Of a stretch of 56,461 nucleotides of DNA, positions 1 to 56,461 are shown piece by piece. This DNA is from Maricaulis salignorans. GTDB taxonomy: Bacteria; Pseudomonadota; Alphaproteobacteria; Caulobacterales; Maricaulaceae. The notes below the pieces were generated by a model. That model was given only the letters and a program-made list of their open reading frames with translations. It was not told the origin of the DNA and did not search any database. Positions within the stretch are counted from its first letter, which is position 1. The number at the start of each line of letters is the position of its first letter. The stretch is taken from assembly GCF_900103475.1 (NCBI RefSeq), contig NZ_FNHG01000020.1, positions 5,001 through 61,461 of the forward strand. Direction: 5' to 3'. Made by a program: the position numbers and the translations under genes.

Positions 1-508
<508 letters not shown>

Positions 509-581
509 TCAACGATGTTCATGCACGGCGATTGCTTCGCCTGTGCATCAAGCACCTCATAAACAGGATTGTCTCTTCAAA

Positions 582-735
582 CATGAAATCTAACGCGCTG
601 ACCGGGTGGTTATTGCGGGGGGATCGCACCCGTTCCCATCCCGAACACGACCGTTAAGACCCCTAGCGCCGATGGTACTGCATCTCAAGGTGTGGGAGAG
701 TAGGACGCCGCCCGGTCTGCACGTTAGATTTCATG
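582..735 (+). repeat. 14-bp inverted repeat enclosing 5S rRNA
   Basis: CATGAAATCTAACG at 582-595 is the exact reverse complement of CGTTAGATTTCATG at 722-735. The arms bracket the 5S gene, so the precursor would form a long stem extending the 5S terminal helix. By analogy with bacterial rRNA maturation this is a processing stem for RNase III or RNase E/G-type cleavage; the enzyme is inferred. Confidence 0.8.
600..718 (+). rRNA. rrf: 5S ribosomal RNA
   Basis: Contains the conserved 5S segments CATCCCGAAC, the GCCGATGGTACTGC region and GGGAGAGTAGG. The 5' GACCGGG at 600-606 pairs with CCCGGTC at 711-717 to close helix I. It is about 119 nt, normal for alphaproteobacteria, and lies about 90 nt after the 23S end in the standard rrn order. 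Ends are set from helix I and may be off by one or two bases. Confidence 0.95.
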
Positions 736-763
736 ATCCTCCACAAGCAATTTCAATCAAATC

Positions 764-788
764 AACCGCGCTTCGGCGCGGTTTTTTT
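764..788 (+). terminator. Rho-independent terminator after 5S
   Basis: AACCGCGC and GCGCGGTT form a perfect 8-bp stem around a TTCG tetraloop, followed by a run of T. It lies 46 bases after 5S and probably ends the rRNA transcript, so the downstream initiator tRNA has its own promoter. Confidence 0.9.
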
Positions 789-919
789 GTGTCTGGATTC
801 CGGACATTTACCCTGAATTTCGCCGATATCGCCTGCACGGAGCGGCGCATCAGCCCTCGCCGGGCGGCTCTGTGGCCGACCCAGGCGCCTGCACGTCGCG
901 TGCTTTGGCCCTGGCGCGG

Positions 920-2170
920 TCAGACGCGTTCGCGCAGCCACAGGCTGGCGAGGATTTTCAGGCCCGTCTGGACCGGTTCGCCCGCATGCAGCGTCATCGG
1001 GTCGCCCCGGCCGGCCGGATTGATATTGGCAAAGCTCAAGGCATCGCCGCGCTGGCCGGTCCAGCGGATGTCGAGGCGCGGAAACACCGTATCCCCGCCG
1101 GTAAATTCCTGGTTGAGCCGCACCAGAGAGGTCGCGACCCGCTGGCCGCGCCGGGCCAGGTCGGCCGAGGCGGCATGGCCATCCTCGCTGAGAAAATCGA
1201 CATGCGGCCGGTATTGTTCACCGGGCCGGTAAAGCAGAACCGCCAGGGGCTCGCCCTGCTCGAAATCGCCGCCGGCCAGGCCAGCCATGCGCCGTTTGAC
1301 CGCCCACAGGACAAGGTCCATCGCCCCGTCTGGCAGGGCGGCGGTCATCGACTGGCGGTGGGGATCGGGGCGTGTCTGTCCCGTGGCGCCATCAAAGATC
1401 TGCGCCGGCCGCAGCAGCGGCGCGGCCTGGGCCGCAAGATAATCGCACAGCACGGAGGGCATGAAGCCCGCCCGGCGCGCGACGAGCGGCTGTTCATTCA
1501 GGGTGTCGCTGGGCTGTGCGGGCAGGGCCTCGATCGTGGCCAGCAAGGCCTTGGCGTCGGGCCAGGCAAGGTCGGCATCGTCCCGGCTCGCTGGCACTGG
1601 CCGATCGGGCAGGGCGTTCGCGGCCGGCACCAGTGATGCGGCCAGTGGATGACCGGAACGGGCCAGTGCGGCGGCATGGCGGCGGATGTCGGGGCTTGAT
1701 TGCCCGGCCTCGATCGCCAGCCGCAGAAGCGCCGCAACGGCTGCCGCGCTGCCGGCGGCCGCTGCGGCTTCCAGCACAGGCAGGGCCCGATCATTCGCAC
1801 CAGACAGGCAGGACAGAAGGCCAATCTCGGCCATCGCCTGCGTATCGCCGCCGCGCGCCTCGTCAATCCGTTGCGACAGGGCCGCGGCGGGATCGGCCGT
1901 CATGCCATATCCGCTGGCGCGGATGAAACCGGCATGGCGGCGCATCAGGGGCTGATCGGGCGCGCTCAGCAGGGCCTCCGCTGCGGCGGCGCGGGCGCCG
2001 CCCGGGGCCGACGGGTCAGCGCTCATTTGCAGGAGAAGGCTCGCACAGCCCGCATCGCCGCTCCTCGTCGCCGCGCGCAAGCCGGACAGGGCCGCCTCGA
2101 AACGGCCGCCATGCCAGTCGGCCAGGGCGCGGTCGAAGGGATCGGATGGGGTTTGCCGGTTATCAGTCAT
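920..2170 (-). CDS. 2-oxoglutarate/Fe(II) oxygenase, prolyl-4-hydroxylase type, with Sel1-like N-terminus
   Basis: About 416 aa. The C-terminal 200 residues form a 2OG-Fe(II) dioxygenase domain: the HxD pair is H323/D325 in YRPHVDF, the distal iron ligand is H395 in TLHAGEP, and K405 in GLKILASLW is placed to hold 2-oxoglutarate. The N-terminal half is Ala-rich and helical, with short repeats like Sel1/TPR units (FDRALADWHGGRFEAAL), which may bind a protein substrate. The start ATG at 2170 (MTDNRQTP) was preferred; a longer reading to 2326 would run through the tRNA gene. The substrate is unknown; known relatives hydroxylate Pro in proteins. It lies antisense between 5S and tRNA-fMet. Confidence 0.85.
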   Translation of the reverse strand: MTDNRQTPSDPFDRALADWHGGRFEAALSGLRAATRSGDAGCASLLLQMSADPSAPGGARAAAAEALLSAPDQPLMRRHAGFIRASGYGMTADPAAALSQRIDEARGGDTQAMAEIGLLSCLSGANDRALPVLEAAAAAGSAAAVAALLRLAIEAGQSSPDIRRHAAALARSGHPLAASLVPAANALPDRPVPASRDDADLAWPDAKALLATIEALPAQPSDTLNEQPLVARRAGFMPSVLCDYLAAQAAPLLRPAQIFDGATGQTRPDPHRQSMTAALPDGAMDLVLWAVKRRMAGLAGGDFEQGEPLAVLLYRPGEQYRPHVDFLSEDGHAASADLARRGQRVATSLVRLNQEFTGGDTVFPRLDIRWTGQRGDALSFANINPAGRGDPMTLHAGEPVQTGLKILASLWLRERV

Positions 2171-2222
2171 GCCCACCAGTTTAGGCCATTTTCCGGCCCC
2201 GAGGTAAAGCGCAGCTATCGCC

Positions 2223-2251
2223 TTGACGCACCCGCGCAGCCAGCCTACATA
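2223..2251 (+). promoter_or_regulatory. Sigma-70 type promoter of tRNA-fMet
   Basis: TTGACG at 2223-2228, a 17-bp spacer, and TACATA at 2246-2251. The predicted start is about 30 bases before the tRNA. It overlaps the region just upstream of the divergent oxygenase start. Confidence 0.7.
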
Positions 2252-2289
2252 CGCGCTCCTTCCCCGGCGCGCCGCGGAAGCCATCCTGA

Positions 2290-2366
<77 letters not shown>

Positions 2367-2373
2367 AAGAAAG

Positions 2374-2406
2374 ACCCGTCAACTCAATGAGTTGGCGGGT
2401 TTTTTG
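2374..2406 (+). terminator. Terminator of tRNA-fMet
   Basis: ACCCGTCAACT and AGTTGGCGGGT form an 11-bp stem (one G-U pair) followed by six T. It starts 8 bases after the tRNA. Confidence 0.9.
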
Positions 2407-2459
2407 TATCTGGACGAGAGGGGGTTTCGGTGTGCGTGGTGGGGGCGGGACGCTTTGGG

Positions 2460-3134
2460 CTAGCGGGTGAGGTATTGAGCCTCTCCGGTTACCCAGCCCA
2501 GGTAGAACGGCCGTCCGGGCACCGTGTTCGACCGCGACAACTCGCCTGGTGTGGACCTCGCACCGATTTCGGTGGCGAATTCCGAGAAGTCATCGTGCCA
2601 GACCCGTTCTTGCGAAAAGGAGTGAACGATCATCAGCGCCAGGTCGGTCTTGAAACGCTCCGCTTCAATGATCGCAGACGCACACCGGTGGAAGAGTTGA
2701 TAGCGCAGCTGCGGCGAGGGCGGGTAGCTGAGACCAAGGATTGCACACAGATGCTGCAATCGCTGCACCTTGCCGGGACTCGCATTCCGGAACCATTCCC
2801 CGACACTCGGCCCGAATGGTTCATCCACCTTGCCTTCGATCATCACAACCGCGGTTTGCGACCCAATTCGGCAGAGCAGGAAGGCATCATTCTGGCTGTC
2901 GGTAATCCCGCCGGGCAATGCGACCTTGTATTCGGGGATAATGATGAGCGGTTCGGGTATGTCGCCAATCGCGTCGGTGATCGTGGCGGAAACTTCCAGG
3001 GGAAGGCCATCTGCCTCTTCCCAGGAATAGGCCATTGATTTAGCAGAATGCCCGGTCTTCCAATGCCGGTCCGGCGCGGCGAGAAATTGCTTCCAGTCTT
3101 CCGGACCCGAGGATCGTCTGTAAATCGGCGGCAT
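2460..3134 (-). CDS. DUF6946 family protein, possible nuclease-like fold
   Basis: 224 aa from the ATG at 3134 (MPPIYRRSSGPEDW). The pattern PEDWKQFLA...HWKTGHSA near the N-terminus and VVMIEGKVDEPFGP in the middle match what I recall of DUF6946. The IEGKVDE segment resembles the E-x-K core of PD-(D/E)xK nucleases, and a conserved ALMIVHSF strand follows; catalysis is only an inference. There is no signal peptide or membrane segment, so it should be cytosolic. It stands alone, convergent with the tRNA terminator. Upstream in-frame codons to 3260 lack a better start. Confidence 0.7.
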   Translation of the reverse strand: MPPIYRRSSGPEDWKQFLAAPDRHWKTGHSAKSMAYSWEEADGLPLEVSATITDAIGDIPEPLIIIPEYKVALPGGITDSQNDAFLLCRIGSQTAVVMIEGKVDEPFGPSVGEWFRNASPGKVQRLQHLCAILGLSYPPSPQLRYQLFHRCASAIIEAERFKTDLALMIVHSFSQERVWHDDFSEFATEIGARSTPGELSRSNTVPGRPFYLGWVTGEAQYLTR

Positions 3135-3374
3135 GAATTGGTATCCTCGAGTGCGGAGAGATTGCCCGGCCGCCATCTCACAATTTCTGAGAGGTCGCGG
3201 GCCCGGTAATCTATCGGAACAAGCTGCGAAAGGCACCCAATCCTCCATTAACCTCACCACTCGCCCGCCCGTCGCCCCTTGCCGCCTGCCATGCCCCGGC
3301 GCGTGCGCGCCCTTGATTTTTCCGGGCAGGACGCCACTTGATGGACTTGCGGATCATCACGTTGAGGACGAATC

Positions 3375-3638
3375 ATGGCCGGCGGCTGGACCCGGGACGG
3401 GGCGATACAGGATCAGATTGATGACACCATCCTCGATGCGGTGACGCATGCGCGCAGCGCTCTGCCGACGGGGGCGAGTGCGGAATTCTGTGTCGAGTGC
3501 GGCGATGATATCCCCGAGCCCCGCCGGCTGGCCGTGCAGGGTGTCCAGACCTGTATTCTCTGCCAGTCAGAACGCGATGGTCAGCGCGCCGCTGCCGGTT
3601 TCAATCGCCGCGGCAGCAAGGACAGTCAGCTCAAATAG
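3375..3638 (+). CDS. DksA/TraR family C4-type zinc finger protein
   Basis: 87 aa. A single C4 finger is present: CVEC about residue 38 and CILC about residue 61, with a helix before it (DDTILDAVTHAR). This is the short YbiI-like form of the DksA/TraR family, about half the size of true DksA, without the long coiled coil that enters the RNA polymerase channel. GAGGA 5-10 bases before the ATG supports the start. Whether it binds RNA polymerase cannot be told from sequence. Confidence 0.85.
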   Translation: MAGGWTRDGAIQDQIDDTILDAVTHARSALPTGASAEFCVECGDDIPEPRRLAVQGVQTCILCQSERDGQRAAAGFNRRGSKDSQLK

Positions 3639-3678
3639 GCGGGGAAGGGGGGGCGCGGGACCGGTCCCGACGGCGCGA

Positions 3679-4155
3679 TCACCCCGGCTCCACCATCCCC
3701 AGTCCCGCATAGAATCGCGCCGCGCCGGACGGGTTGTCGGCGGCGACTTTCAGGTCGATCTCATAAATTCCGCGTGCCTGGAACGTGGCGAAGACCTGCA
3801 GCATGAGGGCGCGTCCCAGGCCGCGGCCGCGCCAGCGGGCCGTAACCGCAATATCCTTGACGAAGCCCAGGCTCCAGCACTGGGCAAAGCCGGCCGGCTC
3901 GCCGGTGGCGGCATCCAGCGCGATGAAGCAGAGATCGGGACGGTATTCCGGATCGGCTGTCAGTGCCGGCCACCAGTCCTGGAAGGCGATGACATCGCCG
4001 CCGCCCGGCGTGTAGGCGATATTGAGCAAGGCACGCGCGGCGCGGGCATGGTGGTGCGGGTCAAACCTGGTGGGCCGGACGCCCTGCGGCCAGCACGGCT
4101 CATAGTGTTCAGCCGGGTCAATGTGTTTGCGAAGATGGATGGCGGTCGGGGCCAA
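3679..4155 (-). CDS. GNAT family N-acetyltransferase
   Basis: 158 aa. The acetyl-CoA loop is visible as RWRGRGLGRALM about residue 107, preceded by strand 4 (FVKDIAVTA) and followed by a C-terminal AADNPSGAARFYAGLGM, the usual helix and final strand. The start is TTG at 4155 with GGAG about 9 bases upstream; no in-frame ATG gives the complete N-terminus. The substrate cannot be assigned. It is convergent with the zinc finger gene. Confidence 0.8.
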   Translation of the reverse strand: MAPTAIHLRKHIDPAEHYEPCWPQGVRPTRFDPHHHARAARALLNIAYTPGGGDVIAFQDWWPALTADPEYRPDLCFIALDAATGEPAGFAQCWSLGFVKDIAVTARWRGRGLGRALMLQVFATFQARGIYEIDLKVAADNPSGAARFYAGLGMVEPG

Positions 4156-4348
4156 GGGGCGACGTCTCCAGCGTGAGCTGCGATGCTACAGGCTTGGCCG
4201 GGGGCGTCAATTTGCGCGGCAGCCCGGCCGGGCTGCGCCTGTCGCCAGGATGAACACCCCACTCAGGCTTCGCTCAGGGGCGTTGGGTCAATCTCCCTGC
4301 AACAACGGCCCCGGACATTCCGCCCGGCGGCAAACAGGAGGAAGACCC

Positions 4349-4852
4349 ATGTCACTTCGTCGCTTCTTTATGGCCGGTCTGGCGCTGGCTTCCCTCGCCG
4401 CCGTCAGCGGTACCGCCGATGCCCAGTCGCGATTCCGCAATAGCGCCGAAGCGCGCGAGGCGATGCGCAATCATCGCTCTGCGACCATGGAAACCAATTC
4501 GCGCGGCTCTTCGCCGGTGCTGAATATCTATCAGGATATGCGGCGCGGGCTGCAGCAGGGTGTTTCGGTCGACCAGCATGGCCGCAATAACGGCGCCTCG
4601 CTGTATCAGAACGGCCGCAATGGCACGATGTCGCTGCAGCAATACGGCAATGATCTCTCCGCCAGTCTCTACCAGAACGGCAATGGCAATATCGTCGCCG
4701 TCGCCCAGGTCGGTGAAGGCAGTACCGTCAATACGGTGCAGGAGGGCAATAACAATGTTCTCGGCGTGATCCAGGTCGGCAATGGCCAGAACCAGACCTA
4801 TACGCAAGTCGGAAATGGCAATGCCGATATCATCATCAGCTTCGGCTGGTAG
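4349..4852 (+). CDS. Curlin-repeat (CsgA/CsgB-like) secreted protein
   Basis: 167 aa. A Sec signal peptide (cut near ADA-Q at residue 25) is followed by a linker and then about five repeats of the curlin type, x-x-Q-x-G-x-x-N (SVDQHGRNN, SLYQNGRNG, SLQQYGND, SLYQNGNGN, VAQVGEG, TVQEGNNN, VIQVGNGQN, YTQVGNGN). In curli these repeats stack into an amyloid beta-helix outside the cell. AGGAGG 6-7 bases before the ATG fixes the start. No csgG, csgE or csgF gene is in the window, so the export route is unknown. It could be an amyloid subunit, a nucleator or another fibre protein. Confidence 0.82.
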   Translation: MSLRRFFMAGLALASLAAVSGTADAQSRFRNSAEAREAMRNHRSATMETNSRGSSPVLNIYQDMRRGLQQGVSVDQHGRNNGASLYQNGRNGTMSLQQYGNDLSASLYQNGNGNIVAVAQVGEGSTVNTVQEGNNNVLGVIQVGNGQNQTYTQVGNGNADIIISFGW

Positions 4853-4862
4853 GCCATGAGGC

Positions 4863-4894
4863 GCCGCTGCCCGCATCCCGTGCGGTGCAGCGGC
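4863..4894 (+). terminator. GC-rich hairpin between curlin gene and thrC
   Basis: GCCGCTGC (4863-4870) pairs with GCAGCGGC (4887-4894) around an inner CCGCA/TGCGG stem. No T-run follows on the plus strand, so it is a weak intrinsic terminator at best. It sits between two convergent genes. Confidence 0.5.
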
Positions 4895-4895
4895 C

Positions 4896-4936
4896 TGTCC
4901 TGTCCTGTCCCGTCCTGTCCTGTTGTGTCGTGTCCG
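4896..4936. repeat. Imperfect TGTCC pentanucleotide tract
   Basis: About eight imperfect copies of TGTCC run in tandem just past the hairpin and stop before the thrC stop codon. It is intergenic; slippage would not alter a protein. Confidence 0.7.
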
Positions 4937-4948
4937 GTTCGGCCTTGA

Positions 4949-6244
4949 TCAGCCCGCCCTGCCGGGTTCCAGCTGTGCCGCCAATTCGTCCAGACGGGCC
5001 GCGATATCGGTGAGCCGGACCGGGCGCTGCAACACCTCGGCCAGGCTTGGCGGCGGTGTCAGTCTCTGGCCGATCAGGGGCTCCACCGCATCAGCAAACT
5101 TGCAGGGATGCGCCGTAGCGGCGGCGATCCAGACCCGCTCGGCGCGCCGGGCCGGCGCCATGCGGGCATAGGCCTCCAGCGCCGTGGCGGTGTGCGGACA
5201 GGCGATATAGCCACTCGCCGCATGCGTCGACACGATGCGCTGGCGGATCGCCGCATCATCGACGCGCACGACATCCTCAACCAGATCCGCTCCAAACCCC
5301 GACAGGCGTTCGAAATTGCTCGGCGCGCCGACATCCATGGCATTGGCCAGGGTCGCGATCGACTGGCGCGCCGTGTACTGGCCGCTCGCATGCCAGTCGC
5401 TCAGCGTTGCATTGGCATTCGTCGCCAGCACGACCGGGCCGATCGGCAGGCCGCAGGCGCGCGCCAGCAGGGCGGCAAAGCCATTGCCCAGATTGCCGGT
5501 TGGCACGACCAGGCCGGGCCGGGTGCCGGTGCGGGCGAAAATTTCAAGACTGGCCTGGGCCCAATAGGCCATTTGCGGCAATAACCGACCGATACTGATG
5601 GAATTGGCCGAGCTCAGACCATGCCGGGCGCTGAGCGCTTTGTCGGCGAAGGCGGTTTTGACGAGGCGCTGGCAGGCATCGAAATCATCGTTCACCCGCA
5701 AGGCTGTCACCGGATCGCGCCAGCAGCATAATTGGCGTTCCTGGAAGGCCGAGATCCGGCCCTTGGGAAACAGGATCACGGCGCGGGCATGACGCGCCCC
5801 CTCGGCAGCACAGCCGACCGCACCGCCGGTATCACCCGATGTGGCGGCGAGCACGGTGATCGGGTTGTCGGGATTGGCGATGGCGTCGAAGGCACGAAAC
5901 AGGAAGCGCGCACCGAAATCCTTGAAGGCTCCGGTCGGGCCATGAAACAGCTCGAGGACCTGCAAGCCCGGCTCGGCGGGGTCAGGGGTGACCAGCGGCA
6001 ATGGAAAGTCGAAGGCCGAGGCGCAAATCCCGGGCAGGCTGTCGGCCAGGGCAGAGTCGGCGAAGAAGGGGCGCAGCAGACGGCCGGCGAGGGCGCCGAG
6101 ATCCTGGTCCTCGGCAAAAGCGTTGGGCTCGAATTGCGGCAGGGTCTGCGGCAGGTAGAGACCGCCATCAGGCGCGACACCGGCGCGCAAGGCCTGGTCG
6201 GCGCTGACGAGCGGGGCATGGCCGCGTGTGCTGCGATATCTCAT
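4949..6244 (-). CDS. thrC: Threonine synthase
   Basis: 431 aa, PLP enzyme that converts O-phosphohomoserine to threonine. The N-terminus MRYRSTRG is typical of the shorter threonine synthase class. GPTGAFKDFGARFL carries the PLP lysine about residue 110, LAATSGDTGGA is the phosphate-binding loop, and VPTGNLGNG is also conserved. The ATG at 6244 overlaps the thrB stop by 4 bases (ATGA). It is the last gene of the operon, ending at the hairpin shared with the curlin gene. Confidence 0.95.
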   Translation of the reverse strand: MRYRSTRGHAPLVSADQALRAGVAPDGGLYLPQTLPQFEPNAFAEDQDLGALAGRLLRPFFADSALADSLPGICASAFDFPLPLVTPDPAEPGLQVLELFHGPTGAFKDFGARFLFRAFDAIANPDNPITVLAATSGDTGGAVGCAAEGARHARAVILFPKGRISAFQERQLCCWRDPVTALRVNDDFDACQRLVKTAFADKALSARHGLSSANSISIGRLLPQMAYWAQASLEIFARTGTRPGLVVPTGNLGNGFAALLARACGLPIGPVVLATNANATLSDWHASGQYTARQSIATLANAMDVGAPSNFERLSGFGADLVEDVVRVDDAAIRQRIVSTHAASGYIACPHTATALEAYARMAPARRAERVWIAAATAHPCKFADAVEPLIGQRLTPPPSLAEVLQRPVRLTDIAARLDELAAQLEPGRAG

Positions 6245-7185
6245 CTCACCGCCTCCAGCCGCAAGCCATCCGAGATCAGGGCCGCATGATAAGGCGTCGC
6301 GCCGCAATCAGCCGCGGCGAAGGCTGCGGCCATGGCCGCGCGGCAGGCATCGGCCTGCGCTTCGGGCACCCAGGCGAAGACGGACGGGCCGGAGCCGGAG
6401 AAGGAACAGCCCAGCGCGCCGGCCTCGAGGGCGGCGGCCTGGACCGGGGCGAGCTCGGGCAGAAGCGGAAGGCGCTGTGGCTCGATGAAGACATCGCGCA
6501 GGCCACTGGCGATCAGTTCCAGATCATTGCCGGCACAACCGGCGACGAAGCTGGCGATATTGCGGGCATGCTCGACGGCGATGTCCTTGGCGATATGATC
6601 CGCGAGAAGGTCGCGGGCGCGGCGGGTCTCGATCTTGCGATCGGGGTGAAACAGGATGCAGGCAATCCCGTCCGGCAGGGGCAGGCGGCGGATCAGTGGC
6701 GGGTCGAGCCGGGCGGCGATCACCAGACCGCCGAGCAGGGATGCCATGACATTGTCCCAGGGCGGTGGATCCGCCGAAACGCGCTCGCCCTGCATGGCCG
6801 GCAGCAGGAGATCGAGCGTCTGAAAGGGCGTGTCCAGCAGGGCATTGACGGCCCCGGCCGCCGCCACGGCCGAGGCCGCAGACCCGCCCATGCCGGCACT
6901 CAGCGGCACGCCCTTGTCGATATCGATGCGAACCCCGAATGAGGCGCCGGCGGCGTCGAGCACGGCGCTGGCCGCAGCGAGGGCGCAATTGCGCCCGACT
7001 TCGGCGGGCAGGCTGTCGACCAGGCCGCAGACCGTGCCGAGGCGCACGCCGGGCTCGCGCTCGCGGTGCGCGGTGACGCTGTCGCGCACGGCATCGAAGG
7101 CGAGGCCGAGCACGTCAAAGCCGACGCCGACATTACCGATACTGGCCGGCGCCGAGGCGCGGGCGGAACGGGCTGGAGATGTCAT
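6241..7185 (-). CDS. thrB: Homoserine kinase, GHMP family
   Basis: 314 aa. The GHMP ATP-binding motif is PLSAGMGGSAASAVAA about residue 93, the N-terminal motif is ASIGNVGVGFDVLGLA, and the C-terminal motif is GCSFSGSGPSVFAW. This is the E. coli-like ThrB, not the choline-kinase-like ThrB2 found in many other alphaproteobacteria. It phosphorylates homoserine in the cytosol. It overlaps both thrA upstream and thrC downstream by ATGA, which implies coupled translation. Confidence 0.95.
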   Translation of the reverse strand: MTSPARSARASAPASIGNVGVGFDVLGLAFDAVRDSVTAHREREPGVRLGTVCGLVDSLPAEVGRNCALAAASAVLDAAGASFGVRIDIDKGVPLSAGMGGSAASAVAAAGAVNALLDTPFQTLDLLLPAMQGERVSADPPPWDNVMASLLGGLVIAARLDPPLIRRLPLPDGIACILFHPDRKIETRRARDLLADHIAKDIAVEHARNIASFVAGCAGNDLELIASGLRDVFIEPQRLPLLPELAPVQAAALEAGALGCSFSGSGPSVFAWVPEAQADACRAAMAAAFAAADCGATPYHAALISDGLRLEAVR

Positions 7186-8969
7186 GCGCTGTCTTCCCCC
7201 GGCATTCGTGCCGCTTGCGCGGAGCGCTCCGGCTTGGACGTAGCCGGTACGGCCAGAGTGTTATCGAGCAGGCGCTGAATGTCGACAATATCGGCAAACA
7301 CCGCTTCGGCGGTCGGCCAGCGGCCCGCGCCCTTGCCCTGCACATAAAGGGATTGGTGTGGCAGCTGAACGAGGAAGCCATTTTCCTCATTGCGCAGTTT
7401 TGCCAGCGGATTGTCGCGCTCCAGGGCACGCAGTTCGATGCGGGCCACCAGGCGGCCATCACCGCCGGCGCTGCAATGTCCGACCTGTTTGATCACCTGG
7501 TTCTGGTCCGCCGCGGCCTGCAGGCGCTCCGGCGTCAGCCCGGACAGGCTCTCCTTGGCGATATCGGCCGGGTCGAGGCGGATGCCGAAGGCGTGGCGGA
7601 TGATGATGGAGAGTTTGTCGGCGGCATCATCGCCATCAATATCGCCGCGCGGATCGGCCTCGGCAAAGCCGAGCGCCTGGGCCTCGGCGATCGCGTCGGC
7701 GAGCAGGGCACCGTCGTCCAGCCGGCCGAGGATGAAATTACAGGTCCCGTTCATCACCCCCTCGACCGAGAGCACAGCGCCGCTCTGGCTGACCCGGTCG
7801 AGGGTTTCCAGGATGGGCGCGCCGCCACCGACAGCGGCGGAATAGCGCAAATGCCGGCCGGAATCCGCGGCCAGCTCGTGCAGGCGGTCGAAATCGAGTG
7901 CGATGACGGCCTTGTTGGCGGTCACCAGATGCAGGCCATCACGCAGGACGGACTGACTGAGAGCGCGCGCCACGCCGGTGCCGCCCATCGTCTCGACCAC
8001 CAGATCGGGCTGGTCTTCCAGCGCTTCGGCCAGATCTTCGGTGAAGCGGACACCCGGTGCGCCGGTGGCCGCATGTTGCGCGGCGTCACGGACCAGGACG
8101 GGGTTGAGCCTGAAACGGCCGGGATGGGCGAGCAGATGCCGGCAGACACCGGCGCCGACCGAGCCATGGCCGAGCAGGGCGACGCGCAGGGGACGGACGC
8201 GGTGACGGGCGCCGATCTTCGGCGCCACCGGTCCGATCCGCGTTGCGAAGGCCTTGCCCAGGGCGGCGACCTCGATCACGACACCGAGCGCCTGGGCGGC
8301 CTGGATGGCCTTGTCCTGCACCAGGCCGCGGCTGACCCGTGCAGCCTCGGCATAATCGAGCTGGTCGAAACGATGGGCGTCGGGCACCCGCGCCGGATCA
8401 TCGGTATAGACCCCGTCGACATCCTTGATCAGGCGCGCCCGGCTGGCGCCGAGCCAGTGGGCAAACATCACGGCCGTCAGATCTGTACCGCCGCGGCCCA
8501 GTGTTACCGGCCCGTCCGGACCTTCGCCGAAGAAGCCCGGGGCCACAATGACATCGGCCTGTTCGAAATGCGCCAGAACGCGCGCCGCGTCGAGACCGGT
8601 CAGGTTCGCATCCAGCGACGAACCTTCGGCCTTGAGACACATTTCATGTGGATCGAGGACCACCGCGCTGACGCCCGAGCGCTGCAGGGCCAGCCCCATC
8701 AGGGCGGCTGATTTGAGCTCGCCGCAGCGCACCAGGCGCGCCAGCATCGCATCATGGGCGCTTTGCCCGACCGCGGCACCGACCTCGAACAGGGCGTCGG
8801 TCTCGCCATCAAGCGCCGAGACAACGGCGACGACTTTTTCGCCAGCCCGCGTATGGCGATAGATTTCATGCGCGGCGCGGGCATAGTCATCCGGCGAGAG
8901 CAGGACTGAACTGCCGAATTTGAGGATGCTGAGCTTGGGGGCGGGGGCTGGGCTGGCTGGAGAGGTCAC
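7182..8969 (-). CDS. thrA: Bifunctional aspartate kinase / homoserine dehydrogenase without ACT domains
   Basis: 595 aa from a GTG at 8969, which has AAAGGA about 8 bases upstream. The ATG at 9005 lies at the foot of the attenuator hairpin and has no ribosome site. The N-terminal half is an aspartokinase catalytic domain (KFGSSVL, VVAVVSALDGETD, GRGGTDLTA, KDVDGVYTDDP). From about residue 264 a homoserine dehydrogenase follows (LRVALLGHGSVGAGV, TANKAVIA, GGGAPILETLDR, GVMNGTCNFIL, EADPRGDIDGDDAADK). E. coli ThrA is about 820 aa with ACT regulatory domains between the two; here the kinase runs straight into the dehydrogenase. The usual KFGGTS loop reads KFGSS. Confidence 0.92.
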   Translation of the reverse strand: MTSPASPAPAPKLSILKFGSSVLLSPDDYARAAHEIYRHTRAGEKVVAVVSALDGETDALFEVGAAVGQSAHDAMLARLVRCGELKSAALMGLALQRSGVSAVVLDPHEMCLKAEGSSLDANLTGLDAARVLAHFEQADVIVAPGFFGEGPDGPVTLGRGGTDLTAVMFAHWLGASRARLIKDVDGVYTDDPARVPDAHRFDQLDYAEAARVSRGLVQDKAIQAAQALGVVIEVAALGKAFATRIGPVAPKIGARHRVRPLRVALLGHGSVGAGVCRHLLAHPGRFRLNPVLVRDAAQHAATGAPGVRFTEDLAEALEDQPDLVVETMGGTGVARALSQSVLRDGLHLVTANKAVIALDFDRLHELAADSGRHLRYSAAVGGGAPILETLDRVSQSGAVLSVEGVMNGTCNFILGRLDDGALLADAIAEAQALGFAEADPRGDIDGDDAADKLSIIIRHAFGIRLDPADIAKESLSGLTPERLQAAADQNQVIKQVGHCSAGGDGRLVARIELRALERDNPLAKLRNEENGFLVQLPHQSLYVQGKGAGRWPTAEAVFADIVDIQRLLDNTLAVPATSKPERSAQAARMPGEDSA

Positions 8970-9006
8970 TGAACGGGTCCTTTGGGTGATCTGGATTTCA
9001 GGCATG

Positions 9007-9100
9007 AAAAAACCCGCTTCCGGGTGGGAGCGGGTCGGGTATCGGACGGATTTGAAAAATCGCTAGTCCACGCCAACCTGCCCCCTCATACCCGAGGTGG
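9007..9100 (-). promoter_or_regulatory. Threonine operon transcription attenuator
   Basis: Read on the minus strand, four segments can pair in the classical order. Segment 1 (9100-9094, CCACCTC, in the Thr8-Ser10 codons) pairs with segment 2 (9087-9081, GAGGGGG) around a 6-base loop. Segment 2 extended (9085-9073, GGGGGCAGGTTGG) pairs with segment 3 (9038-9026, CCGACCCGCTCCC) with one mismatch and two G-U pairs. Segment 3 (9035-9029, ACCCGCT) also pairs with segment 4 (9018-9012, AGCGGGT), followed by six T, an intrinsic terminator. A ribosome stalled at Thr codons would cover segment 1 and favour the 2:3 antiterminator; one at the stop codon would cover 2 and allow termination. Confidence 0.82.
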
Positions 9101-9122
9101 TCATGGTAATGGTCATGGACAT
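9063..9122 (-). CDS. thrL: Threonine operon leader peptide
   Basis: 19 aa; it begins MSMTITMTTSGM. Of the first 12 residues four are Thr, four Met (one the start) and one Ile, the three products of the aspartate pathway made through ThrA. It resembles E. coli ThrL (TTITTTITITT) in principle but is not homologous in sequence. No clear ribosome site precedes the ATG, so it may be leaderless, as some alphaproteobacterial leader peptides are. The stop codon ends 27 bases before the attenuator segment 3. A longer in-frame reading to 9308 lacks biological sense. Confidence 0.75.
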   Translation of the reverse strand: MSMTITMTTSGMRGQVGVD

Positions 9123-9382
9123 GGTCGAGCCGGACGTCGCAAGGACGCCGTCGCCGCAGGCGGTGCGGCGCAGGATGTCAGAGCGGGTTACGGCAGAAAA
9201 GGGCATCATTATCCGGTCAGGCAAGGCCGTGCCCAAAAGCGGGCGCAGCGAAATTCTTTTGCAAGAAAGGCCCAGCCCATGCCGCAGGTCAAACATTTTT
9301 TGTCGCAAAACTGCATTTGACGCATCAAGCGAGCCAAAATGTCACGGGTCGCGTTTCCCGATCACCCGGATTTCAGACAGTA
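9123..9382. other. Intergenic region upstream of the thr leader
   Basis: No gene is supported here. It must hold the thr promoter on the minus strand, but I see no convincing -35/-10 pair; TAATGA (minus, 9211-9206) is a possible -10 without a good -35. A small hairpin, GCCGCA/TGCGGC, lies about 40 bases upstream of the leader ATG. Confidence 0.5.
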
Positions 9383-9412
9383 AAAAGCCCCGGCCGGATT
9401 GGGCCGGGGCTT
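9383..9412 (-). terminator. Intrinsic terminator of pckA
   Basis: On the minus strand AAGCCCCGGCC and GGCCGGGGCTT form a long stem with a CAAT-type loop, followed by a T-run. It starts about 25 bases after the pckA stop. Confidence 0.9.
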
Positions 9413-9436
9413 GATCATGCGTGGCCATGCCGATGC

Positions 9437-11062
9437 TTATTCGGCGGCTGTTTCCAGTGTCTTGCCGGCATTTTCCAGTCTTGGAGCGGCCGCGCGGACA
9501 TAGGGGGCGACATGGTTCTCAAAGGTTTTGAAATTCTCGATGAACATGCCGACCAGCTTGCTTGCCTGGGCGTCATAGGCCGCCTGGTCATGCCAGGTCG
9601 AGCGCGGGTCGAGGACTGAAGAATCGACACCATCGACGGCAATCGGAACCATGAAGCCGAAATTCGGGTCCTCGCGGAAGGCGGCGGTTTTCAGCGAGCC
9701 GTCGAGGGCGGCATTCAGCAGGCCGCGCGTGGCCTTGATCGGCATGCGCTTGCCGGTGCCATAGGCGCCGCCGGTCCAGCCGGTATTGACCAGCCAGCAA
9801 TCGACATTGTGCGTCGCGATCAGTTCACGCAGCAGGGCACCATATTCAGCCGGATGACGCGGCATGAAAGGCGCGCCGAAACAGGCGGAGAAGGTGGCGC
9901 TTGGCTCGGTGACGCCCTTCTCGGTGCCGGCGACCTTGGCCGTATAGCCCGACAGGAAGTGATACATGGCCTGGGCCGGGGTGAGGCGGGCAATCGGTGG
10001 CATGATGCCGAAGGCGTCGCAGGTCAGCATGACCAGGTTCTTCGGATGGCCACAAGTGCCGGATTCGCTGGCATTGTGGATGGCGCTGAGCGGATAGGCG
10101 CCGCGGCTGTTCTCGGCCAGTGAGGCGTCGTCGAGGTCGAGTACGCGGGTGACCGGGTCCATCACGACGTTTTCAAGCACGGTGCCCCACATCTTGGTGG
10201 TGGCATGGATCTCCGGCTCGGCCTCGGCCGAGAGCTTGATCATCTTGGCGTAGCAACCGCCTTCGAAATTGAACAAGCCATTGGGCGACCAGCCATGCTC
10301 GTCATCGCCGACAAGGGTGCGGCTGGCATCGGCCGACAGGGTCGTCTTGCCGGTGCCGGAGAGACCGAAAAAGATCGCGGCGTCGTCATCCTTGCCGACA
10401 TTGACCGAGCAATGCATCGGCATCACGCCCTTGGCTGGCAGGAGATAATTGAGGATGGTGAAGACGGATTTCTTGGTTTCACCGGCATAGGATGTGCCGC
10501 CGATCAGAACCAGTTTGCGGGTGAAGTCGACACCGATCACGGTTTCCGACCGGCAGCCATGACGCGCTGGATCGGCCTTGAAATCGGGCAGGTTGATAAT
10601 GGTGAATTCGGCCTGGAAATCCCGGTATTCGTCTTCGGTCGGCAGGCGCAGCAAATGGCGGATGAAGAGCGAGTGCCAGGCCAGGTCATTGATGACGCGC
10701 ACGGACAGGCGATGATCCTTGTCGGCGCCGCCAAACAACTGCTGCACATACAAGTCCTTGCCGGCCATATGGCTGCGGAAATCCTGCCACAGCGTGTCGA
10801 AATGGGCGGGGTCGATGGCGGCGTTATTGTCCCACCAGACCTGGTCTTCGGTATCGGTATCGCGAACGGTGAACTTGTCCTTGGCAGAGCGGCCGGTATG
10901 GATGCCGGTCTTGACGACCAGGGCACCGCCCTCGGCGACTTCGGCTTCCTTGCCCTGCACGGCGGCTTCGTAGAGCCGGGCCTCATTCCAGTTGAGATGG
11001 ACGGTCCCGGCCTGGATACCCATGGCCGCGAGGCCGCCATCGTGACGTTCGGATGTCGACAT
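9437..11062 (-). CDS. pckA: Phosphoenolpyruvate carboxykinase (ATP)
   Basis: 541 aa, the usual size. It converts oxaloacetate and ATP to PEP, ADP and CO2, the first step of gluconeogenesis. Visible motifs: [11 protein letters not shown] near residue 58, [13 protein letters not shown], the P-loop [11 protein letters not shown] about residue 235, metal-binding DDEHGWS, and the adenine/substrate segment [17 protein letters not shown]. The ATG at 11062 is preceded by a purine-rich AGGGGATTAAGAGA stretch. It is a single-gene unit with its own terminator. Confidence 0.97.
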
Positions 11063-11293
11063 GATCTCTTAATCCCCTGTGGCCCCCTCATCTGTCGGAG
11101 AGGTAACCGTCATTGCCTGCAGCACGCCGCGGGGTTTCCCCACTTGTCCGGCGCGACGCGCTCATTTCTCCGGAGAACGCAAGTGTCTTGCCAGTTCCGG
11201 CGAACCGTCATGAAATGTCGCGGTACCAGATCAGCTTGATCCAGAAAAGCCCAAAAGGCACGCAAGAAATCGAAAACGAAACCGGAAATCGCC

Positions 11294-12433
11294 ATGCTAT
11301 CGAAATCAATAATCTCCTGTGCAGTGTCTGCCATCCTCGCCAGCGCTGCTTCCGCGCAGGCTGAGGACAGGCAAACTATGCCTGAGCTTGAAGCGCGTTT
11401 CATGACCATGGCACTCGATTGTGTTCAGCGGGAATACCCTAACAAGATCAGCCATGTGCTGGCTTCGGATGCCGACGCGCAAGCGCCGCACGAGCTGCAT
11501 CCGGCCTTTTATGGCTGTTTCGACTGGCATTCGTCTGTGCATGGCCATTGGCTGCTGGTTCGCCTGTTGCGCACCATGCCGGAGGGCGCCATGAGCGAGG
11601 CCGCCACCGCAGCGCTGGACAGCAATCTGACGCCTGAAAATATTGCCGGTGAGGTCGCCTATTTCGAGGCCGAGGGCCGCGCCGCCTTTGAACGGCCCTA
11701 TGGTCTGGCCTGGCTGCTGCAGCTGGGCGCTGAATTGCGTGAATGGGACGATCCGCGCGCCCGGCGCTGGGGCGCGGCGATTGCGCCGCTCGAACAGATC
11801 GTGTCAGACCGGTACAGGAGCTGGCTGCCCAATCTCGCCTATCCAATCCGGATCGGCACCCATAACCAGTCTGCCTTTGCGCTGGGCCTGGGGCTCGACT
11901 GGGCGCGCGAGGCCGGGGATGTGGATCTGGAAGGCCTGATCATCGCCAAGGCGATGGAATTTCATGCCGAAGACCGCAATTGCCCGATCGGCTATGAGCC
12001 GTCCGGGGAGGATTTCCTCTCGCCCTGCCTGATGGAAGCCGATCTCATGCGGCGTGTCATGCCGGCGGCGGATTATGTGACCTGGCTCGACGCCTTTCTG
12101 CCGGATATCCCGCGCGACGGATCGGCCGACTGGCTCGCATCGGGAATCGTGCTCGATGCCAGTGATGGCAAGCTGGTGCATCTTGATGGCGTCAATCTCT
12201 CACGGGCCTGGGCGCTGGAGGGTATTGCCGAGGCCCTGCCGGCCGGAGATACACGCCGCGAATCCCTGCTCGCCGCTGCGGCGGCGCATGAAGAGGTCGG
12301 GACACGCTCGGTCAATGGCGAGGATTATGCGGGCGGTCACTGGCTGGCCAGTTTCGCCACCTATCTGGTGACCCGGCGCGGGGTCGACGCCCCGGCCTGG
12401 CGCGCCTTGCCTGAAGACGCGCTGCCCGAGTAA
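11294..12433 (+). CDS. DUF2891 family exported protein
   Basis: 379 aa with a Sec signal peptide (cut near AQA about residue 23). The signature HPAFYGCFDWHSSVHGHW about residue 68 and later THNQSAFALGL and GGHWLASFATYLV identify DUF2891. The many Trp and His residues and the alpha-helical pattern suggest an alpha/alpha-toroid, as in glycan-acting enzymes, but no activity is known. It ends exactly where the convergent pirin gene ends (stops abut at 12433/12434). Confidence 0.85.
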   Translation: MLSKSIISCAVSAILASAASAQAEDRQTMPELEARFMTMALDCVQREYPNKISHVLASDADAQAPHELHPAFYGCFDWHSSVHGHWLLVRLLRTMPEGAMSEAATAALDSNLTPENIAGEVAYFEAEGRAAFERPYGLAWLLQLGAELREWDDPRARRWGAAIAPLEQIVSDRYRSWLPNLAYPIRIGTHNQSAFALGLGLDWAREAGDVDLEGLIIAKAMEFHAEDRNCPIGYEPSGEDFLSPCLMEADLMRRVMPAADYVTWLDAFLPDIPRDGSADWLASGIVLDASDGKLVHLDGVNLSRAWALEGIAEALPAGDTRRESLLAAAAAHEEVGTRSVNGEDYAGGHWLASFATYLVTRRGVDAPAWRALPEDALPE

Positions 12434-13327
12434 TCACTCCGGCAGGGGAATATGTTCGGTTTCTCCGGCGGGCAGGGTGAAACGCCCCTCCGCCGGGAAG
12501 CCGGCCGCGGCCGCCTCGACCCAGTCGCGCCTGGCGTCGGTCAGCAAGGCGGCATCGCTGGCGACGAAATTCCAGAAAATCTCGCGCTTGCCGAGCGGTG
12601 CGCCGCCGCACAGCATCACGATACTGTCCGCATCGGCGGTCAATTGCGGCGCACTGCCCGGCGTGAGCACGGCCATTTCGCCCGGTTGCAGGGCTTCGTC
12701 ATCGAGGGCGGCCTGGCCGCTGACCAGATAGATGGCGCGCTCCTCATGTTCGATATCGAGTTTGACATCGGTGCCGGCGGGCAGGCGTCCGTGCAGGTAG
12801 AAGATCGGCGAGAAGACATCAGCCGGTGCCTCCTGGCCCCAGGCGGTGCCGAGAATCAGCCGGAAGCGGGCGCAGCCGCGATAGAATTCCGGCAGGCTGG
12901 CCGCCGGATGGTGGTGAAAGGCCGGCGCGACATCTTCCTGGCCGGCGGGCAGGGCGACCCAGGTCTGGATGCCGTGAATGCGGTGGCCATTGGCACGTTC
13001 CGGCGGCGGTGTGCGTTCGGAATGAACGACGCCCCGGCCGGCCGTCATCCAGTTGACATCGCCGGGACGGATGACGGCATCAATCCCCAGACTGTCCTGG
13101 TGGCGCAGGGCGCCGTCGAACAGGTAGGTCACGGTTGCCAGCCCGATATGGGGGTGGGCGCGGACATCGATTCCGGTGCCGGGCTCGAAGACCGCCGGTC
13201 CCATCTGGTCGAAGAAAATGAAGGGGCCGACCATGCGCTGGCGCGGTGCCGGCAGGACGCGGCGAACTTCAAATCCGCCCAGGTCGCGGGTGCGCCCCTC
13301 TATTTTCCGATCGATAACTGTCGACAT
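12434..13327 (-). CDS. Pirin family protein
   Basis: 297 aa from the ATG at 13327 (MSTVIDRKIEGR). The N-terminal cupin carries the pirin metal ligands in RAHPHIGLATVTYLFDG and VVHSERTP; the C-terminal cupin includes LHGRLPAGTDVKL and ends with FWNFVASD. Bacterial pirins bind Fe and some act as quercetinases; the role here is not known. The reading frame is open up to 13738, but only the pirin part is conserved and the upstream part is antisense to the M28 peptidase. Confidence 0.92.
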   Translation of the reverse strand: MSTVIDRKIEGRTRDLGGFEVRRVLPAPRQRMVGPFIFFDQMGPAVFEPGTGIDVRAHPHIGLATVTYLFDGALRHQDSLGIDAVIRPGDVNWMTAGRGVVHSERTPPPERANGHRIHGIQTWVALPAGQEDVAPAFHHHPAASLPEFYRGCARFRLILGTAWGQEAPADVFSPIFYLHGRLPAGTDVKLDIEHEERAIYLVSGQAALDDEALQPGEMAVLTPGSAPQLTADADSIVMLCGGAPLGKREIFWNFVASDAALLTDARRDWVEAAAAGFPAEGRFTLPAGETEHIPLPE

Positions 13328-13421
13328 TGTGATGGCTCCCGCCTGGCTGGACTGATGGCTGGCGCTTGCGCCGCGCGCTTCAATATCCATAGTGCATGCA
13401 TCAATGTGTGGGGAGGTCTTC

Positions 13422-14849
13422 ATGAAATCAATTATCGCAACTGCCGCAGCCCTGATCCTGGCGGGCCATGCCTTTGCCCAGGACAGTTTCGAACTCGATC
13501 CGGCGCAGGCCGCGACCGCCGAGGCCCTGGTCGCCGAGGCGCTCGAGAGTGATCTCGCCTGGTCCATCGTCGAATCGCTGACAACCGAAGTCGGCCCGCG
13601 CATGCCCGGCAGTGAAGCGGAAGTCCGCGCCCGCGCCTGGGGCGAAGCGCTGGGGCAATCGCTCAGCTTTGACCGCGTGACGATCGAACCTTTCACCATG
13701 CCCTTCTGGGATCGCGGCGAACTCGAGATTTCGATCACCTCGCCCTATACCCAGGCCCTGCACGGTTCCGCGCTTGGCGGTTCCGGCGCCTCGCCGCGCT
13801 CCGGCCCGGTCGAGAGTGATGTCGTGTATTTCCGCGATATCAATGCGCTCACCGCCGTCGCCGACGGATCGCTCGAGGGCAAGATCGTCTTCGTTGACGG
13901 CGATGCCATGGTCGCGACCCAGACCGGTGCCGGCTATGGCCCTGCGAACAATCGCCGCCGCATTGGCTGGCAGCATGCCGAACGGGCCGGTGCCGACGCC
14001 ATCGTCGTGCGCTCGGTCGGATCCGATTTCCACCGCAATCCCCATACCGGCATGATCTCCTCGATGGATGGTGAGTGGGCGAATATCCCCGTCATCGCCA
14101 TCTCCAATCCGGACGCCGATCATTTGCGCCGCCTGCACCATACCGGTGCGCCTTTGGCGATGCAGATCCGCGCCACCGCCGGCTGGCATGGTGATGTGAC
14201 CAGCGGCAATGTCGTGCTGGATATTGTCGGCAGCGAATTGCCTGACGAAATCGTGCTGATCGGCGGCCATCTCGACAGCTGGGATCTGGGTACAGGCGCG
14301 ATCGATGACGGTGCCGGCATTGCCATCACCGTTGCCGCCGCAGAGCTGATCGCCCGTCTGCCCGAACGTCCACGCCGCACCATTCGCGTCGTCATGTTCG
14401 GCGCCGAGGAAGTTGGTCTGCTCGGCGCGCGCGCCTATGCCCAGCAACATGCCGAGGAAGTGGGCAATCACGTGCTGGCGACCGAGTCCGATTTCGGTGC
14501 CGGGCGCATCTGGCAACTGGTCTCCAATGTCGATGCCGCCGCCAATCCGGCGATTGACGCGGTCGGCCAGATCATCGCGCCGCTCGGCATTCTGCGCGGC
14601 GGCAGCAATGTCCCCGGTGGCGGGCCCGACATCATCCCGCTCGCCATGGCCGGTGTGCCGACGGTCCGGCTGAACCAGGACGGAATGGATTATTTCGACC
14701 TGCACCACACGCCGGACGATACGCTCGACAAGATCGATCCGGAGGCGCTGGCCCAGAATGTCGCCGCCTATGCCGCGCTGGTCTATCTGGCCGCCAATAT
14801 GGATGTCGAATTCCGCACGCCGGCCGAAGAGGCTGCGGCCGAGGAGTAG
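13422..14849 (+). CDS. M28 family metallopeptidase (carboxypeptidase Q-like), exported
   Basis: 475 aa. A signal peptide (MKSIIATAAALILAGHAFA) directs it to the periplasm or outside. A PA-type insert lies at about 100-250. The zinc sites of M28 peptidases are visible: GGHLDSWDLGTGAIDDGAG, then FGAEEVGLLGA with the catalytic Glu pair, and HHTPDDTLDKI with the last His. It should cut amino acids or dipeptides from peptides. GGGAGGT 5-8 bases before the ATG sets the start. A strong hairpin follows. Confidence 0.93.
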   Translation: MKSIIATAAALILAGHAFAQDSFELDPAQAATAEALVAEALESDLAWSIVESLTTEVGPRMPGSEAEVRARAWGEALGQSLSFDRVTIEPFTMPFWDRGELEISITSPYTQALHGSALGGSGASPRSGPVESDVVYFRDINALTAVADGSLEGKIVFVDGDAMVATQTGAGYGPANNRRRIGWQHAERAGADAIVVRSVGSDFHRNPHTGMISSMDGEWANIPVIAISNPDADHLRRLHHTGAPLAMQIRATAGWHGDVTSGNVVLDIVGSELPDEIVLIGGHLDSWDLGTGAIDDGAGIAITVAAAELIARLPERPRRTIRVVMFGAEEVGLLGARAYAQQHAEEVGNHVLATESDFGAGRIWQLVSNVDAAANPAIDAVGQIIAPLGILRGGSNVPGGGPDIIPLAMAGVPTVRLNQDGMDYFDLHHTPDDTLDKIDPEALAQNVAAYAALVYLAANMDVEFRTPAEEAAAEE

Positions 14850-14884
14850 GTCGCGCCGCGTTTTCGGACGGGCACTGAATGAAT

Positions 14885-14917
14885 GGCAGGCTTCCGGCAA
14901 GTTAGCGGAAGCCTGCC
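14885..14917 (+). terminator. 12-bp hairpin after the M28 gene
   Basis: GGCAGGCTTCCG (14885-14896) and CGGAAGCCTGCC (14906-14917) pair perfectly. There is no T-run, so termination is not certain; it lies between the M28 stop and cueR. Confidence 0.6.
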
Positions 14918-14952
14918 GGCCAGTTTGCAGACAGCCTGCAGGGGATTAACCG

Positions 14953-15384
14953 GTGAATATCAAGCATGCCGCCGCACGCACGGGTCTGCCGGCCAAAACC
15001 ATCCGTTATTATGAGAGTATCGGCCTGCTATCACCGCTGCGGGCCGGGAATGGCTATCGCGATTATCGCGATGCCGATCTGCACAAGCTCGGCTTCCTCG
15101 CCCGCGCCCGGGCGCTGGGTTTTTCGATCGAGGATTGCCGCCATTTGCTGTCGCTGGACAGCGACGCCTCACGCTCCAGCAGCGAGGTCAAAGCCTTGGC
15201 GCAGCAACATATTCGCCAGATCGGCGACAAGATTTCCGAGCTGAAAGCGATGCGCGCCACACTCCAGAATCTGGCCTCCGCCTGTCAGGGAAATGACCGG
15301 CCCGATTGCCCGATCATGGATGAGTTGTCAGGGCTTGCGCCAGGCAATTATGCCGCATCGGGCAAGGCCTTGCCGGCGGACTAG
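14953..15384 (+). CDS. cueR: Cu(I)-responsive MerR-family regulator CueR
   Basis: 143 aa from a GTG. The N-terminal winged helix is typical of MerR (AAARTGLPAKTIRYYESIGLL), followed by the dimer helix. Copper-site cysteines are C111 and C119, and Ser77 is present, which together mark a monovalent-metal CueR and not a zinc sensor. It senses cytosolic Cu(I) and activates promoters with a long spacer. The matching operator lies directly downstream, before copA. Confidence 0.93.
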   Translation: MNIKHAAARTGLPAKTIRYYESIGLLSPLRAGNGYRDYRDADLHKLGFLARARALGFSIEDCRHLLSLDSDASRSSSEVKALAQQHIRQIGDKISELKAMRATLQNLASACQGNDRPDCPIMDELSGLAPGNYAASGKALPAD

Positions 15385-15391
15385 GTTTTGC

Positions 15392-15422
15392 TTGACCTTC
15401 CAGTAACTGGAAGGATTAAACC
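15392..15422 (+). promoter_or_regulatory. CueR operator and copA promoter
   Basis: TTGACC at 15392-15397 and TAAACC at 15417-15422 are separated by 19 bp, the over-long spacer used by MerR-type activators. Inside it a perfect dyad, CCTTCCAGT (15396-15404) and ACTGGAAGG (15406-15414), flanks one central A. This matches the known CueR box. Confidence 0.9.
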
Positions 15423-15451
15423 CATGCCATCACGTCGGAAAGGTATGGGTC

Positions 15452-17815
15452 ATGACGACCGGTCACCAGGGAAAAACGTCCGCCTGTTGCGGTGGATCGC
15501 ACCACAGCGGCGAAGCGGTCGCGATCGATCCGGTCTGCGGCATGAGCGTGGATACTGCCGCCGGAAAACCGCAGTTCGAGCATGGCGGCGCGACCTATCA
15601 TTTCTGCTCGGCCCGCTGCCATGAGCGTTTCGCCGCCGACCCGGAACACGTCCTCAGCGGCGCTCACCGGCAGGCGGCCTCCCAGGCGCCCTCGGGCACG
15701 CAATATACCTGTCCGATGGACCCGGAAATCGTCCAGGACGGACCGGGCACCTGTCCCATTTGCGGCATGGCACTGGAACCGATGGGCGTGCCGGCCGGCG
15801 ATGCCGGTCCCAATCCCGAACTGGTTGATTTCCGTCGCCGTTTCTTCTGGAGCAGCTGGCTGACTGTGCCACTGGTCCTGTTGGCGATGGGGCCGATGAT
15901 CGGGCTTGGATTCATTCGCGATTTCGTCGGCGAGGGCCGGGCCCTGTGGCTTGAGCTCGCGCTCGCCACGCCGGTGGTCATATGGGCCGGCTGGCCCTTC
16001 CTGCAACGCGCTGTGCAATCGCTGCGCAGCGGCCATCTCAACATGTTCACCCTGATCGGGCTCGGTGTCAGCGCAGCCTATCTCTACAGCCTGACAGCCG
16101 TGCTCTTCCCGTCGATCTTTCCGGCGGAATTTCGCCATACGGGCGGTCATGTTGCGGTGTATTTCGAAGCCGCAGCCGTCATCACCGTCCTGGTCCTGCT
16201 GGGACAAATCCTCGAACTGGGCGCCCGTGAGCGCACCGGCACAGCGATCCGCGCCCTGCTGGACCTGGCGCCGAAGACGGCTCGCATCATCCGCGAAGAC
16301 GGCACAGACGCGGATGTCGCGCTAGAGAGCGTAAAGGCCGGCGATCATCTGCGGGTCCGTCCCGGCGAGAAAATCCCCGTCGACGGGCAGGTTGTCTCGG
16401 GCAATTCATCGGTCGATGAATCCATGCTGACGGGCGAAGCCCTGCCGGTCGAAAAGACGGCCGGTGACAGTGTCACCGGAGCGACCATCAATGGCTCCGG
16501 CGGGCTGGTGGTCGAGGCGCGCCGCGTCGGTGCTGACAGCGTGCTCAGCCAGATTGTTGACATGGTCGCCAAGGCCCAGCGCAGCCGCGCCCCGATCCAG
16601 AAATTCGCCGACCTGGTTGCAGGATGGTTCGTCCCGGCCGTGATCGGTGTCGCCATTCTCGCCTTCATCGGCTGGTCGATCTGGGCGCCGCCGCCTGCCA
16701 TGGCACATGCCCTGATCGCCGCCGTATCCGTGTTGATCATTGCCTGTCCCTGTGCGCTGGGGCTGGCCACGCCAATGTCGGTCATGACAGCGGCCGGTCG
16801 CGGTGCCCAGGCGGGCGTGCTGATCCGTGACGCCGAGGCGCTCGAGCGCTTTGAAAAGGTCGATATCCTGCTGGTCGACAAGACCGGAACACTCACCCTC
16901 GGCAAGCCCAGCCTGGTCGGCGTCGAGAGCGCGCCGGGCCAGTCAGACGACACAGTGCTGGGTCTGGCCGCAGCGCTGGAGCGGGGCTCGGAACACCCGC
17001 TTGCCGAGGCGATCCTGAAGGGGGCGAAGGCGAGGGGGCTTGTCTTGCCGACAGCCGAGGACTTCCAGTCCGTCACCGGCAAGGGCATCACCGGGCGTGT
17101 CGATGGCCAGTCGGTGGCGCTCGGCAATGCCGCACTGATGGCTGATATGGCGGCTGATCCGGCGGGCTTGATGGCCGCCGCCAATGCGCGACGCGATGCG
17201 GGTGAGACGGTGATGTTCCTGGCGGTCGACGGGACCTGCGCCGGTTTCGTGGCCGTCGCTGATCCGATCAAGGACACAACGCGAACGGCGCTCAAGGACC
17301 TCGCCGCTGCCGGCATCCACGTCATTATGGCGACGGGCGATAATGAGCGGACGGCGAAAGCCGTCGCCGCCGAGCTCGGCATCACAGATTTCCACGCCGG
17401 TGTCATGCCGGCAGGCAAGGCGAAACTGATCGAGGATCTCCAGGCCGCCGGCCACCGCGTCGCCATGGCGGGCGACGGGGTCAATGATGCTCCGGCGCTG
17501 GCCCGCGCCGATGTCGGTATCGCCATGGGCACCGGCGCCGATGTCGCGATCGAGAGCGCCGGTATCACCCTGGTGAAGGGCGATCTGACTGGCATTGTGC
17601 GCGCCCGCCATCTGGCGAAGGCGACGATGCGTAATATCCGCCAGAACCTGTTTTTCGCGATGATCTATAATGCCGCCGGGGTTCCGGTCGCAGCGGGTAT
17701 TCTCTATCCGGTGTTCGGCCTGCTGATCTCGCCCATGTTTGCCGCCGCAGCGATGAGCCTCTCATCGGTTTCGGTGATTTCCAACGCGTTGCGTCTGCGC
17801 AGCGTCAAACTCTGA
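15452..17815 (+). CDS. copA: Copper-exporting P1B-type ATPase
   Basis: 787 aa, inner membrane Cu(I) exporter. It has no classical CXXC HMA domain; the N-terminus instead holds a YHS-type domain ([15 protein letters not shown], residues 26-70) and a heavy-metal-binding domain ([17 protein letters not shown] then PICGM, about 84-108). Catalytic motifs: TGEA about 326, CPC metal site about 431 in [16 protein letters not shown] with phosphorylated Asp about 476, SEHPL about 513, and [10 protein letters not shown] about 674. It is controlled by the CueR box 30 bases upstream and leads the copper operon. Confidence 0.95.
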
Positions 17816-17855
17816 TCGGGCCCTGCGATTGGCGCCCCAGCACAAGGTAATCCGC

Positions 17856-19784
17856 ATGGACCGGCGAGACTTTCTCACCAGCACGATCGCGGCCGGCGGC
17901 TTCGCGGCGGCCAGCTCCCTCCTGCCGGCCTGGGCGCAGAGCGCGGCACCGCTGACCAGCGCCGGCCTGCCCGCGCTTTCGGGCACGCGCTTTGACCTCA
18001 ATATCGGACGCACGCCGGTGACCATTGATGGCCGCGGCAGCCGGGCGGTAACGGTGAACGGGCATATGCCGGCCCCTGTGTTGCGCTGGCGCGAGGGTGA
18101 TGAGCTCACGCTCAATGTCACCAACGGGCTGGATGAGGACAGTTCGATTCACTGGCACGGCCTCTTGCTGCCCTTCCAGATGGATGGTGTGCCGGGCGTG
18201 ACCTTCCCCGGCATCGCACCGGGGGAGACCTTCCAGTACCGCTTCCCGGTCAGGCAGTCGGGCACTTACTGGTATCACTCCCATTCCGGCCTGCAGGAAC
18301 AGATGGGCCATTACGGCCCGATCATCATCGACCCGGCCGGCGAAGACCCGATCAGTTACGACCGTGAATACGTGCTGATGCTGGGCGACTGGACCTTTGA
18401 CGGCGCTCACACCGTCTTCAACCGGCTCAAACAGGTGCCGGACGTTTACAATGCCCAGCGCCGTACCCTGGTGGATTTCTTCCGTGATGCCCGCCGCGAA
18501 GGTCTCGACCAGGCCGTCGCCGAACGGGCGATGTGGGCGCGGATGCGGATGAGCATGACCGACATCTCAGACGTCACGGCGGCGGCCTATACTTATCTGA
18601 TCAATGGCCATGGCCCGCAGGATAACTGGACCGGTCTCTTCCATCCCGGCGAGCGCGTTCGGCTGCGTATTATCAATGCCTCGGCGATGACGATCTTCAA
18701 TCTGCGCATTCCCGGCCTGCCGATGACCGTGGTTCAGGCTGACGGTCTGCCGGTCCAGCCGGTTGAGACCGATGAGTTCCAGATCGGGGTTGCGGAAACC
18801 TATGACGTCATCGTCGAGCCGCGCGATGAGGCCTATACGGTGATGGCCGAGAGCATTGATCGCAGCGGCTATGTCCGCGCCACCCTGGCACCGCGCGCCG
18901 GCATGCAGGCAGACGTGCCGCCGCTGCGCGAGCGGCCGCTGCTCAGCATGCGTGATATGGGAATGGATCATTCCGCCATGGGCGGCGAGCACGCCGCGAT
19001 GGGCCATGATATGCCGGCGCCCGTTGATCATTCCACCATGGATCACGCCGCGATGGGGCATGCGATGCCGGAGGCCGCTGCCCCGATGGATCACGCGGCC
19101 ATGGGCCATGCGATGCCAGCGCCCGCAGCACCCATGGACCATGCCGCCATGGGTCATGGCACACCCGCTCCTGCGCCGGCGATGGATCATGCGGCTATGG
19201 GGCATGGCGCCGTGCCGATGGCCGGGATGGAGGCGCCGCTCACTCATGATCATCCCGCAGGCCCGGGCGTCGCGATGATGCCGGCCATGGTGTTCGACCG
19301 GTTGGGTGAGCGCGGGATTGGTCTGGCGGACGAGCCGCACCGGGTGCTGGTCTATACCCAGCTCAAGAGCCTGGAGCCCAATCCGGACCGGCGGCCGCCC
19401 GGGCGCGAGGTCGAGGTGCATCTGACCTCGAATATGGAACGCTATATGTGGTCCTTCGACGGGGCGGCCTTTTCGCCGGTCGTCGAGCCGATCGTCTTCC
19501 GGCACAATGAACGCCTGCGCCTGACGCTGGTGAATGACACGATGATGCCGCACCCGATCCATCTGCACGGCATGTTCTTCGACGTCGTCACCGGCGAGGA
19601 CGCCTACAAGCCACGCAAGCACACCATTATCGTCAAACCGGCCGAACGGCTGTCTGTTGATGTCACCGCCGATGCGCTGGGGGAGTGGGCGTTTCATTGC
19701 CATCTTCTCTTCCACATGCATGCCGGCATGATGCAGGTCGTTTCGGTCCGCCCCGGTCATGGAGGACATCATGATCATATCTAG
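17856..19784 (+). CDS. pcoA: CopA/PcoA-type multicopper oxidase
   Basis: 642 aa, periplasmic oxidase of copper-resistance systems. MDRRDFLT begins a twin-arginine signal, as expected for an enzyme folded with copper. Copper ligands: SIHWHGL about 99, YWYHSHSG about 138, PHPIHLHGMFF about 565 and the type 1 site HCHLLFHMHAGM about 613. Between the second and third cupredoxin domains lies a Met/His repeat region. The ATG at 17856 with AAGG upstream was chosen over 17829 because the RR motif then begins at residue 3. It overlaps copB by 14 bases. Confidence 0.94.
   Translation: MDRRDFLTSTIAAGGFAAASSLLPAWAQSAAPLTSAGLPALSGTRFDLNIGRTPVTIDGRGSRAVTVNGHMPAPVLRWREGDELTLNVTNGLDEDSSIHWHGLLLPFQMDGVPGVTFPGIAPGETFQYRFPVRQSGTYWYHSHSGLQEQMGHYGPIIIDPAGEDPISYDREYVLMLGDWTFDGAHTVFNRLKQVPDVYNAQRRTLVDFFRDARREGLDQAVAERAMWARMRMSMTDISDVTAAAYTYLINGHGPQDNWTGLFHPGERVRLRIINASAMTIFNLRIPGLPMTVVQADGLPVQPVETDEFQIGVAETYDVIVEPRDEAYTVMAESIDRSGYVRATLAPRAGMQADVPPLRERPLLSMRDMGMDHSAMGGEHAAMGHDMPAPVDHSTMDHAAMGHAMPEAAAPMDHAAMGHAMPAPAAPMDHAAMGHGTPAPAPAMDHAAMGHGAVPMAGMEAPLTHDHPAGPGVAMMPAMVFDRLGERGIGLADEPHRVLVYTQLKSLEPNPDRRPPGREVEVHLTSNMERYMWSFDGAAFSPVVEPIVFRHNERLRLTLVNDTMMPHPIHLHGMFFDVVTGEDAYKPRKHTIIVKPAERLSVDVTADALGEWAFHCHLLFHMHAGMMQVVSVRPGHGGHHDHI
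18958..19230 (+). repeat. Met/His-rich tandem repeats within the oxidase
   Basis: At least five copies of a MDHAAMGH-type unit separated by Pro/Ala linkers (MPAPAAP). Such repeats bind Cu(I)/Cu(II) in PcoA and CopA proteins. Copies are alike at the DNA level (GATCACGCGGCCATGGG and variants), which allows copy number change. Confidence 0.85.
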
Positions 19785-20544
19785 GCTTCTCGCTGCGGCG
19801 CTTCTGGCCCTCGCAATCCTGCCCGCTGCGCAGGCGCGTCAGGGCAATCCTGTCGATGCCGATCCGGCGCGAATGGCGGCGGCCCGAGCCCATATGTTTC
19901 ATGGCATGGAGGCCACGCATTCCATGGTGCTGGTCGACCGGTTCGAGCATCTCAGCGGCGGCGGCGATGACGCCATCCTGTGGGATGCACAGGGCTGGAT
20001 CGGCGGCGATGAGCGCAAGTTCTGGATCAAGACCGAGGGCGAATATTCTGTCGATGCATCGGAATTTGAATCGGTCCAGCTGCAGGCCCTCTATGGCCGC
20101 GCCATTTCGCCCAATTTCGATCTTCAATTCGGTCTGCGCCATGATTTCGAGCCTGGCCCGTCGACCAGCTATGCCGTCCTCGGTCTGCAGGGGCTGGCAC
20201 CCTACTGGTTCGAGGTCGATGCGGCGGCTTTCCTCAGCGATGCCGGCGATATGACGGCACGCATAGAGGCCGAATATGAGCTTCTCATCACCCAGCGTCT
20301 TGTGCTGCAATCGCGCGCCGAATTTCATTTCGCGGCTGGCGAGATCGACGAACATGATCTCGGTTCCGGACTGACAGAAACCGAGTTCGGCCTGCGTCTG
20401 CGCTATGAAATTCGCCGCGAATTCGCGCCCTATATCGGGATCGAATGGCATGATTTGCAGGGCGATACGGCCGATCTGGCGCGTTTGCACGGCGAGGCGG
20501 CCAGTGACCGCGTTATTGCCGTCGGCATCCGCTTCTGGTTTTAA
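19771..20544 (+). CDS. pcoB: CopB/PcoB-type outer membrane copper resistance protein
   Basis: 257 aa. A signal peptide (MIISRLLAAALLALAILPAAQA) precedes a mature beta-barrel protein with the family features DRFEHL, WDAQGWIGGD and the C-terminal YIGIEW...AVGIRFWF, ending in aromatic Phe as outer membrane barrels do. The His/Met-rich N-terminal region (MFHGMEATHSM) is short. The start at 19771 is preferred because GGAGG sits 5 bases upstream; the ATG at 19759 would leave none. It is translated from the same mRNA as the oxidase. Confidence 0.92.
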   Translation: MIISRLLAAALLALAILPAAQARQGNPVDADPARMAAARAHMFHGMEATHSMVLVDRFEHLSGGGDDAILWDAQGWIGGDERKFWIKTEGEYSVDASEFESVQLQALYGRAISPNFDLQFGLRHDFEPGPSTSYAVLGLQGLAPYWFEVDAAAFLSDAGDMTARIEAEYELLITQRLVLQSRAEFHFAAGEIDEHDLGSGLTETEFGLRLRYEIRREFAPYIGIEWHDLQGDTADLARLHGEAASDRVIAVGIRFWF

Positions 20545-20573
20545 CTCCGGCTTCGGCCAGGCGAGGGTATTTC

Positions 20574-21314
20574 ATGACGTCAGTTTTGCGTTGGACCGCA
20601 CGGATCCATAAATGGCTGGCGCTTCTGGTCGGCATCCAGATCGTACTCTGGGTCGCCGGCGGTGCGGTGATGAGCCTGCTGGACATTGATAATGTGCATG
20701 GCGACCAGAATGTGGCGCCGGTCCCGGTCATCGATCTTGAGCTGGCGAGTGCGATATCGCCGGCCGAGGCGGCCGGTCTCGCCGGGCTGTCCGGCGTGGT
20801 GAAGCGCGTGGAGTTGATGCCCTGGCTGGGGCGTGCCGTGTATCAGGTCGAGGATTATTTCGGCACCCGCCACCTGATCGATGCCCATAGTGGGGAACGA
20901 CTGACCCCGATCTCAGAAGCCACAGCAATCGCGCTGGCCGAGCAATTCCATCTCGGAGACCTGCCGGCGTCCTCGGCCGAATTGCTCGAGGCGTCAACGA
21001 CCGAATATCGTGGTGCGGACCTGCCCGCCTGGCGGGTCAATTTCGACGATGGCGACGGCACCAGCCTCTACTACGCCGTCAATACCGGCATGCTCACCAG
21101 CCGTCGCAATGATGAGTGGCGGCTGTTCGACTTCTTCTGGATGCTCCACATCATGGGCTATCAGGACCGCGATGATTTCAACACAATCTGGCTGCAGGCC
21201 TTCGCCCTGTTCAGCCTTGTGACCGTCTTCGCCGGTCTGCTCCTTCTCTTCATCAAGATGCGGCGCAGCCTGCTAGTCGCGCTGCGGCAGGAACAGGCGA
21301 AAACGCCAACATGA
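20574..21314 (+). CDS. PepSY domain membrane protein
   Basis: 246 aa. One membrane helix near the N-terminus (LALLVGIQIVLWVAGGAVMSL) and one near the C-terminus (LQAFALFSLVTVFAGLLLLFI) flank a periplasmic part with a PepSY-like fold (AEQFHLGD...YYAVNTGMLTSRRNDEWRLFDFFWMLH). Such proteins often accompany copper or iron systems as reductase-like or assembly partners. It is the last gene of the copper run, 29 bases after copB. Confidence 0.85.
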   Translation: MTSVLRWTARIHKWLALLVGIQIVLWVAGGAVMSLLDIDNVHGDQNVAPVPVIDLELASAISPAEAAGLAGLSGVVKRVELMPWLGRAVYQVEDYFGTRHLIDAHSGERLTPISEATAIALAEQFHLGDLPASSAELLEASTTEYRGADLPAWRVNFDDGDGTSLYYAVNTGMLTSRRNDEWRLFDFFWMLHIMGYQDRDDFNTIWLQAFALFSLVTVFAGLLLLFIKMRRSLLVALRQEQAKTPT

Positions 21315-21505
21315 ATGCCCGATGACCAGCTGTGCCCCGCAATGGCCCCATGCCGGACGGAATAACCTTAATTGATCCTTAAATCGCCGTAACCCGGCGC
21401 GGTTTCGACCCCACTTCCAAACGATAAGCGAAGTGTCTCCGGAGCACCGGGGATGATGATGGTGCTTCTGCCGATCGAAGCGCCGGGACAGCTGGGGCTG
21501 GGGTC

Positions 21506-22708
21506 ATGAAAGTTTCAATCGTTGCGGGCACGCGTCCGGAAGTTATCAAACTGGCGCCGGTTCGCGCCGCACTCCTGAATACGGCCAATCTCGAGCCGGA
21601 GTGGATTGCCACTGGCCAGCATGGTTCCCTGGCGGACCAGGCCCTGCAGGTCTTCGGCGTTACGCCTGATGCGCGGCTGGAGCTGGACTGGAATGGCAAG
21701 GCGCTGAGCAGTCTGACGAGCGCGTTGATCCGCGATCTCGGCGAGCAATTCGCCGCCAGCCGGCCCGATTTCGTTCTCGTCCAGGGTGATACGGCCTCGG
21801 CCTTTTCAGGCGCGATGGCCGCCTTTCTCAATGACATTCCCGTCGGCCATGTCGAGGCCGGGCTTCGCTCCGGCGATCTGCGCCACCCTTTCCCAGAGGA
21901 AGGCTTTCGCAAACTCATCTCCCCGATCGCCGATCTGCATTTCGCGCCGACCCGGGCCGCCGCCAGGAACCTGACCGATGAGGGGATCGCCAGCGAGAAG
22001 GTTCGCATGACCGGCAATACGGTGATCGACGCGGTCCAGATGGTCGGTTCGATGGAAATCCACCCGCAGGCGCTTGACCGCTTGCGTCCCGAGGAACGCC
22101 TCGTGCTGGTCACCCTGCACCGGCGCGAGAATTGGGATGATGGCGTGGCCGGCGTCTGTACGGCGATCAAGCTGCTGCGCAATCAATATCCGGATTTGCG
22201 CTTCGTCATCCCGGTGCATCTCAATCCGCGCGTGCGCGGCCCGATTGAAGCCCTGCTGGGCGATGAGGAACGCATCGACCTGGTCGAGCCGCTCGCCTAT
22301 CCCGCATTCGTCGCGGTGATGAAGCGCTCGCATCTCATCCTGTCTGATAGTGGCGGTGTCCAGGAAGAAGCGCCGAGCTTTGGTGTCCCCGTACTGGTGC
22401 TGCGCGACAAGACGGAACGCGGCGAAGCCGTCAAGGCCGGCGTTGCCCGTCTGGTCGGCTCACACACCGAAACCATTCTGACCAATGCCCGGCAATTGCT
22501 CGACAATCCGCGTGCCTATCGCCGTATGTCGCGCGCCGCCAATCCCTTTGGTGACGGCCATGCCGGCCGCCGCATCGCGCAGCTCGTCTCGGTTTTCCTC
22601 GGCGCTGGCCGCAAGCCGGACGCGCCGCAAGCCGCCTCCGGTCTGCAAGCGCTGAGATCGGCGGTGCTCCCGGTCCAGGACGCGACACGCGTCAAGGTCG
22701 AGGCTTGA
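21506..22708 (+). CDS. wecB: UDP-N-acetylglucosamine 2-epimerase (non-hydrolysing)
   Basis: 400 aa. It interconverts UDP-GlcNAc and UDP-ManNAc. Family residues are visible: GTRPEVIKLAP at the N-terminus, VQGDTAS, GHVEAGLRS, PFPEEGFRK, TLHRRENW about residue 207 and SDSGGVQEEAP about 281. The C-terminal 30 residues beyond the fold are low in complexity. The stop is 4 bases before nfrB, so the epimerase probably supplies UDP-ManNAc to that glycosyltransferase and not to a general lipid-linked pathway. Confidence 0.94.
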   Translation: MKVSIVAGTRPEVIKLAPVRAALLNTANLEPEWIATGQHGSLADQALQVFGVTPDARLELDWNGKALSSLTSALIRDLGEQFAASRPDFVLVQGDTASAFSGAMAAFLNDIPVGHVEAGLRSGDLRHPFPEEGFRKLISPIADLHFAPTRAAARNLTDEGIASEKVRMTGNTVIDAVQMVGSMEIHPQALDRLRPEERLVLVTLHRRENWDDGVAGVCTAIKLLRNQYPDLRFVIPVHLNPRVRGPIEALLGDEERIDLVEPLAYPAFVAVMKRSHLILSDSGGVQEEAPSFGVPVLVLRDKTERGEAVKAGVARLVGSHTETILTNARQLLDNPRAYRRMSRAANPFGDGHAGRRIAQLVSVFLGAGRKPDAPQAASGLQALRSAVLPVQDATRVKVEA

Positions 22709-22712
22709 GTTC

Positions 22713-24908
22713 GTGGAGGGCTGGGGCGAAATACTAGCGGCAATCCAGGCTTTCGGGGCAAGCACCTGGCTGTCTGTGGCCGACTGGGCGCTGGGGCTGG
22801 ATGGCGCCACAATGGCCCGAATCTACTGGACCGGCCTGAGCTGGGCGACGATCTATGCCGCCATTGCGATCTTCATATCCTCGACCGATGACGCCTTTCT
22901 CGACCTGTATTTCTGGGTTCTGCAGGGCCAGCGCGTCCTGACGCGGCCCTTCCGCTTTGTGCCCAGCACCAAGACCATCATGGAGGCACCGGAAAAGCGC
23001 CTCGCCATCATGGTGCCAGCCTGGCAGGAGAGTGATGTCATCGCGCGCATGTTGATGAATACGCTGACCTCGCTGGAATACAGCAATTACGACATCTTTG
23101 TCGGCTGCTATCCCAATGACCCCGACACGATCGAGGAAGTCGACCGCATCGCGCGCCAGCACAAACAGGTCGTGCGCGCCATGGTTGGCCATCCCGGGCC
23201 GACCTCGAAGGCCGATTGTCTCAACTGGATGATCCAGAACATCTTCGCGCATGAGAAGAAGGCCGGCGTGCATTACGACGCTTTCGCGATGCAGGATTCC
23301 GAAGACGTCATCCACCCGCTCTCCTTCAAGGTGGTCAATGCCTATCTCGACCGTTCCGACATGGTGCAGCTGCCCGTGCTCTCCATGCCGCGCAAATGGA
23401 ATGAGCTGATCCCCTGCCATTACATGGACGAGTTTGCCGAATGGCATGGCAAGGACCTGATCGCGCGCTCGGCGATGACGCGGCTTGTGCCCTCGGCCGG
23501 CGTCGCGACCTCGTTCTCGCGCTGGTGTATCGAACTGTTATGCCAGGAGCGCGACAACCAGCCCTTCAACACTGACAGCCTGACCGAAGACTATGATGTC
23601 GGCCACCGTCTGTTCCAGGCCGGGCTGAAATCGGAATTCGTCCGCTTCTGGGCCAAAGTCCCGGTCGGCGAGATCAAGCGCCGCCATGGCAGTGGGATGC
23701 GCACGATCTATCGCCGCGAACTGGTCGGCACGCGGGAATATTTCCCGGATAATCTGTCGGTCTCGGTGAAGCAGAAATCGCGCTGGATGCTGGGGATTTC
23801 CTATCTCGGCTGGAAACAGCTGGGCTGGATCGGACCCTTCTCCCACCGCTATTTCCTGTATCGCGACCGCAAGGCGATCTGGACCGCACCGACCGGCATG
23901 CTGGCCTATGCGATTGTCTTCCAGTGGGCGCTCTACTGGATTGTCACCAAGCTGGTGCCATCGGTGGGGACTTTGCCTCCGCTGATCGATCCGAATAGCT
24001 GGGTCTGGACGCTGGTGATGATCAACTTCCTCTTCCTGATCAATCGCGTCGTTCATCGTGTGATATTCACGGCATCGGCTCATGGTCTCAAACACGCCAT
24101 CCTGTCGCCGATCCGCATGGTGGTCGGCAATTATGTCGGCTTCCTCGCCTCGATGCGCGCCGCGCGCCGCTTCGCCGTCCATATGGTCACCGGCGAGCGC
24201 ATCACCTGGGACAAGACGATGCATGCCTATCCGTCGATGGCGGAGATCAGCGGACAGGGCAATACGCTCGGCGACGCGCTTAAATTCTACGGCATCATCA
24301 ATGACGCCACGCTCGTCGCGGCCGAAGCCGAAGCTTCCGCTGCCGGCATTGGTCTGGCGACGGTGCTGGTCAAGGCCGGTCACGCGACCGAAGAGGAAAT
24401 CGCCACGGCCTGGAGCGAGGTTTCGCGCTATCCGGTCGAAGCCTTCGACCCCTTGCAGGTCGCCGAGGATGTGCGTGACAGCATCGATCTCGCTCTGGCC
24501 CGCAAATTCGGCGTCTTCCCGCTTGCCTCGTCGCGTGCCGGTCTCAAACTGGCGCTCGCCGAACCGCTGGACGAGGCCGCCGAGGCCGCGCTCCGGACGG
24601 CGCTCAAGCCCGATCTCAGCTTCGTGGTCGCGCCGGCCAGCGATGTGACTTTCGGCCTGCGTTTTGCCTGGGACCGGACCGCGCTGGAACCTGATCTGCG
24701 CGCGGCGCGAATCCTGAAGCGCCTGGCCCTGGCCGATGACGAACAGATTGCGGCCATCTGGATGGGGATTCGCCGGGTCAGCGCGGCGGGCGAGGCTCCG
24801 TTCGATTTCATCAGAATAGCCCGGGAATCGGGCATAGTGTCGGATGCGGATTGGAAGATCCTCGTCGACAGCCAACCGGAACTCGCTTCCGGCGCCATCG
24901 CGCCCTGA
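22713..24908 (+). CDS. nfrB: NfrB-like inner membrane glycosyltransferase with C-terminal MshEN (c-di-GMP) domain
   Basis: 731 aa from a GTG. An N-terminal membrane segment is followed by a GT2 domain: IMVPAWQESDVI near 95, QDSED about 194, TEDYDVGHRL about 290 and KQKSRW (QxxRW) about 353, typical of processive enzymes. Three further hydrophobic segments lie at about 395-480. From about 517 a tandem MshEN-type module follows (LGDALKFYGIINDATL, then LATVLVKAGHATEEEI), the domain that binds c-di-GMP in MshE and in E. coli NfrB. It is expected to polymerise or transfer ManNAc across the membrane on a c-di-GMP signal. Start uncertain; an internal Met34 is an alternative. Confidence 0.88.
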   Translation: MEGWGEILAAIQAFGASTWLSVADWALGLDGATMARIYWTGLSWATIYAAIAIFISSTDDAFLDLYFWVLQGQRVLTRPFRFVPSTKTIMEAPEKRLAIMVPAWQESDVIARMLMNTLTSLEYSNYDIFVGCYPNDPDTIEEVDRIARQHKQVVRAMVGHPGPTSKADCLNWMIQNIFAHEKKAGVHYDAFAMQDSEDVIHPLSFKVVNAYLDRSDMVQLPVLSMPRKWNELIPCHYMDEFAEWHGKDLIARSAMTRLVPSAGVATSFSRWCIELLCQERDNQPFNTDSLTEDYDVGHRLFQAGLKSEFVRFWAKVPVGEIKRRHGSGMRTIYRRELVGTREYFPDNLSVSVKQKSRWMLGISYLGWKQLGWIGPFSHRYFLYRDRKAIWTAPTGMLAYAIVFQWALYWIVTKLVPSVGTLPPLIDPNSWVWTLVMINFLFLINRVVHRVIFTASAHGLKHAILSPIRMVVGNYVGFLASMRAARRFAVHMVTGERITWDKTMHAYPSMAEISGQGNTLGDALKFYGIINDATLVAAEAEASAAGIGLATVLVKAGHATEEEIATAWSEVSRYPVEAFDPLQVAEDVRDSIDLALARKFGVFPLASSRAGLKLALAEPLDEAAEAALRTALKPDLSFVVAPASDVTFGLRFAWDRTALEPDLRAARILKRLALADDEQIAAIWMGIRRVSAAGEAPFDFIRIARESGIVSDADWKILVDSQPELASGAIAP

Positions 24909-24926
24909 GCGGAAAGGAAGCATGTC

Positions 24927-26639
24927 ATGTCTGCCAAAATGAAATCCAGAGGCCGCGGCCGCTTTACCCGTACCGCCATGCTGCTCGGGGCTTCGGCTGC
25001 CGCGCTCGGCTGGGTCACGACGGCGGGAGCTGATCTGAGCCCTGAAGAGATTGCTTCGGCCCGCGATCATGCCTTCCAGCTCAACGCGCAGGGGCGGTGC
25101 AGCGAAGCCATGCCGATCTGGGAAGAGCTCGGTTCCGTGCTCGGCCGCGCCAGCGACTATCTCGATGCCGCCAATTGCGCCATCGAAACCGGCGACAGCG
25201 CCCGTGCCGTCAGCGATTTGTGGGAGGTGGTCCGCCGCCGCGATCAACTCGACACCGGGCAACAACTCTTCGCGCTGCGTTCGCTGGGGTATCAGGCCGA
25301 AGCGCAAGGCGATTGGGACCGCTCCCTGATCGGCTGGGATTATGCCGCCCAATTGAGCAATGCGCCGTCGGATAAGCTGCAGGCCGCGCGCGCCGCTCGT
25401 CTCAGCGGCCGTATCGGCGATGCCCAGTCCCGCCTGTGGCAAGTGCGCCCGGGTGAATTCCAGGGCCTGCAGCTGGCTCAATATTACGACGAACAAGCCC
25501 AGGTGCTGCGCGAAAGCCAGCCGGGCATGGCGGCGCAATACATGGCGCGCGCCATCGCGATTGATGACCAGACATGGCGCCGTTTCGATCATGGTTTGAT
25601 GTTGCAGGCCGCCGGTGAACCGCGCGCCGCGATCGGTGAGTTCCGCGCCGTTCTGGCGCAGGACCCGGCCAATACCGATGTCCGGCTCTCGCTGGCCTAT
25701 GCGCTGCGCGGCATTGGCGCCAATGCCGAGGCGGCGGATCATTTCGGTCAGGTGATCGCGCTCCAGCCCGGCAATGCCGGCATTCTCGAGGACCAGGCCT
25801 ATGCCTATAAGGATGCCGGTCAGGAGGCTGAGGCCGCTGCGGCCTTCATCGGCGTGATCGACCTTCTCCAGGCCCAGGGCGGCGATGCCGAACATCTCTA
25901 CCGCGTCCGCCGCGAAGTCACTGAACTGGAACGCCGCACATCGGGCTTTATTTACACCAGCTATCGCAATGAGGGCGTGAGCCTCTCGGGTGGGCTGCAG
26001 GACAGTGTCAGCTCGTCCTCGATCGGCGCCGAATTCACCTGGCGCCCCGACGCGCTGTATGAAAACGGCCGCGGCATCACTCTGTTCGCGCGCGGTTATG
26101 CCGGCATGGAGCCGGGCAGTTACAGCCTCGATAGTGATAGCGGCCAGCTCGGATTTGGCGCCCGCTGGAAGCCCTTCCAGTCGGTCGATTTCAACCTGTC
26201 CGGTGAGCGTCTCGTGGCGCTGGGGGATAATGCCCGCGATGACTGGCTCTTGCGCGCCAGCTATGGCTGGACCAATGGCTATGACTGGCGGCCCGAAGCG
26301 GCGAGCTGGAATTATACCAGCGTCTATGCCGATCTCGCCTATATCCCCGGCGATAACGAATATTTCGGCGCCTATGCGCAAGTGCGCCAGGGCCGCCGTT
26401 TCCGCACCGCCGAAGGCTGGACCGTCACGCCCTATGTCACCGCCATTGCCCAGTATTCCGACGACCAGTATGGCAGCCAGGACCGGTTCGAAGCCGGGCC
26501 GGGGATTTCGGTTTCGCACTGGTTCGACAGTGATGATTATCATGCCTATCGTCGCCGCGTCGATTTCGACGTCGAATATCTCTATGATTTCGATACCGGT
26601 GGCGATGCGCTGATGGCGCGGGTGGTGTTCAGCTTCTAG
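24927..26639 (+). CDS. nfrA: NfrA-like outer membrane protein (TPR plus beta-barrel)
   Basis: 570 aa. A signal peptide ends near TTAGA about residue 36. TPR-like helices follow (about 45-320; for example PANTDVRLSLAYALRGIGANAEAA is in this part), then a beta-barrel of alternating aromatic strands ending in MARVVFSF. E. coli NfrA, the phage N4 receptor, has the same order of parts but is near 990 aa, so this is a compact form. It should carry the NfrB-made glycan across the outer membrane. GGAAAGGAAG ends 6 bases before the ATG at 24927. Confidence 0.82.
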   Translation: MSAKMKSRGRGRFTRTAMLLGASAAALGWVTTAGADLSPEEIASARDHAFQLNAQGRCSEAMPIWEELGSVLGRASDYLDAANCAIETGDSARAVSDLWEVVRRRDQLDTGQQLFALRSLGYQAEAQGDWDRSLIGWDYAAQLSNAPSDKLQAARAARLSGRIGDAQSRLWQVRPGEFQGLQLAQYYDEQAQVLRESQPGMAAQYMARAIAIDDQTWRRFDHGLMLQAAGEPRAAIGEFRAVLAQDPANTDVRLSLAYALRGIGANAEAADHFGQVIALQPGNAGILEDQAYAYKDAGQEAEAAAAFIGVIDLLQAQGGDAEHLYRVRREVTELERRTSGFIYTSYRNEGVSLSGGLQDSVSSSSIGAEFTWRPDALYENGRGITLFARGYAGMEPGSYSLDSDSGQLGFGARWKPFQSVDFNLSGERLVALGDNARDDWLLRASYGWTNGYDWRPEAASWNYTSVYADLAYIPGDNEYFGAYAQVRQGRRFRTAEGWTVTPYVTAIAQYSDDQYGSQDRFEAGPGISVSHWFDSDDYHAYRRRVDFDVEYLYDFDTGGDALMARVVFSF

Positions 26640-26661
26640 GGGCTGGCGAAATGCGCTCATA

Positions 26662-26697
26662 GTATGATTTTGGTCATACGGCGGGGCGTGGTAATCT
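26662..26697 (+). promoter_or_regulatory. Promoter and candidate ParD operator
   Basis: GTATGA (26662-26667) and TCATAC (26674-26679) form an inverted repeat overlapping a -35-like TTGGTC (26670-26675); TAATCT (26692-26697) is a -10 at 16 bp. ParD antitoxins repress their own promoters at such sites. Confidence 0.6.
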
Positions 26698-26718
26698 CTG
26701 TCGAGAGGAGCCGCACCC

Positions 26719-26976
26719 ATGACGATGCTGCGCAAGACAATCACTATCCCGGATGCGATGGAAAGCTGGATCAAAATCCGGATTAAATCGGGCCATTACG
26801 CCAATGACAGCGAGTATATGCGCGATCTGATCCGCCGCGATCAGGAACGCCATGCTGCCGAGAACCAACTGCGCGATATCGTTCAGGAAAGCCTGCAGAG
26901 CGGGATCAGCGACAGCGGTCCCGCCGAAATCAAGGCGCGGGTCGAAAACCGGTTGAAGGCCGATGGCCGGCTATAG
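26719..26976 (+). CDS. parD: Type II antitoxin, ParD family
   Basis: 85 aa. The N-terminal ribbon-helix-helix is clear: KTITIPDAMESWIKIRIKSGHYANDSEYMRDLIRRDQER. The C-terminal half is the flexible part that wraps the toxin. GAGGAG 9 bases before the ATG at 26719 supports this start. The gene overlaps parE by 14 bases, so the pair is translated together. Confidence 0.93.
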   Translation: MTMLRKTITIPDAMESWIKIRIKSGHYANDSEYMRDLIRRDQERHAAENQLRDIVQESLQSGISDSGPAEIKARVENRLKADGRL

Positions 26977-27256
26977 GCTCACGATCAGGGCCGAGGCCGA
27001 TGTCGAGGCGATATACGAGTATTCGATCCTGAATTTCGGGCTGGAGCGGGCGAGCACGTATTTCGACTCGCTATTTGATCGCTTCGCCCTGCTGGCTAGA
27101 TATCCAGGCCTCGGCCATGATTACGGGGACATCACGCCCGGCCTGCGCCGGTTCGAGCAGGCCAGGCATTCGATTTATTACAGCCGGCTGGATGATGGCG
27201 ATGTGCAGATCCTGCGCATACTCGGCCAATGGCAAGACCCGTTGAGGCACCTCTGA
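26963..27256 (+). CDS. parE: Type II toxin, ParE/RelE superfamily
   Basis: 97 aa. It has the ParE pattern: YRLTIRAEADVEAIYEYS, then ERASTYFDSLFDRFALLARYPGLG, DITPGLRRF, HSIYYSRLDDGDVQILRILG and a C-terminal basic H. ParE toxins poison DNA gyrase; some family members cleave mRNA, so the target is an inference. The reading frame is intact. Confidence 0.93.
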   Translation: MAGYRLTIRAEADVEAIYEYSILNFGLERASTYFDSLFDRFALLARYPGLGHDYGDITPGLRRFEQARHSIYYSRLDDGDVQILRILGQWQDPLRHL

Positions 27257-27265
27257 ACGCCCAGC

Positions 27266-27937
27266 CTAATTCCCGACAATCCCGTACTCACCGCCGCGTT
27301 CGAGCGCGCGCTGATAGGCGGGGCGGGCGTGGATGCGATCGACGAAGCCTTGTAGCCTGACCATGCGCTTGTCGAGCCCGCCGCGCGCGGCGGAGGCTTC
27401 GAGCGGGAAGCTCATCGCGATATCGGCGCCGCTGAAGGCATCGCCGGCGAACCAGTCATGCGCGGTCAGCTCGGCTTCGATATAGGTGAAGAGCTTGACC
27501 AGTTCCGGGGCGATGAAATTGTCGTCGACGCGCTTGGCGATTTGTTTGGCGATTGGTTTGACGAAGAAGGGCGCCGGGGCCGACTTGATCTGGTTCATCA
27601 GCAATTTCATCAGCAGGGGCGGCATCAGCGAACCCTCGGAGAAATGCAGCCAGTAGACATAGCGCCGATAGGCCTCGGTGCCGGCGTCGGGCTTCAGGGC
27701 CGGGCCGTAGGTGTCGACCAGGTATTCGATGATCGCGCCGGACTCGGCGACGGTGATATCGCCATCGGTGATGACCGGCGATTTGCCGAGCGGATGAACC
27801 GCCTTGAGATCGGCCGGCGCGCGCATGGTGGTCGCATCGCGCATATATTTCTTGATCTCGTATTCGAGGCCGAGTTCCTCGAGCAGCCAGAGAATGCGCT
27901 GCGAGCGCGAATTATTGAGGTGGTGGACGGTGATCAT
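27266..27937 (-). CDS. Glutathione S-transferase family protein
   Basis: 223 aa from the ATG at 27937 (MITVHHLNNSRSQR). The N-terminal thioredoxin-fold half holds NSRSQRILWLLEELGLEYE and the glutathione site PVITDGDITVAESGAIIEYL; the helical half contains GDAFSGADIAMSFPLE, the conserved N-capping box. Ser at position 10 or 12 may be the activating residue. It stands alone, convergent with parE with 9 bases between stop codons. Confidence 0.92.
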   Translation of the reverse strand: MITVHHLNNSRSQRILWLLEELGLEYEIKKYMRDATTMRAPADLKAVHPLGKSPVITDGDITVAESGAIIEYLVDTYGPALKPDAGTEAYRRYVYWLHFSEGSLMPPLLMKLLMNQIKSAPAPFFVKPIAKQIAKRVDDNFIAPELVKLFTYIEAELTAHDWFAGDAFSGADIAMSFPLEASAARGGLDKRMVRLQGFVDRIHARPAYQRALERGGEYGIVGN

Positions 27938-28008
27938 CGGGCAGCCCCTGGCGTTTAACAAAACCAGTCAGAGGAAATACGCCAGCTGGTCGCAAACGCA
28001 ACAGCGCG

Positions 28009-28335
28009 CTAGTCGAATTGGCCCGCATGCGCCTCATTCAGTGGCGCATGCCAGCCTGGCAGCTCCATCGCCGTGTCGAGGCCGCATTTGTGCAGGCGCC
28101 GGCACAGATCGCGGGCCAGCGAGGGATCGCCATTGGCCAGATCGACCAGGGTGAACTCGGTCAATCGCGCGACATGGCCGACATGGGTATGCCCATGATC
28201 GGCGAGGGTGAAGGCCAGCTCCACCAGCTGCGGTGAGCGGACACAAAAGCTCAGAATGTCCTCGTCGAGGACCGGATTGAGCTGTTCGCTCGATGCCATC
28301 CAGTCAGCATCGTGGTGTCGGGCAGGCGCGGCCAT
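28009..28335 (-). CDS. Small protein with RNA polymerase alpha-CTD-like helix-hairpin-helix
   Basis: 108 aa from the ATG at 28335 with TGAGG upstream. The C-terminal half (HVGHVARLTEFTLVDL, then RDLCRRLHKCGLDTAM followed by ELPGWHAP) follows the spacing of the RNA polymerase alpha C-terminal domain, with its two helix-hairpin-helix elements and final GLxxxMxLxxW motif. The N-terminal half is short, charged and holds VRSPQLVELAFTLADHGHTH. It could be a DNA- or sigma-binding regulator. It is not part of rpoA and has no partner nearby. Confidence 0.55.
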   Translation of the reverse strand: MAAPARHHDADWMASSEQLNPVLDEDILSFCVRSPQLVELAFTLADHGHTHVGHVARLTEFTLVDLANGDPSLARDLCRRLHKCGLDTAMELPGWHAPLNEAHAGQFD

Positions 28336-28483
28336 GGAAACCTCAACCGGTTGCGTGTCGGTGGCGGGGTGCCACAACATACAGTGGGTGGGTTTGGCGC
28401 TGGCGGATATTCATAAGCTATGAGCGACCGCGCTGGCCTGTGGAAAACAGGCGGCTTGTCCGGTGCCGTGGCTTTGAGTGGGG

Positions 28484-29272
28484 TTAAAGTGCGTTCCAGC
28501 TCGCCTGAACGCCGAGCATGGCGAAGACCGTGTCCCAGTATTGCATCAGGTCGCCATGCTGTTCGGCTTCCCAATTGCCGCGCGGAATGAGGCGGATATC
28601 GAGCCGGGCGCCGCGCAGGCTGTCGCCATAGGTTTCGCGAATCGCATCGGCGACGATGGCGGGATCGGGGACGCGGTGCTCCAGACTGCCCAACCGGCGG
28701 CGATAGACCGTGAAGACTTCTGAGTTCTGCAGCATGTCGGAGACGAGCACGATCTGGCGCGACGGCACGGTGCGGTCGAAACCGGGATCCTGACCGAGCC
28801 GGGCCAGCGCTTCGATAATCGGGCTGTTGGGCGCGTCCTTCGGCAGAACGAGATCGGCGAGGGCGCGATCCAGTGGTTCGGCGAACAGAGCGTCATAGCG
28901 CGCCTGCACCCGGTCGGGATTGCGATAGAGCGGATTGACCTGTTCACCGGCGCCCGGATTGCACAGCGAGAAGCTATTGGTATTGCGCAGCTGGCCGCTC
29001 TCATTGAGTTCGTAGAGCGAGAGGCGTTCGCCGACCGCGAGCTGGTCGCGCTGGGACAGAATCAGCGCTCCGATCGCCTCGGCCTGTTCGGGGGAATAGA
29101 GGTCGGTCTTGTCGATCACCACGACCGTGTGCGGCGGCACCGTGCCCGCCAGGCAGAGGGTCTGGCTGTCATAGACGGGTGGTTTGAGTACGAAGGCAGC
29201 ATAGCTGATGGCGCCCAATACGCCTGCTACAATCAGTAGATTGAATATTCCGAGTATATCGCGTCCGGTCAT
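28484..29272 (-). CDS. Membrane-anchored protein with vWA-like domain, function unknown
   Basis: 262 aa. An N-terminal membrane helix (ILGIFNLLIVAGVLGAISYAAFVL) puts the rest in the periplasm. The soluble part has alternating strands and helices: VVVIDKTDLYS resembles a MIDAS DxTxS site at the first strand, and IVLVSDML the fourth, as in von Willebrand A domains. I do not recognise a named family. It lies 62 bases after the next membrane gene on the same strand, probably as an operon, with a hairpin between. Confidence 0.6.
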   Translation of the reverse strand: MTGRDILGIFNLLIVAGVLGAISYAAFVLKPPVYDSQTLCLAGTVPPHTVVVIDKTDLYSPEQAEAIGALILSQRDQLAVGERLSLYELNESGQLRNTNSFSLCNPGAGEQVNPLYRNPDRVQARYDALFAEPLDRALADLVLPKDAPNSPIIEALARLGQDPGFDRTVPSRQIVLVSDMLQNSEVFTVYRRRLGSLEHRVPDPAIVADAIRETYGDSLRGARLDIRLIPRGNWEAEQHGDLMQYWDTVFAMLGVQASWNAL

Positions 29273-29280
29273 AAGGGCCC

Positions 29281-29304
29281 CCCGCCACTAATGAGTGTGG
29301 CGGG
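29281..29304 (-). terminator. Hairpin between two membrane-protein genes
   Basis: CCCGCCAC (29281-29288) pairs with GTGGCGGG (29297-29304). It lacks a T-run and could reduce rather than stop transcription into the vWA-like gene. Confidence 0.5.
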
Positions 29305-29334
29305 CCCGCTTGGGGGCCCGCCTCCGCTAGCAGC

Positions 29335-30249
29335 TTATCGGTGGTTGCTCGGTCCCGCCAGATCGCGGCAGATCTCGTCATGCAATTCCTTGGCTTCGAC
29401 GAGTTGTTCGAGTTCGTGCTGGCTCAGTTTCTTGGCGTCTTTCCAGCCGGCCTCCAGGGCCTTTTCCAGATCGCCGGCGGCGGTTTCCAGGCGGCGGGTG
29501 ACCCCACCATAGCCGGGGATCGCGTCGTCGAATGTGCGGCCCTTGAAGGCGGCAATCACGGCGAAGGTCGTGCCCAGAACCAGCAGAAGCAGGGCTTCCA
29601 GGGTCTGGATGCCGAATGGGTCCGACAGCGCCGCGGTGACGGGTGTCAGCACGAGACCGGTCACATCACCGGCGCCGACAGCCAGCGTTGCAGCGTTGAA
29701 TTCGAGCAGGTCACGGAAATGGGCTGCGCTCAGATTGAGCGCCAGCAGGGTGACGACGCCAATCCCGACACCGACAGCGGCGAGGCCGCTATGGACGCGC
29801 TTGTGCGGGTTCGACATGTGCCGAAGTCCGAGAAAGCCGACCAGGAAGAAGGCGGCGATCACATTGGTGAAGGAGACGGTGATGGCTTGCAGCCAGCCGC
29901 CCAACAGGCCCAGATCGGAACCGGTTGAGAAGAAATAGGCGTTCGCCAGGCCTTCGAACAGCACCAGCGAGGCGAGCACAGAAAAGTGCAGGATATGGGA
30001 TTTGGGATAGATCGCGGCACGGTCGATCGGCTTGATATCGGTCTCTGCCGAGAGGCTCGCGTCATCGATGGCGCCGCCCCAGGTGCGGCGAAATTTCAGC
30101 AGGTCTTCGTGGCGCGCTGATGCCAGCGAGATGGTGCGGCCCAGCGCGATCATTTCAGATGGTGAGCGCACATCGCGGAATTCTGCGAGATCGGGCGGCA
30201 GATCGGTCATTCTCCCAAAGCCGGGATCTGTACGGTTATCTAAGGGCAT
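29335..30249 (-). CDS. Multi-pass membrane protein of unknown function
   Basis: 304 aa from the ATG at 30249, which has a strong GGGGGAGG ribosome site. A cytosolic N-terminal 80 residues precede about four membrane helices (ILHFSVLASLVLFEGLANAY; a helix near 125; LAAVGVGIGVVTLLALNL; LEALLLLVLGTTFAVIAAF). The C-terminal 60 residues are charged helices (AAGDLEKALEAGWKDAKKLS), a likely coiled coil. No family is recognised. Together with the vWA-like gene downstream it may form one membrane module. Confidence 0.6.
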   Translation of the reverse strand: MPLDNRTDPGFGRMTDLPPDLAEFRDVRSPSEMIALGRTISLASARHEDLLKFRRTWGGAIDDASLSAETDIKPIDRAAIYPKSHILHFSVLASLVLFEGLANAYFFSTGSDLGLLGGWLQAITVSFTNVIAAFFLVGFLGLRHMSNPHKRVHSGLAAVGVGIGVVTLLALNLSAAHFRDLLEFNAATLAVGAGDVTGLVLTPVTAALSDPFGIQTLEALLLLVLGTTFAVIAAFKGRTFDDAIPGYGGVTRRLETAAGDLEKALEAGWKDAKKLSQHELEQLVEAKELHDEICRDLAGPSNHR

Positions 30250-30554
30250 GGCCTCCCCCTTCATTTTGCGCGCCGGTTTGACACTGACCCTATGGTTAAT
30301 TGTGAATTGTGGCAGCCAATGGGGCATAAACCGGCGATTTGTGGATCAATTGAGGCGAGGCCGGTTTCGCGGCCTCTTGCCGTATTCGGGCGTACACGGC
30401 AGGCTCATGCCGGATCTATGGGGCGAAACACTCTGGCCGCCGGGCCTGTATCGCGCCGTGATCGCTTGATGACCCACGCAATGGCCGCCCACGCCGCCGA
30501 ACAAGCTCCGGCCTTCCAGAACGGCCAGCCTTCCGACAGGGGATGAGATTTTCG
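30250..30554. other. Intergenic region between two divergent genes
   Basis: No gene is supported. TTGACA at 30278-30283 (+) has no good -10. A GAGGCC/GGCCTC hairpin lies at 30357-30376. Promoters for both flanking genes should be here. Confidence 0.5.
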
Positions 30555-31184
30555 ATGAAGTTCTATGATTACAAGGCGGCACCAAGCCCGCGCCGCGCCC
30601 GGATGTTTATCGCTGAAAAAGGTCTCGATATCGAGACCATCCAGGTCGATCTGGGCGCCAAGGCCCAGTTCGATCCGGCCTATCGTGCGGTCAATCCGCG
30701 CTGCACGGTGCCGGCGCTGGCGCTCGATGATGGTGTTGTGCTGTGTGATAATGCCTCGATCGCCCGCTATCTCGAGGAAATTTGTCCCGAACCGCCGCTG
30801 CTGGGCCGAGACCCGGTGGAGAAGGCGCTGGTCGCCGAATGGCTGGGCCGGGTCGAGTGGGAGGGATTCATGGGGGTCGCCGAAGCCCTGCGCAACACGT
30901 CTGACTTCTTCAAGGATTCGGCCATTCCCGGGCCACAGCGCTATGAGCAGATCCCGGCGCTGGCGCAGCGCGGCCGGCAGCGCGCCGAGGCCTTCATTGC
31001 CGTGATGGACCAACGCCTGGCCGAGGCCAATTATCTCGCCGGCGACGCGTTCAGCGCCGCCGATATTGCCGGCTATGCCTTTGTCGACTTCGCGGCCTGG
31101 GTGAAGCTCAAGCCGGGGCCGGAGCTGGAACATCTCGCCAATTGGCGCGAGGCGATTTCCAAACGGCCGTCCGCCTCGGCCTAA
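30555..31184 (+). CDS. Glutathione S-transferase family protein
   Basis: 209 aa. MKFYDYKAAPSPRRARMF opens a thioredoxin-fold domain; PALALDDGVVLCDNASIARYLEE is the glutathione-binding strand-helix. The second domain has GDAFSAADIAGYAFVDF. It is not close to the GST at 27266. Start at 30555 was preferred over 30543 because the mature fold begins there. Its TAA overlaps the stop codon of the convergent nitrilase. Confidence 0.92.
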   Translation: MKFYDYKAAPSPRRARMFIAEKGLDIETIQVDLGAKAQFDPAYRAVNPRCTVPALALDDGVVLCDNASIARYLEEICPEPPLLGRDPVEKALVAEWLGRVEWEGFMGVAEALRNTSDFFKDSAIPGPQRYEQIPALAQRGRQRAEAFIAVMDQRLAEANYLAGDAFSAADIAGYAFVDFAAWVKLKPGPELEHLANWREAISKRPSASA

Positions 31185-32113
31185 TCGCTGTGCGGCGGAT
31201 AGAGGGTGCGGCCCTGCAGTTTGAGCTCGAACAGGTCCGGCCGGGCGTAATGCCCCGCCGGATCGCAGGCGAGCTTGGCCTTGCGCACCTCGGCCAGATC
31301 GCCGTCTGCAATCAATATGGTCTCGCCCTCGGCCGGGCCGGCGATGATCTCGCCGCGCGGGTCGATGATGAAGCTCTGACCGGTGTGCTCGAAGGCGCTG
31401 AGTGATTTGAAGCGTTCGGGCACATGCGCCTCAAGGCGCAGACCGGCGGCGGCAATGACATAGGCGCCGGCTTGGCTGGCGAAGGCGCGCGACAGCAGAA
31501 GTTGACGCGACCAGACGGGATCGTTGGGCGCGGTGACCGGCTCGTGGCCGGGCCAGGCGGCGACGTGGATCTGCGTGCCCTGGCACATCAGGGCATAGCC
31601 GGGCAGGACGATGTTGTGCTCCCAGCAATTGAGCCCGGACAGGCGGCCATAATCGCGTTGATAGACCTGCAGGCCCTTGGCGTCGCCATCGGCCCAGATC
31701 GAACGCTCGTGATGGGTGGGCTTGAGCTTGCGGTGACGGCCAAGAATGGTGCCGTCGCGGCTGATGAAGACTAGGCTGGCATAAATACTGCCGCCGGTGG
31801 CGCCGTCCCGTTCAGCAATTCCGATCACGACATCGATCCCGGCGGCCCTTGCCGCCGCGCACAGCGCATCGGTTTCCGGGCCGGGCAGGGTGATGGCATT
31901 TTCCAGATAGAGCGCCGCGGCCTCCCACCAGAGATCGCTCAGCGGCGCCTCGATGAAAAATGGATAGCCCGGCAGCCAGGTCTCGCCGAAGGCGGCAATC
32001 GTGGCGCCCCGCCGGCCCGCCTCGGCGATCAGGCCGCACGCCTTGTCCAGGGAGGCGGCCTTGTCGAAATAGACCGGAGCTGCCTGGATGGCGGCGAGCC
32101 GGATCGGGCTCAT
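31181..32113 (-). CDS. Nitrilase (carbon-nitrogen hydrolase family)
   Basis: 310 aa. The catalytic triad is visible: E44 in FGETWLPGYPFF, K131 in HRKLKPTHHERS and C163 in GLNCWEHN. The GETWLPGYP and CWEHNIVLPGYAL patterns are those of true nitrilases, which turn nitriles into carboxylic acids and ammonia, more than of amidases. Substrate not predictable. The ATG overlaps the stop of the S9 peptidase gene by 4 bases (ATGA), so the two are coupled in one transcript. Confidence 0.9.
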   Translation of the reverse strand: MSPIRLAAIQAAPVYFDKAASLDKACGLIAEAGRRGATIAAFGETWLPGYPFFIEAPLSDLWWEAAALYLENAITLPGPETDALCAAARAAGIDVVIGIAERDGATGGSIYASLVFISRDGTILGRHRKLKPTHHERSIWADGDAKGLQVYQRDYGRLSGLNCWEHNIVLPGYALMCQGTQIHVAAWPGHEPVTAPNDPVWSRQLLLSRAFASQAGAYVIAAAGLRLEAHVPERFKSLSAFEHTGQSFIIDPRGEIIAGPAEGETILIADGDLAEVRKAKLACDPAGHYARPDLFELKLQGRTLYPPHSD

Positions 32114-34158
32114 GGCTCGACTGCCTCCAGGCCGGGATCATGGGTTTCGAACCAGCGCAGGATTTCCGCGACCTTGGTCAGCAAACGGCTGGGCCGGGAA
32201 TTCGAGATGCCGTGATAGGCGTCGGGGATCACGACCAGTCGGCTGGGAATGCCGCGCAGACGCAGGGCCGAATAATATTGCTCGCTCTCGCCCCGCGGCG
32301 TGCGCGCATCGGCACTGCCCACCATGACCAGGGTCGGGGTGTCGACATTGCCAACCAGCGAGAGCGGCGAACGGCGCCAGTACTCGGCCGGATCTTCCCA
32401 GGGCGCGCTGGCGAACCAGTAGCGGTAGAAGAATTGCGGCAGGTCGGAATAGAGCACGAAGCTCGACCAGTTGATGACGGGCTTGACCACAGCGGCCGCG
32501 GCGAAGCGGTTCGTATTGCCGATAATCCAGGCCGTCAGCACGCCGCCGCCCGACCCGCCGGTCACGAAGAGCCGGTCGGAATCGATGAAGCCGCGATCGA
32601 GCATCATCTCCACCGCCCCGATCAGGTCGTCATAATCATTTCCCGGATAGTCATGATGGATCAGATTGGCGAATTCATAACCGTAACTCGTTGAGCCGCG
32701 CGGGTTGGTATAGATCACCACATAGCCCGCTGCGGCCATCAGCTGGAGTTCCGCCGAGAAGGCCGGGCCGTAGGCCGTGAAGGGGCCGCCATGGATCTCC
32801 AGGATGAGCGGGTATTGCTGCGTCGGATCGAATTCGGGCGGATATAACACCCATCCCTCAATCTCGCGGCCGTCAAACGGCGAGGACCAGTGCACGGTCT
32901 CGGCATCCGAGAGCGAACGATTGTCGAGCAGGTCGGCATTCAGTCGGGTGAGTGCGTGCAGCGCTTCGCCGCGCGTGCCCGTCGCGAGTTCGGCCGGCCG
33001 CCGGGGCGTGCTGATAGTCGCGGCGAACCGCCCCTGCTGCGAGACGGTGAATTCGCCGCCGGTATAGGGGCGGCCGAAATCCGGACCACCCAGGCCGCGG
33101 GCGAGCGTTTCGATACTGCCGTCCAGACCGATCAGCGCGATCAGGGTCTCGCCATGGTCCTCGTACTGGACATAGATCGCCTCGCCATCGCTGCTCCATT
33201 GTGGATTGCTGACGGACCGGTCGAGCGTTTCCGACAGGGCGCGCGGATCGCTGCCATCGGCATGGGCGACATAGAGGCGGATATTGTCATAGCCCATCCG
33301 GTGGTCGTCATAGCCGAGATAGGCGAGCAGGCTCCCGTCGGGTGAGGGACGAGGCGCCATGTCGGGGCCGACCCGGCTGGTCAGGGGTTGCGGCGTTGAG
33401 TCGACCAGCCCGACCCGGAATATCTCGCTATCCGGCGCCAGGGTTTCGCGATCGGGACGCCGGTCGGCGGCAAACAGGATGGACTGGCCGTCGGCGGCCC
33501 AGGCCAGATCGCCGCTGGCGCCGAGCGTGTCGGACGTCACGGCGCGCGGCTCGCCGCTCGCGATGTCGACCACGAATAATTGCTGCCGGCCGATCGGCAG
33601 GGCGCCGATCCCGTCGAAGCGGAAGGCCAGCCGGTTCTCGATCTGGGCACCCGCCGCCCAGGTCATATCGTCCTCGCGTTCGGGCAAATCCGCTGCCGCC
33701 ATACCGGCCTCACCGACAAAGCCCGCATAGGCCAGGCGATCGCCATCAGGCGACCAGCCAAGGCCGGCCGCGCCGCCCCGAACCTGCGCGACTTCGCGGT
33801 CCACTCCGCTGGCCAGCGTCAGGACGCGAATGCTGACATGGTCGGCGCCGGGTTGAATATAGGCCAGTTTCTGGCTGTCCGGAGACCAGCGCGGCGTATG
33901 GCTCGAGCCGGACGCGGCGGGCAGGGCGCGATGATCGCTACCGTCCGGATTGATCAACCAGATCGCCGACAGGCTCTGGTCGGTCGCGATGTCATTGGAG
34001 CGGCGGACATAGGCGATGTATTGCCCGTCCGGAGATATCTGAGGGTCAGACGCGGCCTCAAGGGCGAAGATGTCGCGTGGCTGCAGCGGCTGTATTGGCT
34101 GCGCCAGTGCGCTTCCGGTTGCCGCGCATACCAGGGCGGCCAGCAGGGTCTTGAACAC
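32110..34158 (-). CDS. S9 family serine peptidase (prolyl oligopeptidase type), exported
   Basis: 682 aa from a GTG at 34158 that has GAGGAG 7 bases upstream; the protein starts MFKTLLAALVCAATG, a signal peptide. A WD/PD40 beta-propeller occupies about 30-410 (repeats such as SPDGQYIAYV, SPDSQKLAYI, SPDGDRLAYA). The alpha/beta hydrolase follows, with Ser in TGGSGGG about 537, Asp in GSADARTP about 617 and His in DAYHGIS about 648. It should release dipeptides or acyl-amino acids in the periplasm. It is divergent from the TonB receptor, 268 bases apart. Confidence 0.93.
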   Translation of the reverse strand: MFKTLLAALVCAATGSALAQPIQPLQPRDIFALEAASDPQISPDGQYIAYVRRSNDIATDQSLSAIWLINPDGSDHRALPAASGSSHTPRWSPDSQKLAYIQPGADHVSIRVLTLASGVDREVAQVRGGAAGLGWSPDGDRLAYAGFVGEAGMAAADLPEREDDMTWAAGAQIENRLAFRFDGIGALPIGRQQLFVVDIASGEPRAVTSDTLGASGDLAWAADGQSILFAADRRPDRETLAPDSEIFRVGLVDSTPQPLTSRVGPDMAPRPSPDGSLLAYLGYDDHRMGYDNIRLYVAHADGSDPRALSETLDRSVSNPQWSSDGEAIYVQYEDHGETLIALIGLDGSIETLARGLGGPDFGRPYTGGEFTVSQQGRFAATISTPRRPAELATGTRGEALHALTRLNADLLDNRSLSDAETVHWSSPFDGREIEGWVLYPPEFDPTQQYPLILEIHGGPFTAYGPAFSAELQLMAAAGYVVIYTNPRGSTSYGYEFANLIHHDYPGNDYDDLIGAVEMMLDRGFIDSDRLFVTGGSGGGVLTAWIIGNTNRFAAAAVVKPVINWSSFVLYSDLPQFFYRYWFASAPWEDPAEYWRRSPLSLVGNVDTPTLVMVGSADARTPRGESEQYYSALRLRGIPSRLVVIPDAYHGISNSRPSRLLTKVAEILRWFETHDPGLEAVEP

Positions 34159-34426
34159 AATCACTCTCCTCAGATGTTGGTCGTATCTGAGCCGGTTTTC
34201 CCCGGTAGGCCAAGCCGCAATGTCGCGGGCGGCAATGTGACTGCCCTGCAACAGTGCACGGGAATTTCGATTTTACGGTACGATATCGGTGGATGCGGCG
34301 TTTTGACGTTGAGATTTCGCTTCACCTCGTCGTCAAACTCCCGCAATGTACACGGAGAACGCGCAAAGCGTTTTATGTAATCAGCTGAGCGGAAAATCGC
34401 CAGCGCTCGGGAGGGAGTTAAAGACT

Positions 34427-36973
34427 ATGCCATCGACCAAGAGAACGATTCTGTTCGCAGCAGCCTCGGTTATCGCATTGACCGGTGCCCAGGCAGTGGC
34501 CCAGGAGAGCCGCAGCGTGGACATCATCACGGTGACCGCGCAAAAGCGCGAACAGGGAATCCAGGATGTGCCTGTTGCGGTGACCGCCTATGGCGAAACC
34601 CAGTTGACGAATGCCGGCGTGCACGACCTGAAGGATCTGGCGATTATCTCGCCCGGCCTCAATGTCACCTCGACCACCAGTGAATTCGTTACGACCGCAC
34701 GGATTCGTGGCATCGGTACGGTTGGTGACAATCCGGGACTGGAATCCTCCGTCGGGATCGTGATCGATGGCGTGCCGCGCGCCCGTAATGGTGTCGGTTT
34801 CAACGATCTTGGTGAGCTCGAACGCATCGAAGTCCTGCGCGGCCCTCAGGGCACGCTGTTCGGTGCCAACACCACCGCCGGTATCATCAATGTCGTCACC
34901 AAACGTCCGGAATTCGAGTTCGGCTATAATACCGAGCTGACCTATGTTGGTGGCGATACTTCCGGCTGGGGCGCTGCTGCCAGCATCACCGGCCCGATCA
35001 CGGACCGCATTGCAGCGCGCGTCTATGGTGCAACCCGCCAGCGTGACGGCTATCAGACCGTCGAGCCCTTTGGCGGACCGCGCACCCAGACCGAGGACGG
35101 TGATCAGAACTTCTTCACCTTCCGTGGCCAGGTCCTGATCGACTTCACGGACCACGTGAATCTTCTGCTCAGCGCCGACATCACCGAGCGCGACGAAAAT
35201 TGTTGCGGTGCGCCGAGCATCACTTCCGGTGCGACCGCAGGCATCATCAATGCCCTGGTTCCCGGTGGCCGGCCGATGCCGGGCAGCGAAGATCCGTTCA
35301 GCCGGACGCTTCAGGCCAACCGTTCCAACGGTCAGGAAATCACCGACCAGGGCTTCAGCGCTCAGCTGAACTGGGAGTTCGATAATTTCGACATGACAGC
35401 CATCCTGTCGGATCGGACCTATGAGCTTCGTTCCGGTCAGGACACGGACTTTACCGGTGCGGACATCGTGTTCCGCGACATCAGCAATAATACGTTCGAC
35501 TTCGGCAATACGACGTTCGAACTGCGCTTCTCCGGCGCGACCGAGAATGTCGACTGGATGTTCGGGTCGTATTATTCAAGCGAAGACCTGGTCCGCCGGG
35601 ACGCGATCCAGATGGGCGCTCACTTTGACACCTATCTCTCGCTGCTCGGTTCAGGCGGGGCGTCGATCTCGACGGTTGTCGATCTTGCCAACGGTCTGGC
35701 AGGGCTTTCAGCCTTCCTCGGCAATCCGGTTCCAGGTTATGTGCCGCTCTTCCCGACCCAGGGCGCTCCGCTCGGTGGTGGCAATCCGCTCGGTGATACC
35801 TTCGGCCAGGATGGTGAAAGCCTGAGCTTCTTCACCCACAACACCTGGCATCTGACGGACTCGACGGACATCTCCTTCGGTCTGCGTCACACCACGACGC
35901 AGAAGACGGCGACCTTCGATTTCGGCGAAAGCTCCGTTCCGGCCTGTGATGTCTGGGAACATGCCTTCGGTGATGCCCTGGACTTCTCGACAGCGGGCAA
36001 TCAGGCTCTGCTCAGCGCGTTCTCGGGCGCATCCGGCGTTTCGGTTGCGGATCTGGCGCAGTTCGGGACTTTCACCTGTCTGCCATTCTCGCGCGACGTG
36101 TTTGCCCGGATCGACAATACGCAAACGCTTGAGGAGAACGAGTTCTCCGGACTGCTCTCGCTGTCGCACCGCTTCAATGACGACCTGTTGATGTACGGTA
36201 CCTATTCGCATGGCTACAAGGCGGGCGGTTTCAACCTCGACCGCTTCACGCAAGCCGGTGACAGCGCTGTGAACTTCACCTCGGTGCTGGCCAGCCCGTC
36301 TTCCTATCCGGCTCGTTTTGATCCGGAAACCGTCGACAGCTTTGAAATCGGTATCAAGACCGAATGGGCGAATGACAGCCTTCTGGCCAACTTCTACCTG
36401 TTCCAGTCACAGTTCGACACCTACCAGCTCAATACCTTCAACGGCATTGCCTTCTTCGTGACCTCGATCGATGGCGCGTCGACCCAGGGTGCCGAGATGG
36501 AATTGTTGTGGCTGCCGGAATCCATGCCTGGTCTGACCATGCAGGGCGGCATCACCTATGCTGATGCGAGCTATGACGAGTTCGCACCGACCGGCACGCC
36601 AGATGTTGACGTCCTGTCCGGCCGCAACTTCTCGCTGGCTCCGGAATGGTATGCGTCCAGCTCGGTGACCTATAACGGCACCTTTGGCGAAAACATGACC
36701 TGGCTGGCTCACCTTGATGCCCGCTACATGTCCGAGCAGAATACGGGTTCTGACCTTGATCCTGAAAAGATCCAGGAGGCCTACACCCTGTTCAACGGGC
36801 GTGTTGGTATCGGCGCTGCCGACGAAACCTGGTCGCTGGAATTGTGGGGCCGCAACCTGACGGATGAAGATTATCTTCAGGTTGGCTTCGACGGACCTTT
36901 CCAGCCTGGTTCGTTCAATGGCTTCCTCGGTACGCCGCGGTCCTGGGGCATCACGCTCCGCGCCCGCCGCTAA
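34427..36973 (+). CDS. TonB-dependent outer membrane receptor
   Basis: 848 aa. A signal peptide (MPSTKRTILFAAASVIALTG) is followed by the TonB box region (DIITVTAQKR) and the plug (IQDVPVAVTAYGE, RIRGIG, IDGVPRARNG, VLRGPQGTLFGANTTAGIINVVTKRP). The 22-strand barrel ends with RSWGITLRARR. Start at 34427 has GGGAGGGAG 8-10 bases upstream. The pattern is that of large Caulobacter/Sphingomonad receptors for carbohydrates, peptides or plant compounds; the ligand is unknown. A strong terminator follows. Confidence 0.95.
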   Translation: MPSTKRTILFAAASVIALTGAQAVAQESRSVDIITVTAQKREQGIQDVPVAVTAYGETQLTNAGVHDLKDLAIISPGLNVTSTTSEFVTTARIRGIGTVGDNPGLESSVGIVIDGVPRARNGVGFNDLGELERIEVLRGPQGTLFGANTTAGIINVVTKRPEFEFGYNTELTYVGGDTSGWGAAASITGPITDRIAARVYGATRQRDGYQTVEPFGGPRTQTEDGDQNFFTFRGQVLIDFTDHVNLLLSADITERDENCCGAPSITSGATAGIINALVPGGRPMPGSEDPFSRTLQANRSNGQEITDQGFSAQLNWEFDNFDMTAILSDRTYELRSGQDTDFTGADIVFRDISNNTFDFGNTTFELRFSGATENVDWMFGSYYSSEDLVRRDAIQMGAHFDTYLSLLGSGGASISTVVDLANGLAGLSAFLGNPVPGYVPLFPTQGAPLGGGNPLGDTFGQDGESLSFFTHNTWHLTDSTDISFGLRHTTTQKTATFDFGESSVPACDVWEHAFGDALDFSTAGNQALLSAFSGASGVSVADLAQFGTFTCLPFSRDVFARIDNTQTLEENEFSGLLSLSHRFNDDLLMYGTYSHGYKAGGFNLDRFTQAGDSAVNFTSVLASPSSYPARFDPETVDSFEIGIKTEWANDSLLANFYLFQSQFDTYQLNTFNGIAFFVTSIDGASTQGAEMELLWLPESMPGLTMQGGITYADASYDEFAPTGTPDVDVLSGRNFSLAPEWYASSSVTYNGTFGENMTWLAHLDARYMSEQNTGSDLDPEKIQEAYTLFNGRVGIGAADETWSLELWGRNLTDEDYLQVGFDGPFQPGSFNGFLGTPRSWGITLRARR

Positions 36974-36996
36974 TCCGGCATATGCATGACGAAGGG

Positions 36997-37031
36997 AAGG
37001 GCCGGGCGGCAACGCCCGGCCCTTCTTTTTT
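36997..37031 (+). terminator. Terminator of the TonB receptor gene
   Basis: AAGGGCCGGGCG (36997-37008) and CGCCCGGCCCTT (37013-37024) form a perfect 12-bp stem with a GCAA loop and then a T-run. Confidence 0.95.
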
Positions 37032-37219
37032 GCTCCGGCCAATCTGCTGGTGTAGGCAGGGGGAAAGGTTCTGTTCCGGGGCCTGGCGCCGGGGCGACTG
37101 CACAATATTCACCACGCGATCCGCTTTGGGGTGCCTGCCCTGAATTGGCCGCGATATCATGATCAAAGAAGCCCATATGATTCGGCTTTCCGCTGATCAA
37201 AACATTGATGATTTTTGCC

Positions 37220-38254
37220 ATGACGCTGCGCGCCCGAAATATATTGCTGATCGCCCTGGCCGGCCTGCTGGTCGTGACCGGCCTGTTGCTGGCCGTCGGA
37301 CCGTTTTCCGTCACCAGTTTGCAGGCGCGGCTCGAGACCAATGCCCGCGACGCGCTGGCCCGGCGCGAGATGGATTGGGCCCATGTCCGTATGCGCGGTC
37401 AGGAGGCCATCCTCAGCGGCGCGGCGCCCAATGACACGGCCCGGGAAATCGCGCTTGAAGTTGTGGCGGGATCGACCTGGTCAGGCGGCAATATCGCCGG
37501 CGGCGTGTCCCGCGTGATCGACGAAACCACGGATGCCCGCATTGACCGCGGCTTTGCCTTCCGTGCCGACGTGGCGTTCAGCGGGCGAGTACTGATACGT
37601 GGCGATGCCAGCGACGCGGCCGCACGTGATGCGATTGCCCGTTTTGCAACGGCGAATTTCCCCAATGGTGCCGATTCCGATTTGACACTCATCCCTGGCG
37701 GTGCGCCCGCGGCGGAGTGGGAGGAGGCGGCCAAACGCCTGCTCGGTCAGCTGGCGCGTCTCGAGCGCGGTGCCATCGTGCTCAGCGGCCAGCAGGGCGG
37801 CCTCTATGGCGAGGCCGAGAACCCGCAAATCGCCCGCTCGGTTGCGAATACGCTGCAGACCATGCCTGCACCCTTCCGGGCCGCCTCGATCGTGATACCG
37901 GCTGGCGCGCCGCCGATTGTGAATGTGCCCGATATTGACGCCTGCGCGGCCATAGTCCGCGCGGCTCAGGGCACGGATGAGCTGCGTTTCGAGCCGGGCG
38001 GTGCCGGCGCCAGCCCGTTGACAGAGATCGCCCTGCGCCGGTTGGGACGCACCTTTGCCGCTTGCCCCGCCAGTGCCCGGCTCTCTGTCAGGGTCAGTAT
38101 TGCCGATGGCGGCGCAGAGCTGGCCAGGGAGCGGGCCGAGCAGGTGCGGTCGCTGCTGGCGGGAGGTGCCGTTGGCGAGTCGAGAATTATTGTCGCGCTG
38201 GCTGATGACCAGATGCAGGCACTTACATTTTCTATTTCATCGATTGAGGGTTGA
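37220..38254 (+). CDS. Membrane-anchored protein with BON-like and degenerate OmpA-like domains
   Basis: 344 aa if started at 37220; the start may be 37208 and none has a clear ribosome site. An N-terminal helix (ILLIALAGLLVVTGLLLAVG) anchors it in the inner membrane. Two BON-like segments follow (MDWAHVRMRGQEAILSGAAP; FRADVAFSGRVLIRGDAS), and the C-terminus resembles an OmpA peptidoglycan domain (LRRLGRTF...ERAEQVRSLLAGGAVG) without the GHTD motif. It may link membrane and periplasm. It is 3 bases from the next gene, so the two are an operon. Confidence 0.6.
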   Translation: MTLRARNILLIALAGLLVVTGLLLAVGPFSVTSLQARLETNARDALARREMDWAHVRMRGQEAILSGAAPNDTAREIALEVVAGSTWSGGNIAGGVSRVIDETTDARIDRGFAFRADVAFSGRVLIRGDASDAAARDAIARFATANFPNGADSDLTLIPGGAPAAEWEEAAKRLLGQLARLERGAIVLSGQQGGLYGEAENPQIARSVANTLQTMPAPFRAASIVIPAGAPPIVNVPDIDACAAIVRAAQGTDELRFEPGGAGASPLTEIALRRLGRTFAACPASARLSVRVSIADGGAELARERAEQVRSLLAGGAVGESRIIVALADDQMQALTFSISSIEG

Positions 38255-38257
38255 GGC

Positions 38258-38893
38258 ATGTTCTGGCTGGTCTGGCAGATTGGGTTCCTGATTTTGGCGG
38301 CGTTCGGATTCGGGGTTTTGACCGGATGGAAAGTCTGGAGCGGCGAGGCGCGTAGCGCCGAGGCCGACAAGGCGCTGGCCGATGTCATCGCGCTGCGCCG
38401 GGAAAACGAAAATCTCGCACGTCGCCTCGGCGAAGCGGAAACGCGCGCGGTTGCCGCCCGGCAGCAACCGGCCGGGGCGGTCAAGACTGGCCATGCCGAC
38501 ATGCCCGAAAGCAAGGCCCAGCCCGTTTCGGCCAAGCCTGCCGCATCGGCAGAGCCCAAATCTGCGTCCACGAAGTCGGTGGCGCCAAAACCGGCGGCAA
38601 AGAAGTCCTCACCGCCCAAGCCAGCGGCGGAGAAACCTGCAGCACCGAAACCCGCGGCATCGAAGCCAGTGGCGCCCGCACCCACGGAGGCCGGCCGGCA
38701 GGATGATCTGACCGTGATCAAGGGGTTGGGCCCGAAAGCGGCGGCGAGCCTGAAGGCCGCTGGTGTCGTCAGCCTGACGCAGATCGCCGCCTGGAGTGAG
38801 GCCGATATCGCCAGCTGGGATGAGCGCATCAATGGCCGTGGTCGCATTGTCCGCGACGACTGGGTCGGCCAGGCCAAAAAGCTTTCTGCCTGA
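38258..38893 (+). CDS. Membrane-anchored protein with C-terminal helix-hairpin-helix (H3TH-like) domain
   Basis: 211 aa. One N-terminal membrane helix (LVWQIGFLILAAFGFGVLTG), a coiled-coil-like stretch (ADVIALRRENENLARRLGEAE), then an Ala/Pro/Lys-rich linker of KPAA-type units at about 95-145. The last 60 residues, DLTVIKGLGPKAAASLKAAGV, then LTQIAAWSEADIASWDERI and GRGRIVRDDWVGQAKKL, match the domain fused in other proteins to NADH dehydrogenase subunit E and ribosomal L21. The domain is usually nucleic-acid or protein binding. GAGG precedes the ATG. Confidence 0.75.
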   Translation: MFWLVWQIGFLILAAFGFGVLTGWKVWSGEARSAEADKALADVIALRRENENLARRLGEAETRAVAARQQPAGAVKTGHADMPESKAQPVSAKPAASAEPKSASTKSVAPKPAAKKSSPPKPAAEKPAAPKPAASKPVAPAPTEAGRQDDLTVIKGLGPKAAASLKAAGVVSLTQIAAWSEADIASWDERINGRGRIVRDDWVGQAKKLSA

Positions 38894-38905
38894 CCCAGGC
38901 CTGCC

Positions 38906-39388
38906 TCAGGGCATATTGGCCAGCACATTGCGGGCATCATAGGCATTGGCATCATCGGATACCGTGCCGGTGCGCACCAGGATTTCGAGCGTAACGGATT
39001 TCTGCCCGGCAGAGCCGTCGAAGCGGATGCCCAGTCCGACGCCGCTGCCCGAATAGCCGCGCGAGCCGGTTGAATAGCTTGCCGATGTGCCGAGGCTGAC
39101 CGGATTGCGATCATTGCCATCGCGGTCACGGCGGACAACGACAAACCAGTCGCCGCCCTGTTCCAGCGTAAATTCGGCTGCCCGGCGCAAAGCCAGGTCT
39201 TCCGTTTCCTGAATGCTGACGTCCGGTCCGGCATCGAAGCGGATCATGAAACGATCCTGCTCAATCTGCCGTTCGGAATAGCCGTAGCGGCTATCCTGCG
39301 CCGGTGCGTAGAGCGTCGGCCCCGCGGTGGCGCAGGCTGTCAGCGCGAGGGCGGGAAGCAGGACGAGCAGGGGAAGAATGCGTGTCAT
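38906..39388 (-). CDS. CC0125/CC1285 family lipoprotein
   Basis: 160 aa from the ATG at 39388 with GGAG upstream. The signal ends in the lipobox LTAC about residue 18, so it is a lipoprotein. The conserved YGYSERQIEQDRFMIRFDAG and LALRRAAEFTLEQGGDWFVVVRRD pattern is that of the Caulobacter CC0125/CC1285 family. Function unknown. It is convergent with the helix-hairpin-helix gene, with 12 bases between stop codons. Confidence 0.8.
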   Translation of the reverse strand: MTRILPLLVLLPALALTACATAGPTLYAPAQDSRYGYSERQIEQDRFMIRFDAGPDVSIQETEDLALRRAAEFTLEQGGDWFVVVRRDRDGNDRNPVSLGTSASYSTGSRGYSGSGVGLGIRFDGSAGQKSVTLEILVRTGTVSDDANAYDARNVLANMP

Positions 39389-39426
39389 CGCGGCAGCTCC
39401 ATAGGTGTGGGTGCACCACGATACGA

Positions 39427-41580
39427 TCATTCACCGTTCTCGACCACCACCTCTTCGATGCCCATCCGCTCCAGCATCACCAGCGCGCTGTCGGCGATCA
39501 CTGTTCCGGGCGGGAAGACGGCCGCAGCGCCCATCTGGCGCAGCACCGGTTCATCATCGGGCGGGATGACCCCGCCGACGATGACCAGGATATCCTCACG
39601 GCCCTGCTCCGACAGCGCACTGCGCAATTGCGGCACCAGGGTGAGATGTCCGGCGGCAAGTGACGAGGCGGCTGCGGCGTGAACGTCTTCGGCGATGGCC
39701 AGCGTGGCGGCCTCGTCCGGGGTCTGGAAAAGCGGTCCGATCACCACATCCCAGCCGAGATCGGCATAGGCCGAGGCGACGACTTTCTGGCCGCGATCAT
39801 GGCCGTCCTGGCCGAGCTTGGCGATCAGGATTTTCGGCTTGCGGCCATGGAGATCCAGGAAGCGGGCGGCGCTGTCGCGCGCCCGGCGGACCTTGTCATC
39901 ATCGCCGGCGGCAGGGCCGTAAATACCGGTCACAGCCTTGATCTCGGCGACATGGCGTTTGAACGCGCGCTCCATGGCGTCGGAAATTTCGCCGACTGTG
40001 GCCATGGCGCGGCCCGCATCAACGGCCAGTTCGAGCAGATTGCCTTGCCCCGAAGCCGCTGATGCCGCCAGCGCCTCAAGCGCGGCCTCGACCCTGGCCG
40101 GATCACGCTCGGCTCGCAGACGTTCGAGCTTTTCGATCTGCTGTTTGCGCACCAGATAATTATCGACTTTGAGGACCGGCACATCCTCGTCCTCGTCGAG
40201 CAGGAATTTATTGATGCCGGTAATCGTCTGCTGGCCGCTGTCAATGAGCGCCTGGGTGCGCGCGGCTGCCTCTTCGATGCGCAATTTGGGCACGCCGGCC
40301 TCGATGGCCTTCGCCATGCCGCCGAGCGCGTCGATTTCGGCGATATGATCCATCGCCCGGGCGGCAAGATCATGGGTCAGGCGTTCGACATAATGACTGC
40401 CGCCCCACGGATCGATCGCGTCACAGGCATGGGCTTCGCTGGCCAGAAGGATCTGGGTATTGCGCGCGATGCGGGCGGAGAAATCGGTCGGCAGGGCGAG
40501 CGCCTCGTCGAGCGAATTGGTGTGCAGGGACTGGGTGTGACCATCGACAGCGGCGATGGCCTCCAGCGCCGTGCGGCCGACATTGTTGAACACGTCCTGG
40601 GCGGTCAGTGACCAGCCGGAGGTCTGGCAATGGGTGCGCAGACAGATCGATTTTTCGCTCTTGGGACTGAAGCGCTCCTTGACCAGCTTGGCCCACAAAA
40701 GGCGCGCGGCGCGCAGTTTGGCGATCTCCATGAAGACATTCATGCCGATGCCGAAGAAGAAGGAGAGGCGCGGCGCGAAAGTGTCGACATCCATGCCGGC
40801 TTCAATGCCTGTCGCGATATATTCCAGCCCGTCAGCGATGGTGTAGGCGAGCTCGAGATCGGCCGGGGCACCGGCCTCCTGCATGTGGTAGCCGGAGATC
40901 GAGATCGAATTGTATTTCGGCATGTGTTTCGAGGTGTAGTCGAAAATATCCGAGATGATCCGCATCGATGGGGCCGGTGGATAGATATAGGTATTGCGGA
41001 CCATGAACTCCTTGAGGATGTCGTTCTGGATCGTGCCGGAAAGCTGTTCCGGCTTCACGCCCTGTTCTTCGGCGGCGACGATATACAGCGCCAGGATTGG
41101 CAGGACGGCGCCATTCATCGTCATCGACACGCTCATCTGGTCGAGCGGAATGCCGTCGAACAGGGTGCGCATGTCATAGATGGAATCGATCGCCACACCG
41201 GCCATGCCGACATCGCCGGCCACGCGCGGGTGATCTGAATCATAGCCGCGGTGTGTCGCCAGATCGAAGGCGACCGAAAGCCCCTTCTGCCCGGCCGCCA
41301 GATTGCGCCGGTAGAAGGCGTTGGAATCCTCGGCCGTCGAGAAGCCGGCATATTGCCGGATCGTCCAGGGGCGTTGCAGGAACATGGTCGGATAGGGCCC
41401 GCGCACGAAGGGCGCCGCGCCGGGGACGGTGTGGATGAAGTCGACGCTCTCGCTATCGGCCGGACCATAGGCGGTGTGGATGGCGATGCCTTCGGCCGGG
41501 GTCCAGTCCTCACCCTTTGCCGCGGATGCGGGCAGGGCGGGGCCAAGGTCGAGTGTGGTGAAATCGGGTGTGTGGCTCAT
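39427..41580 (-). CDS. mutB: Methylmalonyl-CoA mutase, large (catalytic) subunit
   Basis: 717 aa. It interconverts methylmalonyl-CoA and succinyl-CoA with adenosylcobalamin. The catalytic TIM barrel carries [39 protein letters not shown] in its N-terminal third. The C-terminal cobalamin domain has the base-off motif DGHDRG about residue 595, then a GG in [14 protein letters not shown]. The ATG overlaps the mutA stop by 4 bases (ATGA). It serves propionyl-CoA use or the C3 end of the ethylmalonyl-CoA route. Confidence 0.97.
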
Positions 41581-43010
41581 GAGCTCGCTCCCTCGAATGG
41601 CGTGGCCAGGCGGATGGCGGTGAGGGCGCCCTCCGGTGCGTCAGGTTCCGGCCAGGAGCCATTGGTTTCCACCGGTTTGGGGTGCGGGTCGGGGTGTTGG
41701 GTGACACCGAGAATGACATCCTTGCCGTCGGCTAGTCGTTGCAGACGCTTCTCGCGCACCGCCGCGATCTCGCTCTGCAGCCAGCCATCGGCAAAGGCGC
41801 CAACCAGCCCGCCGCGCCGTTCGATCTTCTGGAACAGCGACCAGGCAGATTGCGCCAGCTCATCACTCAAGGTCTCGTGCAGATAGGAGCCGGCAGCGGG
41901 ATCGGTGACCTTGCCGATATGGCTCTCTTCGGCCAGCAGGATATGGAGATTGCGCGCGACGCGGCGGCCGAGCCCGGTCGGGCGGCCGATCGCATCGGTG
42001 AAGGGGCGGATGGTGATGGTGTCGGCGCCGCCAGCGGCCGCAGCAAAGCCGGCGCAGGCGGTGCGGATCATATTCGTCCACGGATCCTTGGCGCTCATCA
42101 TCCGGCCCGATGTCGTGACCTGCAGCGACAGGCGTTGCGCGGCCTCGCTGGCACCGAAACCCTGGGCGATGCGGGCGAAGATGCGCCGTGCCGCGCGCAG
42201 CTTGGCAATGGTCAGGTGGATATCTGTATCGGCGGCGAGCCGCGCCTCGACGGCTTGCGCGGCCTCATCAGCGGAGAGGCCGGCCTCGAGCATGACGCGG
42301 ATATAGGTGGCGCTGGATGCCGCCAGCACGGCGAGCTCCTGCACTTCGCTGCCGCCAGCTTCGAAGGCGAGCGCCGCATCGGCCCGGAAGATCCTGATCT
42401 GCGGGAAAGCGGCCTGGGCCAGTTCGGCAAGGCCGCGCGCCTTGGGGAAGCATTGATCGTCCAGCGCAATCCCCTGACGCGCCGCCCGTTCGACCGGCGA
42501 CAGGCCGAGCCCGCCGTGCAGATGCTCGCCATCGAGGCGGCGGCGGGCGAACAGGGTCAGCAGGAGATGGGCGTGATGGCCCTGGCCATCGAGGCTGTCG
42601 AGATGGACCGGGGCGAGGGAGAGGTCGACGCCCGTCAGCGCCGCATCCAGCAGCTCGATCTCATTGGCCTTGAGCCCAAAGCGACCCGTGCTGTCGAGCC
42701 GCAAGTCCAGTTCCGACACGCCGCCCATCAGATCGTCGAGCGCGACGGCATTGGCTTCGGCCGGGCAGGCTTCGGTGATCGACTGGCGCATGCCCCAGGG
42801 CAGGTGCCCGTCGCGCGGCGCTGTGTCGACGGCGCCTGTGCCGTCTGGACGGTCGAAGAAAACCGGACCACGCTTGAGCCCGTCAACCGTGTGCCGGTCC
42901 ACCGCGGTTTCGAAATCGGCGCCGCGCAGGGCTTTTTCGGCCAGGACGCGCCAGCTGGCGGCGGTCTGGGCGGGGAAATCCCCGGCGAAATCGCGGATAG
43001 TGTCGGTCAT
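41577..43010 (-). CDS. mutA: Methylmalonyl-CoA mutase, small subunit
   Basis: 477 aa. It has the barrel fold but without the C-terminal cobalamin-binding half, so it is the structural subunit of the heterodimer. [20 protein letters not shown] and [33 protein letters not shown] fit the MutA family. Shorter than the usual 600 residues, which suggests a truncated C-terminus as in Caulobacterales homologs. AGGA precedes the ATG at 43010; it is directly upstream of mutB. Confidence 0.9.
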
Positions 43011-43170
43011 GGAAATCCTGTCGCGGCAAGGCCATCAATGTGTCGGGCCGGAGAAAAGGCGCGCGGGGCCCGTACGTCAAGTACGAGCGGCGAGTATGGA
43101 CAGCGATTCTGCTTATCCCACAGTGCTGCGGTCGGCATCACAATCGAAGCGAGCAGCCATGGAGGCCCTG

Positions 43171-43893
43171 ATGTCCGAGACTACGCCCAATCTCGCCCTG
43201 CCGCTGGTGATGCCGGCCCAGGCGCAAAAACATGTCCCTGTGAATGAGAGCCTGCTGCGCCTTGATGCGCTGGTTCAGGCCCAGGCGCAAAGCCGCAGCC
43301 TGGCTGTGCAGCCCGGCGATCCCGGGGACGGGCAATGCTGGCTAATCCCCGCTGGCGCCAGTGGCGATGACTGGACTGCGATGACGGCCGGCTCGCTGGC
43401 GATCTGGCGCGACGGCTTCTGGAGCGAAGTGACGCCCAAATCCGGCTGGCGCGTTCATGTGCTCGACGAGGCACGTGATGTCGTGTTCGGCGGTTCGGCC
43501 TGGCATTTGGCCGGTGCCGACACAGTCCTCGCCGAATCGCCCGGCGGCGCGAAAACCCGGGCGATCCTCATCGCGGACACTGTCACCGGCTTGACCGGCG
43601 CCAGTGTTGTCACCGCGATCACCATCCCGGCACGTTCAATCGTCTTCTGTGTCTCCGTCCGTACCGATGAAGCCATCACAGGTGCCAGCAGTTTCGATTG
43701 CGGCATAGCCGGCGAAACCTCGAAATTCGGTGGTTCGCTGGGGATATCAGAGGGAGCGAGCAATCTCGGCGTCATAGGCCCCACGGCCTTCTATAGCGAC
43801 ACGCCCATCGTCCTCACGGCCAATGGTGGCAGCTTCGCCGGCGGCTCGGTCAGTCTCGCCATCCATGCCTGGATGCCGGTGGCGCCGGATTAG
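43171..43893 (+). CDS. DUF2793 domain protein (phage/GTA tail type)
   Basis: 240 aa from the ATG at 43171, with GGAGG 5-9 bases upstream. The N-terminal LALPLVMPAQAQKHVPVNESLLRLDALVQAQ is the DUF2793 signature; it is followed by a carbohydrate-binding-like beta domain (WRDGFWSEVTPKSGWRV) and a beta-rich C-terminus. Homologs sit at the end of gene transfer agent or prophage tail clusters. Here none of the other tail genes are nearby, so it looks like a stand-alone remnant or a detached GTA gene. The open frame upstream to 42664 is antisense to mutA. Confidence 0.82.
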   Translation: MSETTPNLALPLVMPAQAQKHVPVNESLLRLDALVQAQAQSRSLAVQPGDPGDGQCWLIPAGASGDDWTAMTAGSLAIWRDGFWSEVTPKSGWRVHVLDEARDVVFGGSAWHLAGADTVLAESPGGAKTRAILIADTVTGLTGASVVTAITIPARSIVFCVSVRTDEAITGASSFDCGIAGETSKFGGSLGISEGASNLGVIGPTAFYSDTPIVLTANGGSFAGGSVSLAIHAWMPVAPD

Positions 43894-43967
43894 GGGAGGG
43901 CGCGTTCGTCAACCTCAGCCCCCGTGCCCCGGACCGGGTGAGGATCATAAAGCCCCTGGCGGCCCCG

Positions 43968-44978
43968 CTAGCCCTGGAGCCCCGCCATCACCCCATTCAG
44001 CTGTTCCTGCACCGTATCCGTCATTGCATGACCATTGACCGGAACCATGTGCAAGCTCGCATGGGGGCAAGCGGCTGCCAGGCGCAGGGCTCCGCGCGGT
44101 GGGCAGACCATGTCATAACGGCTGTGCAGGATATGCATCGGTATATCAGCCAGCCGTCCGGCATTGGCGATCAATTGGTCCGGCTCGAGAAAACAGGCAT
44201 TGCGGAAATAATGCGCCTCGATCAGCGAATGGGCCGCGACGAATCCGGGCCCGCGTTCGGCCAGACCGTCGCGCGTGGCTTGCGCCGATTGATCGAGCCA
44301 GGACAGCCGGTCCTCATATTCCGTCCAGCGATACAAGGTTGATTGGCGCAGCTCGGTCAGGCTCGCCGCCGGATCGGCCAGACGGTTCAGCACCGTAAGG
44401 CCATCGGCCTGTTCGCGCTGCATCTCTTCAAAGCACCAGTCCATGATCGTGCGCGGCGTGGTGCGATAGTGCTGCGGCACAGGGGCAATGAAAGCGGCGA
44501 AGGCTTCCGGGAAGAAGCGCGGCGCGCCGGCCTCGCCATGCCACCAGTCCAGCTCGTCGCGCGTGCTGAGGAAGATTGCACCGACCACCAGCGTGCTGAC
44601 GCGCTCCGGGTAGGCCTGGGCATAGGCCAAGGCCAGGGTCGAGCCCCAGGACGGGCCGAACACGATCCAGCGTTCAATCCCCAGATGCATCCGCAACGCC
44701 TCGATATCACCGATCAGGTCGGCGGTTGTGTTGGCGTCGAGCGACAAGTGGGGCGTTGAGCGGCCACAGCCGCGCTGGTCCATCAATGTTATCTCGAAGC
44801 GCGCCGGGTCGAACATACGCTGGAACCGCGGCGAACAGCCCGAGCCCGGGCCGCCGTGCAGCACCAGAAGGGGGATGCCGTTTGCCCGCCCGCATTGTTC
44901 CCAATACAGGGCGTGACCGGCGGAGACGGGGAGTTGCCCGCTGCGAAACGGGTGGATGGGCGGAAATTGCGGGCTCAT
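43968..44978 (-). CDS. pip: Proline iminopeptidase
   Basis: 336 aa from the ATG at 44978 with AAAGG upstream. An alpha/beta hydrolase of the S33 family: oxyanion loop HGGPGSGCSP about residue 40, ADLIGDIEALRMHLG before the nucleophile Ser in FGPSWGS about 110, Asp in HSRYDMVCPP about 289 and His in VNGHAMTD about 317. DQRGCGRSTPH is typical of Pip. It releases N-terminal proline in the cytosol. No signal peptide. Confidence 0.95.
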   Translation of the reverse strand: MSPQFPPIHPFRSGQLPVSAGHALYWEQCGRANGIPLLVLHGGPGSGCSPRFQRMFDPARFEITLMDQRGCGRSTPHLSLDANTTADLIGDIEALRMHLGIERWIVFGPSWGSTLALAYAQAYPERVSTLVVGAIFLSTRDELDWWHGEAGAPRFFPEAFAAFIAPVPQHYRTTPRTIMDWCFEEMQREQADGLTVLNRLADPAASLTELRQSTLYRWTEYEDRLSWLDQSAQATRDGLAERGPGFVAAHSLIEAHYFRNACFLEPDQLIANAGRLADIPMHILHSRYDMVCPPRGALRLAAACPHASLHMVPVNGHAMTDTVQEQLNGVMAGLQG

Positions 44979-45057
44979 CGGAAACCTTTGGAGAAAATGC
45001 CGGGGGCCGGGACGTGTGAAAATCTGGCCCAACCTGTCAGCGCTCGCCAGGGCCGCG

Positions 45058-45531
45058 TCAATGCACCTGCGCCGGCAGGAGCGGCGCGACATCGCGGCTG
45101 GCGGCTTCGAGGCTGGAATAGGAATGCCCGTCCTGGTCCCGCCGCAACGGGCCGCGTCGGCCATTGAAATAGGCGTTGGCACTCCAGCCGCACACCGTGT
45201 TGCTGCCGGCGGGAAGGCGCCGGGCAGCGACTTCCTGGGTCAGCACGCCGGGGCCCTCGGCAATCGGGCTGAAGACCGGCTTGAGTGAATGGGCGCGCAG
45301 CCCGGCCTCGACGCGCGCGCGCGCGGCGTCCAGGTCAAGCGGGCAGGCAGACCGGGCGGTCATATCCTCGGTCAGGTTGACGATGGAATAGATCAGCTCG
45401 GTCTCCGGCGCGGCTTGCGGCGCCGGGATACTGCCGGTCTCGTGCAGCTGGGGTGCAAGCGCGGTCAGGCCAGTGCCGACACAGGCTGCGAGCAGGACCG
45501 CCACCAGGGCGCGTTGCCAGTTGGAATTCAT
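45058..45531 (-). CDS. Hypothetical exported protein
   Basis: 157 aa. A signal-like N-terminus (WQRALVAVLLAACVGTGLTALA) is followed by a soluble domain with two Cys (SACPLD and NTVCGW) that could form a disulfide. No family recognised. The reading frame has an ATG at 45531 (MNSNWQRA) with GGGAGAG upstream. It is upstream of pip on the same strand by 79 bases. Confidence 0.6.
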   Translation of the reverse strand: MNSNWQRALVAVLLAACVGTGLTALAPQLHETGSIPAPQAAPETELIYSIVNLTEDMTARSACPLDLDAARARVEAGLRAHSLKPVFSPIAEGPGVLTQEVAARRLPAGSNTVCGWSANAYFNGRRGPLRRDQDGHSYSSLEAASRDVAPLLPAQVH

Positions 45532-45619
45532 TCTCTCCCAGCCCCCTTGGAAGCGCAGTGGGCAATCTACTGAAACCGCCCGGATCGGTCCAGCGCCCTC
45601 AGTGCATTGCGCGAGGGCG

Positions 45620-45664
45620 TTGACCGATAGACACTATCCAACTAATTGTACAATTAGTTGGATA
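45620..45664 (+). promoter_or_regulatory. Promoter overlapped by a 30-bp perfect palindrome
   Basis: TTGACC at 45620-45625 and TAATTG at 45643-45648 give a promoter with a 17-bp spacer. A perfect palindrome at 45635-45664, arms TATCCAACTAATTGT and its complement, covers the -10 and part of the spacer. Such symmetry over a promoter is typical of operators for TetR-type repressors, but no regulator gene is near. Confidence 0.7.
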
Positions 45665-45904
45665 AATAAAGTGCACAGAGACCGCCATGGCCGAAACCCT
45701 CTTCTTCGTCGGATGCACGGCCTTCGCGCCGGGGCCGAAGCCGTGGTCGAAACGGTTGGGTGATCGGATGGCCGTCGATCCGCATCCCGCGACTCGCCGC
45801 GCCCTGCCGCGTCCGGAGCACGCGCCGCGAAGGGCGCCAGGCACCGAAGGCGAGTCTCCATTCTCTTTGAGCCACCCTCCCAGTCAGCAAACCGAGGCCA
45901 GAGC
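45665..45904. other. Region between palindrome and CPBP gene
   Basis: Open frames exist on both strands, for example 45687-45917 (+, MAETLFFVGCTAF), but none has a good ribosome site or a recognised domain, so none is called. The transcript from the promoter above would run through here into the protease gene. Confidence 0.5.
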
Positions 45905-46798
45905 ATGTCAAAACTGAACCCCTTGTTCCGGGCCACAGCCCAAATTATTGCCGCTCTGCTGGCAGTTGCGGTGATGGCCGCGCTGACGCGTCTTGCGCTC
46001 CTGCCGGCCCTGCAGGGCCTGCTGCATCTCGACGATAACGCTCTGAGCTATGTGCGGCGTGGTCTGATGCTGCTGGCCTTCGCCCTGGGGTATTGGGGCT
46101 ATGTCCGTTGGGTCGAGAAACGCCCTGCGTTTGAGCTCTCGCCAGCCCTGGGGACAATCCTGCTCACCGGGATGGGCGGCGCTGCCCTGATCGGCCTGCC
46201 GGTAGCTTTCCTCTATCTCACAGGAAACTACCAGCTGGTCGGGACGGGGGGATTCGGCGGCATGGCGGGTGTTGCAATGGTGATTCTGGCGGCCGCGATG
46301 TTCGAGGAAGTGGTGTTTCGTGGCATCGCATTCGGAATCGTCGAGCGGCATTTCGGCAGTTGGGCGGCCTTGTTCGTTCCCACGGTCGTGTTTTCCGCCG
46401 CCCATATTTTCAACGCTCACTGGGGCGGCTGGCTGTCCTTTGCCACCGGCGTGACGATTGGCGGGATCTGGACGCTGACCTATATGCTGACCCGCAATTT
46501 GTGGGCTGTCATGCTCAACCATGCTCTGTGGAATTTCACCATTTTCGCCACCGGCCTGCCGCTGACTGGCATGCAGGACTGGCGCGAGCTGGCACCGCTG
46601 CGCAGCGAAGTCAGAGGCCCGGACTGGATGTCCGGCGGCCTGGCCGGGCCGGAGGATACGGTGCTCATGCTGGTGGTCTCGAGCCTGGCCGTTTTTGTTC
46701 TGCTGTTGATCGCGCGCCGTCGGGGTCAGTTCAGGCCAGCCGGCAGCGGGGCTGCCATGGTTCAGCACGAATCGCGGACGCAAGCCGGGGCGGGCTAG
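45905..46798 (+). CDS. CPBP family intramembrane glutamic protease
   Basis: 297 aa with about eight hydrophobic helices. The Abi/CPBP motifs are visible: EEVVFRG about residue 133, then SAAHIFN and MLNHALWNF with the His/Asn residues that complete the active site. Members process prenylated proteins or take part in bacteriocin self-protection; the substrate is unknown. It probably depends on the palindrome-covered promoter upstream. The C-terminal 60 residues are not conserved. Confidence 0.9.
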   Translation: MSKLNPLFRATAQIIAALLAVAVMAALTRLALLPALQGLLHLDDNALSYVRRGLMLLAFALGYWGYVRWVEKRPAFELSPALGTILLTGMGGAALIGLPVAFLYLTGNYQLVGTGGFGGMAGVAMVILAAAMFEEVVFRGIAFGIVERHFGSWAALFVPTVVFSAAHIFNAHWGGWLSFATGVTIGGIWTLTYMLTRNLWAVMLNHALWNFTIFATGLPLTGMQDWRELAPLRSEVRGPDWMSGGLAGPEDTVLMLVVSSLAVFVLLLIARRRGQFRPAGSGAAMVQHESRTQAGAG

Positions 46799-46845
46799 CT
46801 GCAGGGTGCCCACAAGCCTGGAGACAGAATGGGGGTGGAGAGAAA

Positions 46846-46920
46846 TGGTGCCGCCACACAGATTTGAACTGTGGACCTCGTCATTACCAATGACGCGCTC
46901 TACCCCTGAGCTATGGCGGC
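46846..46920 (-). tRNA. tRNA-Thr (GGT)
   Basis: A 75-nt cloverleaf on the minus strand: acceptor GCCGCCA pairs with TGGCGGC, anticodon loop around GGT, T-arm GGTTCAAATC variant (CAGTTCAAATCTG), encoded ACCA end. It reads ACC and ACT, the Thr codons used in the thr leader. Confidence 0.95.
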
Positions 46921-46954
46921 GTCGGGTCGCTTTAGTCGCGACGCGAAGCCGGGC

Positions 46955-46982
46955 GTATAATACATGGTCGGCCTCCCGCCAA
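46955..46982 (-). promoter_or_regulatory. Promoter of tRNA-Thr
   Basis: On the minus strand TTGGCG, a 16-bp spacer and TTATAC, ending 35 bases before the tRNA. The -10 lies in the near-palindrome GTATTATAC. Confidence 0.5.
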
Positions 46983-47013
46983 GTGCGTCTTGACGTGACG
47001 AGCTGCGTTCGAC

Positions 47014-47262
47014 ATGACCAATGACATGAGCAACACACCGACCCCGCCGCGCAAGCCGCCGACTGCCGGCAACCCAGACACGCGTGAGGCAAGGCTGGCT
47101 GCGGCCCTGCGCACCAATCTGCGCCGCCGCAAGGCCGAGCGTGCTGCAGCTGTGCCCGCGGCAGATGCGGCCGTGGATAATCCCGGCGATGAGGCCGGTG
47201 AGGACTGCACTGCACAAGCTTCTGCAATCCCTGTCACGAAATCTCCCCGGGATGGGTCATAA
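47014..47262 (+). CDS. Small basic protein upstream of murA, unknown function
   Basis: 82 aa. The central TREARLAAALRTNLRRRKAERAA is similar to short basic proteins that precede murA in other alphaproteobacteria; the rest is Pro/Ala/Asp-rich. No ribosome site is clear; ATG at 47014 or 47026. It is 50 bases before murA. No domain known. Confidence 0.55.
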   Translation: MTNDMSNTPTPPRKPPTAGNPDTREARLAAALRTNLRRRKAERAAAVPAADAAVDNPGDEAGEDCTAQASAIPVTKSPRDGS

Positions 47263-47314
47263 TCCCGCCGGGTTCGACCTGCTGCATGCAGGTTCAACGG
47301 ATTGAGGAGTGAGA

Positions 47315-48580
47315 ATGGACCGGATCATCATCCAGGGCGGTGCGCGGCTTGAAGGCCGTATCCCGATCAGCGGTGCCAAGAATTCGGCGCTCAAACTGAT
47401 GGCGGCAGCGCTGCTGACCGATGAGCCGGTGACGCTCGCCAATATGCCGCGCCTGGCCGATTCGCGGTTCATGGGCCATTTGCTCGCCGAGCTGGGTGTT
47501 TCGGTCGAGGAGGGCGAGGGCGCCGAGCTGCGCCTGCACGCTGCGACGATTGCCAACACCTATGCCCCCTATGACCTGGTGCGCAAAATGCGCGCCACCT
47601 TCAATGTTCTCGGGCCGCTGCTGGCCCGTGAAGGCCGTGCCCGCGTGTCCTTGCCCGGAGGCTGTGCCATTGGCGCCCGACCGGTCGATCTGCATCTCAA
47701 GGCGCTCGAGGCGCTGGGGGCCCGCATTGAGGTCTCCGAAGGTTATGTCGACGCCACGGCACCGGCTGGCGGGCTGGTCGGCGGCGAGATCGATCTGCCC
47801 TTCGCCTCGGTTGGCGCGACGGAACACGCCATGCTCGCGGCGGCCCTGGCGCGTGGCGAAACCGTGATCGAGAACGCCGCCTGTGAACCGGAGATAGCCG
47901 ATCTTGCCGCCATGCTGACAGCGATGGGGGCGCCGGTTGAGGGTGCCGGCAGCAGCACGATCCGGATCCAGGGGCAGAACCGGCTGAAGGGCGTGCGTCA
48001 CCATGTCGTCGGCGACCGTATCGAGACGGCGACCTATGCCCTGGCGGTTGCCGCAACCGGCGGTGACTGCATCCTTGATGGCGCGCAATGGGCTCACAAC
48101 AAGGCGCTCTGGCGCGCAATGATCAATGCCGGTGTCACCGTCGAGCCGGCCGACCAGGGTGTGCGGGTGGCCCGCAATGGCGCGCGATTGCAGGCCGTTG
48201 ATATCGAGACCCAGCCCTATCCGGGCTTTCCCACCGACGCCCAGGCGCAGTTCATGGCGCTGATGACGCTGGCCGAAGGCACATCGGTGATCCGCGAGAC
48301 CATTTTCGAGAACCGTTTCATGCATGCGCCCGAACTGACGCGGCTGGGTGCCGATATCAGCGTTCATGGCAGCGAGGCCGTGGTGCGCGGTGTGCCGCGT
48401 CTGCGCGGAGCCCCGGTGATGGCGACCGATTTGCGCGCCTCGGTCTCGCTGGTCATTGCCGGGCTTGCCGCCGAGGGTGAAACCGTGGTCAACCGGGTCT
48501 ACCATCTCGATCGTGGCTTCGAGCGACTGGAAGCGAAATTGTCCGGCTGCGGTGCCCGCATCGAACGCCGGTCCGACTGA
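47315..48580 (+). CDS. murA: UDP-N-acetylglucosamine 1-carboxyvinyltransferase
   Basis: 421 aa. It transfers enolpyruvate from PEP to UDP-GlcNAc, the first committed step of peptidoglycan synthesis. [27 protein letters not shown] is the N-terminal UDP-sugar site; C117 in LPGGCAIG is the catalytic residue blocked by fosfomycin; [18 protein letters not shown] is in the C-terminal half. GAGGAG 6 bases before the ATG at 47315 was preferred to the GTG at 47309. It leads the conserved block up to yacG. Confidence 0.97.
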
Positions 48581-48591
48581 CGGAGAATAAC

Positions 48592-49032
48592 GTGAAACGC
48601 GCTGTAGCCCCGCTGCGCCTGACGGCGCTGGATGTGACGGATCTGGAGGCGATTTCGGCTGCCTTGCAGGATGCCGTGGCCCAGCTGGGCGATTTCGAAT
48701 TCTCCAGCCGTCAGCGTAACTTCACCATTGCCTTCAACCGCTTCCGCTGGGAGGCCGGTGGCCGCAAGCAACGTGTGCGCTGCGGGCTGCAATTCGGCCA
48801 TGTCCGAGCCGCGCGCTCGCACAATCTGCGCAAGGGTGCCGACGAGGCGGTCGTTAATCTGCTCTCCATCAGCTTCGTGCCGGGCGAGGCCCCGTCGGGC
48901 GAGGTCGTGCTGGTCTTCTCCGGTGGCGGCGAGATGCGCCTCGATGTCGAATGTCTCGACGCGGCGATGATCGATATCAGCGCACCCTGGCCGGCCACGC
49001 GGCGGCCTGAACATGAACTGGATGGGTCATGA
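48592..49032 (+). CDS. DUF2948 family protein
   Basis: 146 aa from a GTG with CGGAG upstream. LRLTALDVTDLEAISAALQDAVAQLGDFEF and RRRVRCGLQF-type patterns (KQRVRCGLQFGHV) match DUF2948, a cytosolic family restricted to alphaproteobacteria and nearly always next to murA. Its stop overlaps the UPF0262 start by 4 bases. Function unknown. Confidence 0.9.
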   Translation: MKRAVAPLRLTALDVTDLEAISAALQDAVAQLGDFEFSSRQRNFTIAFNRFRWEAGGRKQRVRCGLQFGHVRAARSHNLRKGADEAVVNLLSISFVPGEAPSGEVVLVFSGGGEMRLDVECLDAAMIDISAPWPATRRPEHELDGS

Positions 49033-49532
49033 GTGGCGATGCCAACCTGCCGGACCGGATTGTCCGGATCGATCTCGACCTGGCCAGTATCGGCCCGACA
49101 GACGTCAATGCCGATCATGAGCGCCGTGTGGCCATCGCCGATCTGCTCGAGGGCAACAGCTTCCGCCCGGTCAGCGATGCCGTTGGCGATACCAGCGGCC
49201 CCTACGCCCTGCGCCTGGCGATCGAGCATGACCGGCTCCTGTTCGATGTCCGGCTGGAAGACGATACACCGGTCCGTGCCTTTGTTTTCGCGCTGGGGCC
49301 GCTGCGCCGCATCGTCAAAGACTATTTCATGATCTGTGAGAGCTATTACGAGGCCGTGCGCGATGCACCCCTGGCCCAGATCGAGGCCATCGATATGGGA
49401 CGTCGCGGTGTCCATAATGAAGGCTCGACCCTGCTGCGCGAGCGCCTGACGGGCAAGATCGAGGTTGATTTCGACACATCGCGCCGCCTCTTCACCCTGA
49501 TCTGTGCCCTGCACCGGCGGGCCGCGTCATGA
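49029..49532 (+). CDS. UPF0262 family protein
   Basis: 167 aa. The family core is clear: RRVAIADLLEGNSF, LFDVRLEDD, LRRIVKDYFMICESYYEAVR, IEAIDMGRRGVHNEGS and LRERLTGKIEVDFDTSRRLFTLICALH. Its function is not known. Overlaps by ATGA at both ends (DUF2948 and the phosphatase gene) indicate coupled translation. In most alphaproteobacteria hisD lies between DUF2948 and this gene; it is absent here. Confidence 0.93.
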   Translation: MSGDANLPDRIVRIDLDLASIGPTDVNADHERRVAIADLLEGNSFRPVSDAVGDTSGPYALRLAIEHDRLLFDVRLEDDTPVRAFVFALGPLRRIVKDYFMICESYYEAVRDAPLAQIEAIDMGRRGVHNEGSTLLRERLTGKIEVDFDTSRRLFTLICALHRRAAS

Positions 49533-49963
49533 GTGTGCCATCAGTCCTGTTCGTGTGCGGCCGCAATGCGATCCGCTCACCAATGGCGGCTGCCTTGTGG
49601 CGGCAGCAATTCGGTGACGCGGCGCAGGCGCGCTCCTGCGGCGTGATCCCGGCTGCCTTTGCCGATGGCTTCATGGTTGCGGTGATGGCCGAGCTCGGCT
49701 GCGATCTGGAAGACATTTCGCCGATGGCGCTGAGCGGCGTTACCGATCCGCCCGCCGCCCTTGTCGTCTCGCTCTCGAGCGCCGCTGACCGGCTGGCCCG
49801 GCAATACGCGGCGGACAAGTCAGCCGAGTTCCAGGCCTGGCCGATTCCCGATCCCAGCGAGACCGGTGGCAGCCGTGAACAGCGCCTTTCCGCCTACCGG
49901 CAAACGCGTGATGCCATCAAGGCCCGCATCGCCGATTGGCACTTGCCGCGAAAAAGCGCCTGA
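49529..49963 (+). CDS. Low-molecular-weight protein tyrosine phosphatase-like
   Basis: 144 aa. The P-loop is CX5R: C10-G-R-N-A-I-R16-S, at the N-terminus as in LMW-PTP and arsenate reductases. The general acid loop is PIPDPSE about residue 107, giving the Asp. It removes phosphate from Tyr or acts on arsenate; the target is unknown. It starts inside the UPF0262 stop (ATGA). Confidence 0.9.
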   Translation: MSVPSVLFVCGRNAIRSPMAAALWRQQFGDAAQARSCGVIPAAFADGFMVAVMAELGCDLEDISPMALSGVTDPPAALVVSLSSAADRLARQYAADKSAEFQAWPIPDPSETGGSREQRLSAYRQTRDAIKARIADWHLPRKSA

Positions 49964-49967
49964 AGCC

Positions 49968-49997
49968 TCGACTTTATAGGGCAGGCGGGACTATAAC
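49968..49997 (+). promoter_or_regulatory. Candidate infA promoter
   Basis: TCGACT, an 18-bp spacer and TATAAC at 49992-49997. A hairpin GCCCGA/TCGGGC follows at 50017-50031, then TGTTCAGTTTTT, which could act as weak terminator or leader structure before infA. Confidence 0.5.
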
Positions 49998-50077
49998 GCG
50001 CGCCGGGGCGCTATCGGCCCGAGAGTCGGGCTGATCTGTTCAGTTTTTGTCCCGCATTGACGAGTATGAGGAGCCGC

Positions 50078-50296
50078 ATGGCTAAAGAAGAATTATTGGA
50101 GTTTCCCGGCGAAGTGACGGAATTGCTCCCGAACGCGACCTTCCGGGTGAAGCTCGAAAACGACCATGAAATCATTGCCCACACAGCGGGCAAGATGCGC
50201 AAGAATCGTATCCGCGTTCTGGCCGGCGACAAGGTGCTGGTCGAGATGACGCCCTATGATCTGACCAAGGGCCGGATCACCTATCGCTTCAAATAA
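50078..50296 (+). CDS. infA: Translation initiation factor IF-1
   Basis: 72 aa, complete. [19 protein letters not shown] and the OB-fold core ([49 protein letters not shown] is in the last 55 residues) are invariant. GAGGAG 5-10 bases before the ATG at 50078 sets the start; the ATG at 50057 would add a non-conserved extension. It binds the 30S A site. Confidence 0.97.
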
Positions 50297-50334
50297 GATC
50301 GCAAGCGGCGTGGATGCGCGAAACGGATGCCCGC

Positions 50335-50943
50335 ATGGCTGAGCCCCGCCCACGCCTGATCCTGGCCAGCGCCTCACCGCGCCGCCTGGACCTGCTTGCC
50401 AGCGTCGGCCTTGTCCCGGACGCCGTTGAGCCCACCGATATTGACGAGAGCGAAATCCCCGGAGAGCTGCCTGGCCCTCTGGCGCAGCGTCTTGCGCTCG
50501 AAAAGGCCTCGGCCCACGGCGACACAGAGGCCTACGTGCTCGCCGCCGACACGGTTGTCGGTGTCGGTCGCCGCGTCCTGCCGAAGGCCGAGACCGAGGC
50601 CCAGGCGCGCGCCTGTCTTGCCCTGCTGTCGGGGCGCAATCACCGCGTCTATACCGGCATCGCCCTGCGGACACCCGATGGTGAGCTGACGGCAAAACTG
50701 GTCGAGACCCGCGTCAAGCTGAAGCGATTGAGCCGGCCGGAAGTGGAACACTATATCGCCAGCGGCGAATGGCGCGGCAAGGCCGGCGGTTACGGCATAC
50801 AGGGCCGCGCCGGTGCGTTCGTCATCTCGCTGATCGGCTCCTATACCGGCGTTGTCGGCCTGCCTGTGTATGAGACCGTCAATCTGTTGGCCGGGCGCGG
50901 CTATCCGGTCTTCGAAGCCCGAAACGAGGCGAAAAACCCATGA
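50335..50943 (+). CDS. maf: Maf-like nucleotide pyrophosphatase
   Basis: 202 aa from the ATG at 50335; 50314 is also possible. LILASASPRRLDLLASVG is the N-terminal Maf signature; LAADTVVGVGRRVLPK carries the nucleotide-site Asp/Lys, and YGIQGRAGAFVISLIGSYTGVVGLPV the C-terminal motif. It hydrolyses dTTP/UTP or modified nucleotides. Its stop overlaps the RNase gene by ATGA. Confidence 0.94.
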   Translation: MAEPRPRLILASASPRRLDLLASVGLVPDAVEPTDIDESEIPGELPGPLAQRLALEKASAHGDTEAYVLAADTVVGVGRRVLPKAETEAQARACLALLSGRNHRVYTGIALRTPDGELTAKLVETRVKLKRLSRPEVEHYIASGEWRGKAGGYGIQGRAGAFVISLIGSYTGVVGLPVYETVNLLAGRGYPVFEARNEAKNP

Positions 50944-52010
50944 TCCGCCAGATCCTGATCGAAGAGAATATCGGCGAGACCCGCGCCGCTGTCGCCGAAA
51001 ACGGCCGTATCGTCGAGCTGCATCTCGACCGTTGGTCGGAGCTGCGCCAGCGTGCCGTCGAGGGCGAGCTCTATCGCGGCCGTGTCCGCCGCGTCGAACC
51101 GGCGCTCAATGCCGCCTTTGTCGATCTTGGTCTTGGCGAGGAGGGCTTCATGCCGTTCGGAAAAGCGGGACGGCCCAAGGGCTTGCATGAAGGCGCGGCC
51201 ATCGGCGTGCGTGTGTCGCGCGAAGCCTTTGCCGACAAGGGCCCGACGCTCAACCTGGTTGAAGTCCCCGCCGGTGATGCGCCGGAATGCCTCGAGCCGG
51301 CCCCGATCCTGGCCCAGCGCCTGGCGCAGATATTTTCGGGCGCCGATGTCGTCTGGGCCGACGAGACCGATTATGATCTCGAGGAAGCCTTTGAGCTGGC
51401 GATGGACCCCGTCGCTCCCATTCCCGGCGGCGGCTCGCTCTGCATCGAGCAGACCCGCGCCATGGTCACCATCGATGTCGATGCCGAGGGCCGCAAGGGC
51501 ACCGGCTCGCCGCTGCAGCTGGCCCAGGCACTCAATCTCTCCGCCGCCAAGGAAGCGGCGCGTCAGATCCGCTTGCGCGGCCTGGGCGGTATTGCGGCGA
51601 TTGATTTCGTCCATATGCGCGGTCAGCCCGAGCGCAAGGCGGTCGAACAGGCCCTGCGCCAGGCTTTCCGCAAGGACCGCGCCAAGGTCGATGTCGCGCC
51701 GCTCTCGCAATTCTGCGTCGGCGAGCTGGCGCGTCAGCGCCGCGGCCGTACCCTGGCCGAAATCCAGCTTGATGACACCGGCGCCCCGAGCGTTGAGACC
51801 TGCGCCCTGGCCGCCATCAGGCGGCTGGAAGGCGAGGCGAAGGCCCAGCGTTCGCGCAAGCTTATCCTGCAGGTGCCGGCCGAAGTCCACGCCTGGCTGG
51901 AAGCCGACACAATCGGCTGGAATGCCGCCCTGGCCGAGCGAATCGGTGCCCGTTTCACCCTCGCGCTGAAGGATGAGTTCCGCCGCGAGGAATGCGGAGT
52001 AAAATCCTGA
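50940..52010 (+). CDS. Ribonuclease E/G family protein, short form
   Basis: 356 aa, shorter than RNase G (about 490). The N-terminal S1-like part is LNAAFVDLGLGEEGFMPF; catalytic Asp pairs of the family are near D178 (MVTIDVDAEG) and D221 (IAAIDFVHM). The CPxC Zn-link and C-terminal dimer/scaffold parts of RNase E are missing. It may be a stand-alone endonuclease like the Rne/Rng-like proteins that sit before yacG in alphaproteobacteria. It starts within the maf stop (ATGA) and runs into yacG. Confidence 0.85.
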   Translation: MIRQILIEENIGETRAAVAENGRIVELHLDRWSELRQRAVEGELYRGRVRRVEPALNAAFVDLGLGEEGFMPFGKAGRPKGLHEGAAIGVRVSREAFADKGPTLNLVEVPAGDAPECLEPAPILAQRLAQIFSGADVVWADETDYDLEEAFELAMDPVAPIPGGGSLCIEQTRAMVTIDVDAEGRKGTGSPLQLAQALNLSAAKEAARQIRLRGLGGIAAIDFVHMRGQPERKAVEQALRQAFRKDRAKVDVAPLSQFCVGELARQRRGRTLAEIQLDDTGAPSVETCALAAIRRLEGEAKAQRSRKLILQVPAEVHAWLEADTIGWNAALAERIGARFTLALKDEFRREECGVKS

Positions 52011-52192
52011 TGTCCAAACCCGTTACCTGCCCGATGTGCAAACAGCCGCCCGTCGAGGCCTTCAAGCCCTTCTGCTCGAAACGCTGCGCCGATCTCGATC
52101 TGGGCAAATGGTTCACCGGTGCCTATGCCATTCCCGGCGAGCCTGTTGACCAGGCTGACGAGACCCCGCCGGCCGAGCCGGACAATGGCTAG
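52010..52192 (+). CDS. yacG: DNA gyrase inhibitor YacG
   Basis: 60 aa. The treble-clef zinc site is TCPMCKQP near residue 6 and FCSKRCADLDLGKWF near 27. YacG binds GyrB and blocks DNA binding. The ATG at 52010 overlaps the RNase TGA by one base; GGAG lies upstream. The Pro/Glu-rich tail is the GyrB-binding part. Confidence 0.94.
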   Translation: MSKPVTCPMCKQPPVEAFKPFCSKRCADLDLGKWFTGAYAIPGEPVDQADETPPAEPDNG

Positions 52193-52246
52193 GCAGGTCG
52201 CATGGCGGCTTCACTGCAATAATCTGCGATCCAGAGCGCTGCATCG

Positions 52247-52275
52247 TGGACAGAGGCCAGCGCGCACCTTATAAA
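52247..52275 (+). promoter_or_regulatory. Promoter of tRNA-Phe
   Basis: TGGACA at 52247-52252, 17-bp spacer, TATAAA at 52270-52275; the start site would be about 37 bases before the tRNA. Confidence 0.75.
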
Positions 52276-52318
52276 CCGCGCTCTCGCCAGCGGCCCAAAG
52301 CTGCCTGGCGAGCCCGGT

Positions 52319-52394
52319 GCCCGGATAGCTCAGTTGGTAGAGCAGCGGATTGAAAATCCGCGTGTCGGTGGTTCGAATCCGCCTCCGGGCACCA
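52319..52394 (+). tRNA. tRNA-Phe (GAA)
   Basis: 76 nt with acceptor GCCCGGA pairing with TCCGGGC, D-arm AGCTCAGTTGGTAGAGC, anticodon GAA, T-arm GGTTCGAATCC and encoded ACCA. Placement after yacG is common in alphaproteobacteria. Confidence 0.96.
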
Positions 52395-52566
52395 TTTTCC
52401 ACTTTATGGCCAATCGCTTTGCCCCGGGGTGTCGCTCCGGTGGGCTGGCCTGTTGTTGATCCAGGATGTCGGTGACGGGCACCCGGGACGGAGGGCGGTC
52501 CGCCGGGCGGATTGATCCCTTGGACCCTGCCGAACCAGGCGCCAGATACAGCCTGTGCCGCGCGTG

Positions 52567-54672
52567 TCAGGCGGCCCTGCTGGCGGCGAGCGTTTCGGCG
52601 ATAATCGCTGTCAGTTTTTCGAGCCGGTAGGGCTTGGCGAGGTGGCCGTCGGCTCCGGCCTGCAGATAGGCATCGATCTGGTCGGCCATGGTATTGGCGG
52701 TCAGGGCGATGATCGGGGTTCGTGGCAGGTTTTGCTCCGCCTCGAGCGCCCGCAAGGCCAGGATCGCCGCCGCGCCGTCCATCACCGGCATGTGGATATC
52801 CATCAGGATGATATCGGGCCGCCGGCGCTTCCAGGCCTCGATGGCCTGCTCTCCATTCTCGACCAGGGTGATCTCGCGGCAGCGCGGCGCCAGCAGGCTC
52901 TGCAGGACCAGCCGGTTGGTCGCCACGTCTTCGGCTACGAGAATGGTGGTGCGGGCCAGCACGGCCTCGGCATCGGGCGTGGCCGCGGGCTCTGTCACCT
53001 GGCCGTCGGCAGTCTCGCTGCGGATGGCGGGAATGGCGAAGCTGAACACTGATCCCTGACCGGGCTCGCTTTCGACCCGGATCCAGCCGCCCATCAGCTC
53101 GCAGAGGCGTCGGGAAATGGACAGGCCGAGACCGGTGCCGCCGAATTTTCTCGATGTCGAGGCATCGGCTTGCATGAAGGGGGCAAACAGCCGGCCGCAG
53201 GTCTCGGCGTCCATGCCGATGCCGGTATCGGATATTTCGAACACCAATTCTTCGCCCTGTGCCCCCTGGTGCACCTTCGCAGTCACCGTGACGCTGCCGG
53301 TCTCGGTGAATTTCAGGGCATTGGCGATCAGATTATTGAATATCTGCCGCAGCCTGTTGGCATCGCCAATAAAATTGCCACGTGCCGGTTCGGCGATATC
53401 AAACGTGAGCGCAAGGCCGCGATGGGTTGCCATGAGTGTGTGGGCGGAGATCACGGAGCTCAGCAATTCGTCGAGCTGGAAGGGGGCGTGGGTGACCGCC
53501 AGCATGTTCGCCTCGATCTTTGACAGGTCGAGAATATCGTCAATGAGGCCCAGCAATGATTCTCCCGATTCCCGGATCGTCCTCACCGTGTCGCGCTGGT
53601 GGCCATCAAGGCCGGTCTCCTGAAGCACTTGCGCCATGCCGAGCACACCGTTCAACGGGGTGCGGATTTCGTGACTCATATTGGCCAGGAACTGACTCTT
53701 GAGCTGGTTGGCGCTTTGAGCCAGGCGCGTGGCCTCCTCAAGTTCGGCCTCACGGGCATTGAGCGTATTCACCATGCCGCGCAGGGCCTTCGCCCGCCGG
53801 TTGGCCACACGGGTTACGGCGGTGACGCTGGTGGCCAACAGGCTGAGCAGCAAACCGATGGTCCAGGTCGCCGACACGGCGTAACGCCGGAAACTGCCAA
53901 GCAATTCCGCGGTTGGCTGCACGCGCAACGTCCATTCCACGCCGTTGAACTGGACGAGCGAGGTCGCGGCAGTGCCTTGAGGCCCGGCGGCAAAGTTTCG
54001 CGAGGTCCAGATTGTCTCTCCCAATTCCTCGACGGCGATCGAAAACTGGCTCAGCTGTTCAATCTGCAGCAGGTTCTCGATCAGACGCTCTACCGCAAAA
54101 ACGCCGATGATCAGGCCTCCCGGCGCATCATCATGGCGAACGGGATAATAGGCGACGAGACCGCGCCCGCCCTGTACCAGCTGGAAACTATTGGTGACCA
54201 TCATCTCGCGGTTGCGCACCGCATTGCTGATCCCGATCCTGCGCCACTCGACGCTGAACAGGTCGAGATCAAGCGCCGCTTCATTGCCAATCAAGGGCTC
54301 GATCCAGCGGATGCGATAGCTGGTATCAGCCCATTCGATCGCCTGCATCCAGGGCTTGTCGTCCAGATAGGCCCGGGCGTCGGCCACCCAGACCTCATAG
54401 GGCAAACCTTCCGGCTGCACCGCAAAGCGCTGCCCCAGCCGGTCGATTGCCAGCATTTCCTGGACGATCTGGTATTGCAGATGATCGCTGAGGTCGTCGG
54501 CCCGTGTCTCGACTGCGAAACGCAGTGCGGCAAGCCGATCGGTCTCGGCGCGGGCGGCCAGCAGGTAAGTGCTGACCAGGCCAGCCAGCAGCACGAGCAG
54601 GGGCCAGGCAAGGGTGTCCAGGCTCAGGACCTTGATCTGATTGAGGTCCTGTCGGGTCTTGTCCTGCGTCAT
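52567..54672 (-). CDS. CHASE-domain hybrid sensor histidine kinase/response regulator
   Basis: 701 aa. Membrane helices at about 20-40 and 275-300 enclose a periplasmic CHASE-like sensor (SYRIRWIEP, VVAYYPVRH-type GLVAYYPVR), then HisKA with the phospho-His in NMSHEIRTPLNG about residue 331. The HATPase_c has N (NNLIANALKF), G1 (DTGIGM) and G2 (GTGLGLSIS). The C-terminal receiver has Asp in DIILMDIHMPVMDG about 624 and Lys in HLAKPYRL. A hybrid protein needs an Hpt partner, which is not in the window. Confidence 0.94.
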   Translation of the reverse strand: MTQDKTRQDLNQIKVLSLDTLAWPLLVLLAGLVSTYLLAARAETDRLAALRFAVETRADDLSDHLQYQIVQEMLAIDRLGQRFAVQPEGLPYEVWVADARAYLDDKPWMQAIEWADTSYRIRWIEPLIGNEAALDLDLFSVEWRRIGISNAVRNREMMVTNSFQLVQGGRGLVAYYPVRHDDAPGGLIIGVFAVERLIENLLQIEQLSQFSIAVEELGETIWTSRNFAAGPQGTAATSLVQFNGVEWTLRVQPTAELLGSFRRYAVSATWTIGLLLSLLATSVTAVTRVANRRAKALRGMVNTLNAREAELEEATRLAQSANQLKSQFLANMSHEIRTPLNGVLGMAQVLQETGLDGHQRDTVRTIRESGESLLGLIDDILDLSKIEANMLAVTHAPFQLDELLSSVISAHTLMATHRGLALTFDIAEPARGNFIGDANRLRQIFNNLIANALKFTETGSVTVTAKVHQGAQGEELVFEISDTGIGMDAETCGRLFAPFMQADASTSRKFGGTGLGLSISRRLCELMGGWIRVESEPGQGSVFSFAIPAIRSETADGQVTEPAATPDAEAVLARTTILVAEDVATNRLVLQSLLAPRCREITLVENGEQAIEAWKRRRPDIILMDIHMPVMDGAAAILALRALEAEQNLPRTPIIALTANTMADQIDAYLQAGADGHLAKPYRLEKLTAIIAETLAASRAA

Positions 54673-54782
54673 GGGCCCACCTTCAAGCTTCGCCTTCCAG
54701 AATGCCGGTCAGAGCAAAAAATATGCTTAACACCACTGGATGGAGAGTGTGGACGTCGAGCCGTCCGCGGCCGCGCCGAAAC

Positions 54783-54812
54783 AAAAACGCCCGACCAGCC
54801 GGCCGGGCGTTT
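54783..54812 (-). terminator. Terminator of the Old Yellow Enzyme gene
   Basis: On the minus strand AAACGCCCG and CGGGCGTTT pair, followed by TTTTT. It lies 26 bases after the reductase stop. Confidence 0.85.
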
Positions 54813-54837
54813 CCGTGTCACTGGCTGGTGCGATGGA

Positions 54838-55938
54838 CTACACCAGTTCCTTGAGCGTTTCGGCGTTGAAGTCCGCCAGTTCATCAAACCGTCCATCGCG
54901 CACTTTCACGGCCCATTCCGGGTCGGAGATGAGAGCGCGGCCGACGGCGACGAGGTCGAATTCGCCGCGCTCCAGCCGCTCGATCAGGCCGTCAAGCGAT
55001 GAGGCGGGCGAGTTCTCGCCCATGAAGGCACCGATGAAGTCGGAGTTGAGCCCGACCGAGCCGACCGTGATGGCCGGTTTGCCGGTCAGTTTTTGCGTCC
55101 AGCCGGCCAGGTTGAGATCCGAGCCTTCAAACTCCGGGATCCAGAAACGGCGCGTCGAGGCGTGGAAGATGTCGACCCCGGCGTCGGAAAGCGGGCCAAG
55201 GAAGGCAGCGAGTTCGTCAGGTGTTTCGGCCAGCCGGGCGTTGTAGTCCTGCTGTTTCCATTGCGAGTAACGCAGGATGAGCGGCAGATCGGCGGGAATT
55301 TCCGCGCGCACGGCCTTGACGATTTCCTGGACGATCGTGGTGCGCTCGACGAGGCCGCCACCGAAGCGGTCATCGCGCTGATTCATGCCGTCCCAGAAAA
55401 ACTGGTCAAGCAGATAGCCATGGGCGCCGTGCAGCTCGATCGCGTCAAAGCCGAGGTCTGCGGCGGCCTTGGCCGCCTTGGCGAAGGCGGCGATCGTGTC
55501 GGCAATGTCTTCTGCACTCATCGCTTCGCCGACGGTCTTGCCGCCGGGCATAATGCCGGAGGGGCTGTCGGACCTGGCTTCAGGGTGCGGACCAGTGCCC
55601 GGCTTGCGAGCCAGGCCGACATGCCAGAGCTGCGGTGCGATCTTGCCGCCGGCGGTATGGACGGCGTCGACGACACTCTTCCAGCCGGCCAGGGATTCGG
55701 ATTCATGAAAATTGGGTATGGCCGGATCGAAACTGGCACCGGGCCGGTCGACTGTGGTTCCTTCGGTGATGATCAGGCCGACCGCGTTCTCGGCGCGGCG
55801 GCGATAATAATCGGCCACAGGCTGGCCCGGAACGCCGCCCGGGCTTTTGGAGCGAGTCATCGGGGCCATCACGATACGGTTGGGCAGCTGCAGCGAGCCG
55901 AGCGAGAAGGGCTTGAACAGGGCGTCGGTCGAGGTCAT
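54838..55938 (-). CDS. Old Yellow Enzyme family NADH:flavin oxidoreductase
   Basis: 366 aa from the ATG at 55938 with AAGGA upstream. FMN-barrel landmarks: LPNRIVMAPMTRSKS, IITEGTTVDRPG, QLWHVGLARKPG, IELHGAHGYLLDQFFWDGMNQRDDRFGG and AVGRALISDPEWAVKV. The class reduces activated C=C bonds such as those of nitrate esters, enones and N-ethylmaleimide. It stands alone with its own terminator. The frame open to 56181 upstream has no support. Confidence 0.95.
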   Translation of the reverse strand: MTSTDALFKPFSLGSLQLPNRIVMAPMTRSKSPGGVPGQPVADYYRRRAENAVGLIITEGTTVDRPGASFDPAIPNFHESESLAGWKSVVDAVHTAGGKIAPQLWHVGLARKPGTGPHPEARSDSPSGIMPGGKTVGEAMSAEDIADTIAAFAKAAKAAADLGFDAIELHGAHGYLLDQFFWDGMNQRDDRFGGGLVERTTIVQEIVKAVRAEIPADLPLILRYSQWKQQDYNARLAETPDELAAFLGPLSDAGVDIFHASTRRFWIPEFEGSDLNLAGWTQKLTGKPAITVGSVGLNSDFIGAFMGENSPASSLDGLIERLERGEFDLVAVGRALISDPEWAVKVRDGRFDELADFNAETLKELV

Positions 55939-56461
55939 CCGGGTATCCTTGGAAATGAAAACTGTGCCCACAGGTAAGGTGGTTTTTCCAGAAATCGACC
56001 CTCGGGTATGTATTTCGGCCATACGCCGGGCGGCATGGGAGCCTGGGCGGGCGGGGTGCGCTCCGGGATAGTGGCGGATATCCCCGCCCTCTGCCACCGA
56101 TCCCACGTCATCTGACGCAAGTCTGGACCTCGACGTGACAAGTGCGCAGCCCGGTCTATCGAGGTCCTGACTGGAGTTCACCCCCGCGCAGGCGGGGGGC
56201 GCGATGACGATAATCTGGCGATGTTATCCCCACCCCCTCGACCTGCGCTTATGCTCACAGCGTTCCGGTCGCACGGGAGGCACGAGCTCAGTCAGTCGCG
56301 GCGGTCGGGAGCGTGCAGCCTGTCCGGGCGAAGGGGTGACAACCTGAGCGCTGGCAGGGCGTCCATTAAGGTCTGACGGCACTAAACGACCGACCTGAAT
56401 ACCTTTCTGGATTGGAAACGGCGGTGGAGACGCCACGGGAAAACTGCACGTGCGGGACGTC
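55939..56461. other. Right-edge non-coding stretch
   Basis: No gene is supported; the ORF at 56224-56436 (minus) has no recognised family. A CCCCCGC/GCGGGGG hairpin at 56181-56198, next to CTGGAGTTCA and GCGATGACGA, resembles dispersed GC-rich intergenic hairpins of alphaproteobacteria. Confidence 0.5.

Follow-up and report, generated by a model that had tools for sequence, protein, structure and literature searches.

Among described regulatory systems, the one closest to the locus studied here is the Escherichia coli-type threonine (thr) attenuator (thrL, represented in Rfam by RF00506, Thr_leader). In the E. coli thr operon, thrB and thrC follow, and the ThrA protein has an ACT domain that carries feedback inhibition. 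The main comparative study of such leaders is said to be that of Vitreschak and others in 2004. The Thr leader (RF00506) is among the motifs listed in PMC3766115. Within the same bacterial class as our locus, the main text of PMC4117421 presents the Caulobacter ilv leader as an alphaproteobacterial leader-peptide attenuator; this leader shares its general mechanism with the one proposed below but concerns other amino acids and other genes, and the word threonine is absent from that main text. Titles and abstract openings, mostly from outside subscription journals, yielded no report of a threonine attenuator in alphaproteobacteria and none of Met codons in a thr leader.

Here, we analyzed a 56,461-nt stretch of the Maricaulis salignorans genome (hereafter, the window), in which thrABC appears to be controlled by a ribosome-mediated transcription attenuator (probability about 0.9, as judged from sequence comparison; Table 1). 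The site resembles the E. coli-type system in that both have a leader peptide rich in Thr and Ile, an antiterminator that overlaps the end of the leader ORF, a U-tailed terminator, and an aspartokinase-homoserine dehydrogenase gene next in line. It differs in that the leader ORF of the family is probably 39-55 aa long, many of the leaders contain Met codons, the window site falls under the Rfam cut-off, and the window ThrA has no ACT domain.

Table 1. Features of the thr leader region and the genes behind it in the window.
Feature	Coordinates	Strand	Basis or remark
-35-like promoter element TTTGAC	9288..9293	-	in 19/19 genus-g1 leaders, -212 to -268 from leader stop
Probable full leader ORF, 48 aa + stop	9063..9209	-	frame open to ATGATG 9209/9206
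19-aa leader of the sequence-only reading, MSMTITMTTSGMRGQVGVD	9063..9122	-	ATG 9122, stop TAG 9065-9063
Regulatory codon run, Thr x4, Met x4, Ile x1	9087..9122	-	53 family leaders have a Thr-rich stretch at this position
Segment 1, partner of 9088-9084 in the 1:2 hairpin	9093..9097	-	folds in the window
Segment 2, antiterminator 5' arm, within leader ORF	9066..9085	-	folding and coevolution of halves
Segment 3, antiterminator 3' arm	9026..9047	-	CCCGCTCCC invariant in 19 genus sequences
Intrinsic terminator (3:4 hairpin + T-run)	9007..9036	-	z -4.1
thrA, aspartokinase-homoserine dehydrogenase fusion	7182..8969	-	GTG start proposed; ATG 9005 as alternative
thrB, homoserine kinase	6241..7185	-	NCBIfam NF002288 and TIGR00191 above cut-off
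thrC, threonine synthase	4949..6307	-	TIGR00260 above cut-off

The minus strand carries, in order, pckA, a terminator-like hairpin, the conserved TTTGAC, the leader, and then thrA-thrB-thrC. Pfam recognized AA_kinase, NAD_binding_3, and Homoserine_dh domains in the window ThrA and found no ACT domain across 7182-9005, nor any in the ThrA proteins of the five relatives scanned (L097, L103, L108, L191, and L268). As ThrA lacks this domain, control at the level of transcription may bear more of the load. The alternative thrA start, ATG 9005, follows the last T of the T-run by a single C (TTTTTTC-ATG), and an AAAGGA (8983-8978) lies upstream of GTG 8969, which from the sequence is the likelier start; thrC probably begins at ATG 6244 (by eye). 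Elsewhere in the window, positions 4121-4852 of the plus strand encode a repetitive Gln/Asn-rich protein that by eye resembles a curlin (curli) subunit.

The predicted terminator pairs a 5' arm at 9036-9029 with a 3' arm at 9018-9011, has its T-run at 9012-9007, and folds with -15.8 kcal/mol. The predicted antiterminator joins segments 2 and 3 through three blocks, GGGGGC 9085-9080 with GCTCCC 9031-9026, GGTTGG 9078-9073 with CCGACC 9038-9033, and GGAC 9069-9066 with GTCC 9047-9044, and this 2:3 pairing is the minimum free energy topology of the region. Positions 9031-9026 pair with 9085-9080 in the 2:3 helix and the overlapping positions 9036-9026 pair with 9021-9011 in the 3:4 hairpin; the shared strand 9036-9026, together with the coevolution described below, bears out the mutual exclusivity of antiterminator and terminator that the sequence-only reading had claimed. 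By itself, the window antiterminator reached a z of only -1.2, and the whole 141-nt region a z of -1.7 (11 of 200 shuffled versions were as stable or more so), so that the fold of the single sequence is not decisive and the comparative evidence is. Among 5000 random 380-nt stretches of the window, 80 contained a stop-terminated frame with at least four Thr in eight codons and 11 contained such a frame followed by a terminator; when both window strands were scanned for this combination, 9122-9007 on the minus strand was the single site returned.

A 1:2 hairpin had also been proposed, with its first segment lying over two adjacent Thr codons. Five base pairs (CCTCG 9097-9093 with TGAGG 9088-9084) do fold in the window, but segment 1 covers only the latter ACC of the ACC ACC pair, together with the Ser codon, and in genus g1 the helix, with 77% of cells paired, is no better than its controls shifted by -1 and +1 (78.6% and 83.3%, respectively). 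This hairpin, which would enforce termination in the absence of translation, is poorly supported and optional at best.

The comparative evidence came from 137 genomes of the family, in which a search for ThrA at E 1e-60 gave matches in 95 genomes at 98 places; 90 of these places were fetched, and the eight omitted were two second copies and six partial matches. At 53 of the 90 places, the sequence upstream of thrA contained a Thr-rich frame with a terminator after it (52 by a rule of four Thr in eight codons, plus L140, with three in eight, added by eye). These comprised all 52 places with a ThrA identity of at least 44% and one at 41%; at the 37 places where ThrA was 34-40% identical, the identical rule found no such leader. 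Likewise, no Thr leader with a terminator was found at seven ThrA fusions of family f5 (L180, L186, L187, L189, L190, L201, and L202) or at nine homs of other families (L204-L212). Within the 53 leaders, z was below -1 for every terminator and for 48 of the antiterminators (mean z -2.3), and in the predicted folds the antiterminator stem usually encloses the leader stop codon.

Within single genera, pairing is well conserved and double-sided changes are few. For genus g1, 91% of cells in the 2:3 helix were paired, vs 42-50% in shifted versions, with 0 pairs changed on both sides and no excess covariation; its terminator contained one pair with double-sided changes. For genus g18, the 2:3 helix is a 20-bp stem with 90% of cells paired, vs 35-58% when slid, and its 2 double changes were no more than in shuffles. 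Applied to alignment A4, RNAalifold recovered the terminator but just a short part of the 2:3 helix, because segment 2 is aligned there in different registers, and an alignment-free test was therefore used. Since the stems vary in sequence and register between genera, each 5' half was folded with each 3' half; cognate halves gave a mean of -19.8 kcal/mol, compared to -13.7 kcal/mol with partners from other genera. Of the 362,880 ways to assign halves among nine genus groups (three of which held one sequence each), the true one scored best, and 33 of the 53 sequences individually beat more than 90% of their other-genus partners. The antiterminator halves thus coevolve.

Segments 2, 3, and 4 and the Thr codons recur across the 53 leaders, as a conservation test put forward with the original proposal of threonine attenuation had asked, and this recurrence and the coevolving halves both support that proposal. 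The same co-occurrence of Thr frame, antiterminator, and terminator makes it very improbable that the hairpin is a mere intrinsic terminator behind pckA, or a constitutive one, with the leader frame a chance ORF. Although a terminator does exist and the 3' end of pckA lies upstream of the leader on the same strand as thrA, pckA has a separate hairpin and T-run of its own directly behind it (about 9410-9382, by eye), and the conserved TTTGAC stands between that hairpin and the leader. Among the 53 family leaders, 47 likewise have a TTGAC at a distance of 90-330 nt upstream.

Under the attenuator reading, we infer where the ribosome stalls, when transcription terminates, and which amino acids are sensed as follows. 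When charged Thr-tRNA (probably also Ile-tRNA and perhaps Met-tRNA) is available, the ribosome would reach the leader stop codon and cover segment 2, whereupon the 3:4 terminator would form and transcription would end before thrA. With charged tRNA in short supply, the ribosome would stall in the Thr/Ile/Met run and leave segment 2 free, which could then pair with segment 3 and allow transcription to go on into thrA.

As for the leader peptide itself, re-reading gave exactly the frame proposed before, MSMTITMTTSGMRGQVGVD, including its content of 4 Thr, 4 Met, and 1 Ile codons, and revised its length of 19 aa. The frame stays open to an in-frame ATGATG at 9209/9206, which would give a leader of 48 or 47 aa, and an in-frame ATG stands 39-55 codons ahead of the stop in all 53 family leaders; the window leader is thus probably about 48 aa long. 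A loose rule found a Shine-Dalgarno-like stretch at the upstream ATG in 36 of the 53 leaders, the window not included, and no clear Shine-Dalgarno sequence was seen at the upstream start in the window (9209/9206). Thr accounts for 49% of codons -8 to -20 across the 53 leaders, Ile for 13%, and Met for 8%.

We then considered how this leader relates to the Rfam-type thr leader. RF00506 (gathering score 55 bits) had no match in the window, nor any up to E 10 around the site; its sole match among 18 relatives was L135, at 31.7 bits, and one match below the cut-off (E 6.2e-4) lay somewhere in the window's own genome. No Rfam family reached its cut-off at the leader site, where the best match, Trp_leader, was rejected at 22 bits vs a cut-off of 41. 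Across 347 genomes of the phylum, RF00506 had matches in 133 at E 0.001, with 23 over the cut-off, and it had matches in 4 of 14 control genomes, with 1 over the cut-off; matches under the cut-off were used solely to fetch loci L309-L315. The over-cut-off genomes fall in groups f178, f182, and f170, which are taken to be gammaproteobacteria from their leader sequences, and none is in Alphaproteobacteria.

A model built only from the family's 53 leaders (R1) was applied in the reverse direction. R1, which has only 8 base pairs and is therefore largely a sequence model, matched 30 of the 30 Thr_leader loci given to it (over-cut-off and weaker RF00506 matches; 19-62 bits) and had the thr leader as its top hit in each of the 10 whole genomes with Rfam-type leaders that were tried (29.8-61.1 bits). 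In 288 genomes of the class, the highest R1 score beyond the order was 36.7 bits, so the lower part of the 29.8-61.1 range lies within background. In recovering Rfam-type leaders above background, R1 points to a sequence kinship with the Rfam-type thr leader, through either descent or convergence, and an independent origin, as had been suggested from the window alone, is therefore not supported. The end GCGGGC-TGA, common to several family leaders and Rfam-type ones, also speaks against it. That the threonine attenuator arose independently of the gammaproteobacterial one thus seems unlikely to us, even considering that Thr_leader misses the site and that its 23 over-cut-off genomes all lie outside the class, that the window ThrA, besides lacking an ACT domain, scores 223 with the NCBIfam ThrA model (cut-off 726), and that convergence under equal constraints could yield some of the likeness to R1. 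A further point on the side of independent origin is a group of thrA leaders from another family of the same order (f3, genus g21), which score 30-49 bits with R1, below many Rfam-type leaders. As in the window, these consist of a Thr/Met leader and a terminator before a ThrA without an ACT domain (Pfam on L191, L268, L271, and L275), but they differ in ending with RAGTG or RAGRV and in having another terminator.

The Met codons of the leader led us to the number of homoserine dehydrogenase (HSD) genes, which were sought together with metX homologues in the 137 family genomes. Leaders from genomes with a single HSD held 1.95 Met codons on average (n=19), vs 0.56 in genomes with two or more (n=32; p 1e-6, uncorrected for descent), and a second measure of Met gave 1.63 vs 0.63. 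At least two Met codons were found in 13/19 single-HSD and 1/32 two-HSD genomes, and at least one in 18/19 and 17/32, respectively. The single-HSD class was limited to genomes with a completeness of at least 85%, which excluded L099 (G079) and L134 (G134), and G029 was scored as two-HSD solely through a 103-residue fragment. The number of Ile codons showed no difference by HSD class (p 0.21, ignoring descent). For Rfam-type leaders, HSD genes were counted in 25 genomes, made up of G860, G902, and 23 of the 30 from which L286-L315 came; the mean was 1.75 Met codons in single-HSD genomes (n=4, all of family f170) vs 0.57 in two-HSD genomes (n=21; p 0.011). No other of the 53 family leaders is as rich in Met as that of the window, which has 4 Met codons between -8 and -20 and comes from a genome with one HSD and one metX match.

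Of the 32 leader genomes with more than one HSD, 31 have the extra HSD adjoining metX by coordinates, and G029 is the exception. At the two loci annotated, L193 and L195, the second HSD lacks an ACT domain and lies with metX, and a metB-like gene follows; the MetX model passed its cut-off in L193 and narrowly missed it in L195, and cystathionine gamma-synthase models stayed under their cut-offs in both. The second HSD with metX (and, at these two loci, the metB-like gene) is apparently a methionine-branch operon. Eight second-HSD loci had no Rfam family over its cut-off, and scanning them turned up no terminator-bearing leader rich in Thr or Met. Separately, in seven genomes of the family (G086, G087, G091, G097, G025, G028, and G031) no ThrA match was found at 1e-60, and the only HSD match adjoins metX.

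These patterns suggest a tentative rule, to which we give somewhat less than even odds: where ThrA is the sole HSD and also feeds methionine, the leader would gain Met codons and sense Thr, Ile, and Met, and once a second HSD beside metX serves the methionine branch instead, it would revert to Thr and Ile. There is an even chance, in our estimate, that the Met codons are instead incidental, being one base away from the Thr codon ACG or old start codons, and that the switch responds to Thr alone or to Thr plus Ile. Incidental codons would fit the 17 of 32 genomes that hold at least one Met despite two or more HSDs, as well as the presence of Met in two-HSD Rfam-type leaders (mean 0.57), but would not account for the tracking of single-HSD status by Met number in the family (subject to the neglect of descent) and again in Rfam-type leaders (where the four single-HSD cases are one family), for the lack of such a difference in Ile, or for the position of one HSD beside metX in 31 of 32 genomes. 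The phylogeny bears on both readings: the ThrA tree shows 4 changes of HSD state, and the association rests on only 3-4 independent changes, so that a sign test cannot reach significance; over 3 independent pairs, Met moves with HSD state in 1.2 on average and never in the opposite direction. The genomes without a metX match are likewise divided. G026 and G029 (genus g8) have leaders without Met, which is a point for the link to metX, whereas G129 and G132 have 1 and 2 leader Met codons, which is a point against it and in favor of incidental codons.

The site is very probably a conserved threonine attenuator, and the rule on its Met codons is possibly new. Such an attenuator would carry threonine-operon attenuation into a class that Rfam's Thr_leader did not reach in the 347 genomes searched, covering much of one alphaproteobacterial family and some of another. 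The suggested rule is that the amino acids read by a leader follow the end products that depend on the controlled genes; if it is true, the codon content of leaders would be evidence on pathway wiring.

Several other leaders were observed in the course of these searches. Leu/Val/Ile-rich leaders with terminators precede ilvD at L281, L282, and L283 (Maricaulis group) and at L280 (f3 g21), with ilvD identified by Pfam on L280 and L281 and by eye on L282 and L283. At L259 and L261, Thr/Lys-rich leaders and terminators lie before the gene for aspartate-semialdehyde dehydrogenase, a step shared by the routes to Lys, Thr, and Met. Leaders containing Met, Ile, and Thr, with terminators, were found at L266, L267, L269, L270, L272, and L277 (f3 g28, g29, and g34), and at L269 the leader is followed by two small ORFs, the second of which is ACT-like by eye. 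Finally, L262 and L264 (f63 g112) have Thr-rich leaders, such as MTTRTTMTATTTTRCGGP, with terminators; the L262 leader precedes threonyl-tRNA synthetase, and L264 looks similar by eye.
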